The notes under the pieces: generated by a model
What the model was told of the DNA's origin: nothing
What the model saw: the letters and a program-made list of their open reading frames with translations, nothing else
Database searches by the model: none
Translations under genes and position numbers: made by a program
Source: Verrucomicrobiota bacterium
Lineage (GTDB): Bacteria; Verrucomicrobiota; Verrucomicrobiia; JABWAM01
Assembly (NCBI GenBank): GCA_016198745.1
Contig: JACQHZ010000078.1
Span: 1 to 52,483 of the forward strand
Direction: 5' to 3'
Length of the DNA stretch: 52,483 nucleotides
Shown here: piece after piece, positions 1 through 52,483 of the stretch
Layout of the letters: each line of letters opens with the position of its first letter
How positions within the stretch are numbered: the first letter of the stretch is position 1

Positions 1-66
1 AGGTTCAGTCCCTTCAACCCTGAACCCCTGAACCGCTGAACTCTGAACCATGCCCGGCATTTCGCA

Positions 67-504
67 ATGGATTGCGATGTTTGGGCAAAGGAAGGAGCGG
101 ATGGTTTCATGTTTTGGGACATGGATAGCGCTTTGTCTTTGCCAATATTCCGCGGGCTGGGTTACAATGTGGGCTCCCAATTCTTCATCCTTCGCATGGA
201 CGCCGCTACGGTTCGCCCCGATTACCTCGCCTGGTTTTTGAGATCGGATGTGGCCATCCGCCACTTTCACGAGCACCGTCGGGGTTCTTACGTGCAAATC
301 ATTGACCGGCGCACCGTGGAAAGCTTGGATGTTCCGCTACCACCCCTCAAGATTCAAGCGACGATTGCCCACATCGCCGAACTCGGCGTCTGCGAGCGCA
401 AGCTGGCAATCCGACTTGCTGAATTGCAGGAGGCCTGCCTCTCGGAACGCCTTCGAAGGCGCGCCGAACACTTGGCTCAAGAACCCGTTTTCCACAAGGA
501 ATGA
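67..504 (+). CDS. HsdS-like specificity subunit fragment (single TRD C-terminal half; N-terminus apparently missing)
   Basis: DYLAWFLRSDVAIRHF...YVQIIDRRTVESLDVPLPPLKIQATIAHI is typical of type I S-subunit TRD/conserved helix; in-frame stop at 37-39; directly upstream of hsdM. Confidence 0.6.
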   Translation: MDCDVWAKEGADGFMFWDMDSALSLPIFRGLGYNVGSQFFILRMDAATVRPDYLAWFLRSDVAIRHFHEHRRGSYVQIIDRRTVESLDVPLPPLKIQATIAHIAELGVCERKLAIRLAELQEACLSERLRRRAEHLAQEPVFHKE

Positions 505-508
505 ATCC

Positions 509-2005
509 ATGAATAAAATCGAGCAAGACGAAATCAACGAGGTGGCGTGGCGCGCCTGCGACACGTTTCGCGGCACCATCGACCCCGCGCAGTACAAGGA
601 CTACATCCTCGTGATGTTGTTCCTCAAATATCTGAGCGACGTGTGGCGGGACAAAAAGGAGGAATACGAAAAGGAGTTCAAGGGCGACGTCGAGCGCGTG
701 AAGCGGCGCTTGGCGCGCGAACGGTTCATCCTGCCGGAGGGTTGCGACTACGCCACCCTTTTCGCGAAACGCAATGAGCCGAATACCGGCGAGCTGATCA
801 ATATCGCGCTCGAACGGATCGAGGAAGCGAACAAGGCGAAGCTGGAAGGGGTCTTCCGCAACATTGACTTCAATTCGGAAGCGAACCTGGGGCAGACCAA
901 GGAGAGGAACAAGCGGCTCAAGAACCTGCTCGAAGACTTCGCCGATGAACGGCTCGACCTGCGGCCATCGCGCGTTGGCAAGCAGGACATCATTGGCAAC
1001 ACCTACCAATACCTCATCGGGCGGTTCGCGAGCGATGCCGGCAAAAAGGGCGGCGAGTTTTACACGCCGGGCGAAGTCTCGGAACTGTTGGCGAAACTGC
1101 TGGCGCCGAAGCAGGGCGGACGGATCGGCGACCCGACCTGCGGCTCCGGGTCGCTCCTTATTCAGGTAGCCGATGAAGTGGGCGACAGCGATTTCTCGCT
1201 CTACGGACAGGAGATGAACGGCAGCACGTGGGCGCTGTGCCGGATGAACATGTTCCTGCACCACAAGGACAGCGCCCGCATCGAGTGGGGCGACACGCTG
1301 TTGAATCCGAAACTCATCGAAGGCGATGCGCTGATGAAGTTCGACGTGGTCGTGGCGAACATGCCCTTTTCGCTCGATAAATGGGGCGCGGAAAGCGCGG
1401 CGGCGGACCGTTTCCACCGCTTCCACCGGGGCGTTCCGCCCAGGAGCAAGGGCGACTATGCGTTCATCAGTCACATGATCGAGACGGCCGTCGAGGGCAG
1501 CGGCAAGGTGGGTGTGATCGCGCCCCATGGCGTGCTCTTCCGCGGCGGCGCGGAAGGGCGCATCCGCAAGGCGTTGATCGAGGAGAACCTGTTGGAAGCC
1601 GTGGTCGGGCTGCCCGCGAACCTGTTCTTCGGCACGGGCATTCCGGCCGCAATCCTGCTCTTCAACAAGGGGAAAAAGCACAAGGACGTGCTTTTCATTG
1701 ACGCGAGCCGGGAGTTCGTGGAGGGCACCAACCAGAACAAGCTGGGACCGGAGCACATCGTGAAGATCGTGCGGGCCTACCGGGAGTTCGTCACCGCGCC
1801 GAAGTATGCCTACCGCGCCACGCTCAAGGAGATCGCGGAGAACGACTTCAACCTGAACATTCCGCGCTACGTTGATACGTTTGAGGAAGAAAAGGAAGTG
1901 GACCTTCCGGCCGTTCAGACCGAGATCGACCGGTTGGAAAAGGAACTGGCCGGCGTGCGCAAGGAAATGGCAGGGCACTTGCATGAACTTGGACTTGACT
2001 CATAA
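509..2005 (+). CDS. hsdM: Type I RM DNA methyltransferase subunit HsdM
   Basis: MNKIEQDEINEVAWRACDTFRG...GGEFYTPGEVSELLAKLL...DPTCGSGSLLIQ...VVANMPFS; N6-adenine MTase motifs. Start moved from 248 to ATG 509. Confidence 0.95.
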   Translation: MNKIEQDEINEVAWRACDTFRGTIDPAQYKDYILVMLFLKYLSDVWRDKKEEYEKEFKGDVERVKRRLARERFILPEGCDYATLFAKRNEPNTGELINIALERIEEANKAKLEGVFRNIDFNSEANLGQTKERNKRLKNLLEDFADERLDLRPSRVGKQDIIGNTYQYLIGRFASDAGKKGGEFYTPGEVSELLAKLLAPKQGGRIGDPTCGSGSLLIQVADEVGDSDFSLYGQEMNGSTWALCRMNMFLHHKDSARIEWGDTLLNPKLIEGDALMKFDVVVANMPFSLDKWGAESAAADRFHRFHRGVPPRSKGDYAFISHMIETAVEGSGKVGVIAPHGVLFRGGAEGRIRKALIEENLLEAVVGLPANLFFGTGIPAAILLFNKGKKHKDVLFIDASREFVEGTNQNKLGPEHIVKIVRAYREFVTAPKYAYRATLKEIAENDFNLNIPRYVDTFEEEKEVDLPAVQTEIDRLEKELAGVRKEMAGHLHELGLDS

Positions 2006-2055
2006 TGCATATAATGTTATTTATGTAGCGTGTTATACGAACTATAAATGACTGT

Positions 2056-2661
2056 ATGGCAAAAACACTTACATTTGACACGATTCAAACCGCCATGCGG
2101 CTTTTGGCACAGAAGCTTGACCTCATGCAGGCGGAGCCGGTGCAGATTGTCGTTTGCGGCGGATCAGCCTTGATTGCCATGGGCTTGCGGCAGCGTGGCA
2201 CCAGGGATGTGGATATTGTTGCGTTGATGAGTCCGCAGCAGACCCTGATCAGTCCCGCGCCACTGCCCGATTTGCTTCTCCAAGCCGCCGCGCAAGTTGC
2301 GCGCGACATGGGATTGGCGGAACACTGGCTCAACAACGGCCCAAGTCAGGGCGAAGGAGGACTGTTCCAAATGGGGCTGCCGGACGGCTTCGTGAGTCGC
2401 TTGACGCGGCGCGAGTACGGTCCGCGGTTGACGGTGCATTTCATTGGGAGGATCGATCAGATCCACTTCAAACTGTATGCCGCCACCGACCAGCAAGTCG
2501 GTGTTCAAATGGAAGACCTTATCGCGCTGAAACCCACGGTTGAGGAGATTGAAACTGCCGCGCGTTGGACGATGACGCATGACGTGTCCGAGCCGTTCAA
2601 AATGGTTCTGAAAGAAATCCTGAAGCAACTTGGCCATGAATCCGTCGCTCAAAGAATTTAG
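2056..2661 (+). CDS. Nucleotidyltransferase-like protein (DUF6036/AbiEii-like)
   Basis: VCGGSALIAMGLRQRGTRDVDIVAL resembles the NTase GS..D.D core. Confidence 0.65.
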   Translation: MAKTLTFDTIQTAMRLLAQKLDLMQAEPVQIVVCGGSALIAMGLRQRGTRDVDIVALMSPQQTLISPAPLPDLLLQAAAQVARDMGLAEHWLNNGPSQGEGGLFQMGLPDGFVSRLTRREYGPRLTVHFIGRIDQIHFKLYAATDQQVGVQMEDLIALKPTVEEIETAARWTMTHDVSEPFKMVLKEILKQLGHESVAQRI

Positions 2662-3649
2662 GGAAAATTACCGGGAACTCCTGCTGAACTTCGTCTGGCG
2701 CCAATGGTCCGCGCTGGGCGTGGCGGGACATGCGGAAGGGGGAGACCCATGGATCATTGATCCAGAGGCAATGCTGCTTTTCACATGCACCATCGGTCGT
2801 CATGACGCGCGGGTGTTCGATGAAACGCTCGACTGGTTGCAAAAGAATGGACGGTTCCTCAACATTCTTCGGCTCAAGCGCATTCTGCGCACCGAAAAGC
2901 TTGACGGCGGACGGGTGTTGGCGGCGGTGGCGGGGCTGTTGCGCAAGGGGGCGGATGCCCTGAAGTGGAAACAACTCGCCGAATCGAGTGCGCCGCAATC
3001 TCCGCCCGAGACGTTGTTTTTCCTCGATGACGGCCGCCCTTTGCCCGTGATTGGCAATCCGGAGCCGCACTTTGATGCCTACGGTTTTCAGCGCGGGCCA
3101 TTGCGGCTGCGCGGCTATTCACAAAAGTTCCGCCCAACCGAGCCGACCAATCTGACCCTGCAACTGCGCGCGCTGCTTGGAATCAACCTCCGTTGTGAGA
3201 TTGTCTTGTACCTGCTGACCCACGAAGCGGCGCACCCTTCTCAGATTGCCCGCGAGAGCTATGGCGACATGCGGGCCATCCAAAACACACTCGTTGATAT
3301 GAGTCAATCCGGCATTGTCCAACTGCGGACTTTTGGACGCGAGAAACATTACTGGCTCAAGCAAGATCACTGGGCAACCCTGCTGAATCGTCCCGAGTCA
3401 TTCCCAAAATGGATCACCTGGCCACCGCTGTTCAGTGCGCTGGAGCAGATCTGGCTGAAACTCAACGACCCCCGGCTGGAGGCGCTCGACCTGCTGCTGC
3501 AATCCTCCGAGCTGCGGAAACTCATGGTTGAAGTCCGTCCGGCTTTCGAACGGTCGCGATTTGACAAGACCCTTTCTGACGACCGCGAGTATCTCGGCGA
3601 AAAATATCTGCCGGTGTTTCTCTCGGACGTCATCAAGCTCCTCGGTTAA
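2636..3649 (+). CDS. Winged-helix protein paired with the nucleotidyltransferase
   Basis: Overlaps upstream NTase; LRCEIVLYLLTHEAAHPSQIARESYGDMRAIQNTLVDMSQSGIVQLRTFGREKHYWL reads as wHTH. Confidence 0.6.
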   Translation: MNPSLKEFRENYRELLLNFVWRQWSALGVAGHAEGGDPWIIDPEAMLLFTCTIGRHDARVFDETLDWLQKNGRFLNILRLKRILRTEKLDGGRVLAAVAGLLRKGADALKWKQLAESSAPQSPPETLFFLDDGRPLPVIGNPEPHFDAYGFQRGPLRLRGYSQKFRPTEPTNLTLQLRALLGINLRCEIVLYLLTHEAAHPSQIARESYGDMRAIQNTLVDMSQSGIVQLRTFGREKHYWLKQDHWATLLNRPESFPKWITWPPLFSALEQIWLKLNDPRLEALDLLLQSSELRKLMVEVRPAFERSRFDKTLSDDREYLGEKYLPVFLSDVIKLLG

Positions 3650-3652
3650 GCC

Positions 3653-4945
3653 ATGCAAACACTCACCCTCCAAGCCAGCCGCAAGACCAAGAAAACGCCG
3701 ATTGGTGAAATTCCGGTGGACTGGGGTTGTGTGAGGCTGGGTGAAATCCTAATGGGTAAACCCGAATATGGAGCAAACGCTTCCTCTGTAGAATTCATTG
3801 AGGGAAGAACACCGCGATATATCAGAATCACCGACATTGATGAGGACGGCAACCTGATTCAATCGGCGCGCGTGGGGTTGCCTGCTGAACTTGGAAAGGG
3901 TTGCGAGTTGGCAGAGGGCGACTTGCTGATTGCTCGCAGTGGCGCCACGGTGGGCAAATGCTTCGTTTATCAAGAGCGATACGGTTCTGCTGTTTATGCG
4001 GGTTACTTAATCAGATTTCGCATCGATGAGGCTCGTTGCCATCTCCCCTTCGTCGTCCAGTGGCTTCGCTCGCCATATTTCAAGAAGTGGATCGACCAAA
4101 CGAGCAAGGCTGGAGCACAGCCCAATATCAACGCTGAGGAATACCAGTCGTTGTCGCTCCCTCTTCCGCCGTTGCCTGCACAACAGGCGATTGCCGCAAT
4201 TCTCAGCACATGGGATCGGGCCATCGAAAAGCTCCAAGCATTGCTGACGGCCAAGACGGAGCGCAAGCGCGGCCTGATGCAGCAACTGCTCACCGGCAAA
4301 ACGCGGTTCAAGGCATTCATCAAATCCAACAAGCAGGTGAGGACTCATTTCGGGCCTTTTCCGGCAGATTGGCCAGTGGTTCAAATTGGGGGTGTTTCCG
4401 ATGAAATGAGCGAGAAAAATTGCGGTGGCAGCGAACTGCCGGTACTCTCCTGCACGAAGCATCGCGGCCTAGTGAACTCTTTGGAGTATTTTGGAAGGCG
4501 CATGTTCAGCGAGGACACGACCACCTACAAAGTCGTCCGACGTGGGGATTTTGCCTACGCGACAAATCACATCGAGGAAGGCTCCATCGGGTATCAGAAC
4601 TTGCATGACGCGGCACTCATCAGCCCAATGTACACCGTATTTCGCACCAAGAAGGGCGTGGACCACTCGTTCCTATTCAAACTGCTCAAGACGGAACTTT
4701 ACCGCCATATCTTTGAGACAAACACGAACGGATCAATCAACCGTCGCGGCGCGTTGCGGTGGGATGACTTCGCCCACATCAAGGTGCATTTGCCGAGTGA
4801 GCCAGAGCAACACCGGATTGCCGCCGTGCTGGAAACGTGCGCCCGCGAAATCGAGTTTCTGAAAAAGCAACTCGACGCACTGAAGGAGCAGAAGCGCGGC
4901 CTGATGCAAAAGCTGCTGACCGGACAAATCCGGGTCAACACATGA
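3653..4945 (+). CDS. hsdS: Type I RM specificity subunit HsdS
   Basis: Two TRD halves; LPLPPLPAQQAIAAIL and LPSEPEQHRIAAVLE conserved regions, KRGLMQQLLTGKTR / KRGLMQKLLTGQIRV repeats. Confidence 0.95.
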   Translation: MQTLTLQASRKTKKTPIGEIPVDWGCVRLGEILMGKPEYGANASSVEFIEGRTPRYIRITDIDEDGNLIQSARVGLPAELGKGCELAEGDLLIARSGATVGKCFVYQERYGSAVYAGYLIRFRIDEARCHLPFVVQWLRSPYFKKWIDQTSKAGAQPNINAEEYQSLSLPLPPLPAQQAIAAILSTWDRAIEKLQALLTAKTERKRGLMQQLLTGKTRFKAFIKSNKQVRTHFGPFPADWPVVQIGGVSDEMSEKNCGGSELPVLSCTKHRGLVNSLEYFGRRMFSEDTTTYKVVRRGDFAYATNHIEEGSIGYQNLHDAALISPMYTVFRTKKGVDHSFLFKLLKTELYRHIFETNTNGSINRRGALRWDDFAHIKVHLPSEPEQHRIAAVLETCAREIEFLKKQLDALKEQKRGLMQKLLTGQIRVNT

Positions 4946-5065
4946 CAACACAACTGCCACTCCTTTCTTTCATCCCCGTCCAAACCTGAGCATCCTTATC
5001 ACCATGCCAGCCAAGCCAATCACCACCGTTATTCTAAAGAGCATATCCAATTGCTCCGGGAGGAG

Positions 5066-5674
5066 CTAACGGCGTTTCGCGAGCTTGCTGAAATCTAAAC
5101 TCAACTCGAATAAATGAAACGCCTTTTCGCAAGCCCGGCGGTTCAGGGGCATCCGCATGCGCGGCGTACACCACTTTCGCACGCAGCCTGTCTTTTGGTC
5201 GAATCCCCAAAGACCGACGCGCAGATGGCGGAAAGTGCGCAGGAATCGAGCCGCGGTTTCGGCTGTTTGCATCGGGAGCACGAGCAGGGACCGGTGAGCA
5301 AAGTAGCGATAGCGGAACGCCTGCTGCAAGCCTTTCCGCCAATCCGAGACTTTTCCTTCGATGGCCGTGAGGCGGACGCGCTTCTTGAGCGACAAAGCGG
5401 TGAATTCGTCGGCCGATTCGGGCGATTCCCATGCCAGCCACACGAGGTCGGCGCGACCGAAGCCTTCAATGGCAAACTCACGTCCCGCCACAGTGGCGCC
5501 GACTTCCTCCGCGAAATAGGCCCGCTCGAAACTGCGGAGAAAGCCACTCTCTGTTCGCTTCGCTGCGAGGGCACGCGGGAGATTCCGCCGGGTGTTTTGG
5601 GATCCGAATTCCACGAATACCGGGTGTCTCGCTTTGGCCTCAGTTTTTATAATTGGGAGCACCTGCATAAACAT
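5066..5674 (-). CDS. PD-(D/E)xK nuclease-like protein
   Basis: Minus frame GFGRADLVWLAW...TAIEGKVSDWRKGLQQAFRYRYFAHRSLLVLP (D...ExK plus QA-helix pattern); start chosen at internal Met, ORF extends to 5755. Confidence 0.5.
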   Translation of the reverse strand: MFMQVLPIIKTEAKARHPVFVEFGSQNTRRNLPRALAAKRTESGFLRSFERAYFAEEVGATVAGREFAIEGFGRADLVWLAWESPESADEFTALSLKKRVRLTAIEGKVSDWRKGLQQAFRYRYFAHRSLLVLPMQTAETAARFLRTFRHLRVGLWGFDQKTGCVRKWCTPRMRMPLNRRACEKAFHLFELSLDFSKLAKRR

Positions 5675-5766
5675 ACCGAAGCGCGGCTCCGTTTCAATGC
5701 TTTTCGCAACCAGCACAACGACCATCCCGGCGCAGACTCTTGCAAATCGAAACAACCACTACTGCC

Positions 5767-6525
5767 ATGAACCAGAACCTTGAAGGCATCGATTCCATGA
5801 AAGCTGAACTCGACCGCCGCCGCCCGCTTCCGCCGGCGCTGGTGCAGGCGCTCGCAAAAATCTTCGCCGCCGAAGAGGTTGAATACATCTACGAATCCAA
5901 CGCCATCGAAGGGAACACGCTCACCCTGGCGGAAACGGAATTGGTGTTGAACCGCGGCCTGGCGGTGGGCGGTAAGCCGCTCAAGGACCATCTGGAGGCC
6001 ACGAACCACCGCGCCGCTTTTCAACGACTCAAGGAACTGGCGGCGGTCGGCGCGGCGTTTTCTGAAAGCGTCCTGTTGGAACTGCACGGCCTGATCCTGC
6101 ATGGAATCGATGACGCCAACGCCGGCCGCTACCGCACCTTGCCGGTCCGCATCGTTGGCGCGCGGCACATTCCGCCGAATGCAGCGCGAGTGCCGGAACT
6201 GATGAGCAATCTGTGCGCCTGGCTCGGCGGCGAGGGGATGCGATTGCACGCCGTGCATGGGGCCGCCGACCTGCATTGGCAAATGGCGCATATTCACCCG
6301 TTTACGGATGGCAATGGGCGCACGGCGCGCCTCGCCATGAATCTCCATCTGCTGCGACTCGGGTATCCCGTGACGATCATTCGCGCGGAACGCGACCAGC
6401 GGCGGGATTATTATCATGCGCTGGCGGAGGCGGACGCGAGTGACAAGCCGGAGCCATTCCGCGCGTTCATCGAAAGCCGCGTAGTTGAGTCATTGGATCG
6501 CTTTTTGGGAGTGCTACGCGAATGA
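5767..6525 (+). CDS. Fic family protein (probable AMP-transferase)
   Basis: HPFTDGNGRTAR core and N-terminal inhibitory-type helix YESNAIEGNTLTL. Confidence 0.92.
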   Translation: MNQNLEGIDSMKAELDRRRPLPPALVQALAKIFAAEEVEYIYESNAIEGNTLTLAETELVLNRGLAVGGKPLKDHLEATNHRAAFQRLKELAAVGAAFSESVLLELHGLILHGIDDANAGRYRTLPVRIVGARHIPPNAARVPELMSNLCAWLGGEGMRLHAVHGAADLHWQMAHIHPFTDGNGRTARLAMNLHLLRLGYPVTIIRAERDQRRDYYHALAEADASDKPEPFRAFIESRVVESLDRFLGVLRE

Positions 6526-6539
6526 AAACGCCATTTCAC

Positions 6540-6645
6540 GTCGCCTTTGGAATTCCACAGCCAGTGGCTAGAGAATCGTTGTCAGTTCCAATTCGCCAGC
6601 CAGCGGCTGGCAAATCTGTAGGGGGGGCGATGGCGCCCCCGACGG
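6540..6645. repeat. Cluster of REP-like palindromes
   Basis: GCCAGCC-AGC-GGCTGGC hairpin; GTAG (6618-6621) followed by GGGGGCG-ATGG-CGCCCCC hairpin. Confidence 0.6.
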
Positions 6646-6708
6646 CCAAGGTCACCGGGAAACGTCATTTGTTTTTAACAAACCCGTCACGCCTCTCATT
6701 AGATCGGC

Positions 6709-6732
6709 GCACCAGGGCGGGTGCTTTTTTTT
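6709..6732 (+). terminator. Rho-independent terminator-like hairpin
   Basis: GCACC-AGGGCG-GGTGC followed by T8. Confidence 0.5.
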
Positions 6733-6766
6733 CGGGGCGATTGGGTCATGGGAGAGGAGATGACAA

Positions 6767-8350
6767 ATGAAGGTGCGATCACATCTCTTTCAACTGCCCG
6801 TCAACATCCAGGATATTCTGACCGGAAGAACGATGGAATGGGAACGGCTGGAGTTCAAGGCGGGATGGAATCCGGAAGCGGTATTGCACACGCTGTGCGC
6901 ATTTGCCAACGATTTCCATAACTTGGGCGGAGGTTATATCGTCATTGGAGTGGCAGAGGTGGATGGCCGCCCTGTCTTGCCACCCATCGGGTTGCAGATC
7001 AGGGAGATGGATCGCATCCAGAAGGAAATTGTCAGGCTGGGACATCTGATCATTCCGTTCTATCACCCTGTTATGGCCCCGTGCGAAATCAATGGACGGA
7101 TGGTTCTTGTGCTCCATGCTCCGGGTGGACAGGGACGACCCTACAAGGCGCCCGTTTCTCTGGGACAAGGCGGCAAAGAACATGGCTATTATTTGCGGAA
7201 AGGATCGGTGACAGTCCGGGCACAGCATCGGGATGAAGTGGAGCTGATTTCCATGGCAGCCTCGGTTCCTTTTGACGATCGGATGAATCAACAGGCCGAT
7301 CTGGACGATCTTGATCTGGGTTTGATTCGCACCTATCTCAAACGGGTGCGTAGTGATCTGCACAAAGTTTCCATCAATCTGAACTTCCTTCAACTTTGCC
7401 GCCGAATGAATCTGGTGGATGGTCCGGATGAGCGAGCCTGTCCCAAGAATGTGGGGCTGATGTTTTTTCATGAGCATCCGGAAAAATTCTTTCCCTGCAC
7501 GCAAATTGACGTCATCCATTTTCCGGACGGCCCGGGTGGGAATGAGTTTACCGAGAAAATATTCACAGGTCCGTTGGATCGTTTACTTTTGGATGCGCTC
7601 AATTTTCTTCAAGGTTCTCTTATTGAAGAAAAAGTGATCAAATTTCCGGATCGCGCGAAGGCCGACCGGTTTTTCAATTATCCTTTTGTGGCTATTGAAG
7701 AAGCGCTTGGGAACGCCATTTATCATCGGGCGTATGACATTCGTGAGCCGGTGGAAGTCCGTATTCTGCCTGACCGGATTCAAATTCACAGCGTACCCGG
7801 GCCGGATCGTTCCATACGCAACCAGGATATGCGGATTGGACGGTTTATTTCTCGTCGATATCGGAATCGACGGATCGGAGAGTTCCTAAAGGAGTTGGAT
7901 TTGACGGAAGGCCGAGGCACAGGTATCCCGAAAATGGTGCAGATGTTGGAACACAATGGTTCGCCACCTCCGGTTTTTCACACCGATGACGATCGCACCT
8001 TCTTCCTGACCGAGATTTTAATCCATCCGACCTTCAGTAAGATGGAGAAAAAGACAAGGCAAATGGGACAAGTCACCCCCCAAGTCACCCCCCAAGTCAC
8101 CCCCCAAGTCACCCTCCATATCGAAAGTTTACTGCGGGCGTTGACCAAGCCCATGACTCGGGGTGAAATTCAGGTCCGATTAAGGCTTTCAGATCGAAAA
8201 TATCTGAGAAAAAAAGTGCTTCTCCCAGCGTTACATTCGATGTGGATTATGATGACCCATCCGGACAAGCCAAATGCATCTAACCAACGATATGTGTTGA
8301 CCGATTTGGGACGGAAAATTTTAAAGCGAAAGAGAAAATCCCGTGCGTAG
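6767..8350 (+). CDS. AlbA_2/Schlafen-like DNA-binding domain protein, RecG-like with C-terminal ATPase-type region
   Basis: EWERLEFKAGWNPEAVLHTLCAFANDFHNLGGGYIVIGV (AlbA_2 core); EEALGNAIYHRAYDIREPVEVRI; VTPQ tandem near C-terminus. Confidence 0.8.
   Translation: MKVRSHLFQLPVNIQDILTGRTMEWERLEFKAGWNPEAVLHTLCAFANDFHNLGGGYIVIGVAEVDGRPVLPPIGLQIREMDRIQKEIVRLGHLIIPFYHPVMAPCEINGRMVLVLHAPGGQGRPYKAPVSLGQGGKEHGYYLRKGSVTVRAQHRDEVELISMAASVPFDDRMNQQADLDDLDLGLIRTYLKRVRSDLHKVSINLNFLQLCRRMNLVDGPDERACPKNVGLMFFHEHPEKFFPCTQIDVIHFPDGPGGNEFTEKIFTGPLDRLLLDALNFLQGSLIEEKVIKFPDRAKADRFFNYPFVAIEEALGNAIYHRAYDIREPVEVRILPDRIQIHSVPGPDRSIRNQDMRIGRFISRRYRNRRIGEFLKELDLTEGRGTGIPKMVQMLEHNGSPPPVFHTDDDRTFFLTEILIHPTFSKMEKKTRQMGQVTPQVTPQVTPQVTLHIESLLRALTKPMTRGEIQVRLRLSDRKYLRKKVLLPALHSMWIMMTHPDKPNASNQRYVLTDLGRKILKRKRKSRA
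8069..8116 (+). repeat. 12-bp tandem repeat within coding sequence (caagtcaccccc, three perfect copies plus one partial)
   Basis: Direct reading; encodes QVTPQVTPQVTPQVT. Confidence 0.95.
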
Positions 8351-11300
8351 TACCCCCTCCTTCCAAGAAGACCACATTTCGCAGGTGCCGGCGCTGCAGC
8401 TTTTGCAAAACCTGGGCTACATTTATCTGCGTCCGCAGGAGGTTCATTTGGAGCGGAAGGGCCGGCTTTCGAACGTGCTGCTGGAAGGCATCCTCGCGCA
8501 GCAACTCCGCAAGCTGAACCGCATCCGCTACCGGGGGCAATCCTGCGAGTTCAGCGAGGCGAACATTCAGGCGGCAATCCAGGCGCTCAAGGACATCCCG
8601 TTCGACGGGCTGGTGCGCACCAGCGAGAAGATTTACGATTTGCTGGTGCTGGGCAAAAGCTTCGAACAGACGATTGACGGCGATACCAAGAGCTTCACGC
8701 TGCATTTCATCAACTGGCGTGAGCCGGAGAAAAACGTCTTTCATGTCGCCGAGGAATTCGAGGTCGAGCGGACGGCGAGCAACCAGTTGTGCCGGCCGGA
8801 CATCGTGCTTTTCGTGAACGGCATCCCGTTGGCGGTGATCGAGTGCAAACGGCCCGACCTGAAAGCGCCGCTGGAACAGGCCATCTCGCAAAACATCCGC
8901 AATCAGGCCGACGATTACATCCCCAGGCTGTTCACGTTCGCACAACTGCTGGTGGGCGTGACGAAGAACGAGGCGGCTTACGGCACGACGGGGACGGGCG
9001 CCAAGTTTTGGCTGAAGTGGCGGGAATTGAAAGCCGGGAAGGCCGTGGAGCTTGCGCCGGAAGTCTCGGCGTTGATCAACAAGCCGCTGGCGAAGATCCA
9101 GAAGGACAAGCTGTTTGGGGACCGGTTCGGTTACGTCCGCGCCTATTTCGACGAACTGGAGGGAGAAGGGCGGCAAGTGACCGAGCAGGACCAGACGCTT
9201 TACAGCCTGTGCCGGCCCGAGCGTCTGGTGGAGTTGGCGTTCCGATTCATCGTGTTTGACGCGGGTGAGAAGAAGATCGCCCGCTACCCTCAGTACTTCA
9301 CCGTCAAGAGCATCATCGAACGGGTGCGCGAACTGGGGCGCGAAGGCCGGCGGCTCGGCGGCGTGGTGTGGCACACGCAGGGTTCGGGCAAGTCGCTGAC
9401 GATGGTGATGCTGGCGAAGGCGCTGGCGCTGGAGCCGAGCATCGAGAATCCCATCCTCGTGCTCGTGACCGACCGCGTGGACCTGGATGATCAGATCCGG
9501 AAGACGTTCCATCAATGCGGCAAGGATCCGGTGCAGGCGCTGACAGGCAAGCATCTGGCCAAACTCATCCGGGAGGGGACGGAAACCGTCATCACCACGG
9601 TGATTGACAAGTTTGAAGCGGCCCTGGAGGCGGGCGAGTTCAAGAATGAGTCGCCCAACATCTTCGTGCTGGTGGATGAGAGCCATCGCAGTGTCTATGG
9701 CCCCATTGGGGCGAAGATGGCGAAGGTGTTGCCGAAGGCGTGTTTCATCGGGTTCACCGGCACGCCGCTCATGAAGCAGGAGAAAAACACGGCGCGGCAT
9801 TTCGGCGGATTGATCGAGCCGGCCTACACGATTGACCAGGCGGTGAAAGACAAGGCGGTGGTGCCGCTGCTTTATGAGGGGCGGCTCGTGCTCCAACAGG
9901 TTGACCAAAAGGCCATTGATAAATGGTTCGCCATCGTGACCAAGCCGCTGAGCGAGGCGCAACGGGCTGACCTGAAGCGGAAGTTCTCCACCATCGAGCA
10001 GTTGAACAAGGCGGATCGGAAGATTTATGAGGCGGCCTTCGACATCAGCGAGCACTACAGCCGGAACTGGCAGGGGACGGACTTCAAGGCGCAGTTGGCC
10101 GCGCCGCGGAAGGACGCGGCGCTTAAATACAAGAAGTATCTGGACGAGTTTGGCAAGGTGACATCCGAGGTGGTGATCTCCGCCCCGGACACGCGCGAGG
10201 AGAACGAGGAGGCGCCGGAGGTGGACACGGAGGAGGTGCGGGCCTTCTGGAAGAAGATGATGGCGAAATACGGCGGCGAGAAGGAATACAACAAGCAGGT
10301 CATCAACGCCTTCAAACACGCCCCGGAGCCTGAAATCCTCATTGTGGTGAGCAAATTGCTCACCGGCTTTGACGCGCCCCGGAACACCGTGCTCTACGTT
10401 TGCCGGTCGCTGGTCGAGCACAACCTCCTGCAGGCGATTGCGCGCGTGAACCGTCTGCATGAAGGCAAGGACTTCGGCTACATCCTCGACTACTTCGGGG
10501 TGCTTCAAGAGTTGGGGAAGGCGATGGACGTTTACGGGAAGTTGCCGGACTTCGACAAGGCGGAGTTGGAGGGGACTGCGCGAAACGTGGCGGAGGAGGT
10601 GGCGAGCTTGCCGCAGAAACACTCCGAGTTGTGGGACGTGTTCAAGACGGTGAAGAACCGGCTGGATGAGGAGGAATACGAGCAACGGCTTCGGGACGAG
10701 GAATTACGCACCCGGTTTTACGAGAAACTCTGCGCTTATCACCGGGCGCTGGCGATCGCGCTTTCCACGATGGAATTCTTGCGGGACACGCCGGAGAAGA
10801 AAATCGAACGCTACAAGAAGGACCTGGCGTTTTTCCTGAACCTGCGGGTGGCGGTCAAGCGGCGCTACGCCGAGGAAATCGACTTCAAGGAATACGAAAA
10901 GAAGGTGCAGAAGCTCGTGGATACGCACGTGAAGTCGGAGGGCGTCCAGCAAATCACCGCGCCGGTGAACATCTTCGAACGGGAACAATTCCAGGCCGAA
11001 GTCGAGAAGCTGCAAACCGTCGCGTCGAAGGCGGACACCATCGCGCACCGGACCCAGAAGACGATCACCGAGAAGATTGACGAAGACCCGGTCTTTTACC
11101 GGCGCTTTTCCAAGGTCTTGCAGGAGGCGATCGAGGCCTACCGCCAGAAACGCATCAGCGACGCGGAGTACCTCAAACGGGCAACCGAGGCGATGACCTC
11201 CGTGTTGAATCGGACCGGAGACGAGTTGCCGCCGTCGCTTCAGGGGAACGACGCGGCCAAGGCGTTTTATGGCGTGGTCAACGAGGTCGTCAGCCGGGTC

Positions 11301-11564
11301 GTCGAGATGGGTTCGGCCTATTCAGCCATTGCGGCGGATGCCGCCCTGAAGATTGACGATACCATTCAGGAGAGCCTGGTCATTGATTGGACCGCGAATC
11401 TCGATCAACAGAACAAGATGCGGAACACCATCGAGGATGTGCTCTACGGCCTGAAGCATGAACACGCGGTTCCCCTTTCGAGCGAGGACATGGACGCCAT
11501 CATTGAGAATGCCCTCGACATCGCCAGAGTCCGGTATCGCCATGGACGAAGCAAAAAGGACTGA
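8343..11564 (+). CDS. hsdR: Type I RM restriction subunit HsdR
   Basis: NGIPLAVIECKRPD nuclease motif; GVVWHTQGSGKSLTMVMLA; LVDESHRSVYG; GFTGTPL; LLTGFDAP; QAIARVNR. Confidence 0.97.
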   Translation: MRSTPSFQEDHISQVPALQLLQNLGYIYLRPQEVHLERKGRLSNVLLEGILAQQLRKLNRIRYRGQSCEFSEANIQAAIQALKDIPFDGLVRTSEKIYDLLVLGKSFEQTIDGDTKSFTLHFINWREPEKNVFHVAEEFEVERTASNQLCRPDIVLFVNGIPLAVIECKRPDLKAPLEQAISQNIRNQADDYIPRLFTFAQLLVGVTKNEAAYGTTGTGAKFWLKWRELKAGKAVELAPEVSALINKPLAKIQKDKLFGDRFGYVRAYFDELEGEGRQVTEQDQTLYSLCRPERLVELAFRFIVFDAGEKKIARYPQYFTVKSIIERVRELGREGRRLGGVVWHTQGSGKSLTMVMLAKALALEPSIENPILVLVTDRVDLDDQIRKTFHQCGKDPVQALTGKHLAKLIREGTETVITTVIDKFEAALEAGEFKNESPNIFVLVDESHRSVYGPIGAKMAKVLPKACFIGFTGTPLMKQEKNTARHFGGLIEPAYTIDQAVKDKAVVPLLYEGRLVLQQVDQKAIDKWFAIVTKPLSEAQRADLKRKFSTIEQLNKADRKIYEAAFDISEHYSRNWQGTDFKAQLAAPRKDAALKYKKYLDEFGKVTSEVVISAPDTREENEEAPEVDTEEVRAFWKKMMAKYGGEKEYNKQVINAFKHAPEPEILIVVSKLLTGFDAPRNTVLYVCRSLVEHNLLQAIARVNRLHEGKDFGYILDYFGVLQELGKAMDVYGKLPDFDKAELEGTARNVAEEVASLPQKHSELWDVFKTVKNRLDEEEYEQRLRDEELRTRFYEKLCAYHRALAIALSTMEFLRDTPEKKIERYKKDLAFFLNLRVAVKRRYAEEIDFKEYEKKVQKLVDTHVKSEGVQQITAPVNIFEREQFQAEVEKLQTVASKADTIAHRTQKTITEKIDEDPVFYRRFSKVLQEAIEAYRQKRISDAEYLKRATEAMTSVLNRTGDELPPSLQGNDAAKAFYGVVNEVVSRVVEMGSAYSAIAADAALKIDDTIQESLVIDWTANLDQQNKMRNTIEDVLYGLKHEHAVPLSSEDMDAIIENALDIARVRYRHGRSKKD

Positions 11565-12243
11565 TGGATCATCCATCCCGTTTGGCCTGAGACGCAGCAA
11601 GCGGAAAACCCTTGCCATCACCGTCAGGCCGGACCTGTCGGTTTGGGTTGCTGCGCCGCGTCGCGCGTCGCGAGCGCTTGTGGAAGAACGGGTTCGCCGG
11701 CGTGCGGTCTGGATTCGCCGTCAACAGGCGTTCTTCGCGCAATTCCTGCCGCACGAACCACCACGGCGTTTTGTCAGCGGGGAAACCCATCGCTACCTCG
11801 GAAGGCAATACCGCCTCAAAGTGAAACCATGTTCCAGTGAATCTGTAAAACTTGAGCGCGGACGAATGGTTGTGTCAACCGGGAATAAAGATGGTTGTGG
11901 AAGAATTAAGACGCAATTGACCGATTGGTATCGAGCGCGCGCCGCACAGGTTTTTGCGGATCGGCTTGAGCGCTGCTGGGAGCGCTTCCGTAAATACGGG
12001 GTTGGTTTTCCGGAGGTTCGCTTGAAAAAGATGCAAAGGCGTTGGGGGAGTTGCACAAAACGAGGCGTTATTTATCTCAATCCTGTTCTGATCAAGACTC
12101 CCAAAAGCGCCATCGACTATGTGATTCTCCATGAATTATGCCATCTCAAGCATCCTGATCATGGCAAAGCTTTTCAACAGCTTCTTCAAACACTCTTGCC
12201 GGAATGGAAGCTTGTTAAACAAAAGCTCGAATTCTATCAGTAG
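11542..12243 (+). CDS. YgjP-like M48/DUF45 metal-dependent hydrolase
   Basis: MQRRWGSCTKRGVIYLNPVLIKTPKSAIDYVILHELCHLKHPDHGKAF: HELCH zinc motif. Confidence 0.92.
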   Translation: MDEAKRTDGSSIPFGLRRSKRKTLAITVRPDLSVWVAAPRRASRALVEERVRRRAVWIRRQQAFFAQFLPHEPPRRFVSGETHRYLGRQYRLKVKPCSSESVKLERGRMVVSTGNKDGCGRIKTQLTDWYRARAAQVFADRLERCWERFRKYGVGFPEVRLKKMQRRWGSCTKRGVIYLNPVLIKTPKSAIDYVILHELCHLKHPDHGKAFQQLLQTLLPEWKLVKQKLEFYQ

Positions 12244-12335
12244 GTATGACGACCCAAGGCTGGACCGCGATCACTCAAGAAGTGTGCTGCATGATCGTTT
12301 CCTGCTGTTAAGATCGGAATCTCGAAATCCTTTTT

Positions 12336-13508
12336 ATGAAAATCACCGGCATCAAAGTGTTGGGGCCGCGCTCCGGATATGTCGCGTTCGTTCAACTCGA
12401 AACCGACGATGGGTTGTCGGGAATCGGGGCCACCGATGCCCCGCCGCCGGTGGTCGCGGCGATCGTCGAGCACGGATCGGTTTCGCTGCGGAGCATGATC
12501 GTTGGCGAAGACCCGCGCGAGCCGGGACGGCTCTGGCGCAAAATGTTCGAGCAATGGCAGGCCCGGCGCGGGCGCGGATCGGAAGGCGGCCTGGCGGTCA
12601 ATGCGATGGCCGCGATTGACATGGCGTTGTGGGACCTCGCGGGCAAGGCCGCCGGGAAAACAATTTGCCAGTTGCTCGGCGGCGCGGTCCAACCGCAGGT
12701 GATGGTTTATGCCAGCGCCAGCCGATATAAAATTCAGCCCGACGGCGCTTGGCTGGAAAAAAAACCGGAGGAAATGGCTCGCGAGAGCCGGTCCTATGTC
12801 CAGCAGGGTTTCAAGGCGCTCAAATTTGGATGGGGCGATGGTTTCGGTCCCAAGGAAGAAGCGACGCTCGCCGCCATCCGCGAAGCCATCGGACCCAACA
12901 CGCGGTTGATGGTGGATTTCGGTTGCCCCGCCTACTACGCGACGAAAGGGTGGAACGCGGCGGCGGCGATCCGCGCCGCGCGCATCCTGGAAAAATACGG
13001 CGTATATTTTTTCGAAGAGGCGTTGGCGCCGCATGATGTGGATGGTTTCGAGGAATTATCGAAGGCGGTCGATGTCAAAATCGCCACCGGCGAGAGTTTG
13101 ACAACCACCTACCAGTTTGACGCGTTCATCAACCGACGCGCGCTGGACATTGTCCAACCCGACGCTCAACAGATGGGGATCACTCAATTTGATCAGGTGG
13201 CGCGCAAGGCCGAGAAGGCAGGCATCCTCTGCGTGCCGCATTGCCCATGGAGCGCCCTGGCGATTGCGGCGCACGTGAACCTGCTCGCCGCCGAACGCAA
13301 CGGCGTCATGGTGGAGTATCCGGCGCCGGGGCTTTACGAGGATAACGGGCCGGTCGGCAACCAGGCCCTTGTCATCCATCTTCAGAAGTTGGTGGAGCAA
13401 CCGATTCAATTGAAAGACGGCTTTTTACTGTTGCCGACGTTGCCCGGCCTCGGCATAGGCGGATTTGTTCATGAAGCGATCCGCGAACTTGGCGCATTGT
13501 ATCCGTAA
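12336..13508 (+). CDS. Mandelate racemase/muconate lactonizing (enolase superfamily) enzyme
   Basis: GGLAVNAMAAIDMALWDLAGKAAGKTICQLLGG; FEEALAPHDVDGF; IATGES. Confidence 0.93.
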   Translation: MKITGIKVLGPRSGYVAFVQLETDDGLSGIGATDAPPPVVAAIVEHGSVSLRSMIVGEDPREPGRLWRKMFEQWQARRGRGSEGGLAVNAMAAIDMALWDLAGKAAGKTICQLLGGAVQPQVMVYASASRYKIQPDGAWLEKKPEEMARESRSYVQQGFKALKFGWGDGFGPKEEATLAAIREAIGPNTRLMVDFGCPAYYATKGWNAAAAIRAARILEKYGVYFFEEALAPHDVDGFEELSKAVDVKIATGESLTTTYQFDAFINRRALDIVQPDAQQMGITQFDQVARKAEKAGILCVPHCPWSALAIAAHVNLLAAERNGVMVEYPAPGLYEDNGPVGNQALVIHLQKLVEQPIQLKDGFLLLPTLPGLGIGGFVHEAIRELGALYP

Positions 13509-13533
13509 AAAACAAAAATGAATCCTTCAAGAT

Positions 13534-13598
13534 GTAGAGGCGCTTCTGTGAAGCGCCACACCCTTCGACCCAACCGCGCTTCACAGAAGCGCGGCTAC
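13534..13598. repeat. Inverted pair of GTAG-headed REP hairpins (BIME-like)
   Basis: GTAG then GGCGCTTC-TGT-GAAGCGCC (13539-13557); CCGCGCTTC-ACA-GAAGCGCGG then CTAC (13574-13598). Confidence 0.85.
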
Positions 13599-13606
13599 AC
13601 CAGGTA

Positions 13607-14548
13607 ATGAACACCGGACCCATCCCTATCCTTTTCACATGGAAACCGCCCAGAGGCTTGGAGCGCATCAAGGAATGCATACCGGACCTCGCCGTGCAGG
13701 TAACGGACGATCGAGCCGAGATCATGAAAAAAATCGAGGAGGTCGAGGTGGCTTGCGTCGGTCATTTCGATGCGGAGATTCTCCGGGCGGCGAAGAAGCT
13801 GCGATGGGTTCATGCTTTTTCAGGAGGCGTCAACAGTTTGATTTTTCCCGAGTTCGTGGCCAGTCCGATTCCGCTGACTTGTCTCAAGGGAAGTTTTGAT
13901 ATTCCGGCGGCCGAACATGCCCTGGCCGTAATGCTGGCATTCTCCCGAAAACTCGAATACGACATCCGGCAACGGCCGCATCGGCGTTTCGAAGAGTCCG
14001 AGCCGATGGAACTCCATGGCAAGACGGTTGGCATTGTCGGCTTGGGAAACATGGGCGCCGAAATTGCCCGGCGCTGCCATAGCTTCGGGATGCGCGTGCT
14101 GGGACTTGCGCGCCGCCCGCGCGCAGGCCCAAGCGAGGTGGATCAAATGCTGGCGCCCAACGAGCTTCCCAAACTGCTGGCCGCTTCGGATTTCGTGATT
14201 GTGGCGGCGCCGCTCACATCGGAAACGCGCGGGATGATGGGCGAAGCTCAACTTCGCGCCATGAGAAAGACCGCTTATCTGATTGACGTCTCCGGACGGC
14301 CGGCAATTTATGAGTTAGACGCGCTGACCCGTGCCTTGAAGGAAGGATGGATTGCGGGAGCGAGCCTGCAGATCGTTCCTGAATCCGATTCGCCGTTGTG
14401 GGACCTGGAAAACCTTTTGATCTCATTCCACCGGATCGTTTCGCGCGAGCATTATGATCGGTGCATTGAAATGTTCTGTGAAAACCTCCATCGCTATCGC
14501 GCCGGACAACCCCTGTTGGGGCTGGTGGACAAGATGGCAGGTTACTGA
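13607..14548 (+). CDS. D-isomer 2-hydroxyacid dehydrogenase family protein
   Basis: KTVGIVGLGNMGAEIARRCHSFGMRVLGLARRP NAD-binding motif. Confidence 0.93.
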   Translation: MNTGPIPILFTWKPPRGLERIKECIPDLAVQVTDDRAEIMKKIEEVEVACVGHFDAEILRAAKKLRWVHAFSGGVNSLIFPEFVASPIPLTCLKGSFDIPAAEHALAVMLAFSRKLEYDIRQRPHRRFEESEPMELHGKTVGIVGLGNMGAEIARRCHSFGMRVLGLARRPRAGPSEVDQMLAPNELPKLLAASDFVIVAAPLTSETRGMMGEAQLRAMRKTAYLIDVSGRPAIYELDALTRALKEGWIAGASLQIVPESDSPLWDLENLLISFHRIVSREHYDRCIEMFCENLHRYRAGQPLLGLVDKMAGY

Positions 14549-14557
14549 ATCCTTCTA

Positions 14558-15481
14558 ATGAAAACCAAAATGAATCGCGAAGCAATCCGGGCCGCCCTGA
14601 CAGGACCCTCCGGGTCCATTCGCACGCCGTTCCGTCGCGATGGCGGCGTGGATTACAACGGCCTGAAGCGCGTCATTGACGCCAATATCGCGGGCGGAAG
14701 CCGGACGGCCCTGCTGACCGCGGGCGACAGCCATTTCCTGGCGATCAGCGACCGCGAGATCGCGGAGATCACGAAGGTGACGGTGAAACACACGGCGGGC
14801 CGGGCGATGGTGGTGGCCGCTGATCGCTATTACGACACGAATCGCGCCATTGAATTTGCGCGATATTGCCGTGAAACCGGCGTTGATGTTCTCATGGTCA
14901 TGCCGCCCGACTGGGGTCATTCCATGACGCCCGGTTCGCTCGTCGAACATTACACCGCCGTCGCAAAGCACATTCCGGTGATGGTGGTCACGAATGTTTT
15001 TGTTCCACGCGGGAAGGCATTTGGATTGGAGACCCTGAAACTTGCGCTTGAAAAAGTGCCGGGTATCGCGGCGGTCAAGGACGACTATTGCGGCGAGTTC
15101 GGGCGCAGGATGGCGCTGCTGGTTCACGATCACTGGGCGGTCTATTCCGGCGGCCTGAAACAAAACCATCTGGACATCCATCCCTATGGTTGCGACGGCT
15201 ATCTCTCGACACTGGTGACGTTCAAGCCCGCCGTCGTGCGCGACTATTGGAGCGCGATCCTTTCCAGCAACCTGCCCATTGCCCGCAAGATCATTCGTGA
15301 ACGCGAAATGCCGTGGTTTGATTTCATCGCGTCATTGAAAGGCGGTTTTGACGCCGGCATCCACGGGATGCTCGAAGTTTATGGTCTTGCCAAGCGGTGG
15401 AGAAGGAAACCGTACTACAGCCTGACGGATGCGGAGATGGAGCAACTGCGCGATTGCCTCAAGCGTGTGTCTTTGTTGTAA
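14558..15481 (+). CDS. Dihydrodipicolinate synthase/N-acetylneuraminate lyase family protein
   Basis: IRTPFRRDGGVDYNGLKRVIDANIAGGSRTALLTAGDSHFLAISDREIAEI. Confidence 0.9.
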   Translation: MKTKMNREAIRAALTGPSGSIRTPFRRDGGVDYNGLKRVIDANIAGGSRTALLTAGDSHFLAISDREIAEITKVTVKHTAGRAMVVAADRYYDTNRAIEFARYCRETGVDVLMVMPPDWGHSMTPGSLVEHYTAVAKHIPVMVVTNVFVPRGKAFGLETLKLALEKVPGIAAVKDDYCGEFGRRMALLVHDHWAVYSGGLKQNHLDIHPYGCDGYLSTLVTFKPAVVRDYWSAILSSNLPIARKIIREREMPWFDFIASLKGGFDAGIHGMLEVYGLAKRWRRKPYYSLTDAEMEQLRDCLKRVSLL

Positions 15482-15611
15482 GGCGCCGGCGGCAGCGACG
15501 GCGAGGTGGATGTGAATCGCCGGCGGCAGCGCGAGATGTTGGTGAACAGATTCGGTGTGCTTTTTGCGGTTGGCTGTGGTTATACTCGGAGACAACCCCA
15601 TCCGTCGTTAC

Positions 15612-17159
15612 ATGGAAAAAGCCTTTTACATCACCACGCCCATCTATTACGTCAACGACCGCCCTCACATCGGCCACGCTTCCACGACGGTCTGGGCGGA
15701 CGTCCAGGCGCGTTACCAGCGGTTGCGCGGACGCCGGACATTTTTCCTGACGGGGCTGGACGAACACGGGATCAAGGTGCAACAGGCCGCCGAAAAACGG
15801 GGCCTGCCGCCGCAACAACATTGCGATGAGATGGCGCCCCATTTTCTCGCACTCTGGAAGGCGCTGAACATTTCGCAGGACGATTTCGTGCGGACCACCG
15901 AGCCGCGGCACAAGGCCGTCGTCCAGCGGTTTCTCGCCGAGCTGCACTCGAAGGGCGCGATTTACCGGAAGAAATACCACGGTTGGTACAGCAAGGCGGC
16001 CGAACAATTTGTGACGGAAAAAGAGAAGGTCAACGGCCAGTTTCCGGCGCACCTCGGAGAAGTGGTGGAGCTGGAGGAGGAGAATTATTTCTTCCGGATG
16101 AGCGACCATCAGGAATGGCTCATCCGTCATATCCAGGAACATCCCGATTGGATTCAACCGTCCAATCGGCGGAACGAAATTCTTGGCGCACTGCAAAAAC
16201 CGCTGGAAGACCTTTGCATCTCGCGCCCCAAGGCGCGGCTTGCATGGGGCATCCCCCTGCCATTCGATCCCGAATATGTGACCTACGTGTGGGTGGACGC
16301 CCTGGTGAATTACATCTCCGTGCCGGGATACGGGACCGAACGGTTCGCGTCATTTTGGCCCGCCGATTTCCATCTGATCGCCAAAGACATCCTGACCACG
16401 CACACCGTCTATTGGCCAACGATGCTGCACGCGGTCGGCATCCCCATGCCCAACCGGATCCTGGCGCACGGCTGGTGGTTGATGGAACGGGAGAAGATGA
16501 GCAAGAGCCTCGGCAATATCATCAGCCCGCAGGATTATATCGAAAAATACGGCGCGGACGCGCTTCGTTACTTCATCTGCCGCGAGCTGCAGCTTGCAAA
16601 CGACACGGATTTCACCGAGGAACGTTTCCTGCGGCGGTTCAACGCAGATCTCGCCAACGACCTCGGCAACCTGGTCAACCGCTCGCTCTCCATGGTCCAT
16701 CGGTATCGTCAGGGAAACGCGCCGGGCCGGGGCGCTGCCGGCGCGGTTGAGGAAGAAATCTGCAAACTCGCCGCCGCCACATTCGATGCCTACCATCCCG
16801 CGATGGAATCCATCGCGTACAGCACGGCGCTCGAAGCGGTCTGGAAACTGATCGCGCGAGCCAATCGTTACGTGGAGGAAACGGCGCCATGGAAGCTGGC
16901 GAAGGACCCTGCGGCGGCCAGCCGGCTCGACGCGGTGTTGCGCCTGCTGACGGAAATCTCCGCCGCGCTGGCGTATCTCGTTTCGCCGTTCATGCCCGAC
17001 ACCGCCGCCAAGATCACGAATCAACTCGCCATTCGTGATCTCACGGAGTCCCGTCTTCGCACGCTGGACCTCTTGTCCGACGGCCATGCCCTGGGACCAC
17101 CGGCGCCGCTGTTCCCGCGTCAATCGGCCAGCGATTGCGCGGCTTCGCGCGCGAAATAG
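15612..17159 (+). CDS. metG: Methionyl-tRNA synthetase
   Basis: YITTPIYYVNDRPHIGHASTT (HIGH) and EKMSKSLGN (KMSKS). Confidence 0.97.
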   Translation: MEKAFYITTPIYYVNDRPHIGHASTTVWADVQARYQRLRGRRTFFLTGLDEHGIKVQQAAEKRGLPPQQHCDEMAPHFLALWKALNISQDDFVRTTEPRHKAVVQRFLAELHSKGAIYRKKYHGWYSKAAEQFVTEKEKVNGQFPAHLGEVVELEEENYFFRMSDHQEWLIRHIQEHPDWIQPSNRRNEILGALQKPLEDLCISRPKARLAWGIPLPFDPEYVTYVWVDALVNYISVPGYGTERFASFWPADFHLIAKDILTTHTVYWPTMLHAVGIPMPNRILAHGWWLMEREKMSKSLGNIISPQDYIEKYGADALRYFICRELQLANDTDFTEERFLRRFNADLANDLGNLVNRSLSMVHRYRQGNAPGRGAAGAVEEEICKLAAATFDAYHPAMESIAYSTALEAVWKLIARANRYVEETAPWKLAKDPAAASRLDAVLRLLTEISAALAYLVSPFMPDTAAKITNQLAIRDLTESRLRTLDLLSDGHALGPPAPLFPRQSASDCAASRAK

Positions 17160-18139
17160 GTCAGGATCCAATCCGCGCCGGCGCGCTTCAAGGAGGTCAG
17201 CGTTTCCATCATGACGGCCTTCTCGTCCAGCCAGCCCTTTTGCGCCGCCGCCTTGATCATCGCGTATTCGCCGCTCACCTGATAAGCGGCCAGCGGCGCG
17301 TGCACCTTCTCCCGCAGGTCGCGCAGGATGTCCAGATACGGCAGGCCGGGTTTGACCATCAAAATGTCAGCGCCCTGTTCCAGGTCCGCGGTTGCCTCCA
17401 GGATCGCCTCGCGCCGTCGCCGGCCGTCCATCTGATACGAACGACGGTCGCCAAAAGACGGCGCGCTGTCGGCGGCGTCGCGGAACGGGCCGTAAAATGC
17501 GGAGGCGTACTTCACCGCGTAACTCAAAATCGGCAGATGCAAAAAACCTTCCGCGTCAAGGGCGCAGCGGACTGCGGCGACCGCGCCGTCCATCATCCCG
17601 CTGGGCGCGATCACGTCGGCGCCGGCCCGGGCGTGGTTCACCGCCTGTCTTCCGAGCTGTTCCAGGGTCGCGTCGTTGTCCACGGTTTGCTCGCGCAAAT
17701 ACGCCCCGGGTTTGGTGAGGATGCCGCAGTGACCGTGCGCCGTGTACTCGCAGAAACAAAGATCGGTGATTGCCGTCATGCGAATCCCGGAGGCATGGAC
17801 CACCTTGAGCGTTTCGCACACCACGTTTGCGGGGTCCAACGCCGCGCTGCCGGCATCGTCCTTGGCCTCGCGTTCAATCACGCCGAAAAGGATGAATGCC
17901 TTCACGCCGACTTTCTCGATGGCGCGCAACTCCTGCACGGCCTGGTCCGGCGAGAGCTGAAAGACGCCCGGCATGGATTTTACCGGCTTCCGGACGCCGA
18001 GACCTTTGCAGACAAAAAGCGGGAGGATGAAGTCAGACGGCGTCAACCGCGTCTCGACCCCCATCTCGCGGAGCAGGGCCGAATGCCGCAACCGCCGATA
18101 ACGCGCGAACCGCAATCCTGGTGGAGGTCTGGATGACAT
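17120..18139 (-). CDS. hemB: Delta-aminolevulinic acid dehydratase (porphobilinogen synthase)
   Basis: YRRLRHSALLREMGVETRLTPSDFILPLFV; MVKPGLPYLDILRDLRE; YQVSGEYAMIKAAAQKGWLDE. Confidence 0.97.
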   Translation of the reverse strand: MSSRPPPGLRFARYRRLRHSALLREMGVETRLTPSDFILPLFVCKGLGVRKPVKSMPGVFQLSPDQAVQELRAIEKVGVKAFILFGVIEREAKDDAGSAALDPANVVCETLKVVHASGIRMTAITDLCFCEYTAHGHCGILTKPGAYLREQTVDNDATLEQLGRQAVNHARAGADVIAPSGMMDGAVAAVRCALDAEGFLHLPILSYAVKYASAFYGPFRDAADSAPSFGDRRSYQMDGRRRREAILEATADLEQGADILMVKPGLPYLDILRDLREKVHAPLAAYQVSGEYAMIKAAAQKGWLDEKAVMMETLTSLKRAGADWILTYFAREAAQSLAD

Positions 18140-18227
18140 GAAACCATATTACCCCGCCGTCGCCGTCAGAACAAGCCCGTATCGGCCCTGGTTGCAAATC
18201 TGCATCTCGGTCTTTTTTCGCGACGCT

Positions 18228-18247
18228 GGTCCCGCCAAGGCGGGACC
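18228..18247. repeat. Short palindrome GGTCCCGCC-AA-GGCGGGACC
   Basis: Perfect 9-bp arms; related copies at 30248-30263 and 37101-37121. Confidence 0.8.
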
Positions 18248-18427
18248 TTCCAAACGCGCGATTCGACGGGCGTCCCGCTCTGCGGTGGACAGAGGACGGA
18301 TGCGTTGGCGTCCGCCGCCGCCGCGCCGACGCCGGCTCATTCGCGGACGGAGAAAATCCTGCTTCTTTTCGCCACCCAGGCGATCGGGCGGGAGCGGGCG
18401 CGTGGTGTTGCCCCGGACCCGAGACTG

Positions 18428-18678
18428 ATGGACCTTTACGCCGTGAGCTTCATGGCGACAAAGGCCCTGCACAGGTGAATGAGGTGATCAACGTCGGGCC
18501 GATGTCCAATCGCGAGTTTTTGGAAACCTACGCGCGAGACGGGCGCGTGGGGCTTTCGGGCGACGTCACCCTGGTGGACCAGGCCATCCGCGCGGCGGAA
18601 CGGCATGTGGATGAAGGCCACCGCTGGGGCCACTGGTCGCACGCATTTTTGTTCCAGGACCGCCGCCTTAAACCATAA
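18428..18678 (+). pseudogene. Frameshifted and truncated conserved hypothetical gene remnant
   Basis: MDLYAVSFMATKALHR continues in another frame as NEVINVGPMSNREFLETYARDGRVGLSGDVTLVDQAIRAAERHVDEGHRWGHWSHAFLFQ then stops at the edge of RM island 2. Confidence 0.55.
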
Positions 18679-18826
18679 ATCTTGTCAATATGATATTGAT
18701 TGAACTTATGCCTTTTCGGATGCGTTCCCGCGCATTTTGGGCTGCGATGCGTTCACCCGGTGTCGCCGCTCCGGCGTGCAACGCCTCGATCAACCGGAGT
18801 TTTTCGATGAGCTTCTGTTCATCCAT
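18668..18826 (-). CDS. Small DUF2786-like protein, 52 aa
   Basis: Manual reverse translation MDEQKLIEKLRLIEALHAGAATPGERIAAQNARERIRKGISSINIILTRFMV; below ORF track cutoff. Confidence 0.5.
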   Translation of the reverse strand: MDEQKLIEKLRLIEALHAGAATPGERIAAQNARERIRKGISSINIILTRFMV

Positions 18827-18896
18827 GGGCTGGAGTGTATGGGAGAGGGGTTAAATTTTACTTGCATTGATTTTGTTATAGCATATAGTGCATTTT

Positions 18897-20717
18897 ATGC
18901 CAAACGATAAACCCATTTCAGACTGGTTGATTCAGCTTCGCCATCACCTTGATTTGAGCCAAGAGGAACTGGCGGCGCGTCTGAATGTTTCGTTTGCCAC
19001 AGTAAACAGATGGGAACGGGGAAAAGTCAAACCCCAACAAACCCAACTCCAAGCCATTGAAAAACTGATGGCGGAAGCCGGTTTGACCGGGGAACCGGTC
19101 AAATCTGAAATGGCGGTGACTCCCAGCACGCGCCGTCGCCGGGGGCTGTCCGGCAGCAAGGTGTTGAGCACGAAATCCATGGAGCAGATGCTTTGGGATG
19201 CAGCCTGTTCAATTCGTGGCGAGAAGGATGCGCCAAAATTCAAGGATGACATCCTGCCTCTCCTTTTTATCAAACGTCTCTCCGATGTTTTCGACGATGA
19301 AATCCAACGACTGACCGAACAATTTGGCGAGCGCAAAACCGCGCTCGAAGTCCTGGAAGACGACCATTCTCTTGTGCGTTTCTATATCCCGCCCGAAGCG
19401 CGCTGGACGGTGGTGGGAGGAAGAGAAGCATTCAAATGGCCGAAAAATAGAGAGCCAAAATCCCTGGGTGAACAACTCACCACGACGATTCGCGCCATCG
19501 TGAAGGAGAACCCTTCGCTTGCGGGCGTGATTGACATCGTGGACTTCAACGAAACGCGAAACGGCGAGCGCGAAATCAGCGACGCGGCGCTGAAAGGCAT
19601 CATCGAGACATTCTCCGACCCGCGCTACCGACTTGGTCTGCATGACGTGGAGCCGGACTTCCTTGGCCGCTGCTACGAATATCTCCTGCGGAAATTCGCG
19701 GAGGGCCAGGGCCAGAGCGCGGGCGAATTTTTCACACCCACCGAGGTCGGTTTCCTTATGGCGGAAATCATGCGGCCGCGTCCTGGTGAGGAATGTTATG
19801 ACTATGCGTGCGGATCATTTGGTCTGCTTGTGAAGTTGCAGATTGTCTGCCGGCGGCTCGATCCGCTCAGCAAGGTGCCGCTCAAGCTCTGCGGACAGGA
19901 ATTGATGGGATCGAGCTACGCCATCGCGTGCATGAACAAAATCATTCATGACATGGAAGGCGAGATTTTGCGCGGCGATTCGATGCGCAACCCGAAGTTC
20001 AGGGAGGGCGACACGCGGCTGAAGAGGTTCGATATTGTGGTGGCCAATCCGATGTGGAATCAGCCGTTTGATCCGGAAGGTTACGAAAATGATCCATTTG
20101 GGCGCTTCGAGGAACAAGGCGGCATCACCACGGGTAAGGCGGATTGGGCATGGCTCCAGCACACGCTCGTCGCGATGAAGGACAGCGGACGCGCCGCCGT
20201 GGTGCTCGACACCGGCGCGGTCACGCGCGGCAGCGGCAGCAAGGGCGAAGACCGTGAGAAAACAATCCGCAAATGGTTCGTCGAGCAGGACGTGGTGGAC
20301 GGCGTGATTCTGCTGCCCGACAACCTTTTCTACAACACCACCGCGCCAGGCATCATCATGGTGCTGAACCGGCAGAAACCGAAATCGCGCAAGGGCAGGA
20401 TCGTGCTCGTCAACGCCGGCGCCGAGTTCAAGAAAGGCCAGCCGAAAAATTACATCCCCGAACCCGGCATCCGTAAAATCGCCGCCGCCTTCCTCGGCGG
20501 CGCGGACGTCGAAAAATTCGTCAAGATCATCACCACCGCCGAAGCCGCGCAAAACGATTACAACCTTTCCCCGTCTCGCTACGTCGGCACGGCCGCCGAC
20601 GAAACGTATCGGGAGATTCCGGAGATCGTGGCGGAACTGCGGCAACACGCACAGGAGGCAACCAAGGTCACAAGGGAACTGGACCGGATTCTGAAGCAGA
20701 TCGGAGTTGCGGGATGA
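18897..20717 (+). CDS. hsdM: Type I RM methyltransferase HsdM with N-terminal XRE helix-turn-helix domain
   Basis: [38 protein letters not shown] (XRE HTH) followed by HsdM ([30 protein letters not shown]). Confidence 0.93.
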
Positions 20718-20778
20718 AAACCGCCCCCCAGATCCGGGAGTCGGCGACTCTCGAATGGAGCACGCGCGTTCAGTGTGA

Positions 20779-20900
20779 CACAGGCTTCCAGCCTGTGAAA
20801 CCGGAGAGCACGGCCAAGATGGCCGTGTCACCCTCCTGCAATGGTGTACTCCCAAACGGATTTGCCAGACAGTGTCTGGCCAATAGTGCCGACGGCGTCC
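20779..20900. repeat. REP cluster with GTGACAC-type head
   Basis: CACAGGCT-TCC-AGCCTGTG (20779-20797); CACGGCCA-AGA-TGGCCGTG (20809-20827); GCCAGACA-G-TGTCTGGC further right. Confidence 0.8.
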
Positions 20901-21024
20901 CCACTATTGACATGGCCTGCGGCCTGCGCGTAGATTTCGCGCAGTCAATTGCTCCCCACTGGATCAGTTCGGCGCGTCGAACCTCTGGTGGGGTTATCTT
21001 TTTTGTGGGGCCGGCGTCCCCACA

Positions 21025-21175
21025 ATTGCGGGTGTCCCCGGAGAAACTCCTGCAGAGTCTCTCGTACCGCCACACGGAACGGATCGTGGAATTCGACGAC
21101 AATCTCAAACACGCGTTCTACGAAACCGAATCCATGCGCGACAACTGGTCGGTCCGGGAACTGAAATGGCAGACA
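21025..21175 (+). pseudogene. Remnant of DUF1016/YhcG-type (PDDEXK) protein
   Basis: VSPEKLLQSLSYRHTERIVEFDDNLKHAFYETESMRDNWSVRELKWQ resembles DUF1016 N-terminal region; rest absent. Confidence 0.6.
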
Positions 21176-21321
21176 ACGCCAATCGCTGGCAGAAAAAATG
21201 TTGTGGACAGGGACATCTTCCGTGCTAGTGTTGGTTTAGCACACCCGCCAAGCCTCTGGCCCAGCCATGCTCAAATGTGGCGGGTTTTTCTTTTTCCCGT
21301 TTTCCCTGTCGGGGGTGGTGG

Positions 21322-22212
21322 ATGAAATACGCCAAGCCGCCACTCACCTATGAGCAACAGGCCGACCTCCTGATCCAGCGTGGCTTGACGGTTAACCGTG
21401 ACTTGCTCATTAAACGATTGCAGGCGGTCAACTACTACCGACTCAGTGCATACTGCCGTCCGTTCAAGCAGGCGGACAACACGTTCAAGCCCGGCACAAC
21501 GTTTGACACAGTTTGGCAGCGTTACACCTTCGATCGTCAATTCCGTCTGCTTGTCATGGATGCCATTGAGCGAGTGGAAATCGCCATCCGCTCCCGTCTT
21601 GTTTACGAACTCGTGCATCGCTACGGCACATTTGCGCAACTCGATTTCCGCGCATTTCCCGGCATCCCTCCCGTCGAGCATCGGCGCCTGTTGGATGAAC
21701 TCCACGAAAATGCCCTCAAAAGTTCTGAGGCATTCGTGGGCCATTTCCGCCGCACTTATGACGAGTTTCCCGACATCCCGTTGTGGGCAGCCGCTGAAAC
21801 CATGACTTTCGGCCAGATGTTCACCATGTTTCGGCGCAGCGAAATGCACGTCCAGCGCGCCATTGCCACCGGCTACGGCATCAAGGGCAAAGTGTTGCTC
21901 TCCTGGCTATTGACCCTGAACTACGTGCGCAACCTTTGTGCCCACCACGCCCGCCTGTGGAATCGCGAACTCGCGATCAAACCGCTCATTCCATACGAGC
22001 GTCACGATCCCCGCTGGCATGCGCCATCGCCGGTGGACAATCACCGCATCTTCGTCGTCATCACATTGCTCCACTACCTGATGGGGCGTGTCGCTCCGCA
22101 AAGCCACTGGCGGCAACGGCTTTATGATCTTTTTGATCGTTACCCGGAAATTCCTTTGGCCGCCATGGGAATACCCGGTGACTGGAAAAATCATCCACTA
22201 TGGGTGTCGTAA
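21322..22212 (+). CDS. Abi_2 (AbiD/AbiF) family abortive-infection protein
   Basis: LTYEQQADLLIQRGL...LQAVNYYRLSAYCRPF...RVEIAIRSRLVYEL...NYVRNLCAHHARLWNRELAIKP (HEPN-like R-x4-H). Confidence 0.93.
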   Translation: MKYAKPPLTYEQQADLLIQRGLTVNRDLLIKRLQAVNYYRLSAYCRPFKQADNTFKPGTTFDTVWQRYTFDRQFRLLVMDAIERVEIAIRSRLVYELVHRYGTFAQLDFRAFPGIPPVEHRRLLDELHENALKSSEAFVGHFRRTYDEFPDIPLWAAAETMTFGQMFTMFRRSEMHVQRAIATGYGIKGKVLLSWLLTLNYVRNLCAHHARLWNRELAIKPLIPYERHDPRWHAPSPVDNHRIFVVITLLHYLMGRVAPQSHWRQRLYDLFDRYPEIPLAAMGIPGDWKNHPLWVS

Positions 22213-23435
22213 TGGACAACGAGACCAAAGATCTGGCAATGCCCAAAGGATGGAGTGTGACCATGCTGCGCTCCGTCTGCCACAAAACCTCCTTGTGGAA
22301 TCCCGAGCGGGAAAAGCGCGACCGCTTTCGCTACATCGACGTATCATCGGTTTCTAATGACCGCTTTTGCGTCACCGAGGCCCAAGAAATTTCTGCGGCC
22401 AGCGCCCCCAGCAGAGCGCGAAAGATCGTCAAGCGCGGAGACGTGATTTACGCCACCGTGCGCCCTTCGCTGAAAAGGGTGGCGTGGCTCGATTCTGAAT
22501 TCGACGACCAGATCGCATCCACCGCTTTCTGCGTCGTCCGAGCAGACTGCAAACAAGCTGTCTCACAATTCCTCTATTTTCTTCTTTTGAGCGATGACGT
22601 GAATCGCAAGATCATCAAGCACGAGCATGGCGCCAGTTATCCAGCGGTTACGGATAAGGATGTGCTGAATCAAGAAATCCCGCTTCCGCCCTTGCCAGAG
22701 CAGCAGCGCATCGCGGCGGTGTTGTGGAAGATTCAGAAGGCGGTGGAGATCGAGGATGCCATCGTGCGCAACGCGCGCGACCTGAAAAAATCCCTGCTGC
22801 GCCGCCTCTTCACCCGCGGCCTGCGCGGCGAGCCACAAAAAGAGACCGAAATTGGGCCGATTCCGGAAAGTTGGGACATTGTGTGCGTCGAATCGGCCGT
22901 TACGGCATTTCGGTTTTCCCGTGAAAGGCAAATTCCCGCTTCTCATTACAAGGCTACGGGGAAATTTCCAATCATTGACCAAGGGCAAGAGGTTGTAGCT
23001 GGCTATACGGACGATGAGAACAAAATCTTTGATCTGGCACACCCGCTCATCATCTTTGGAGATCACACACGCGCCATGAAATTCGTGGATTTTCCGTTTG
23101 CACTCGGAGCGGATGGAACAAAACCGCTTATTGCGTCCCCAGGTTTCGATCCTCTGTATTTATTTTTTGCACTTTGTTTTTTGGAAATACCCTCGCGAGG
23201 CTACAATCGCCATTTCAAGTTTCTCGCCGAATCTCTTATCCCCAAACCAGCAACGGAAGAGGAACAACAAAAAATCGCCCGCATCCTGCAAACTGTTGAC
23301 CGCAAAATCGAGGCGCATGAATCGAAAAAGCGTTCGCTGCAAGACCTGTTCAAGACGATGCTGCACAAACTGATGACCGCCCAAATCCGTGTCCACAATC
23401 TGGACATTGATACGAGTGCGGTGGAGACAGCATGA
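22212..23435 (+). CDS. hsdS: Type I RM specificity subunit HsdS
   Basis: EIPLPPLPEQQRIAAVLWKIQKAVEIEDAIVRNARDLKKSLLRRLFTRGLRGE; second TRD and C-terminal repeat. Confidence 0.95.
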   Translation: MDNETKDLAMPKGWSVTMLRSVCHKTSLWNPEREKRDRFRYIDVSSVSNDRFCVTEAQEISAASAPSRARKIVKRGDVIYATVRPSLKRVAWLDSEFDDQIASTAFCVVRADCKQAVSQFLYFLLLSDDVNRKIIKHEHGASYPAVTDKDVLNQEIPLPPLPEQQRIAAVLWKIQKAVEIEDAIVRNARDLKKSLLRRLFTRGLRGEPQKETEIGPIPESWDIVCVESAVTAFRFSRERQIPASHYKATGKFPIIDQGQEVVAGYTDDENKIFDLAHPLIIFGDHTRAMKFVDFPFALGADGTKPLIASPGFDPLYLFFALCFLEIPSRGYNRHFKFLAESLIPKPATEEEQQKIARILQTVDRKIEAHESKKRSLQDLFKTMLHKLMTAQIRVHNLDIDTSAVETA

Positions 23436-24625
23436 TCAATAAAAACTTTGACCAGATCGAAAAGGCCGATATCGAGGCGCTTGTGGCACATGCCGTCGGC
23501 GAGAGCCGAATGCTTGATTACAAGGAATCGCTACCCGGTGGTGTGGATGCTGATAAGCGGGAGTTTCTGGCCGATGTTTCCTCTTTTGCCAACGCATCAG
23601 GGGGCGACCTGATTTTTGGAATCCGCGAACAACGAGATGCGGCCAACAAGCCCACCAGCGTTCCCGAAGCCGTTTGCGGGTTGCCAGGTGTGAACGTGGA
23701 TGCAGAGAAATTGCGATTGGAAAACATCCTTCGCGATGGCCTCGATCCGCGGGCGCCCGGCATTCAGATTCGTGCAATCAATGGTTTTGAGGGCGGTCCG
23801 GTCATGCTTTTCCGCATTCCAAAAAGCTGGGCTTCGCCGCACATGGTCAAGTTCAGTTCGAGATTCTATTCGCGAAACAACGCTGGCAAATATCCTCTGG
23901 ATGTCCGCGAAATCCGCGCCGCATTTTTTCTCTCCCAGGACTTGCCTGAGCGGATTCGCCGATTCCGCGATGACCGCCTCGCAAAGATCGTCGCAAACGA
24001 AACGCCTTTGCCTTTGAGAGAGAAACCGAAGGTCGTTCTTCAGGTCCTGCCGATCACGTCTTTTGAGCCTGCCGCTGTTGTGGATGTGAAAACAATCCGT
24101 GATCCATTGGTCCGACTGAAACCCATCCCCGACTGCGGTTGTGATGGTCGCTTTAATTTTGATGGTTTTATAACTTTTTTTCAGCATCGAGAATCACCCT
24201 GCGCCGTGGCCTATACTCAATTGTTTCGAAATGGAGCGATTGAGGCCGTCGATACATTCCTCCTGGAACCTGGTTTTGATGACAAGAAGCAAATCCCGTC
24301 CGTCGATTTTGAGCGATATTTGATAAGTATCATTCAGCATTATCTGGAGACTGAAAGGCAATTGGAACTTCATCCGCCAATCTTTGTGGTGCTGACACTC
24401 CTGGGTGTGCATGGATACAGGATGGCTGTTGCCCCAGGACGGGAGAGTCGCATCCGACATCCGATTGACCGAGATTCGCTGCTGCTTCCCGAAGTCATCA
24501 TCGAGGATTTTGGCGTGAAGGTTGCGACGGTTCTCCGTCCTGTCTTCGATGCGCTCTGGCAGGCGGCGGGACACCGGGGCAGCCCCAACTACGATGAAAA
24601 CGACAATTGGAAGGCGCATGCTTAA
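23432..24625 (+). CDS. AlbA_2/Schlafen-like DNA-binding domain protein
   Basis: ESRMLDYKESLPGGVDADKREFLADVSSFANASGGDLIFGIRE; 4-bp overlap with hsdS. Confidence 0.85.
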   Translation: MINKNFDQIEKADIEALVAHAVGESRMLDYKESLPGGVDADKREFLADVSSFANASGGDLIFGIREQRDAANKPTSVPEAVCGLPGVNVDAEKLRLENILRDGLDPRAPGIQIRAINGFEGGPVMLFRIPKSWASPHMVKFSSRFYSRNNAGKYPLDVREIRAAFFLSQDLPERIRRFRDDRLAKIVANETPLPLREKPKVVLQVLPITSFEPAAVVDVKTIRDPLVRLKPIPDCGCDGRFNFDGFITFFQHRESPCAVAYTQLFRNGAIEAVDTFLLEPGFDDKKQIPSVDFERYLISIIQHYLETERQLELHPPIFVVLTLLGVHGYRMAVAPGRESRIRHPIDRDSLLLPEVIIEDFGVKVATVLRPVFDALWQAAGHRGSPNYDENDNWKAHA

Positions 24626-24928
24626 CTCAAAAACATCTTTCGCCACCACCGTGGTGGGGCTTCGTTTTTCTTCCCATCGCGAGATCACCCCCTACTTTTC
24701 AGCCCTCAAGCCTGCCATCCCTTACTGGAAAGAGAATGATGGCAGGAACGTCAGCGCCCTTAGGGTGTTGCGCGGCAATCAGATAGAAAAGAACGCAACA
24801 GGCAGCCTTTCGGCTCGCGGTCGGGACAAGTAAGCCCAACACCCAGCGCAGTTGAAACCTCATGCAGATGTTGATCGGAAGCAAGTACAAAAATTAAAAA
24901 GTTTTATAGCGCAGTCCCTTGACCAAAC

Positions 24929-27900
24929 ATGAGCGCCAATCTCGCCAACGGAGCCGGCACGGTTCAGTTCCCCCTGGTGAAGCATGCCGAGGGCGTGGGA
25001 TGGACGGTTCTTCCCGATGCCGAGGCGCTCCACCGACGCGGCGGCGAAGCGGGTCTGTTCTTCTATGGCGAACTGGAGGCGGCCTTGCTCCGGCTCAATC
25101 CGGGGGTGGTGACGGCGGAAAATGTTCAGTCCATCGTCCAGCGGATGGAGAGTGTGCCCAAAACCATCGAAGGCAATCGCGAAATCCTTGAGTGGTTGCG
25201 CGGCAATCGGACGGTTTATGACGAACGGGAAAAGCGACATCGCAATGTGACGCTGATTGATTTCGTGAGCCTCGAACGAAACGTGTTTCACGTCACCTGC
25301 GAATGGACGTTCAAGACGGGCAACCGCAAGGGCAACCGCGCCGACGTCGTTTTCCTCGTGAACGGCGTTCCGGTTGCCATTGTCGAGAACAAGAACCCGA
25401 AATTGCCCGATGCCATGGAGCGCGCCATCCAGCAGCTTCGGCGCTACGAGGCGGAGACGCCCGAACTCCTGCTTGCGCCGCAGGTGTTCAACATCACGCA
25501 CCTGATCGAGTATTTCTACGGGGTCACCTGGAGCTATTCGCACAAGGGAATTTTCAACTGGAAAGAAGAAGTAGCTCAAGCTTCCAGCTTGAGAATCACA
25601 CCAGGGAACGTTCTTCCGGACCTGCAACCGTTCAATCCCTATGAACCGGTGGCCATCACCAACCGCAACCTGCCGCATTGGCAGCAGGAGGGCACAACGT
25701 ACTTTGTCACCTTTCGACTTGCGGATGCGCTGCCGCCAGCCCGTCTTCGAGAACTCGAGGAAGAACGAGAAACATGGCTGGCGCGTCACGGAACGCCAAA
25801 GACAAAAGAAGAGAAAGCGGACTATTATCGCTTGTTTTCTCAGCGGGTCGAAGACTGGCTTGATGCTGGAACCGGTTCGTGTGCGCTGGCCCGGTCTGAT
25901 TGTGGGCAGATTGTGGCGGACGCGTTGAAGCATTTCCATGGCCATCGGTATCGCCTCGGCGCATGGGTCGCGATGCCCAATCATATGCATGTTGTTTTCA
26001 CCCCTCTGGCGGGATATTCCTTGTCGAGCGTGATGCACAGTTGGAAGTCGTTCACGGCGAATCAAATCAACAAGTTGCTTGGGCGGACGGGGGAATTCTG
26101 GCAACACGAGTCCTTCGATCACATTGTCCGCGACGTGAGTGATCTGCATCGAATTGAAGAGTACGTCGCGAGGAATCCCGAAAAGGCGGGAGTGACATGT
26201 GCTCAACAGGGCGCAGGGTGGGTGTATCGGCGGGAAGATGATGAGAGACAAAACCAGGATGCTTCTTCTTCTGGAAACTACAAGCAGGATGCTTGTGTTA
26301 CTGTTGGGCATTACAAGCAGGATGCTTGTGCTACTTCTTTTGGGCAGGCCGTGCGGAGCTTTTTCGAGCGACGGAGTTTCCTGCTGATGCTCAAGGGGTG
26401 GATTCTCTTTTATCTCAAGGACGACGAACTTCAAAAAACGGTTCTGCGCCAGCATCAAACACGCGCGGCCACGAAGGTCGTGGCGCGGTGCGCAGATCAA
26501 ACCAAGCGGACGGGGCTGGTCTGGCACACGCAGGGTTCGGGCAAAACATTCACGCTGATCACCGCCGGCCGGCTCATTCTTGAGGATATCGATCACTTCC
26601 CCGGCGCGACGGTGATGCTGGTGGTGGATCGGAACGAGTTGGAGGGCCAGTTGTCGGGCTGGGTGGAGCGATTGGTCGGCGAGATGCAGGGACGAAACAT
26701 CAAGATCGCATACGCCGACTCGCGGGCGCGGCTCCAAGAGCTTCTCGACCAGGACTTTCGCGGCCTCATCATTTCGATGATTCACAAGTTCGAGGACATT
26801 CGAAAGGACAGTTGCAACCGGGCCAATTTCTACGTGTTGATTGACGAGGCTCACCGCTCCACGGGTGGCGACCTGGGCAGCTACCTCATGGCCGCGTTGC
26901 CGAATGCCACGCTCATTGGCTTTACGGGCACGCCGATTGACAAAACGGCGTATGGCCAGGGAACTTTCAAAGTGTTCGGGAAGGAAGACGAACAGGGCTA
27001 CCTCGATAAGTATTCCATCCGTGAGTCCATCAAGGATGGCACCACGCTCATCCTGCGTCACACACTGGCGCCAAGCACGATTCGTTTGCCTGAGGATTTG
27101 CTTGAAAAGGAATTCCTCAGCCTGGCCGAAGCCGAAGGCGTGAGTGATATCGAGGAATTGAATCGGATTCTTGATCGCGCGGTGAATTTGAAGGCGTTTC
27201 TCAAGGCGAATGATCGCGTGGATCAAGTGGCGCAGTTCGTCGCGGATCATTTCAAGAAGTCCGTCGAGCCACTTGGCTACAAGGCGTTTCTTGTGGCCGT
27301 GGATCGTGAGGCATGCGCGAAATACAAGGCTGCGCTCGACAAATATCTGCCGCCCGAGTATTCGACGGCGATCTACACGCAGAACGCTGCCGATGCCGTT
27401 GAGCGGCCGCTCGTTGCGAAGTTGCAACTTGATCCAGCTTCCGAAAAGAAAGCGCGCAAAGTGTTTCCGAAACCAGATCAGAACCCGAAAATCTTCATCG
27501 TCACCGACAAGCTGCTCACGGGCTACGACGCGCCGATCCTCTATTGCATGTATCTCGACAAACCGATGCGCGATCACGTTCTGCTGCAGGCGGTCGCGCG
27601 CGTGAATCGGCCTTACAAAGATGCGGCGGGCGTGAAAAAACCGTGCGGGTTGATCCTTGATTTTGTCGGCGTCTTGAAAGAGTTGAACAAGGCGCTTGCT
27701 TTCGACTCCGACGAAGTGAGCGGCGTGATCGAGAACCTTGATGTGCTTCTCTCGCGCTTCACGGAACTGATGGACGGCCGAGGAAGAGAATATCTCCAAG
27801 CCGCGGGTGGGGGTGGGAACGACGAAAAGCTGGAGAAGCTGCTTTACGAGACCTTCCTCGACAAGGAGAAGAGGCAGGAGTTCGTCGGGTTTTTCAAGGA

Positions 27901-28606
27901 GGTCGAGACCCTCTACGAGGTCCTGTCTCCCTCACCCGATCTGCGCGACTACATCGATGCCTATCACCGTCTCACTGACCTCTATGTCATGCTGCGCAAC
28001 GCGTATGGAAAAAAGACGACGTTTCACGGGGACATCGCGCGCAAGACGGAGAAGTTGGTGCGAGAGAGCGTGTCGGTTTATGGATTGGACCAATTGACGA
28101 AGACCGCTGAGTTCGACACCGAGGCGCTGGAGGCGTTGAAGCAAAAGGGAGGATCTGAAAACGCCAAGATCATCAACCTGGTGCGAAGCCTCCAGACCGC
28201 CGCTGCTCGGCGGGCCGAGAATGAACCTTATCTGATCCCCATCGCCGCGCGTGCGGAGGCGGTGATGGCCGCGTTGGAAGACCGTCAAGTTTCCACGAAG
28301 AAGGCCATGAACAGGATCGAGGCCATCGTGCGCGAGAAAATGCAGGCGGAAAACGAACGCAAGGAAACGAACCTCGATGCGAACACTTTCACGATCTATT
28401 GGCTCTTGAAACACGAAAAACTGGACCAGGAGTTGATTCTCGCCAAGGAGATCAACGCCCTTTATCTCCGTTTCCCGAACTGTGTGGTGAACGTGGAGGA
28501 ACAGCGTCAGTTGAAGGCAGAAATTTACAAATTGCTGCTGCGTGTCGTGAGCGGCAAGCGCATGGTGGAACTCACCGAGCAAATCTTGAAACTGAAGCGC
28601 CAATGA
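24929..28606 (+). CDS. hsdR: Type I RM restriction subunit HsdR interrupted in frame by a complete RAYT (REP-associated tyrosine transposase)
   Basis: HsdR nuclease part (NGVPVAIVENKNP) and helicase part (GLVWHTQGSGKTFTLI, LIDEAHRSTGG, GFTGTPIDK, LLTGYDAP) separated by about 255 aa of RAYT. Confidence 0.95.
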   Translation: MSANLANGAGTVQFPLVKHAEGVGWTVLPDAEALHRRGGEAGLFFYGELEAALLRLNPGVVTAENVQSIVQRMESVPKTIEGNREILEWLRGNRTVYDEREKRHRNVTLIDFVSLERNVFHVTCEWTFKTGNRKGNRADVVFLVNGVPVAIVENKNPKLPDAMERAIQQLRRYEAETPELLLAPQVFNITHLIEYFYGVTWSYSHKGIFNWKEEVAQASSLRITPGNVLPDLQPFNPYEPVAITNRNLPHWQQEGTTYFVTFRLADALPPARLRELEEERETWLARHGTPKTKEEKADYYRLFSQRVEDWLDAGTGSCALARSDCGQIVADALKHFHGHRYRLGAWVAMPNHMHVVFTPLAGYSLSSVMHSWKSFTANQINKLLGRTGEFWQHESFDHIVRDVSDLHRIEEYVARNPEKAGVTCAQQGAGWVYRREDDERQNQDASSSGNYKQDACVTVGHYKQDACATSFGQAVRSFFERRSFLLMLKGWILFYLKDDELQKTVLRQHQTRAATKVVARCADQTKRTGLVWHTQGSGKTFTLITAGRLILEDIDHFPGATVMLVVDRNELEGQLSGWVERLVGEMQGRNIKIAYADSRARLQELLDQDFRGLIISMIHKFEDIRKDSCNRANFYVLIDEAHRSTGGDLGSYLMAALPNATLIGFTGTPIDKTAYGQGTFKVFGKEDEQGYLDKYSIRESIKDGTTLILRHTLAPSTIRLPEDLLEKEFLSLAEAEGVSDIEELNRILDRAVNLKAFLKANDRVDQVAQFVADHFKKSVEPLGYKAFLVAVDREACAKYKAALDKYLPPEYSTAIYTQNAADAVERPLVAKLQLDPASEKKARKVFPKPDQNPKIFIVTDKLLTGYDAPILYCMYLDKPMRDHVLLQAVARVNRPYKDAAGVKKPCGLILDFVGVLKELNKALAFDSDEVSGVIENLDVLLSRFTELMDGRGREYLQAAGGGGNDEKLEKLLYETFLDKEKRQEFVGFFKEVETLYEVLSPSPDLRDYIDAYHRLTDLYVMLRNAYGKKTTFHGDIARKTEKLVRESVSVYGLDQLTKTAEFDTEALEALKQKGGSENAKIINLVRSLQTAAARRAENEPYLIPIAARAEAVMAALEDRQVSTKKAMNRIEAIVREKMQAENERKETNLDANTFTIYWLLKHEKLDQELILAKEINALYLRFPNCVVNVEEQRQLKAEIYKLLLRVVSGKRMVELTEQILKLKRQ
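25571..26334 (+). mobile_element. REP-RAYT element (REPtron) inserted in frame in hsdR
   Basis: NRNLPHWQQEGTTYFVTFRLADALPP...AMPNHMHVVFTPL (HUH) ...IEEYVARNPEKAGV (Tyr); left GTAG + CTCAAGCT-TCC-AGCTTGAG (25571-25593), right ACAAGCA-GGA-TGCTTGT twice (26280-26296, 26313-26329) ending in CTAC. Confidence 0.92.
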
Positions 28607-28947
28607 ACATCCGCAACCATGGCTCCGAGAAGAACCCCCGCTTGTTCAAGAGGCGGGTTGCGGAGTGGGCCGGTCAGATTTGCGTGAAACCGTCGCAGAT
28701 CCGCGTTCAAGACATGTCGCGCAAATGGGCGTCGTGCTCGACGCGCGGCTGGGTGACGTTTTCGAGCGATCTGCTCCACGAACCGAAGCGGTTTCAGGAT
28801 TTCGTCATCGTCCACGAATTGCTTCATCTCAAAATTCGCAATCACGGGAAACTTTTCAAAAGCCTGCTTTCCGGTTATGCGCCGGGCTGGCAGGAATTTG
28901 CCGCTGCACACCGGCATCCCGCGCGCATGCTCGCGACAAAGGGATGA
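28603..28947 (+). CDS. YgjP-like M48/DUF45 metal-dependent hydrolase, short form
   Basis: MSRKWASCSTRGWVTFSSDLLHEPKRFQDFVIVHELLHLKIRNHGKLFKSLL: HELLH zinc motif. Confidence 0.92.
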   Translation: MNIRNHGSEKNPRLFKRRVAEWAGQICVKPSQIRVQDMSRKWASCSTRGWVTFSSDLLHEPKRFQDFVIVHELLHLKIRNHGKLFKSLLSGYAPGWQEFAAAHRHPARMLATKG

Positions 28948-29107
28948 AGAAGAAGATGGTTTGTGGACCAGGTCCATCCAAACGACCGCGGTTTTGCGCT
29001 CTACGCGGAGAATCTTCTGCCGCATCTCGATTCAATGCTTGACGCGCCGGTCAATGTTGGGCATCATGCCAACCGTCGCTTTGGCGGTGCTGAAATATGC
29101 ATAGGTT
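28948..29107 (+). pseudogene. C-terminal remnant of an SGNH/GDSL hydrolase
   Basis: Manual translation RRWFVDQVHPNDRGFALYAENLLPHLDSMLDAPVNVGHHANRRFGG (DxxH block), in frame immediately after the YgjP stop; no upstream part. Confidence 0.5.
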
Positions 29108-29240
29108 GATGTTTCGTCAACCGGGTCCCAATGGGCCTTCCGAAAGCGAGATCAGGAGTTGCGAAGCCAGGAGCTTCACTCCTGGCTTCGCAACTCCTGG
29201 CAAGGCGGCGCGGGCGCGGAATCGAATCCGCGCTCGCTTT
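29072..29240 (+). ncRNA. Candidate retron ncRNA (msr-msd) upstream of the RT
   Basis: Stem-loops ACCGTC-GCTTT-GGCGGT, GGTTGA-TGTTTCG-TCAACC (29104-29122), GGTCC-CAAT-GGGCC; perfect 21-bp inverted repeat 29153-29173/29179-29199; hairpin GCGCGGA-ATCGAA-TCCGCGC; enclosing IR AAAGCGAG/CTCGCTTT (29143-29150/29233-29240). Confidence 0.45.
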
Positions 29241-29272
29241 TACTTTGAACCTCCGCCTGGACGCGAAATCAA

Positions 29273-30166
29273 ATGGGACTGGTTGACCTGTTCAAAAATC
29301 TGTTTCGAGGTCCGGACAAGGGATTCGGCGTGGATGAACTTTCCCGCAGGTTGGGAATGAAGTCCGAGGAACTTCGCGCCGTGGCAGTCGTCTATCGCGA
29401 TTTTACAATCACCAAACGGGCCGGGGGCGTTCGCAGAATCACGGCGCCCGATCCCAAACTGAAGTCCCTTCAGCGCCGCATCCTCCGGCGATTGCTCGCC
29501 CGTCTGGAATGCCATCCATCCGTCACCGGGTTTGAGGCGGGACATTCGATCGTCACCAACGCGCTTTGTCACACGGGCAAGGCGGTTGTCGTTCGCATGG
29601 ATTTGAAGGATTTTTTTGAAAAGACCGCTGCGGGCCGGTTGGGCAAATACTTCCGGAAAATCGGCTGGAACCGGGAGGCAAGCGGCCTGCTCATGCAGTG
29701 GTGCGCCCATCAAGGAGGGCTTCCGCAAGGCGCACCCACCAGCCCGCGTCTCAGCAACCTGCTCAATTACGGTCTGGACATTCGCTTGTCGAAGCTGGCT
29801 GAGAAATTCGGCGCAGTTTATACGCGGTACGCGGATGATCTGACGTTTTCTTTCGACGACGACCAGCCGGGCGCCATCCGGCAACTGATCCATCTGGCCG
29901 ACAAAATTGTCCGGGAACAAGGCTACACGCTTCATCAACACAAGAAACTCCATATCCGTCGCCGCCACGATCGTCAGGTGGTCACCGGCCTGGTGGTCAA
30001 TCAGAAGGTCAATCTGCCGCGGCGGACGAGGCGTTGGCTGCGCGCGATCGAACATCGCGCCGCGATGGGCGGCGGGGCTACGCTCACCCCGGAACAACGG
30101 CAGGGATGGAAGACGCTTCAGGCAATGATCGCGGAACAGTCCGGTGCGGCCAATCGTCCGCATTGA
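29273..30166 (+). CDS. Retron-type reverse transcriptase
   Basis: SIVTNALCHTGK (NAxxH), MDLKDFFEK, GGLPQGAPTSPRLSNLL, YTRYADDLTFSF, VTGLVVN: matches remembered Ec86 retron RT layout. Confidence 0.93.
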   Translation: MGLVDLFKNLFRGPDKGFGVDELSRRLGMKSEELRAVAVVYRDFTITKRAGGVRRITAPDPKLKSLQRRILRRLLARLECHPSVTGFEAGHSIVTNALCHTGKAVVVRMDLKDFFEKTAAGRLGKYFRKIGWNREASGLLMQWCAHQGGLPQGAPTSPRLSNLLNYGLDIRLSKLAEKFGAVYTRYADDLTFSFDDDQPGAIRQLIHLADKIVREQGYTLHQHKKLHIRRRHDRQVVTGLVVNQKVNLPRRTRRWLRAIEHRAAMGGGATLTPEQRQGWKTLQAMIAEQSGAANRPH

Positions 30167-30221
30167 TCCGGGTCTTTCGCGGCGGGATCATCGGGTGTCC
30201 ATGGTGGAATTTCCGGCATGG

Positions 30222-30350
30222 TTCAAAGTTCACGGTTCAGTGGTTCATCCCGCCAAGGCGGGAAGTTAAACCTGAAAACCGCCTGCCTGTGCGTGGCCGC
30301 ACGCAGACAGGCCAACCGTTGAACCGTGAACCTGAAACCGTTGAGCCATG
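30222..30350. repeat. Degenerate TGAACC-rich inverted repeat with CCCGCC palindrome
   Basis: ggttcaaagttcacggttcagtggttc versus gttgaaccgtgaacctgaaacc; TCCCGCC-AA-GGCGGGA at 30248-30263; similar TGAACC tracts at 1-50 and 41390-41510. Confidence 0.6.
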
Positions 30351-30394
30351 CCCATTTTTCGCCTCCGGGATGCGGCCAAAAGCCTGCCATCAGG

Positions 30395-31018
30395 TCAGAC
30401 AGGGCGCGTCCGGGTCAATTGATGGTATTCCATCGTGGCCAGGACGCCCCTCAGATAATAATAGCCAAAGACAAGCGCAAGGGGCGCAGTGGTGAGTCTG
30501 GCCGACTCCAGCCACACAGGAATCTGCCTGGCGATGAAAAGGCATAAAAGTGCCATCATGCACACACGGTTTTTTCGACAGGCGCCCAGGGTGAGGCCGA
30601 AGATGAGGAGTGCCTCAAGTAATTTTTGCGAATCCAGGCCGGCAACACCAGCTCGGAAGGCCAACAACGCCAGCGCCAGACTGAATGCTCCCGATATAAA
30701 ACCGGCGAGACATGCGTTGAGAATGTTGCGTTGCGTCCGCTCCAGCCTTTCGAGTGTCGCCTGATCTGCTTCGTCCGCTTTGGCGTGATTGCCATCCTGA
30801 CCCGCATTCTCCGTCTCGTCCGGTTTGGTGTGCGGCGCCAACGCATCCGCGGGCAATGTGTCCAAAAACTCATCCAACGATTGCCAGTCCTGTCCCGTCC
30901 AGATGAATGCCTCGGCATCCAGATCGCCCGCCAGACGCCACTCGAAGATGTCGCGAAGAGGGTAGGGTCCCCTCACGGCGCCACCGGTTGAGATGTAGTA
31001 GGTGATGTCGTCCATCGA
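30395..31018 (-). CDS. GYF_2-domain multi-pass membrane protein
   Basis: MDDITYYISTGGAVRGPYPLRDIFEWRLAGDLDAEAFIWTGQDWQSLDEFL plus hydrophobic segments; start approximated at internal Met, ORF extends to 31168. Confidence 0.65.
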   Translation of the reverse strand, partial: SMDDITYYISTGGAVRGPYPLRDIFEWRLAGDLDAEAFIWTGQDWQSLDEFLDTLPADALAPHTKPDETENAGQDGNHAKADEADQATLERLERTQRNILNACLAGFISGAFSLALALLAFRAGVAGLDSQKLLEALLIFGLTLGACRKNRVCMMALLCLFIARQIPVWLESARLTTAPLALVFGYYYLRGVLATMEYHQLTRTRPV

Positions 31019-31309
31019 AAAATCGGGCAATCGCGCGCGCCAATACATGCTTCCGCACGGGGTAATCTGATTCAAGAACGAAATTTTCGATGGCGCCGAA
31101 AAGATGGAGGACAAAAACATTTCAGAAACCGGGAAATCATTCTCCCGTGGCGGAACGAATGGCCGCAAACAGAATCATCCGGCCTGGCATCCGGATTGAG
31201 GCGAAACCGCACAGCTTGTCTGCACAATTTATGCGCCATACATGCCAATTTATGTGCAATGCTTTTTCATTGCCAAATTGTGTCGGGCGATTATCATTCT
31301 GCATGTTGA

Positions 31310-31520
31310 GTGTTCTTTGGTAACGACGAAATCCCGCGACGGCGGGAGATCGCATCGCGGCGCAGGGAATCCCGTGAGAATCGGGAACGGTCGCGCCACT
31401 GTGACAGGCAACGAAACCCCGAAAGCCACTCGCGCAACAAAACGCGGGGAAGGCGGGGCGGTAGATGGATCGCGGTTTGCGCGATCCGATGCCTGAAGTC
31501 AGGATATCGGCTGCGATGCC
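31310..31520 (+). ncRNA. Cobalamin (B12) riboswitch
   Basis: cagggaatcccgtgagaatcgggaacggtcgcgCCACTGTGAcaggcaacg...AGCCACTcgcgc...cGGGGAAGGC...gcctgAAGTCAGGAtatcggctgc conserved blocks, upstream of cob genes. Confidence 0.93.
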
Positions 31521-31579
31521 CTCAATGCAATCCCGCTGGGCGGGATCGGAAAGCCTTGTTCGCATGAAACAAGAATTAA

Positions 31580-32182
31580 ATGATCAAAAATTTGTTATTG
31601 CTCCGGCACGGTGACATCGGGACGAAGCATCGTCACCGTTTCATCGGTCGGCTGGATGTCTCCCTCACCGCGCTTGGCCGCCGTCAGGCATCGGCAGCGG
31701 CGAAACTTGTCTGTTCTTATCAACCGCAGCGTTGTCTCTGCAGCCCGTTGAAGCGGTGCATCGAAACCGCCCGCGTCGTGGCGGAAGGATCGGAATTGAA
31801 GATCGAAATCATGTCCGATCTCCGGGAAATTGATTTCGGCCGATGGGAAAAGAAGACGTTTGATGAGATCTGCGAAACCGATGCGGACGCCGTCAAACGG
31901 TGGACGGATTTTCAGCCCGCTTTTTCCTTTCCGGACGGGGAATCGCTCAAGAGTTTTTTATCGCGCGTTCATTCCGTCGCAATGAGTCTGGTTTCCTGCG
32001 CGGAGGAGACGGTGCTGGTGGTCACCCACGGGGGCGTGATCCGGGCATTGATCTGCCATTTCCTGAGACTCGAACCGTGCCAATATGTCCTGTTTGACGT
32101 TCAACCCGGCGCGCTGACGACGCTCAAGCTCTTTGGCGACAAGGGCGTTCTGGAGGGCATGACGTGCCCGCGTCTTCCGTAG
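31580..32182 (+). CDS. cobC: Histidine phosphatase family (alpha-ribazole phosphatase, CobC-like)
   Basis: LLLLRHGDIGTKHRHRFIGRLDVSLTALGRRQA; VVTHGGVIRAL; operon position. Confidence 0.85.
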   Translation: MIKNLLLLRHGDIGTKHRHRFIGRLDVSLTALGRRQASAAAKLVCSYQPQRCLCSPLKRCIETARVVAEGSELKIEIMSDLREIDFGRWEKKTFDEICETDADAVKRWTDFQPAFSFPDGESLKSFLSRVHSVAMSLVSCAEETVLVVTHGGVIRALICHFLRLEPCQYVLFDVQPGALTTLKLFGDKGVLEGMTCPRLP

Positions 32183-32192
32183 AACAAGTAAC

Positions 32193-32744
32193 ATGGCGCA
32201 GATCATTCTCATCACGGGCGGCAGCCGCAGCGGCAAGAGCGCTTACGCGCAACAACTGGCGGAGTCCTTGCCCGGACCGCGCGCTTTCATTGCAACATGC
32301 CCCAAGCTCGACGATGAAATGCGGGCGCGCATCCGGCAACATCGCCGGGCGCGGCGGAAGGGACGGTGGCGCACGATCGAGGTGGCGGTTGACCTGGCGG
32401 GCGCATTGAGCGGCGCGCGGGAATATGCCGTTGTGCTCGTGGATTGCCTGACGCTGTGGATCAACAACCTGATGTACGAAGCGGAAAAAGGCGGGGAAGG
32501 CTTTTCAGAGGTTGACGTTGCCCGGTATTGCAAGAAGACGCTGGCTGCCTGCGACAAGCATCCCGGCGTCATCCTGTTTGTGACCAACGAGGTGGGAATG
32601 GGCATTGTTCCCGAAAACGCCGTTGCCAGAAAATTTCGCGACCTGGCGGGACGCTGCAATCAAATCGTCGCGCAAGCAAGCGACCGCATGTTCCTGATGG
32701 TTTGCGGGCAGCCGCTTGAATTCAAGAAAGGAATTGCCACATGA
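32193..32744 (+). CDS. cobU: Adenosylcobinamide kinase/guanylyltransferase
   Basis: IILITGGSRSGKSAYAQQLAESL; FVTNEVGMGIVPENAVARKFRDLAGRCNQ. Confidence 0.95.
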   Translation: MAQIILITGGSRSGKSAYAQQLAESLPGPRAFIATCPKLDDEMRARIRQHRRARRKGRWRTIEVAVDLAGALSGAREYAVVLVDCLTLWINNLMYEAEKGGEGFSEVDVARYCKKTLAACDKHPGVILFVTNEVGMGIVPENAVARKFRDLAGRCNQIVAQASDRMFLMVCGQPLEFKKGIAT

Positions 32745-33835
32745 GTTTGATCGCCGACACCATTCGACAAATCGAACCGCAGGATGCCGCCGCGCGCGTT
32801 GCGGCGCGGAAACGGCTCGAACAGCTTACCATGCCGCATTGGGCTTTGGGACGGCTGATGGATCTGGCGGAGGATCTCGCCGGGATGACGCGTTCCCAAC
32901 AGCCGCCTGTGGGAAGAAAGACCATCGTGACGATGGCCGGCGATCATGGTGTGACCGCCGAAGGTGTCAGCAAGTATCCGCAGGAGGTCACCGTCCAAAT
33001 GGTCCACAACTTCATCCAGGGCGGCGCCGGCATCAACGCCCTGGCCCGCCTTGTCAACGCGCGGGTGATCGTGGTGGATATGGGCGTGGCAGGCGATTGT
33101 TCGGATTTCGCCGCCGCCAAGGCGGGGCGGGAATCTGACAGATCAAATTTCAAATTCATTTCCAAGCGTGTGCGCGCCGGCGCGCAAAACATGGCGCGCG
33201 GCCCCGCGATGACGCGCGAGGATGCGATTCGCAGCATCGAGGCCGGCATGGAAGTGGCGCTCGCTTGCTGCGAATCAACCGATATTTTTGGAACGGGCGA
33301 CATGGGGATCGGCAACACCACGCCGAGCAGCGCAATCGTCGCCGTCATCACCGGCGGCAAGGTGGAAGATGTCACCGGCCGCGGAACGGGCATTGACGAC
33401 CAGCAATTCCACCACAAGGTCGCCGTCATCAAAAAATCACTTGAGATCAACCGCCCGGATCCTGCCGATGCGCTCGATCTGCTGTCGAAAGTCGGCGGAT
33501 TCGAGATTGGCGGCATTGCCGGCCTGATCCTTGGCGCTGCGGCGATGAAAAAACCGGTGGTGGTGGACGGTTTCATTTCAACCGCCGGCGCGTTGATCGC
33601 CCATCGTCTTGAGCCGAAGGCCGCCGACTACATGATTGCCGCGCATCGGAGCGTGGAACAGGGGCATCGGATTGCGCTCAAGCATTTGGCCAAACAACCT
33701 CTGATTGATCTGGGTTTGCGGCTTGGGGAAGGCACCGGCGCGGCGCTGGCGATGCACCTGGTCGAGGCCGCGGTCCGGATTCTCACGGAGGTGGCGACCT
33801 TCGAGGAGGCATCCGTCTCAAAAGCAACTGCATGA
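32741..33835 (+). CDS. cobT: Nicotinate-nucleotide--dimethylbenzimidazole phosphoribosyltransferase
   Basis: VTMAGDHGVTAEGVSKYPQEVTVQMVHNFIQGGAGINAL; GTGDMGIGNTTPSSAI. Confidence 0.96.
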   Translation: MSLIADTIRQIEPQDAAARVAARKRLEQLTMPHWALGRLMDLAEDLAGMTRSQQPPVGRKTIVTMAGDHGVTAEGVSKYPQEVTVQMVHNFIQGGAGINALARLVNARVIVVDMGVAGDCSDFAAAKAGRESDRSNFKFISKRVRAGAQNMARGPAMTREDAIRSIEAGMEVALACCESTDIFGTGDMGIGNTTPSSAIVAVITGGKVEDVTGRGTGIDDQQFHHKVAVIKKSLEINRPDPADALDLLSKVGGFEIGGIAGLILGAAAMKKPVVVDGFISTAGALIAHRLEPKAADYMIAAHRSVEQGHRIALKHLAKQPLIDLGLRLGEGTGAALAMHLVEAAVRILTEVATFEEASVSKATA

Positions 33836-34587
33836 GATCGTTCATTGCCGCCATTCAATTTCTGACCGTCCTTCCGCTGCCGGCTCGTTTTCAGAGCGGT
33901 GAAGAAGAGTTGCGGCGCAGCGTTGTTTTTTTTCCGGTGGTGGGGTTGCTCATCGGCCTGGCGGCGGTCGCCCTGGATCGTGGCATCAGCCTTTTGCTTC
34001 CCCCGCTGCCGGCCAGCGTCATCGTGGTGATGTCGCTGCTAGCTGTTTCGGGCGGGCTTCATATCGATGGCCTGGCGGATACGGCGGACGGTTTTCTGAG
34101 CGCGCGCCCTCGCGAGAGAATCCTTGAGATCATGAAAGACAGCCGCACCGGTCCGATGGGCGTCATGGCGATTGTCTGCGTCGTCTGCCTGAAAATTTCC
34201 TTGTTGGCTTCGCTCTCGGATATTCCGCGTCAGAGCGCGGTTTTTTTGATGCCGCTGGCGGGTCGTTGCGCGCTGGTGGCGGGAGCGGTTGCGCTTCCCT
34301 ATGCCCGCGCCGACGGGGGACTTGGCGCTGTTTTTGGCAGGGATCGTTCGTGGTTTGAATCCGCGTGGGCGATTGCGGCGCTGGCGGTTGTTGCTTGCGC
34401 GCTCACGGGTGTCAGGGGATTGGTCACCACCGGAATTTGTGCGGGAATGATCGGGATCGTTTCGCTTTGGAGCCGTCAGAAAATCGGCGGATTCACCGGC
34501 GACACGCTGGGGGCAACATGCGAAATCACCGAGATGGCGCCGGCCCTGGTCGCCGCAGCCTGCGGTCACGGGAGGTGGTTGTCATGA
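33832..34587 (+). CDS. cobS: Adenosylcobinamide-GDP ribazoletransferase
   Basis: IQFLTVLPLPARF; GGLHIDGLADTADGFLSARPRERILEIMKDSRTGPMGV. Confidence 0.95.
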   Translation: MRSFIAAIQFLTVLPLPARFQSGEEELRRSVVFFPVVGLLIGLAAVALDRGISLLLPPLPASVIVVMSLLAVSGGLHIDGLADTADGFLSARPRERILEIMKDSRTGPMGVMAIVCVVCLKISLLASLSDIPRQSAVFLMPLAGRCALVAGAVALPYARADGGLGAVFGRDRSWFESAWAIAALAVVACALTGVRGLVTTGICAGMIGIVSLWSRQKIGGFTGDTLGATCEITEMAPALVAAACGHGRWLS

Positions 34588-37346
34588 GCAAGTCACAAGT
34601 CATGGGTCACGGCGGAAATCTGCGGCGACTGGCGATCGCTTCCGGAAAGGCCGAGCGCGAGGTGCTTGATTTTTCGGCGAACCTGAATCCGCTGGGACCG
34701 CCGGAATGGCTGCGGCCGATGATCAGCTCGCGGGTGAGCGATCTGCGGCATTATCCCGATCCGGATTGTTCGGCGCTTGTGGAAGCAGCGGCCGTCCGCT
34801 ACGGCATCCGGCCGGACGAGGTCATCGCAGGCAACGGTTCCAGTGAAATCCTCGGCCTGATTCCGACGGCTTCCGAGAAACGCCGCGCAATCATTCCGGC
34901 GCCTGCCTACTCTGATTATGAGCGTAGCGCGAAGCTGGCGGGTCTGGAAGTCGCAACGCTTGTGTGCGCGGAGCGGGATTGCTTTCGTCTCGATGTTGGC
35001 GCGCTGGAATCGTCGGTCTGCGACGATGTCCTTGTTTTTATCGGACGTCCCAATAATCCGACGGGAGGGGTTTGCGGCGCGGAGGATCTTCGCGCGTTGG
35101 CTGCCAGGCATCCGGCCGCTGTTTTTGTGGTGGACGAAGCCTTCGCCGATTTTGTGGAGGACATGGATCGCCTGACCGGGAATCGTCCGGCCAATGTCAT
35201 CGTGTTGCTGTCATTGACCAAGATTTTCGCAATGGCCGGGTTGCGACTGGGACTTGCCGTGGGCGACGCCGGTGTGATCCGCCGCATGCGCGGGATGCAG
35301 CCGTTGTGGTCCGTCAACACCCTGGCCCAGGCCGTTGGCGCGGCGGCCCTGGCCGATCGCGAATTTATCCGGCGCACGCAAGTCTATGTGAAAGCGCAGC
35401 GAAAAACGCTGGCGCGCGAGTTGAAATCCATGGACGGCCTGGCGGTTTACCCCGGTGAAGCCAATTTTCTTCTGGTGAAAATGGATCGCAAGGACATGGA
35501 TGCGCCGACGCTGGCGCGTCGTCTGCTCGCCGGCGGAATCGCGATCCGTGTGTGTGACAATTTCGCGGGGCTGGACCGGCGGTTCTTCCGCGTGGCGGTG
35601 CGGACCGAAGATGAAAACGCGCGCATGATCGAGGCGCTGCAGCGCATCCTTGGGAATCGGTTTCGTAGCGAGATGAATTTGAGATTTAAGATTTCAAAGT
35701 CCAAATCCCCGAAACAACGTTCGCCCGCCATCATGTTTCAGGGGACAAGCTCCAACGCCGGCAAGAGCATTCTGGCGGCGGCATTCTGTCGTGTCCTGCT
35801 TCAAGACGGGTTCCGCGTGGCGCCGTTCAAATCGCAAAACATGTCGCTCAATTCTTACGTGACGCGCGATGGCGGAGAGATGGGGCGCGCCCAGGTGGTC
35901 CAGGCGCAGGCGTGCCGCATCGAGCCGGATGCACGGATGAATCCGATCCTTCTCAAACCGAATTCGGATACCGGCGCGCAGGTCATCGTTCGCGGCAAGC
36001 CGGTGGGGTGCATGAATGTGGGGGAATACATCCGTTACAAACCCGAGGCGTTCAAGGCGGCAAAGGAATCGTTCGCTTCGTTGGCGGAGGAGTGCGACGT
36101 GATGGTCCTGGAAGGCGCAGGGAGTCCCGCCGAAGTCAACCTCAAGCATCACGACATCGTCAATATGAACATGGCGCGTTACGCGGGCGCGCCGGTCCTG
36201 ATCGTGGGCGACATTGATCGGGGCGGGGTCTTCGCTTCATTTGTCGGCACGATGGAGGTGCTGGCGGAATGGGAACGGGCGCAGGTGGCGGGCTTCATCG
36301 TGAATCGTTTCCGGGGAAAAGAGGCGCTGCTCAAGGATGCCCTCGAATACACCGTGCGACACACGGGACGCCCCGTTTTCGGAGTGGTGCCGCATATTGA
36401 GAAACTGGGATTGCCGGAAGAAGATTCGGTGAGTTTCAAGAGCGGAAGACGGGAAGAAACGATTTCTCAAGGCGCTGGCAATGGTTCGGAACCATGCGAT
36501 GGCGTCAAGATCGCCATCATTGATCTGCCGCACATTTCGAACTTCACGGATTTCGACGCGCTGCGGATCGAACCGGACGTCAAGTTGCAGGTCGTGCGAT
36601 CTTGTCGCGACCTGGATCATCCGGATGCGGTCATCCTGCCGGGCAGCAAAAATGTCATCCGCGATCTCGCGCATCTCCGTGAAAACGGTCTCGATCGCGA
36701 GATCGTCGCGCTTGCGAGTGAAGGAAAGGCCGAGATCATCGGCCTCTGCGGCGGCTATCAGATGCTTGGAGAGCAGATCGAGGATCCCGATCATGTCGAA
36801 TCGGCAAATGGGGCAGTGCGCGGGATGGGGCTGCTCGCCCTTTCGACGAGCATGGCCCGCGAAAAAACGCTGATGCGCGTGGAGGCGACCCATTGTGCGG
36901 CGCAGTTGCGCGTTCACGGCTACGAGATTCATCATGGCAGGAGCGTCCCCCGCTGGGGGGGGGCAGGCGAGCGTCCCCGCTCCGCTCGCAACAGCGGGCG
37001 AGGAGCGTCCCCCATTAGCGGGGGGCAGGCGAGCGCCGGGCGCTTGCAACCACTGGTGGTCCGCGATGACGGCGAGGTGATAGGCACGGGAACACCCGAC
37101 AATCCCGCCACAGGCGGGATTTGGGGGACTTATCTTCACGGCATTTTCGATGCAGACAGATTTCGCCGCTGGTTCATTGACCGCCTTAGAACCCGTCGCG
37201 GCCTGGCGGCGGTTGGAAAAGTGCGCGTCGCTTACGATCTTGAGCCGGCATTTGAAAGGCTGGCGGATGTGGTGCGGCGGAGCGTGAAGGTTAATGAAAT
37301 TTACCGGTTGATGGGACTCCGGTCCGTCCCGCGGAGGCAGCGATGA
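34584..37346 (+). CDS. Fused ORF: CobD-like L-threonine-phosphate decarboxylase/aminotransferase domain + cobyric acid synthase CobQ
   Basis: DFSANLNPLGPPEWL...SLTKIFAMAGLRLGLAVG then MFQGTSSNAGKSILAAAFCRVLLQDGFRVAPFKSQNMSLNSYVT...GLCGGYQMLGEQI...GIWGTYLHGIFD in one frame; 4-bp overlap with cobS. Confidence 0.93.
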   Translation: MSKSQVMGHGGNLRRLAIASGKAEREVLDFSANLNPLGPPEWLRPMISSRVSDLRHYPDPDCSALVEAAAVRYGIRPDEVIAGNGSSEILGLIPTASEKRRAIIPAPAYSDYERSAKLAGLEVATLVCAERDCFRLDVGALESSVCDDVLVFIGRPNNPTGGVCGAEDLRALAARHPAAVFVVDEAFADFVEDMDRLTGNRPANVIVLLSLTKIFAMAGLRLGLAVGDAGVIRRMRGMQPLWSVNTLAQAVGAAALADREFIRRTQVYVKAQRKTLARELKSMDGLAVYPGEANFLLVKMDRKDMDAPTLARRLLAGGIAIRVCDNFAGLDRRFFRVAVRTEDENARMIEALQRILGNRFRSEMNLRFKISKSKSPKQRSPAIMFQGTSSNAGKSILAAAFCRVLLQDGFRVAPFKSQNMSLNSYVTRDGGEMGRAQVVQAQACRIEPDARMNPILLKPNSDTGAQVIVRGKPVGCMNVGEYIRYKPEAFKAAKESFASLAEECDVMVLEGAGSPAEVNLKHHDIVNMNMARYAGAPVLIVGDIDRGGVFASFVGTMEVLAEWERAQVAGFIVNRFRGKEALLKDALEYTVRHTGRPVFGVVPHIEKLGLPEEDSVSFKSGRREETISQGAGNGSEPCDGVKIAIIDLPHISNFTDFDALRIEPDVKLQVVRSCRDLDHPDAVILPGSKNVIRDLAHLRENGLDREIVALASEGKAEIIGLCGGYQMLGEQIEDPDHVESANGAVRGMGLLALSTSMAREKTLMRVEATHCAAQLRVHGYEIHHGRSVPRWGGAGERPRSARNSGRGASPISGGQASAGRLQPLVVRDDGEVIGTGTPDNPATGGIWGTYLHGIFDADRFRRWFIDRLRTRRGLAAVGKVRVAYDLEPAFERLADVVRRSVKVNEIYRLMGLRSVPRRQR
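36939..37035 (+). repeat. Two near-identical 35-bp palindromic repeats in frame inside the CobQ domain
   Basis: aggagcgtcccccgctgggggggggcaggcgagcg (36939-36973) and aggagcgtcccccattagcggggggcaggcgagcg (37001-37035). Confidence 0.85.
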
Positions 37347-38311
37347 GACTGGAATATCAAATTCTGATCGCGTTCGTCCTGGATCTCCTTTTCGGCGACC
37401 CGCGTTGGCTTCCGCATCCGGTGAAGATCATCGGGCGTTTCACCATGGCGTTGGAATCGCCCCTTCGGCGGAGCATCCCGAACGCGCGCATGGCAGGCGT
37501 GACAACAGCGCTGATCGTGCTTGGCGCAAGCGGATCGGTTGTTTTTCTTCTGGTGAAAGGCGCGGGATGGCTGCACCCGGCGGCAGGCGATGCTGTTTCC
37601 ATCCTCCTGCTTTACACCACGTTTGCCGCGAAGGATTTGGCGCAACACGGCGCGCGGGTTTATCTCGCGCTTCATTCGGGCGATCTGCCCGAAGCCCGAC
37701 GGCGTGTGGCCATGATGGTCGGCCGGGACACAGATCGGCTCGATGAAGCCGGCGTCGCGCGCGCCGCCGTGGAGAGCGTCGCCGAAAACGCGGTGGACGG
37801 CGTGACCGCGCCCTTGTTTTTCGGGGCGCTGGGCGGCCCGGTGGGCGCGATGCTTTACAAGACAATAAACACGCTGGATTCCACGTTCGGTTATAAGAAC
37901 GAACGCTACCTCGATTTCGGTTGGGCATCGGCGCGGCTGGATGACCTGGCCAATTGGCTGCCCGCCCGGTTGACCGCGCCGTTGGTGGCCGTGGCCGCTC
38001 TCTTTGTTAGAGCAAACGCTGCCGGGGCATGGCGTATTTTCCGACGGGACGGGCGCAAGCATTCCAGCCCCAATTCGGGTCTTGCGGAAGCAGCCGTGGC
38101 GGGGGCGCTCGGCGTGCAGCTTGGCGGTTTGAATTACTACGGCGGGGAAGCGTCGGAACACCCGCGCATCGGGGACCCGTTGGAAGCGCTGGAGGCCGGC
38201 CATATCGGGCGCACGAACCGGTTGATGCTCGCGACTGCCTTCATTGCGCTCCTGGTTTTTGCAGGCGTGCGCCTGGTGATCACCGGGTGCGGTTGGGGAG
38301 GTGCGGCATGA
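37343..38311 (+). CDS. cbiB: Adenosylcobinamide-phosphate synthase
   Basis: FVLDLLFGDPRWLPHPVKIIGR; ESVAENAVDGVTAPLFFGALGGPVGAMLYKTINTLDSTFGYKNERY. Confidence 0.96.
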   Translation: MRLEYQILIAFVLDLLFGDPRWLPHPVKIIGRFTMALESPLRRSIPNARMAGVTTALIVLGASGSVVFLLVKGAGWLHPAAGDAVSILLLYTTFAAKDLAQHGARVYLALHSGDLPEARRRVAMMVGRDTDRLDEAGVARAAVESVAENAVDGVTAPLFFGALGGPVGAMLYKTINTLDSTFGYKNERYLDFGWASARLDDLANWLPARLTAPLVAVAALFVRANAAGAWRIFRRDGRKHSSPNSGLAEAAVAGALGVQLGGLNYYGGEASEHPRIGDPLEALEAGHIGRTNRLMLATAFIALLVFAGVRLVITGCGWGGAA

Positions 38312-38886
38312 GGCGGGTGCTGATTTTCACAGGCGAAGGCAAGGGCAAGACCACAGCGGCGATGGGAATGGTGTTGCGCGCAGCCGGACACGGGCATCGG
38401 ATTCTGGTGGTGCAATTCATCAAGGCGGATGCCCGGACCGGCGAGTTGGCCGCTTCCAAAAAACTGCCGGGCGTCGAGTTTGTGCAGATGGGGCGCGGTT
38501 TTATCCCGGCAGAGAAAAGCCCGCGTTTTTCGGAACATCGCGAAGCGGCCTTGGCCGCGCTTGATTTCGCCGCGAAGGCGGCGGCCTCCGGGACGTATGA
38601 TTTGATCGTGCTGGATGAAATCTTCCATGCGGTTGCCAAGAATTTGATTGACGAACAGGCCGTGTTGGATTTGCTTCGAGCGGCAAGTTCCAGGCGGGGA
38701 ACGTCGGGCGGTGAATCGCGCGCCCCGACGCATCCATCTCGCAATCCGCCGCAAACCTGCGTGGTGATGACCGGACGCGGCGCCAGCGAACGACTCATCG
38801 AGCGTGCGGACACCGTCACGGAAATGAGGAGCGTCAAGCACGGGTTCCAACAGGGAATCAAGGCGCAGGTGGGGGTGGAGTTTTGA
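38308..38886 (+). CDS. cobO: Cob(I)yrinic acid a,c-diamide adenosyltransferase (CobO/BtuR type)
   Basis: MRRVLIFTGEGKGKTTAAMGMVLRAAGHGHRILVVQFIK; start 38308 overlaps the cbiB stop. Confidence 0.95.
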   Translation: MRRVLIFTGEGKGKTTAAMGMVLRAAGHGHRILVVQFIKADARTGELAASKKLPGVEFVQMGRGFIPAEKSPRFSEHREAALAALDFAAKAAASGTYDLIVLDEIFHAVAKNLIDEQAVLDLLRAASSRRGTSGGESRAPTHPSRNPPQTCVVMTGRGASERLIERADTVTEMRSVKHGFQQGIKAQVGVEF

Positions 38887-38903
38887 GAAAGGCCGAAGGA
38901 CGT

Positions 38904-40391
38904 ATGAAGAAGGCAAAAGGAAGAAGGCACAAACAGAATTTGTTGAAGATGATCATGAACATGCCACGGTTGGTTGTCGCGGGCGCGCAGAGCGGCGTGG
39001 GAAAAACCACGCTGACTCTCGGCCTGGTCGCGCTGCTTCGGCGGCGCGGCCTGCGCGTCCAGACGTTCAAAGTTGGACCGGACTATCTGGACCCGACCTA
39101 TTTGGCGCTGGCCTCCGGGCGAACATGTTACAATCTCGACGGTTGGATGACGAATCGGCCTTACGTTGAAGAATTGTTTCAACGCGCATGCGAAGGCGCG
39201 GATATTGCCGTGATCGAAGGAGTGATGGGGCTTTTTGACGGCGCGGATTCGGCTTCGTTGGAAGGCAGCACGGCGCAAATCGCCCAATGGCTTGACGCGC
39301 CCGCGCTCCTGATCGTCCATGCGCACGGCATGGCGCGAAGCCTGGCCGCCCTGATTCATGGCTACACGAACTTCGACTCGTCCGTGCGCGTTGCGGGCGT
39401 GATCGCGAACCACTGCGGTTCTGCGCGTCATCAACGGTTGCTGGCCGATTCTCTGAAATCGTCTTCTTTGCCGCCCCTGATGGGCGCCGTGAAACGCGGC
39501 GCACTGCCGCCGTTGTCGAGCCGGCATCTTGGTCTTGTGACGGCCGATCATCGGGTTTTGTCTCAAACCGTTCTGGATCAATTGGCGGATGCCCTGGCGC
39601 CGGCACTTTCCCTTGATGCCATCCTGCAAACTGCTCAAAAGACCTCGCGTATCGCGCGTCGCGCCTGCCCCGTCCCGGCGGTGGTGTCGTGTGAGACAAC
39701 CCCTGACGCCTTCGTCAAACTGGGCATCGCGCGCGACGACGCTTTTCATTTTTATTATCCCGACAATCTGGAGACGCTGGAACGGGCCGGATGTGATCTG
39801 ATTCCCTTTTCGCCGCTCAACGATTCATCGTTGCCGGAAGGACTGGACGGGCTTTATTTCGGCGGCGGTTATCCGGAAGAACACGCCGCCGCTCTGGCCG
39901 CGAATCAAGGCATGCTGGCGGAAATCCGACGATTTGCGGAATCCGACGGCCTGATCTACGCTGAATGCGGCGGATTGATGTATCTGTCGCAGGGTATCGA
40001 AACATTGGACGGACGGCGTCATGGGCAGGCGGGCTTGTTGCCGGCGTGGACGCGCATGGGCAAGGCGCGCAAGTCATTGGGTTACGTGGAAATCACGTTC
40101 AACGGCGATTGTCTTTGGGGAAAGCGCGGAGAGAAATTGCGAGGCCACGAATTTCATTACTCGGTCCTGGACGATGATCCGACGAAAGAGGATGGCTGGC
40201 AGGCAGTTTACGCGATCAAGACCCGGAACCCGGAACCCGGAACCCGGAACCCGGAACCCGAAGGATTCCAACGCAACCGCATCCTGGCCAGTTACGCGCA
40301 TCCCCATTTTGCTTCGAACCCTCGATCGGTTCAACACTTCGTTCGTTGTCTGAAAAATTCCCCGTGTTCATGCAGCCCAGCCATGCCATGA
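38904..40391 (+). CDS. cbiA: Cobyrinate a,c-diamide synthase
   Basis: RLVVAGAQSGVGKTTLTLGLVALLRRRGLRVQTFKVGPDYLDPTYL; YFGGGYPEEHAAALAAN; YAECGGLMYLSQ. Confidence 0.95.
   Translation: MKKAKGRRHKQNLLKMIMNMPRLVVAGAQSGVGKTTLTLGLVALLRRRGLRVQTFKVGPDYLDPTYLALASGRTCYNLDGWMTNRPYVEELFQRACEGADIAVIEGVMGLFDGADSASLEGSTAQIAQWLDAPALLIVHAHGMARSLAALIHGYTNFDSSVRVAGVIANHCGSARHQRLLADSLKSSSLPPLMGAVKRGALPPLSSRHLGLVTADHRVLSQTVLDQLADALAPALSLDAILQTAQKTSRIARRACPVPAVVSCETTPDAFVKLGIARDDAFHFYYPDNLETLERAGCDLIPFSPLNDSSLPEGLDGLYFGGGYPEEHAAALAANQGMLAEIRRFAESDGLIYAECGGLMYLSQGIETLDGRRHGQAGLLPAWTRMGKARKSLGYVEITFNGDCLWGKRGEKLRGHEFHYSVLDDDPTKEDGWQAVYAIKTRNPEPGTRNPEPEGFQRNRILASYAHPHFASNPRSVQHFVRCLKNSPCSCSPAMP
40221..40255 (+). repeat. 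Heptanucleotide tandem repeat (acccgga, four perfect plus one degenerate) in cbiA
   Basis: Direct reading; encodes TRNPEPGTRNPEP. Confidence 0.95.
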
Positions 40392-41113
40392 AAACCGCAT
40401 ACATCCATCAGTTTCTTAAAGCGCCGCTGAGCGGCGTTGAAATTGAACAACGCTCCTTTGCGGCCATTGACCGCGAGGTGAGCGATCGTCGCGGTTTTTC
40501 CGGGGATCAATGGGAAATCGTGCGGCGCATGATCCACACCAGCGGCGATGCGAGCCTCATCAAGGAGGTCCGGTTCTCATCGAACGCGATTCGCGCGGGC
40601 GTGGATGCGCTCCGGGCCGGCGCTGCCCTTTATGTGGATTCAAATATGATTCGCGCCGGTCTTTCTCTGCCGCGCTTGCAAAGCGCCAATGCGGGTTATT
40701 CAGCCGCAAGAATTTTTTGTCACATTGCCGAGGAAGAAGTGGCTCAGGAGGCGGGACGAACCGGATTGCCGCGCTCCCTCTTTGCCGTTCGCAAGGCAAA
40801 GGGAATGCTTCACGGCGGCATCGCCGTCTTTGGCAACGCACCCGTGGCCTTGCTCGAACTCAATCGCATGATCATGGAGGGCGAAGCGCGTCCGGCCCTG
40901 GTTGTGGCCATGCCCGTGGGATTCGTCCACGTGCTTGAGAGCAAGGAAGAAATCATGTCCCTCGATGTTCCTTGCGTGACCATCGAAGGGCGGCGCGGCG
41001 GCAGCACGCTTGCAGTCAGCGTCGTACACGCATTTTGCACCCTGGCCTCCCGTACAGGAGGCCGGTGGTCCGCCAAGGAAGCGGAACGCAATCAACCCAT
41101 CGAAAGGAGGTGA
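40388..41113 (+). CDS. cbiC: Precorrin-8X/cobalt-precorrin-8 methylmutase
   Basis: VRRMIHTSGDASLIKEVRFSSNAIRAGVDALRAGAALYVDSNMIRAGL; GNAPVALLELNRMI; ATGA overlap with cbiA. Confidence 0.93.
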   Translation: MKTAYIHQFLKAPLSGVEIEQRSFAAIDREVSDRRGFSGDQWEIVRRMIHTSGDASLIKEVRFSSNAIRAGVDALRAGAALYVDSNMIRAGLSLPRLQSANAGYSAARIFCHIAEEEVAQEAGRTGLPRSLFAVRKAKGMLHGGIAVFGNAPVALLELNRMIMEGEARPALVVAMPVGFVHVLESKEEIMSLDVPCVTIEGRRGGSTLAVSVVHAFCTLASRTGGRWSAKEAERNQPIERR

Positions 41114-41118
41114 TTCCA

Positions 41119-41232
41119 CTGAAAAAGAAGACCCAAAAAGCGAAGAAAGACATCATCGCCCAGCGCAAGACGTGCAAGGCCAAGGGCATCGGCCTGTCGC
41201 ACTACGTGATGATGGAAGCCAAGAAGAAGTAA
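41119..41232 (+). CDS. cbpA: Short peptide, candidate CbpA-type precursor of a radical SAM-modified peptide (37 codons, apparent CTG start)
   Basis: (M/L)KKKTQKAKKDIIAQRKTCKAKGIGLSHYVMMEAKKK; preceded by AAAGGAGGTGAT (41103-41114); located between cbiC and a radical SAM/SPASM gene. Family name recalled from memory. Confidence 0.7.
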   Translation: MKKKTQKAKKDIIAQRKTCKAKGIGLSHYVMMEAKKK

Positions 41233-41369
41233 CCCAATGCGGCATGGCCGCAACCAACCTCTTCCTCCCCCCTGGTGGGACCTACCCGCGCCCATCCGGT
41301 GGGGAGGATTGAGGTGGAGGCGGCAGACCCGGAAGCATTAACGATAACGGCTCGGGTTGTCAGAGCCTG

Positions 41370-41387
41370 CCCCCGCAAAAGCGGGGG
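41370..41387 (+). promoter_or_regulatory. Strong hairpin between peptide and radical SAM genes, no clear U-tract
   Basis: CCCCCGC-AAAA-GCGGGGG. Confidence 0.5.
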
Positions 41388-41505
41388 TTCACAGTTCAAC
41401 GGTTCAAGGGTTGGAGGTTTACCACGAGGTGAAACGTGGCAAGCGGTTTCACGTGGAGCAAACGTTTGGTCTTTTCCCAACCGCTGAACCGTGAACCCTT
41501 GAACC

Positions 41506-42945
41506 ATGAACCTGAGTAGTTACAAAAGCACATCAATGAAAAATACGGAAAACCAGTTCGCGGCCTCATCGCGTGGACTTTATTTTAACACCGGCAATGG
41601 ATCGACGCTTCAACCCGTTGATATCGGCCATCGCGATTACATGGGGCTGGTTGACCCGGACACAGCCTTTTGGGCGCTTGTTCGGAAGGAACATCTTGGC
41701 AAAACGCTGAGTGACGGCCCGCTCCTGCGCAAGTACCGTCGGAAAGCGGCTGCGTTCGCGCGGGAGATGCACTCCTTCCGCTTCGAGCTCAAGCCGTCGG
41801 CGGTTTATTTCAATCCGACGGAGCGTTGCAATCTCAATTGCAGTTACTGTTATCTCCCGCAAACCATGCGCCGAAGCGGCGGCCACATGGCCAAGGCGGA
41901 ACTCGACACAGCGCTTGCCCGTCTCAGGGACTTCTTCAAGAGAACCCTTCCGGACGCCGTCAAGCCGCAGATCATATTCCATGGCGCAGAGCCGATGCTC
42001 AACCGTCAGGCGCTTTTTCCCGCGCTGGATCAATTCAAGGATGATTTTCGTTTCGGCATTCAGACCAACGGCACCTTGCTGGACGATGAAGCGATTGAAT
42101 TTTTGACCGCGCGCAATACAGCCATCGGCTTGTCGTTGGACGCCGATGTCGAAAGCATTGCCTCCCGCACGCGCAAGACGTGGGGCGGCAACAGCGTTTT
42201 CGACAAGGTGATTCAAACGATCGGGAAACTGAAAGGCTATCCAAATTGCAGCGTGATATGCACCGTGACGCGCGAAAATGTGCGCCGCCTGGTTCAGATC
42301 GTTGAGTTTTTCCACGGCCTTGAAATTCCGGCGTGCATGCTCAATCCCATTCGTTGCACGCAGAAAGGCGCGCGTCCGATCAAGCCCGATGACCACGAAC
42401 AGAGCCGGCATTTTTTCAAGGCGCTGGATCGCACCTACGAGCTTTACCAGGAGACCGGCCGGAAACTTGTCGTGGCAAACTTTGCCAACATCCTGGTCGC
42501 GATCCTGGCGCCCCAGGCGCGGCGGTTGATGTGCGACATCTCGCCGTGCGGAGGCGGGCGTTGTTTCTTCGCCGTTTCGGCGAAGGGCGAGTTGTTTCCG
42601 TGCAGCGAGTTCATCGGCCTGTCGGAATTCAACGGCGGCAATCTTTTCAAGGACAAGGTGGAGGACGTTCTCCAGAGCGCTGCTTTCCGGAAAGTCACGG
42701 AACGCAAGGTGGAGGACATTGATCCCTGCCGTCGGTGCGCCGTGCGGCATTTCTGCGGGTCGCCCTGTCCGGCGGAGGCGCACGAGATGAACGGGGGGAT
42801 GCATCGCACGGGCGCGTTCTGCGAACATTACGAGGACCAGGTGCGGTACGCGTTCCGGTTGATCGCGGACAACCGCCATGAGGCATTCCTGTGGAATAAC
42901 TGGGACGCGGACACGAAAACGTCCTTTGAGATGTTTTCCTTATGA
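41506..42945 (+). CDS. cbpB: Radical SAM/SPASM peptide-modifying enzyme, CbpB-like
   Basis: TERCNLNCSYCYLPQ (CxxxCxxC); CDISPCGGGRCFFAVSAKGELFPCSEF...DIDPCRRCAVRHFCGSPCPAEAHE...FCEHY (SPASM cysteines). Confidence 0.85.
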   Translation: MNLSSYKSTSMKNTENQFAASSRGLYFNTGNGSTLQPVDIGHRDYMGLVDPDTAFWALVRKEHLGKTLSDGPLLRKYRRKAAAFAREMHSFRFELKPSAVYFNPTERCNLNCSYCYLPQTMRRSGGHMAKAELDTALARLRDFFKRTLPDAVKPQIIFHGAEPMLNRQALFPALDQFKDDFRFGIQTNGTLLDDEAIEFLTARNTAIGLSLDADVESIASRTRKTWGGNSVFDKVIQTIGKLKGYPNCSVICTVTRENVRRLVQIVEFFHGLEIPACMLNPIRCTQKGARPIKPDDHEQSRHFFKALDRTYELYQETGRKLVVANFANILVAILAPQARRLMCDISPCGGGRCFFAVSAKGELFPCSEFIGLSEFNGGNLFKDKVEDVLQSAAFRKVTERKVEDIDPCRRCAVRHFCGSPCPAEAHEMNGGMHRTGAFCEHYEDQVRYAFRLIADNRHEAFLWNNWDADTKTSFEMFSL

Positions 42946-43411
42946 GGGAAAAATGTTCGTGGGCTTCGGATTGCCTGCTTTGTCAGCCAGCCCGCGACGA
43001 TGGCGGGAATCCCAAAATGCTTCAAGTCAAGATGTTGCCAGATTTATATCCGACTGTATATGAGCATTTCCGTGGAACGATCGTCACATGAGAATGCGTA
43101 TAAGTAACGACTCGGGTTCACGGTTTCTGCCACGGAATGGATTCGCTGTGGCGAACAACGGTTGGGGGATTCCCTCAATGGCGGGACTTCTCTGCGTGCG
43201 GAAATCGGCGCCCACGCTGATTTTTCCGGGAACCGAGGGCAGTAGGCTCGGTACTACGGCGTCGCGCGGCGATCTGCCTGTCGGCAGACAGGCGACAAAA
43301 CACCCCGCCTCCCTTGCTCCCCGCCACTGGCGTCGCCCACCGAGGAAATGCCAACCCGGAGGGCGTTGCTTCGTCAACGCCACCCTTGTCCTTTGTTTTC
43401 ACACGCACTTT

Positions 43412-44239
43412 TCAATTTAACCGGACAAGCTGCGCGATAAGATCGGGCGCCCTCTCCAGCGAACACGCATACTTGAACGAATCAGTGACGGAAAAAACCG
43501 CAGGATCCGGATTTCCATTTTCGGTATGGTGGAGTGTCTCCAGCGCAAAAAACCTGGCCCCTTGGCGCACCTCCTTGAGATGCGGCAGCGCAAGACCATC
43601 CAGATTTGTCACACGGGAAGGATACCGGCATCCGCGTATCCTTGCGCCCTCATGTAGAAGTCGAAGGGTTTCCTGGTTGTCCTGAAGGAATTCTGCAATG
43701 CAGTTTTTTCTGTCGGAATCAATCGGTTCATTCACGGTGGGCAAAGGGGTTCCACCCATGATCGGCAGAAGAAACAGTTTGTGAGCAGGTTTGGAATCGT
43801 CGATGGGCAAAAGGAAATCTGGGTCTGGGCCCATTCTTCTGCCGCGTCTCGGCAGTTGAGTTGTCACCGATGAGGTGCGATTGGTGGTTGTTGGATAATA
43901 GCGTTTCCTCACCTCACCATACGTGATATTCAGGAACTGGTTGCTCCATGAATTGTAGTGCGCGAAGGCATGGGTCAGCACATCGGCTGCGTTTTCTCCG
44001 GGAGGGGGCGTTTCATACCATTGCTCCAGTTCGAGCAGCGTGGCGGGGTAGCCCTGCCGCCGAATGACATCGAGCCCGGTCTCGATCAAACGATGAAGTG
44101 TGTAGCGATAGGCGCCATAGGCGCCGATGCCAAGAAGAACGCAAAGGACAACAGCCCGGCGCAGGAATCGGTTGGCTTGGTGTTCAGAAACCACAACAAT
44201 ATCGGAAGGCCGAAGTTGAAAATGCAGGATAAAGCGCAA
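43412..44239 (-). CDS. Membrane-anchored hypothetical protein, possibly C-terminally truncated
   Basis: N-terminal TM segment AVVLCVLLGIGAYGAYRYTL, LEQWYETPPPGENAADVL; ends in repeat-rich DNA. Confidence 0.5.
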   Translation of the reverse strand: MRFILHFQLRPSDIVVVSEHQANRFLRRAVVLCVLLGIGAYGAYRYTLHRLIETGLDVIRRQGYPATLLELEQWYETPPPGENAADVLTHAFAHYNSWSNQFLNITYGEVRKRYYPTTTNRTSSVTTQLPRRGRRMGPDPDFLLPIDDSKPAHKLFLLPIMGGTPLPTVNEPIDSDRKNCIAEFLQDNQETLRLLHEGARIRGCRYPSRVTNLDGLALPHLKEVRQGARFFALETLHHTENGNPDPAVFSVTDSFKYACSLERAPDLIAQLVRLN

Positions 44240-44464
44240 TACACTATCAACCTAACCTGGTATTCATCATGAGAATCGCTGGCGCCCCCCTGATTCGGAA
44301 ATAAGCGGCATCTGCCCCGAACGCATCCCCGAAACTCCGAAATGTTTCGCAAGCCCCGATCCTTTCGGGGTTCTTCGGGAACTCGCGCCCCATGTCGAAG
44401 TTCGGGGTGTCCGCTGGGGAGCAGCTCTTGCAGGCCGCACGTTGGCGGGGCGAACCGGTTCGAT

Positions 44465-45520
44465 TTAACTTTCGGGGACCAGGCGTTCGCCGCTTTCCAG
44501 TGAGCGGTTGATGGCCAGGGTGACGGCGAAACTCTTCACCGCGTCCGGGAAATCGGAACGGATGGGCGCCATGCTTTTCTCGCGTGCAGCCTGGACGATC
44601 GCCTGCAGTTCGGTGAGATAACCGTTGTCCTCCTTGCTATACTCGACCTGAACTCCGTCCACTTCGCCCTTGAAACTGCCGGCGAAAAGGTTGATGCGCA
44701 GGTGGGCGCCCACGGCGATCAGTTCCACTTCGGACTGCCATTTGGGATACGCCCAGGTGTGGGTGTGGGAAACCACCACCTGATTTTTCATGCGAAGATT
44801 GATGGTGACGGTTTCATCGGAAGAAAACTCCGGTTCCTTGGGGTGCTGGAGGTTGTTGCCGAAGGCCTGGATTTCCGCCGCCTCGCTTGCGGTGACATAC
44901 CGCACCAGATCGAGGAAATGAATGGCTTGATCCACCACAAGCCCGCCGGAGAGTTCCTTCTTGTAATAAAATCGCGGAATCCGCTTGAAATCTTCCGGCA
45001 GCGCCATCGGGCAGAAGTAATACTGCCGCATCATGATCAGCTTGTGATCCTTGATGAGACGAAGGGCGCGTTCGACGATTTTCAGGTAGCGGCACATGAA
45101 CCCGACGGAATGAATGACCGGATGCTTCTTGAGGATCGCCTCGATCTCATGAGCGCGATCGAGCGTATCGGCAGGCGGTTTTTCGATGAAGATGGGAACC
45201 CTGCGTTCTGCGCAAAACCGGATCGGGTCCAGCCGCGCCATCTGCGGCGTGCAAAGAAGGACCAGATCGGGTTTTTCTTTGTCCAGCATTTCCTCGGCGT
45301 TGGTGTAGGCCCGACCGCCGCGGTCGGCGGCGGCCTTTTCCGCTTTTTCGGAGATGATATCGCAGGAACCGACCATATCGAGGTCGGCGCAGGCTTTGAC
45401 GGATTTGGCGTGGGTGCCGGAAATCCCGCCGGTGCCGATGATGGCGACCTTGAGTTTTTCCGCGGACGCGGCCGAAGGAGAAGCAGAGGGAGATGATCTG
45501 GCTGATTTGGATTTTGGCAT
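44465..45520 (-). CDS. Gfo/Idh/MocA family oxidoreductase
   Basis: KVAIIGTGGISGTHAKSVKACADLDMVGSCDI; FIEKPPADTLDRAHEI. Confidence 0.95.
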   Translation of the reverse strand: MPKSKSARSSPSASPSAASAEKLKVAIIGTGGISGTHAKSVKACADLDMVGSCDIISEKAEKAAADRGGRAYTNAEEMLDKEKPDLVLLCTPQMARLDPIRFCAERRVPIFIEKPPADTLDRAHEIEAILKKHPVIHSVGFMCRYLKIVERALRLIKDHKLIMMRQYYFCPMALPEDFKRIPRFYYKKELSGGLVVDQAIHFLDLVRYVTASEAAEIQAFGNNLQHPKEPEFSSDETVTINLRMKNQVVVSHTHTWAYPKWQSEVELIAVGAHLRINLFAGSFKGEVDGVQVEYSKEDNGYLTELQAIVQAAREKSMAPIRSDFPDAVKSFAVTLAINRSLESGERLVPES

Positions 45521-45772
45521 GAGCGTGGAATTAGAGCGAAAGGAGGCGCCAGTGCAAGCACATATCGAAGACAAACCTGGTCCGGATCATCTGTTTTGGA
45601 AACGTCCCCAAACAGGACCATGCCAAAAAACAATTTACAAAACCGGGAACATGGCGTAAGTAGATTGCAATTGCATGAAGATGGTTTGAATATCGTTGAA
45701 GGTTTATGAAGTTGAACTTTTCCAGCGGTTTGCAATTGCTCAACATGAAATGTTCATTCTGAGTCGCAAACC

Positions 45773-47158
45773 GTGAGCAAACCGGAGACAACCTTTTTTG
45801 TGGCGGTGCCCACCGGCGGCGCATGGGAAACGTTGCCCAAGAGCGAGGTGCGCAAACGGTTGCGGGAAGGTTCGTTGCGCGAGTCGCATTTGGTCTGGCA
45901 TCCCTCGGATCAATCCTGGAAACCCGCGCGTTCTTTTCCCGACCTGAAAAAATCGTCCCCCGTCCCAGCCCCGTCTTCGCCGCAGCCCGTTCCTGTCGCA
46001 AAACCGCCCTCTGCCGTCAGGGCTGCTCCCAAGGTTGCGGTCAAGGTCAGCGTCAGCACGGCTCAACCGATTCCGGCGGCCAAAGCCCATCCGGTCGTAT
46101 CCACATCGGCTGCGCCTGCGCCCGTGGTTGTCAAAATCGCGACGCCTGTTCCCGCAATCAAAAAGCCCGTTGCTTCTCCCGCCGTGGCAACGCCCCAGGC
46201 CGCGCCCAGGACAGAACCGTCTGCCAAAGCGAATCCCGCTCCAAAAGTTGTCGCGCTGCAATCGTCTTCTCTCGTTCAACCGTCGCCGTCGCCATCACCC
46301 AAGCCTGCGCCCAAACCTGCGGCGGCGGTTCCCGTGGCAGCCGCGGTTCCGCGTCCGGCAAACAGCGCGGCAGTGAAGGTTGTCCCCGCCGCAGCCTCCG
46401 TCGCGCCCCAGGTTTCGGCCAAGGCGGAACCTGCATCGAAAGTAAAGGCCGCCCCGAAACCGGCTGTAAAACAAGCGCCGGTTGCGGTCCATGCAACCGC
46501 GACACCCGCTTCTTCACCAGCAACGCGTCCCACAAGCAGCACCGCAATCAAGCCGACACCTGCCAAACCGGTGGCCGCTCCGTTAAACGTTCTCGAACAA
46601 ATGGAGCGAATGGTTGAGCGCCAGCGGAAAATGCAGGGTGTCTATGGCGTGATCATCGTGGTCATCCTGCTCCTGATTCCGTTCCTGAACTGGCTGTTGA
46701 TTCAGCGGCCGATGACCTCTGCCATTGCGCGTTCAGAATTTAAGAACTCGGTCAAGGTCAGCGGGCATTACGGTTTTTATGTGTCGCCCATCGTGTTGAT
46801 GATTCAACTCCAGGAAATACCGGCCGGAATGTCCGGCGAAAAGCTGATGGACCTCCTGAGCACGCTGGCGGTCGCCACCCGCAGTTCGGTCTTTCACACC
46901 GTCGCGCTGGTGAAAGGCAAGGATGTCAAGTATGTGATGCGCGGCGAGGTCTGGAGCGAACTGGCCCACCAACGCGCGGAACCGGCGCCGATACGGGCCA
47001 AGCTGCTTGTCAGCAATCTTTATCTGCCCAATGGAAAACAAGCGCTCTCGGATCAGTCCGACAACCTCGCGATTCTGCACGAACAAAAGAACAAGCTTTT
47101 CCTGGTTTTCTACGAGACCTTCGTCGGCAAGACGGGTGCGCCCGCAAATCCTCAGTGA
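45773..47158 (+). CDS. GYF_2-like domain protein with Ala/Pro-rich linker and TM segment
   Basis: FFVAVPTGGAWETLPKSEVRKRLREGSLRESHLVWHPSDQSWKPARSFPDL; low-complexity A/P/K; GVIIVVILLLIPFLNWLLI. Confidence 0.75.
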   Translation: MSKPETTFFVAVPTGGAWETLPKSEVRKRLREGSLRESHLVWHPSDQSWKPARSFPDLKKSSPVPAPSSPQPVPVAKPPSAVRAAPKVAVKVSVSTAQPIPAAKAHPVVSTSAAPAPVVVKIATPVPAIKKPVASPAVATPQAAPRTEPSAKANPAPKVVALQSSSLVQPSPSPSPKPAPKPAAAVPVAAAVPRPANSAAVKVVPAAASVAPQVSAKAEPASKVKAAPKPAVKQAPVAVHATATPASSPATRPTSSTAIKPTPAKPVAAPLNVLEQMERMVERQRKMQGVYGVIIVVILLLIPFLNWLLIQRPMTSAIARSEFKNSVKVSGHYGFYVSPIVLMIQLQEIPAGMSGEKLMDLLSTLAVATRSSVFHTVALVKGKDVKYVMRGEVWSELAHQRAEPAPIRAKLLVSNLYLPNGKQALSDQSDNLAILHEQKNKLFLVFYETFVGKTGAPANPQ

Positions 47159-47237
47159 TCAAGCCGACGCATCGGAATGTCGCAAAAGCTCTGTGAACCG
47201 TTCTTGCCTTGCCGCTCCGAGCCTCAGTCCAGGCTTC

Positions 47238-47585
47238 TCAGGGCGTTTGAAACAAGATCTTCAGCTTGCCTCGGACTGCCGCCAGCACATCCGGCGGCAA
47301 GGCTCCGATGGCGCCGCTGATGATCGAATCGTTTAATGTGACCAGTTTGTCGGCGCGAATGACGGAGGTGGTTTTCAGCCCGGTCTGTTTCCAGGCTCGA
47401 TGATTCGGCGAAATCAGTGTGGCGGACGGCAGTTGCGCCACTGTCAACGTGGTCGTGATGAAAGCAACCACAAAATCGTTCGGGCTATCGCATGCCGCGA
47501 GCACTACACACGGGCGCCGTTTCTCGCCAGTGAACGTGCTGAACGGAAAAGCGGCAATGACGATTTCGCCGGGCTGGAACATCAT
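47238..47585 (-). CDS. MazF/PemK-type toxin
   Basis: FQPGEIVIAAFPFSTFTGEKRRPCVVLA...IRADKLVTLND. Confidence 0.88.
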   Translation of the reverse strand: MMFQPGEIVIAAFPFSTFTGEKRRPCVVLAACDSPNDFVVAFITTTLTVAQLPSATLISPNHRAWKQTGLKTTSVIRADKLVTLNDSIISGAIGALPPDVLAAVRGKLKILFQTP

Positions 47586-47821
47586 CGGTAGTCCCCGAAA
47601 CGCGGGTTGCGGCGGTCCCTCACAATATCCGCATCCGAGTAGAGTTCCGGCTCTTCGCGCAGGAAATCAAACGCCCCGCCCGCATCCGCCAGCGTTCGAA
47701 TGTCAGAACTGCTCTGGTCATCTTCCAGCACGAGCACTGCCAGCCGAACGCTCGGAGGAAGTTGAATTCCGTCGGGCAGCCGGAGCATCCCGTCGCTGAC
47801 TTCTATGGGAATCGTCTTCAT
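47582..47821 (-). CDS. Antitoxin partner of the MazF-like toxin
   Basis: MKTIPIEVSDGMLRLPDGIQLPPSVRLAVLVLED; 4-bp overlap with toxin. Confidence 0.75.
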   Translation of the reverse strand: MKTIPIEVSDGMLRLPDGIQLPPSVRLAVLVLEDDQSSSDIRTLADAGGAFDFLREEPELYSDADIVRDRRNPRFGDYR

Positions 47822-47921
47822 CACTATCAGCAACATAACTGAACGAAAAAACGATTTCAACCATTAGTTGCGCTTTGCGGCAATGGAGTGATGATTTTTC
47901 CGGGCAAGGGCCCCAGAAATT

Positions 47922-49265
47922 TCAATACAGCGCCTGATTCAACCAATCCCGGCCCTTGACGCTCAGGCGCCATCGGCCATTCCGCTTCTCCACCAGCGAA
48001 CAGCAAGGATGACCTGACAGCTCGGTGGCGCCGGCGTAGGTAAGCGGATAAATTCCCTTCCCAAGCGCCTTCCACACAGTGTCGCTGATTTCAACCCGCG
48101 TTTTCGGGACAATGCGCACCGGCAAGCCGTAGTACGTCAGCCAGATTTCATAGGCGCACGTATCATCGGAGGGCGGCTGTGTCATGAGAAAGGGATATCC
48201 ACGAATCCAAAAGAACGGACGTCTGGCAGGCACGATCGCTCGAAACGCAACCCGTTCTCTTGTGACAAACTGGCCGATTCCAAGATCGGGATTGATTTGC
48301 AGAAATTGAAAAAAACGAACGGGGTCCAGCCCGATCAGATTGGCGCCATTAAACAAACCGTGACGGGGCGGGGCGCCTGTCGTCTTGCGCGACCACTCCA
48401 CATAACGATCGGTGACCATAAGGACGACTTCAAAATGCAGATGCGCGCGTTCCTGTTCGATGTTGAATTCATTGGAAGTCCGCCCAAGCACCCCCAGCTT
48501 TTGACTTTTTCCCACCATGCTTCCGGTCTCGATCTCATCTTCCACTCTGGAAAGATGCCCATAAAGGGTATAAAATGGCGGCCCAAAGAGGCGGTGTTCC
48601 ACCACCACGTATTTGCCGTAGTTGGAACCCGATGCGTCCCGGCAAATGTATGCCACCGTTCCCTCGCCGGCGGCGCGCACATCATCCTGCGGTTCGCCTT
48701 TGGCATCCCACATCAACGGGCGAATATCAACGCCCTCGTGAAAACGCGTGAATTGCCCTCGCTTGCCCGGATTGCGCACGCAACCGAACATGGCGGAAAT
48801 CGTGCGGCCACTGAAAGTCGGCTGGAAAAAGGTTTCGACGCCTCGCTGACTGAATAGCATCTGGTTGTCCGTCGGCAGGTCCATGTCCGGGAACGCGGGC
48901 GTGGCCGGCAAAACAGGGTCTTCTTCCACGCCTTCAGAAAGCGCGGGCGGAGGCAGCACCGGCGGACGCGAGGGATTCACCGTGACCGGCGCACCCGCTC
49001 CCTTGGAACGGCGTTTGCTTTTTGAACCGGCCTTTCTGTTGGAAGAACGCTTCTTGGTCGCGGCGGATTTCATTTTGATCGCTGACTTGGTTGCCCCAAC
49101 ATGCGCTTTTACCGGACGGGAGGAACCCACCGTTGCGCCCCGCCCGGAATCGGAAGCATCCGTCAGCCCCGCCAACAAAGCCGTCAGAAGCAGGAAAAGA
49201 AGGGAGTACCGGGTTGCTCGCGTCAACATGCGGAAATGCTTGACGAAGAAGCGTCCGCGATTCAA
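47922..49265 (-). CDS. M23-family peptidase (secreted)
   Basis: RFHEGVDIRPL...VRAAGEGTVAYI...KYVVVEHRLFGPPFYTLYGHLSRV...HLHFEVVL. Confidence 0.85.
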   Translation of the reverse strand: MNRGRFFVKHFRMLTRATRYSLLFLLLTALLAGLTDASDSGRGATVGSSRPVKAHVGATKSAIKMKSAATKKRSSNRKAGSKSKRRSKGAGAPVTVNPSRPPVLPPPALSEGVEEDPVLPATPAFPDMDLPTDNQMLFSQRGVETFFQPTFSGRTISAMFGCVRNPGKRGQFTRFHEGVDIRPLMWDAKGEPQDDVRAAGEGTVAYICRDASGSNYGKYVVVEHRLFGPPFYTLYGHLSRVEDEIETGSMVGKSQKLGVLGRTSNEFNIEQERAHLHFEVVLMVTDRYVEWSRKTTGAPPRHGLFNGANLIGLDPVRFFQFLQINPDLGIGQFVTRERVAFRAIVPARRPFFWIRGYPFLMTQPPSDDTCAYEIWLTYYGLPVRIVPKTRVEISDTVWKALGKGIYPLTYAGATELSGHPCCSLVEKRNGRWRLSVKGRDWLNQALY

Positions 49266-49274
49266 CCATTCATT

Positions 49275-49892
49275 ATGGTTGAATTGACCCGACTGTGGCA
49301 GCGGATTTCGGTTCGGCTTGCTGTGAGTGCGATGCTTGCGGCAATGCCGACGCCTTTTGTTTTTTCAGTGGAAATCAGTCCAAGCAAGTATCAGGGGGGG
49401 GCCACCAACAATGTGCCCAATCAAGCGCAGGGCGCGCCCTCCATCTTCCGCAGCCCGTTCAAATGGATTTTTGGTTCCGGCCACAGCGAGGCCATGAAGC
49501 GGGTGAACGCGCCGCCCAATTTCAAAGTGGACTTGACTGCTGAACCGCAGACGTTTCAACCCGGTGCCGAAGCGGTCTTGAAGGCGCGAATGACGGTCGT
49601 CAATCAGGGGAAAGAAAAATACATCCTCGAATTCAACACCGCGCAACGTTACGACTTCATCGTCCGCCGCCAGGATGGTTCTGAAGTCTATCGCGCTTCC
49701 GCCAACAAGGCGTACAGCCAACAGGTCTCCTCGACCGTCGTCAATCGGAACGAGAAACTCGTTTACGAGGAAGACCTCTTTGCCGAGACCAACCAGACGC
49801 TCAACCTCCCGCCCGGCGAATACAAACTCATCGGCCAGATCACCGCCCAGGTTCCGATTTCGGTGGAGGCGACGTTTCAGGTTTCTCCCTGA
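49275..49892 (+). CDS. Secreted BsuPI-like domain protein
   Basis: LKARMTVVNQGKEKYILEFNTAQRYDFIVRRQDGSEVYRASANKAYSQ...LPPGEYKLIGQI. Confidence 0.75.
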   Translation: MVELTRLWQRISVRLAVSAMLAAMPTPFVFSVEISPSKYQGGATNNVPNQAQGAPSIFRSPFKWIFGSGHSEAMKRVNAPPNFKVDLTAEPQTFQPGAEAVLKARMTVVNQGKEKYILEFNTAQRYDFIVRRQDGSEVYRASANKAYSQQVSSTVVNRNEKLVYEEDLFAETNQTLNLPPGEYKLIGQITAQVPISVEATFQVSP

Positions 49893-50457
49893 CCTTCTCC
49901 TCAACGGGCCTCGCCCCGAAGCCGCTTCCCACCCGAACGCGTCCTGGCTCCAGGCTGCCGACGCGGCCATGATTGATGATCTGTTTCACAATCTCGCCTT
50001 CAAGAATTTGCAATTCAACGGAATTGCCGGCATTCACAATCGAAGAAACCCCGCGCGCCTCGCTTTGCTCCAGGTCCAGCATCATTTGCGGAAGAGTGCG
50101 ATCCCACTCGCCCAGTGACAACGGTTGCGACCATTTTCCGGATGCCGCTCCGGTTTCGAAATCCCGCAACGGGACGGTTTGGGAAGAAAACTCCGATTTT
50201 CCGGAACGCCACTCGGCGAGGGACAACGGCTTGAGGTTGCCCATATAATCCGGGAGATCCACATGCGGCGTCTGAAACGAGCGCGTCGCAAATTCCCGCT
50301 CAAAACGTGACGAAGACTTCCACTCGAACGTCTTCGTGTAGTCAATCTTCGGCAAACCGGATGAATCCGCCCGGTACACCCTGGACTCGCCTCCATGGGA
50401 CGGAAGCGCCAAACCCGAAAAGAGAAACACCCACGCGGTTGTCAACTTCAAGTTCAT
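49840..50457 (-). CDS. Hypothetical secreted protein
   Basis: MNLKLTTAWVFLFSGLALPSHGGES signal peptide; 3' end converges on the BsuPI gene. Confidence 0.55.
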   Translation of the reverse strand: MNLKLTTAWVFLFSGLALPSHGGESRVYRADSSGLPKIDYTKTFEWKSSSRFEREFATRSFQTPHVDLPDYMGNLKPLSLAEWRSGKSEFSSQTVPLRDFETGAASGKWSQPLSLGEWDRTLPQMMLDLEQSEARGVSSIVNAGNSVELQILEGEIVKQIINHGRVGSLEPGRVRVGSGFGARPVEEKVREKPETSPPPKSEPGR

Positions 50458-50620
50458 GATGGTTCGCACAGAACAGCAATTTACCACTTACGTCGCCATT
50501 CCGCAAGTAATAAATCACGCAACCTATTGATTTCCAAGAAGATGAAGATGTGAGATAAAAAAAATAGGCGAACATTCGTGCGAAACGAAATGGTGTGATC
50601 GTCGAAGGTAAATAACGTCT

Positions 50621-50911
50621 TCATCGGTGGCTCAACCGCAACTCCGCCTCGAACAAGATCAGGTCCAAGCCGCGATACATGTCGCTGGGCCGGCAGGTGT
50701 CGTCGCCGCCAAGCACGTCCCCGCGCAAGGTGTTCCAGCCCGTGCGCACGTCGCACAGCTTGGCCAGATCAACCTCGAACTTCAGGTACGGCGGCATCGG
50801 ACGGTCGGCGGGAAGCGGATCGCTGGCCATGAACTTGCCGGCGAATGCGGTGGGCGGGAAATTCTTGCCGTTGAGACGGAACGCGAACCTGTCGCGCACC
50901 GTGGCGTACAC
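50621..50911 (-). pseudogene. C-terminal fragment of an unidentified protein
   Basis: FRLNGKNFPPTAFAGKF...YLKFEVDLAKLCDVRTGWNTLRGDVLGG; no N-terminal part, directly abuts the regulator gene. Confidence 0.35.
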
Positions 50912-50923
50912 AATGTTGACCGA

Positions 50924-52039
50924 TCACTGGCTTGTTGCCTGAACCAGTCGCGGCGGCCCGGCAAGTGTTTCGCCCTGCTGGAATTGCGCCATGATAAGTG
51001 AGGAGCGCGGCGGCAGCGAACCAGCAGCCGCCAGCCGCACGGTCGCGCGAGCCACGCGACGGGCGTACTCGGCGCGGGACGCGACGTAGCGGGCCACCGA
51101 CGGGTGGATGTGCGCAAAAAACTCGTCGTCCTCGCGTGAGATGAGCGACACGTCGCCGGGCACGCGGATTCCCGCATGCAACAGGCACGTCAGCACGGTG
51201 AGGAAATCTCGCGTGTGCGAAACGAGGATGGCGGTCGGGCGGTTCTTGGACACGACCACGGGTTTGAGCGCGGCGCGAATGCCTGCCAACGTCCCGTCAT
51301 GCCGCAGCAACACCGGCGCCGCAGCGCGATGCGTCGCGCCCTGGAACCCTTCCAGAAATCCCAGCTCGCTCGCCAGGTCGCCGGCCAGTCCCGAGCTCGG
51401 AATCGCCAGTGCGATGTGCCGGTGGCCAGCGCGCAGACAGACGCCAACGGCATGCCGGCAGATCGCGCGATAATCGAGGTCAAACGACGGCAGCCGGATG
51501 CCGGCGTGGCACGATCCCAGGATGATGGCCGGCAGGTTGCGCTGCGCAAACCAGCGTTGCACAATCGCGCCCTGCGTCAGCAGAATCCAGACGCCCACCC
51601 GCGCCTGTTTCACGACCTGCTCCAGCAAGGACTGGGGATGCGTCCACTTGAGATGCGCGTTGGAATGAACGTCCAGTTCATAACCCGCGTCGTGGAGGTA
51701 GCGTCGCAACTCACCGATGAGGAAGATGTCGTACGGCGGCAACTCGTGAAGCGGGCTGATGGACAACACCGTGACCCGGCGGCTTCCCAGGCCGGTCCGG
51801 GTGCGGGCTGCGCCCGTGATGCGCGTGCGCGCGCCGTGAGCGATCCGGATCCGTCCTTCCCGGCGCAGGATTTCCAACGCCTCTCGCAAGGTGATGCGGC
51901 TGACTTGCAATTGGTCGGCAAGTGTCCGCCCGGAGGGCAGAAATTGCTGCCAGGCGCCTGCGCGCAATTGCTCGCGCAACAGAGCGGCCACGTCGCCCGT
52001 CAACGAGCGGCGCGGCGGCAGTTTGGGCCAGGTTGCCAT
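50924..52039 (-). CDS. GntR-type wHTH / LacI-type sensor transcriptional regulator
   Basis: VAALLREQLRAGAWQQFLPSGRTLADQLQVSRITLREALEILRREGRI then periplasmic-binding-like sensor domain. Confidence 0.88.
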   Translation of the reverse strand: MATWPKLPPRRSLTGDVAALLREQLRAGAWQQFLPSGRTLADQLQVSRITLREALEILRREGRIRIAHGARTRITGAARTRTGLGSRRVTVLSISPLHELPPYDIFLIGELRRYLHDAGYELDVHSNAHLKWTHPQSLLEQVVKQARVGVWILLTQGAIVQRWFAQRNLPAIILGSCHAGIRLPSFDLDYRAICRHAVGVCLRAGHRHIALAIPSSGLAGDLASELGFLEGFQGATHRAAAPVLLRHDGTLAGIRAALKPVVVSKNRPTAILVSHTRDFLTVLTCLLHAGIRVPGDVSLISREDDEFFAHIHPSVARYVASRAEYARRVARATVRLAAAGSLPPRSSLIMAQFQQGETLAGPPRLVQATSQ

Positions 52040-52483
52040 CGCCAGAACCTTGGCGACAGTTCGACGCAAGGTCAACCCTCCCCGGGTGCAGTACCTCCAT
52101 CTCGGTGCTTTCTTGCCGCTCTGCTCATTCCAGTTTGCGTTCAAGCTGAGACGATCAACCTTCTTCGCAAAGGATGGCGTTGGAAATCCAGCGCGACTCC
52201 GACGGCTCGTTTGATTGCGGCTCACCCGGTCGTTTGACTCCATCGCTCCAACCGGGCAATCACCTTGATCACGGGTAAATCAGCGCCCGGGCTTCCTGCC
52301 GGCCACAGCCGCCCAACGCTTCCTCAACTGCGGCTCATCAATCACTTCCACTCGGTCGCCATCGAATTGCTCTCCGACTCTTGAAGCGATCCATCGCTAT
52401 TTCCCAAGAACCTGTGGCATTGTCCGGCGGGATACAAAGATCCAGCAAACCGCAATCGCTGCGTTATCCTGCCGCGCCAGCTC

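Follow-up and report, generated by a model that had tools for sequence, protein, structure and literature searches.

How does a complete transposase come to lie inside a restriction gene with the frame still open? The question is posed by a 52,483-nucleotide stretch of DNA from a member of the Verrucomicrobiota (all of it referred to below as the window), in which one ORF of 1225 aa (24929-28606, + strand) is open throughout and reads as a type I HsdR with an in-frame RAYT. An earlier note on this DNA had described it as a full RAYT within hsdR, making a nuclease-HUH-helicase ORF, and had left three readings side by side: a domesticated chimera, a non-disruptive insertion and a recent inactivating event. 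The description holds: the frame is stop-free and the order of its Pfam domains agrees (Table 1). The single hsdR case is thus borne out; what was missed is that the arrangement recurs, both elsewhere in this genome and in other phyla.

Table 1. The interrupted hsdR gene, its guest and its partner genes (nucleotide positions are those of the window; domains are given as residues of the 1225-aa ORF)
Feature	Position	Strand	Basis
hsdM, same type I system	18888..20717	+	MTase_I, E 2.4e-160
hsdS, same type I system	22200..23435	+	Methylase_S, Specificity_I
hsdR 5' part: N-terminal nuclease domain, last residues ...GIFNWKEE	24929..25570	+	HSDR_N; gapless junction vs homologues
In-frame insert REP + RAYT + REPs, 256 codons	25571..26338	+	absent from L058, L059, L067; stop-free
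Left REP GTAGCTCAAGCTTCCAGCTTG, translated VAQASSL	25571..25591	+	GTAG-hairpin pattern
RAYT core, Y1/HUH transposase domain	25637..26206	+	NF047646, PF01797
HUH motif MPNHMH, residues 349-354	25973..25990	+	sequence; H-x-H invariant in alignment A1
Candidate catalytic tyrosine Y412 (EEYVARNPEKAG)	26162..26164	+	invariant Tyr column, alignment A1
Inner right REP GTAACACAAGCATCCTGCTTG, GTAA-tagged	26281..26301	-	hairpin pattern
Outer right REP GTAGCACAAGCATCCTGCTTG, host-frame reading YKQDACATS, GTAG-tagged	26314..26334	-	hairpin pattern
hsdR 3' part: SF2 helicase motor (QGSGKT, DEAH, TGYDAP) + C-terminal domains	26339..28606	+	SWI2_SNF2; TIGR00348 413.9 bits
HSDR_N	residues 16-188		Pfam, E 2.5e-27
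REP_Tyr_transpos	residues 324-423		Pfam/NCBIfam domain search
Y1_Tnp	residues 340-415		Pfam/NCBIfam domain search
SWI2_SNF2, then remaining HsdR	residues 509-735		E 1.6e-50

The interrupted hsdR gene

HsdR homologues without the insert (L058, L059, L067) align continuously on both sides of it: the empty site is found, zero HsdR residues are lost, and no removal of HsdR sequence is seen. By this alignment the insert is residues 215-470. The coordinates in the earlier note span 764 nt, from one outer GTAG tag to the other; the excess sequence comes to 768 nt, and the host junction therefore does not fall exactly at GTAG. The nearest insert-free HsdR for the window copy is merely 53-58% identical (L067: 53% in the N part, 58% over residues 471-1223, with a single gap). 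Since the junction is filled by ~28 unrelated residues in L067 and by just a few in L059, the insertion spot is naturally variable; the nuclease/helicase boundary, taken at the outset for a place that might tolerate a domain, is a permissive linker. The ORF retains what identifies an HsdR, that is, the nuclease domain and the SF2 motor, with ENK, QGSGKT, DEAH and TGYDAP all found, and the partner genes hsdM and hsdS are both in the window. These intact motifs, the neighboring partner genes, and analogy with nested hosts elsewhere (considered below) argue that the HsdR-RAYT-HsdR protein probably retains restriction activity.

(The neighborhood deserves a parenthesis of its own. A second type I HsdR, 1073 aa and uninterrupted, is encoded at 8343-11564. 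Within 21277-24625, an AbiD/Abi_2 gene separates hsdM from hsdS and an AlbA_2/Schlafen-type gene separates hsdS from hsdR, the whole forming a layered defence locus. A retron-like reverse transcriptase ORF follows at 29273-30166, its best NCBIfam matches being retron RTs, below cutoff; a perfect 21-nt inverted repeat at 29153-29199, just 5' of it, is possibly part of its ncRNA.)

The guest is recognizably of the TnpA-REP family: it has the Y1_Tnp (HUH) domain, an HUH motif with a single candidate Tyr, and opposed GTAG palindromes. PF01797 scores above its cutoff, the best NCBIfam match, NF047646, reaches 72 bits, just under the cutoff of 80, and the closest solved relative in a sequence search against the PDB is the TnpA-REP 4er8 (E 1.3e-8). 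The HUH motif and the tyrosine singled out in the earlier note both occupy invariant columns of the alignment. No ATG lies upstream of the HUH motif. The hairpin pattern has three matches in the whole window, all of them at the cassette, against 0.06 expected, and the arms 25566-25604 and 26301-26339 are 77% complementary. The bounding hairpins are indeed GTAG-tagged and opposed, as first described, but the REP copies number more than two: the two hairpins are accompanied by an additional, weaker repeat on the right-hand side, with a period of 30-33 nt.

Exact copies of the window's REP outside the cassette were sought in its own genome and none was found. Two other kinds of repeat were noted there. 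A REP-like sequence unlike the window's REP, GTAGGGCAAGCGGCCCGCTTG, is present in seven identical dispersed copies (contigs C61, C117, C170, C326, C338, C416 and C445 of this genome, G000), and two intergenic palindromes 3' of hsdM (20774-20831, around CACAGGCTTCCAGCCTGTG and CACGGCCAAGATGGCCGTG) resemble a BIME of another REP family.

An AlphaFold model of residues 1-940 has the nuclease, RAYT and motor domains folded with confidence (the RAYT mostly at pLDDT about 90) and the REP-encoded linkers at pLDDT <50. The placement of the domains relative to one another is uncertain (pTM 0.54); the model fits an independently folded guest on flexible linkers. HsdR and helicase structures are among the matches listed by Foldseek for the 940-residue model.

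Recurrence in other genes and other genomes

A RAYT search of the window's own genome yields six strong copies, and the open frames that contain them are all 1227-1514 aa long. The hosts, identified from translations, Pfam and host clustering, are two HsdRs (the window's and that of contig C203), an HsdR-like protein (C19), Eco57I-type methylases (C377, C517) and an SNF2 helicase (C52). The two HsdRs are interrupted at the identical position, after NxFNWK; a relative of the C203 gene in another genome of the same family (L058, in G002), about 82-83% identical in DNA, has no cassette.

Beyond this genome, a pattern scan based on the RAYT alignment and run over GTDB species genomes collected 80 loci, the RAYT lying mid-ORF in 38 of the 80, in a scan seeded with mostly nested copies; in a wider class search, long and short open frames were mixed likewise. 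The master table lists 96 nested loci among 183, a proportion that is not a population frequency, the nested loci having been picked in part for their long frames. Pfam identifies as hosts three tRNA synthetases (ValRS, LeuRS, AlaRS); CarB, MetH, Sua5, IspG (GcpE), a FabA-like protein, a glycosyltransferase, an adenosine deaminase, PcnB and a ClpB-like ATPase; and, on the side of DNA metabolism and restriction-modification, XseA, a DinG-like helicase, PriA, RecG, MmeI, Eco57I and several types of HsdR. The list has others besides, and the host halves on either side of the RAYT share one frame. The hosts come from records of Verrucomicrobia, Planctomycetes, Chloroflexales, Bacteroidota and Proteobacteria, isolates among them (for example Flavobacterium branchiophilum, L124, and Pontiellaceae B12227, L066). 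The PLSDB plasmids have no RAYT relative at E 1e-20.

A strict GTAG REP hairpin stands on both sides of 25 of 88 nested copies and of none of 88 control windows; other copies may have diverged tags. The phase of GTAG in nested cassettes is never the one that would read TAG. Among 65 stand-alone copies, none lies antisense or in another frame within an open host ORF, a count that covers open hosts only.

Are these composite proteins made, and do they work? In the 25 codons that precede the core, an ATG is found in 17 of 88 nested copies versus 38 of 58 stand-alone ones. Because that ATG is mostly missing, the nested RAYT is probably translated together with its host, as part of the host protein; counting any start (ATG, GTG or TTG) within 25 codons gives 41 of 88, and GTG or TTG near some cores leaves room for separate translation. 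HUH and Tyr motifs are both kept in 79 of 89 nested copies. For related nested pairs, dN/dS by the NG86 method (a rough comparison, several dS values being >1) falls at 0.04-0.25 in the RAYT, and the host flanks on both sides give about 0.03-0.3: by this codon-level measure, guest and host halves alike evolve under purifying selection. Moreover, the nested ValRS is the sole ValRS match in four genomes (G036, which is 100% complete, G256, G384 and G385), LeuRS has a single match in nine of nine genomes tested, and CarB has one match each in G281, G256, G338, G315 and G204. Preserved catalytic motifs, low dN/dS and sole-copy ValRS, LeuRS and CarB together make it very probable that the interrupted host genes are functional.

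Site turnover and the choice of explanation

The LeuRS genes of one genus (g111) offer a view of the cassette coming and going. Most species have frames of about 864-929 aa, two have frames of 1103 aa, and the DNA shows one loop in three states: empty in G397, occupied by a single REP in G396, and occupied by a complete cassette in G246 and G362; the left LeuRS flanks of G397 and G246 are 96% identical. Between G246 and G362, identity goes up at the left REP and down after the right REP, and the RAYT dS is 0.109 versus 0.505 and 0.458 for the host flanks: judged by synonymous divergence, the flanks are four to five times as old as the cassette between them. A RAYT dS so far below that of the flanks, with edges at the REPs, implies that it moved after the hosts split. 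CarB tells a related story: in the congeners G256 and G281 the host is 95% identical and the RAYT 57%, and a sister relationship of the two RAYTs is rejected (AU p 0.014, for a pair picked post hoc, after inspection of the tree); other congeners are RAYT-free in CarB, where the site shows remnants or palindromes that resemble REPs.

Not all is turnover. In two pairs, L049/L091 and L090/L097, RAYT dS is near host dS (about 0.8 in both parts of L049/L091), values that fit vertical descent, so that part of the pattern is plain inheritance. In a tree of 169 cores, RAYTs from the same host gene tend to cluster (the shuffle control concerns nested versus stand-alone copies only). Splicing aside, this mixture of inheritance, loss and replacement resembles the life cycle of a homing element.

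These comparisons point, with considerable confidence, to a mobile REP-RAYT cassette that inserts in frame and unspliced into permissive loops, is probably translated by its host and re-invades the same sites. No stop interrupts its frame anywhere along its length, both palindromes included; if it landed in a surface loop or an interdomain linker, in the sense orientation and in phase, it would give the host an extra domain instead of knocking it out. The RAYT would be made by read-through within the host protein, on flexible linkers encoded by the REPs, and would cut REP ends in single-stranded form, as is known for HUH/Y1 enzymes, copying or moving the cassette; insertions would survive solely where host function is preserved. 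At favored sites (the LeuRS loop, the CarB interdomain loop, the linker between nuclease and motor of HsdR) a cassette would be inherited for a while, then be lost, leaving an in-frame REP, and then be replaced by a related cassette from another species. The 1225-aa protein of the window would be one outcome. One can go further and think of these cassettes as unspliced in-frame "homing" elements: start-less HUH transposases that live as domains of essential bacterial proteins, are translated by the host, spread between species into the same loop, are lost as solo REPs and are replaced. For this fuller statement belief and doubt are evenly balanced; random insertion followed by selection, together with horizontal transfer, could yield much of the pattern without directed homing.

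Might HsdR and other proteins instead have recruited the RAYT as a useful ssDNA-nuclease domain, kept for the benefit of the host? Many hosts are nucleic-acid enzymes (HsdR, Eco57I, MmeI, DinG, RecG, PriA, SNF2), the catalytic motifs of the RAYT are conserved under purifying selection, and some insertions are old and vertical (L049/L091). However, CarB, MetH, the FabA-like protein, IspG, the glycosyltransferase and Sua5 are hosts as well, the distribution of RAYTs within genera is patchy, with one replacing another at a given site, and the cassettes retain their own REP ends; domestication is accordingly an unlikely account. The chimera proposed for this one HsdR fares no better: because RAYTs of the same clade are nested in dozens of unrelated genes and turn over at fixed sites, the unit is a mobile cassette and not an innovation of HsdR. 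Nor is it at all likely that a recent insertion inactivated hsdR and the frame is open by chance. Restriction-modification genes are often dispensable and a young insertion need not have acquired stops yet; against this, zero HsdR residues are missing, the arrangement recurs in sole-copy ValRS, LeuRS and CarB, and in other nested pairs the host flanks are under purifying selection on both sides. Among the original readings it is the non-disruptive insertion that survives, upheld by the lossless flank alignment, the permissive linker and those sole copies elsewhere. (Coincidence as the source of the open frame, considered separately, is set aside on the strength of recurrence and codon-level selection.)

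Conserved genes, often fixed sites and presence/absence polymorphism make up the pattern of inteins and introns, and would suit an element that removes itself by intein-like protein splicing or as an IStron-like intron. That possibility is hard to credit: Pfam finds no splicing (Hint) domain in any nested protein scanned, the RAYT and REPs use up the length of the insert, and an intron would have no need of staying in frame; a search of 25300-26600 turned up no ribozyme core or Rfam match up to E 0.5. An assembly artefact or a MAG chimera, finally, has next to nothing in its favor beyond the state of the window's genome, a 522-contig assembly that is 74% complete. The earlier note had raised the same worry about the continuous frame, and it is dispelled by recurrence of the arrangement in isolates and many independent assemblies, by orthologous nested pairs that share the codon position in different genomes, and by codon-level selection in insert and flanks.

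Known elements and their bearing

Selfish DNA in essential genes normally requires self-splicing. The nested cassettes seem to survive through being tolerable as protein, and this would open a third route into essential genes, beside introns and inteins. Inteins with homing endonucleases are alike in lying in frame in conserved genes, at fixed sites, with patchy distribution and transfer between species; they differ in that the cassettes have no detected splicing domain, that an HUH single-strand transposase takes the place of the homing endonuclease, and that the cassettes, at the sites examined, sit in what resemble variable loops and not conserved active-site motifs. IStrons, which combine an IS200/IS605 transposase with a group I intron, likewise place a Y1 transposase element in a gene without disrupting it, but do so by RNA splicing, whereas no ribozyme was found in the window cassette. 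A further parallel, an unspliced, stop-free homing insert within a host ORF, is the ShiLan domain of a phage methylase, in which the HNH is out of frame (PMC11855218); the RAYT shares the frame of its host, has REPs on either side, and occurs in dozens of bacterial genes.

The cassette itself has the build of a REPtron, a RAYT flanked by GTAG REPs (PMC3733652; for the RAYT/REPIN literature see PMC3116915, PMC3686654, PMC8266576), with a TnpA-REP-family HUH/Y1 transposase between opposed GTAG hairpins. RAYTs known so far are regarded as genes in their own right, each having a start and a stop; the frame of a nested RAYT crosses both REPs into the host ORF. In-frame palindromes within coding genes also have precedents, in intragenic REPs and BIMEs and in the palindromic elements of Rickettsia. 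As far as the available part of Di Nocera 2013 goes (PMC3733652), such in-frame intragenic REPs, many of them in repair genes, are REP-sized only; tRNA synthetases are also among the hosts of the GTAG REPs and BIMEs, and O. terrae is richest in GTAG cases. Such intragenic REPs and Rickettsia elements come to about 20-82 residues and are enzyme-free, whereas the nested cassettes include a whole transposase. The two are linked by the solo REPs that occupy these very sites in LeuRS and CarB. The literature compared with the nested RAYTs included Quentin 2018 (PMC6006769), and a search of the main texts of the open-access literature found no account of entire RAYTs lying in frame within host genes: intragenic REPs are already known, while whole in-frame RAYTs on this scale are, within those texts, apparently new.

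With such cassettes in hand, it becomes testable how RAYTs and REPs maintain themselves and spread, and the insertion sites provide a natural inventory of loops into which a protein can take a domain of roughly 230-260 residues. The nested cassettes would also account for unusually long "fusion" proteins, which an earlier survey took for gene fusions or annotation errors and removed.

Two further frames should be recorded. At locus L194 (G179:C9) a LeuRS-RAYT frame is open for ~2000 aa, apparently extending past LeuRS into additional sequence. At L185 (G241:C330) two tandem RAYT copies with an identical core share one frame of 717 aa, whose N-terminal portion may not be the true host frame; the identity of the cores suggests a very recent duplication.
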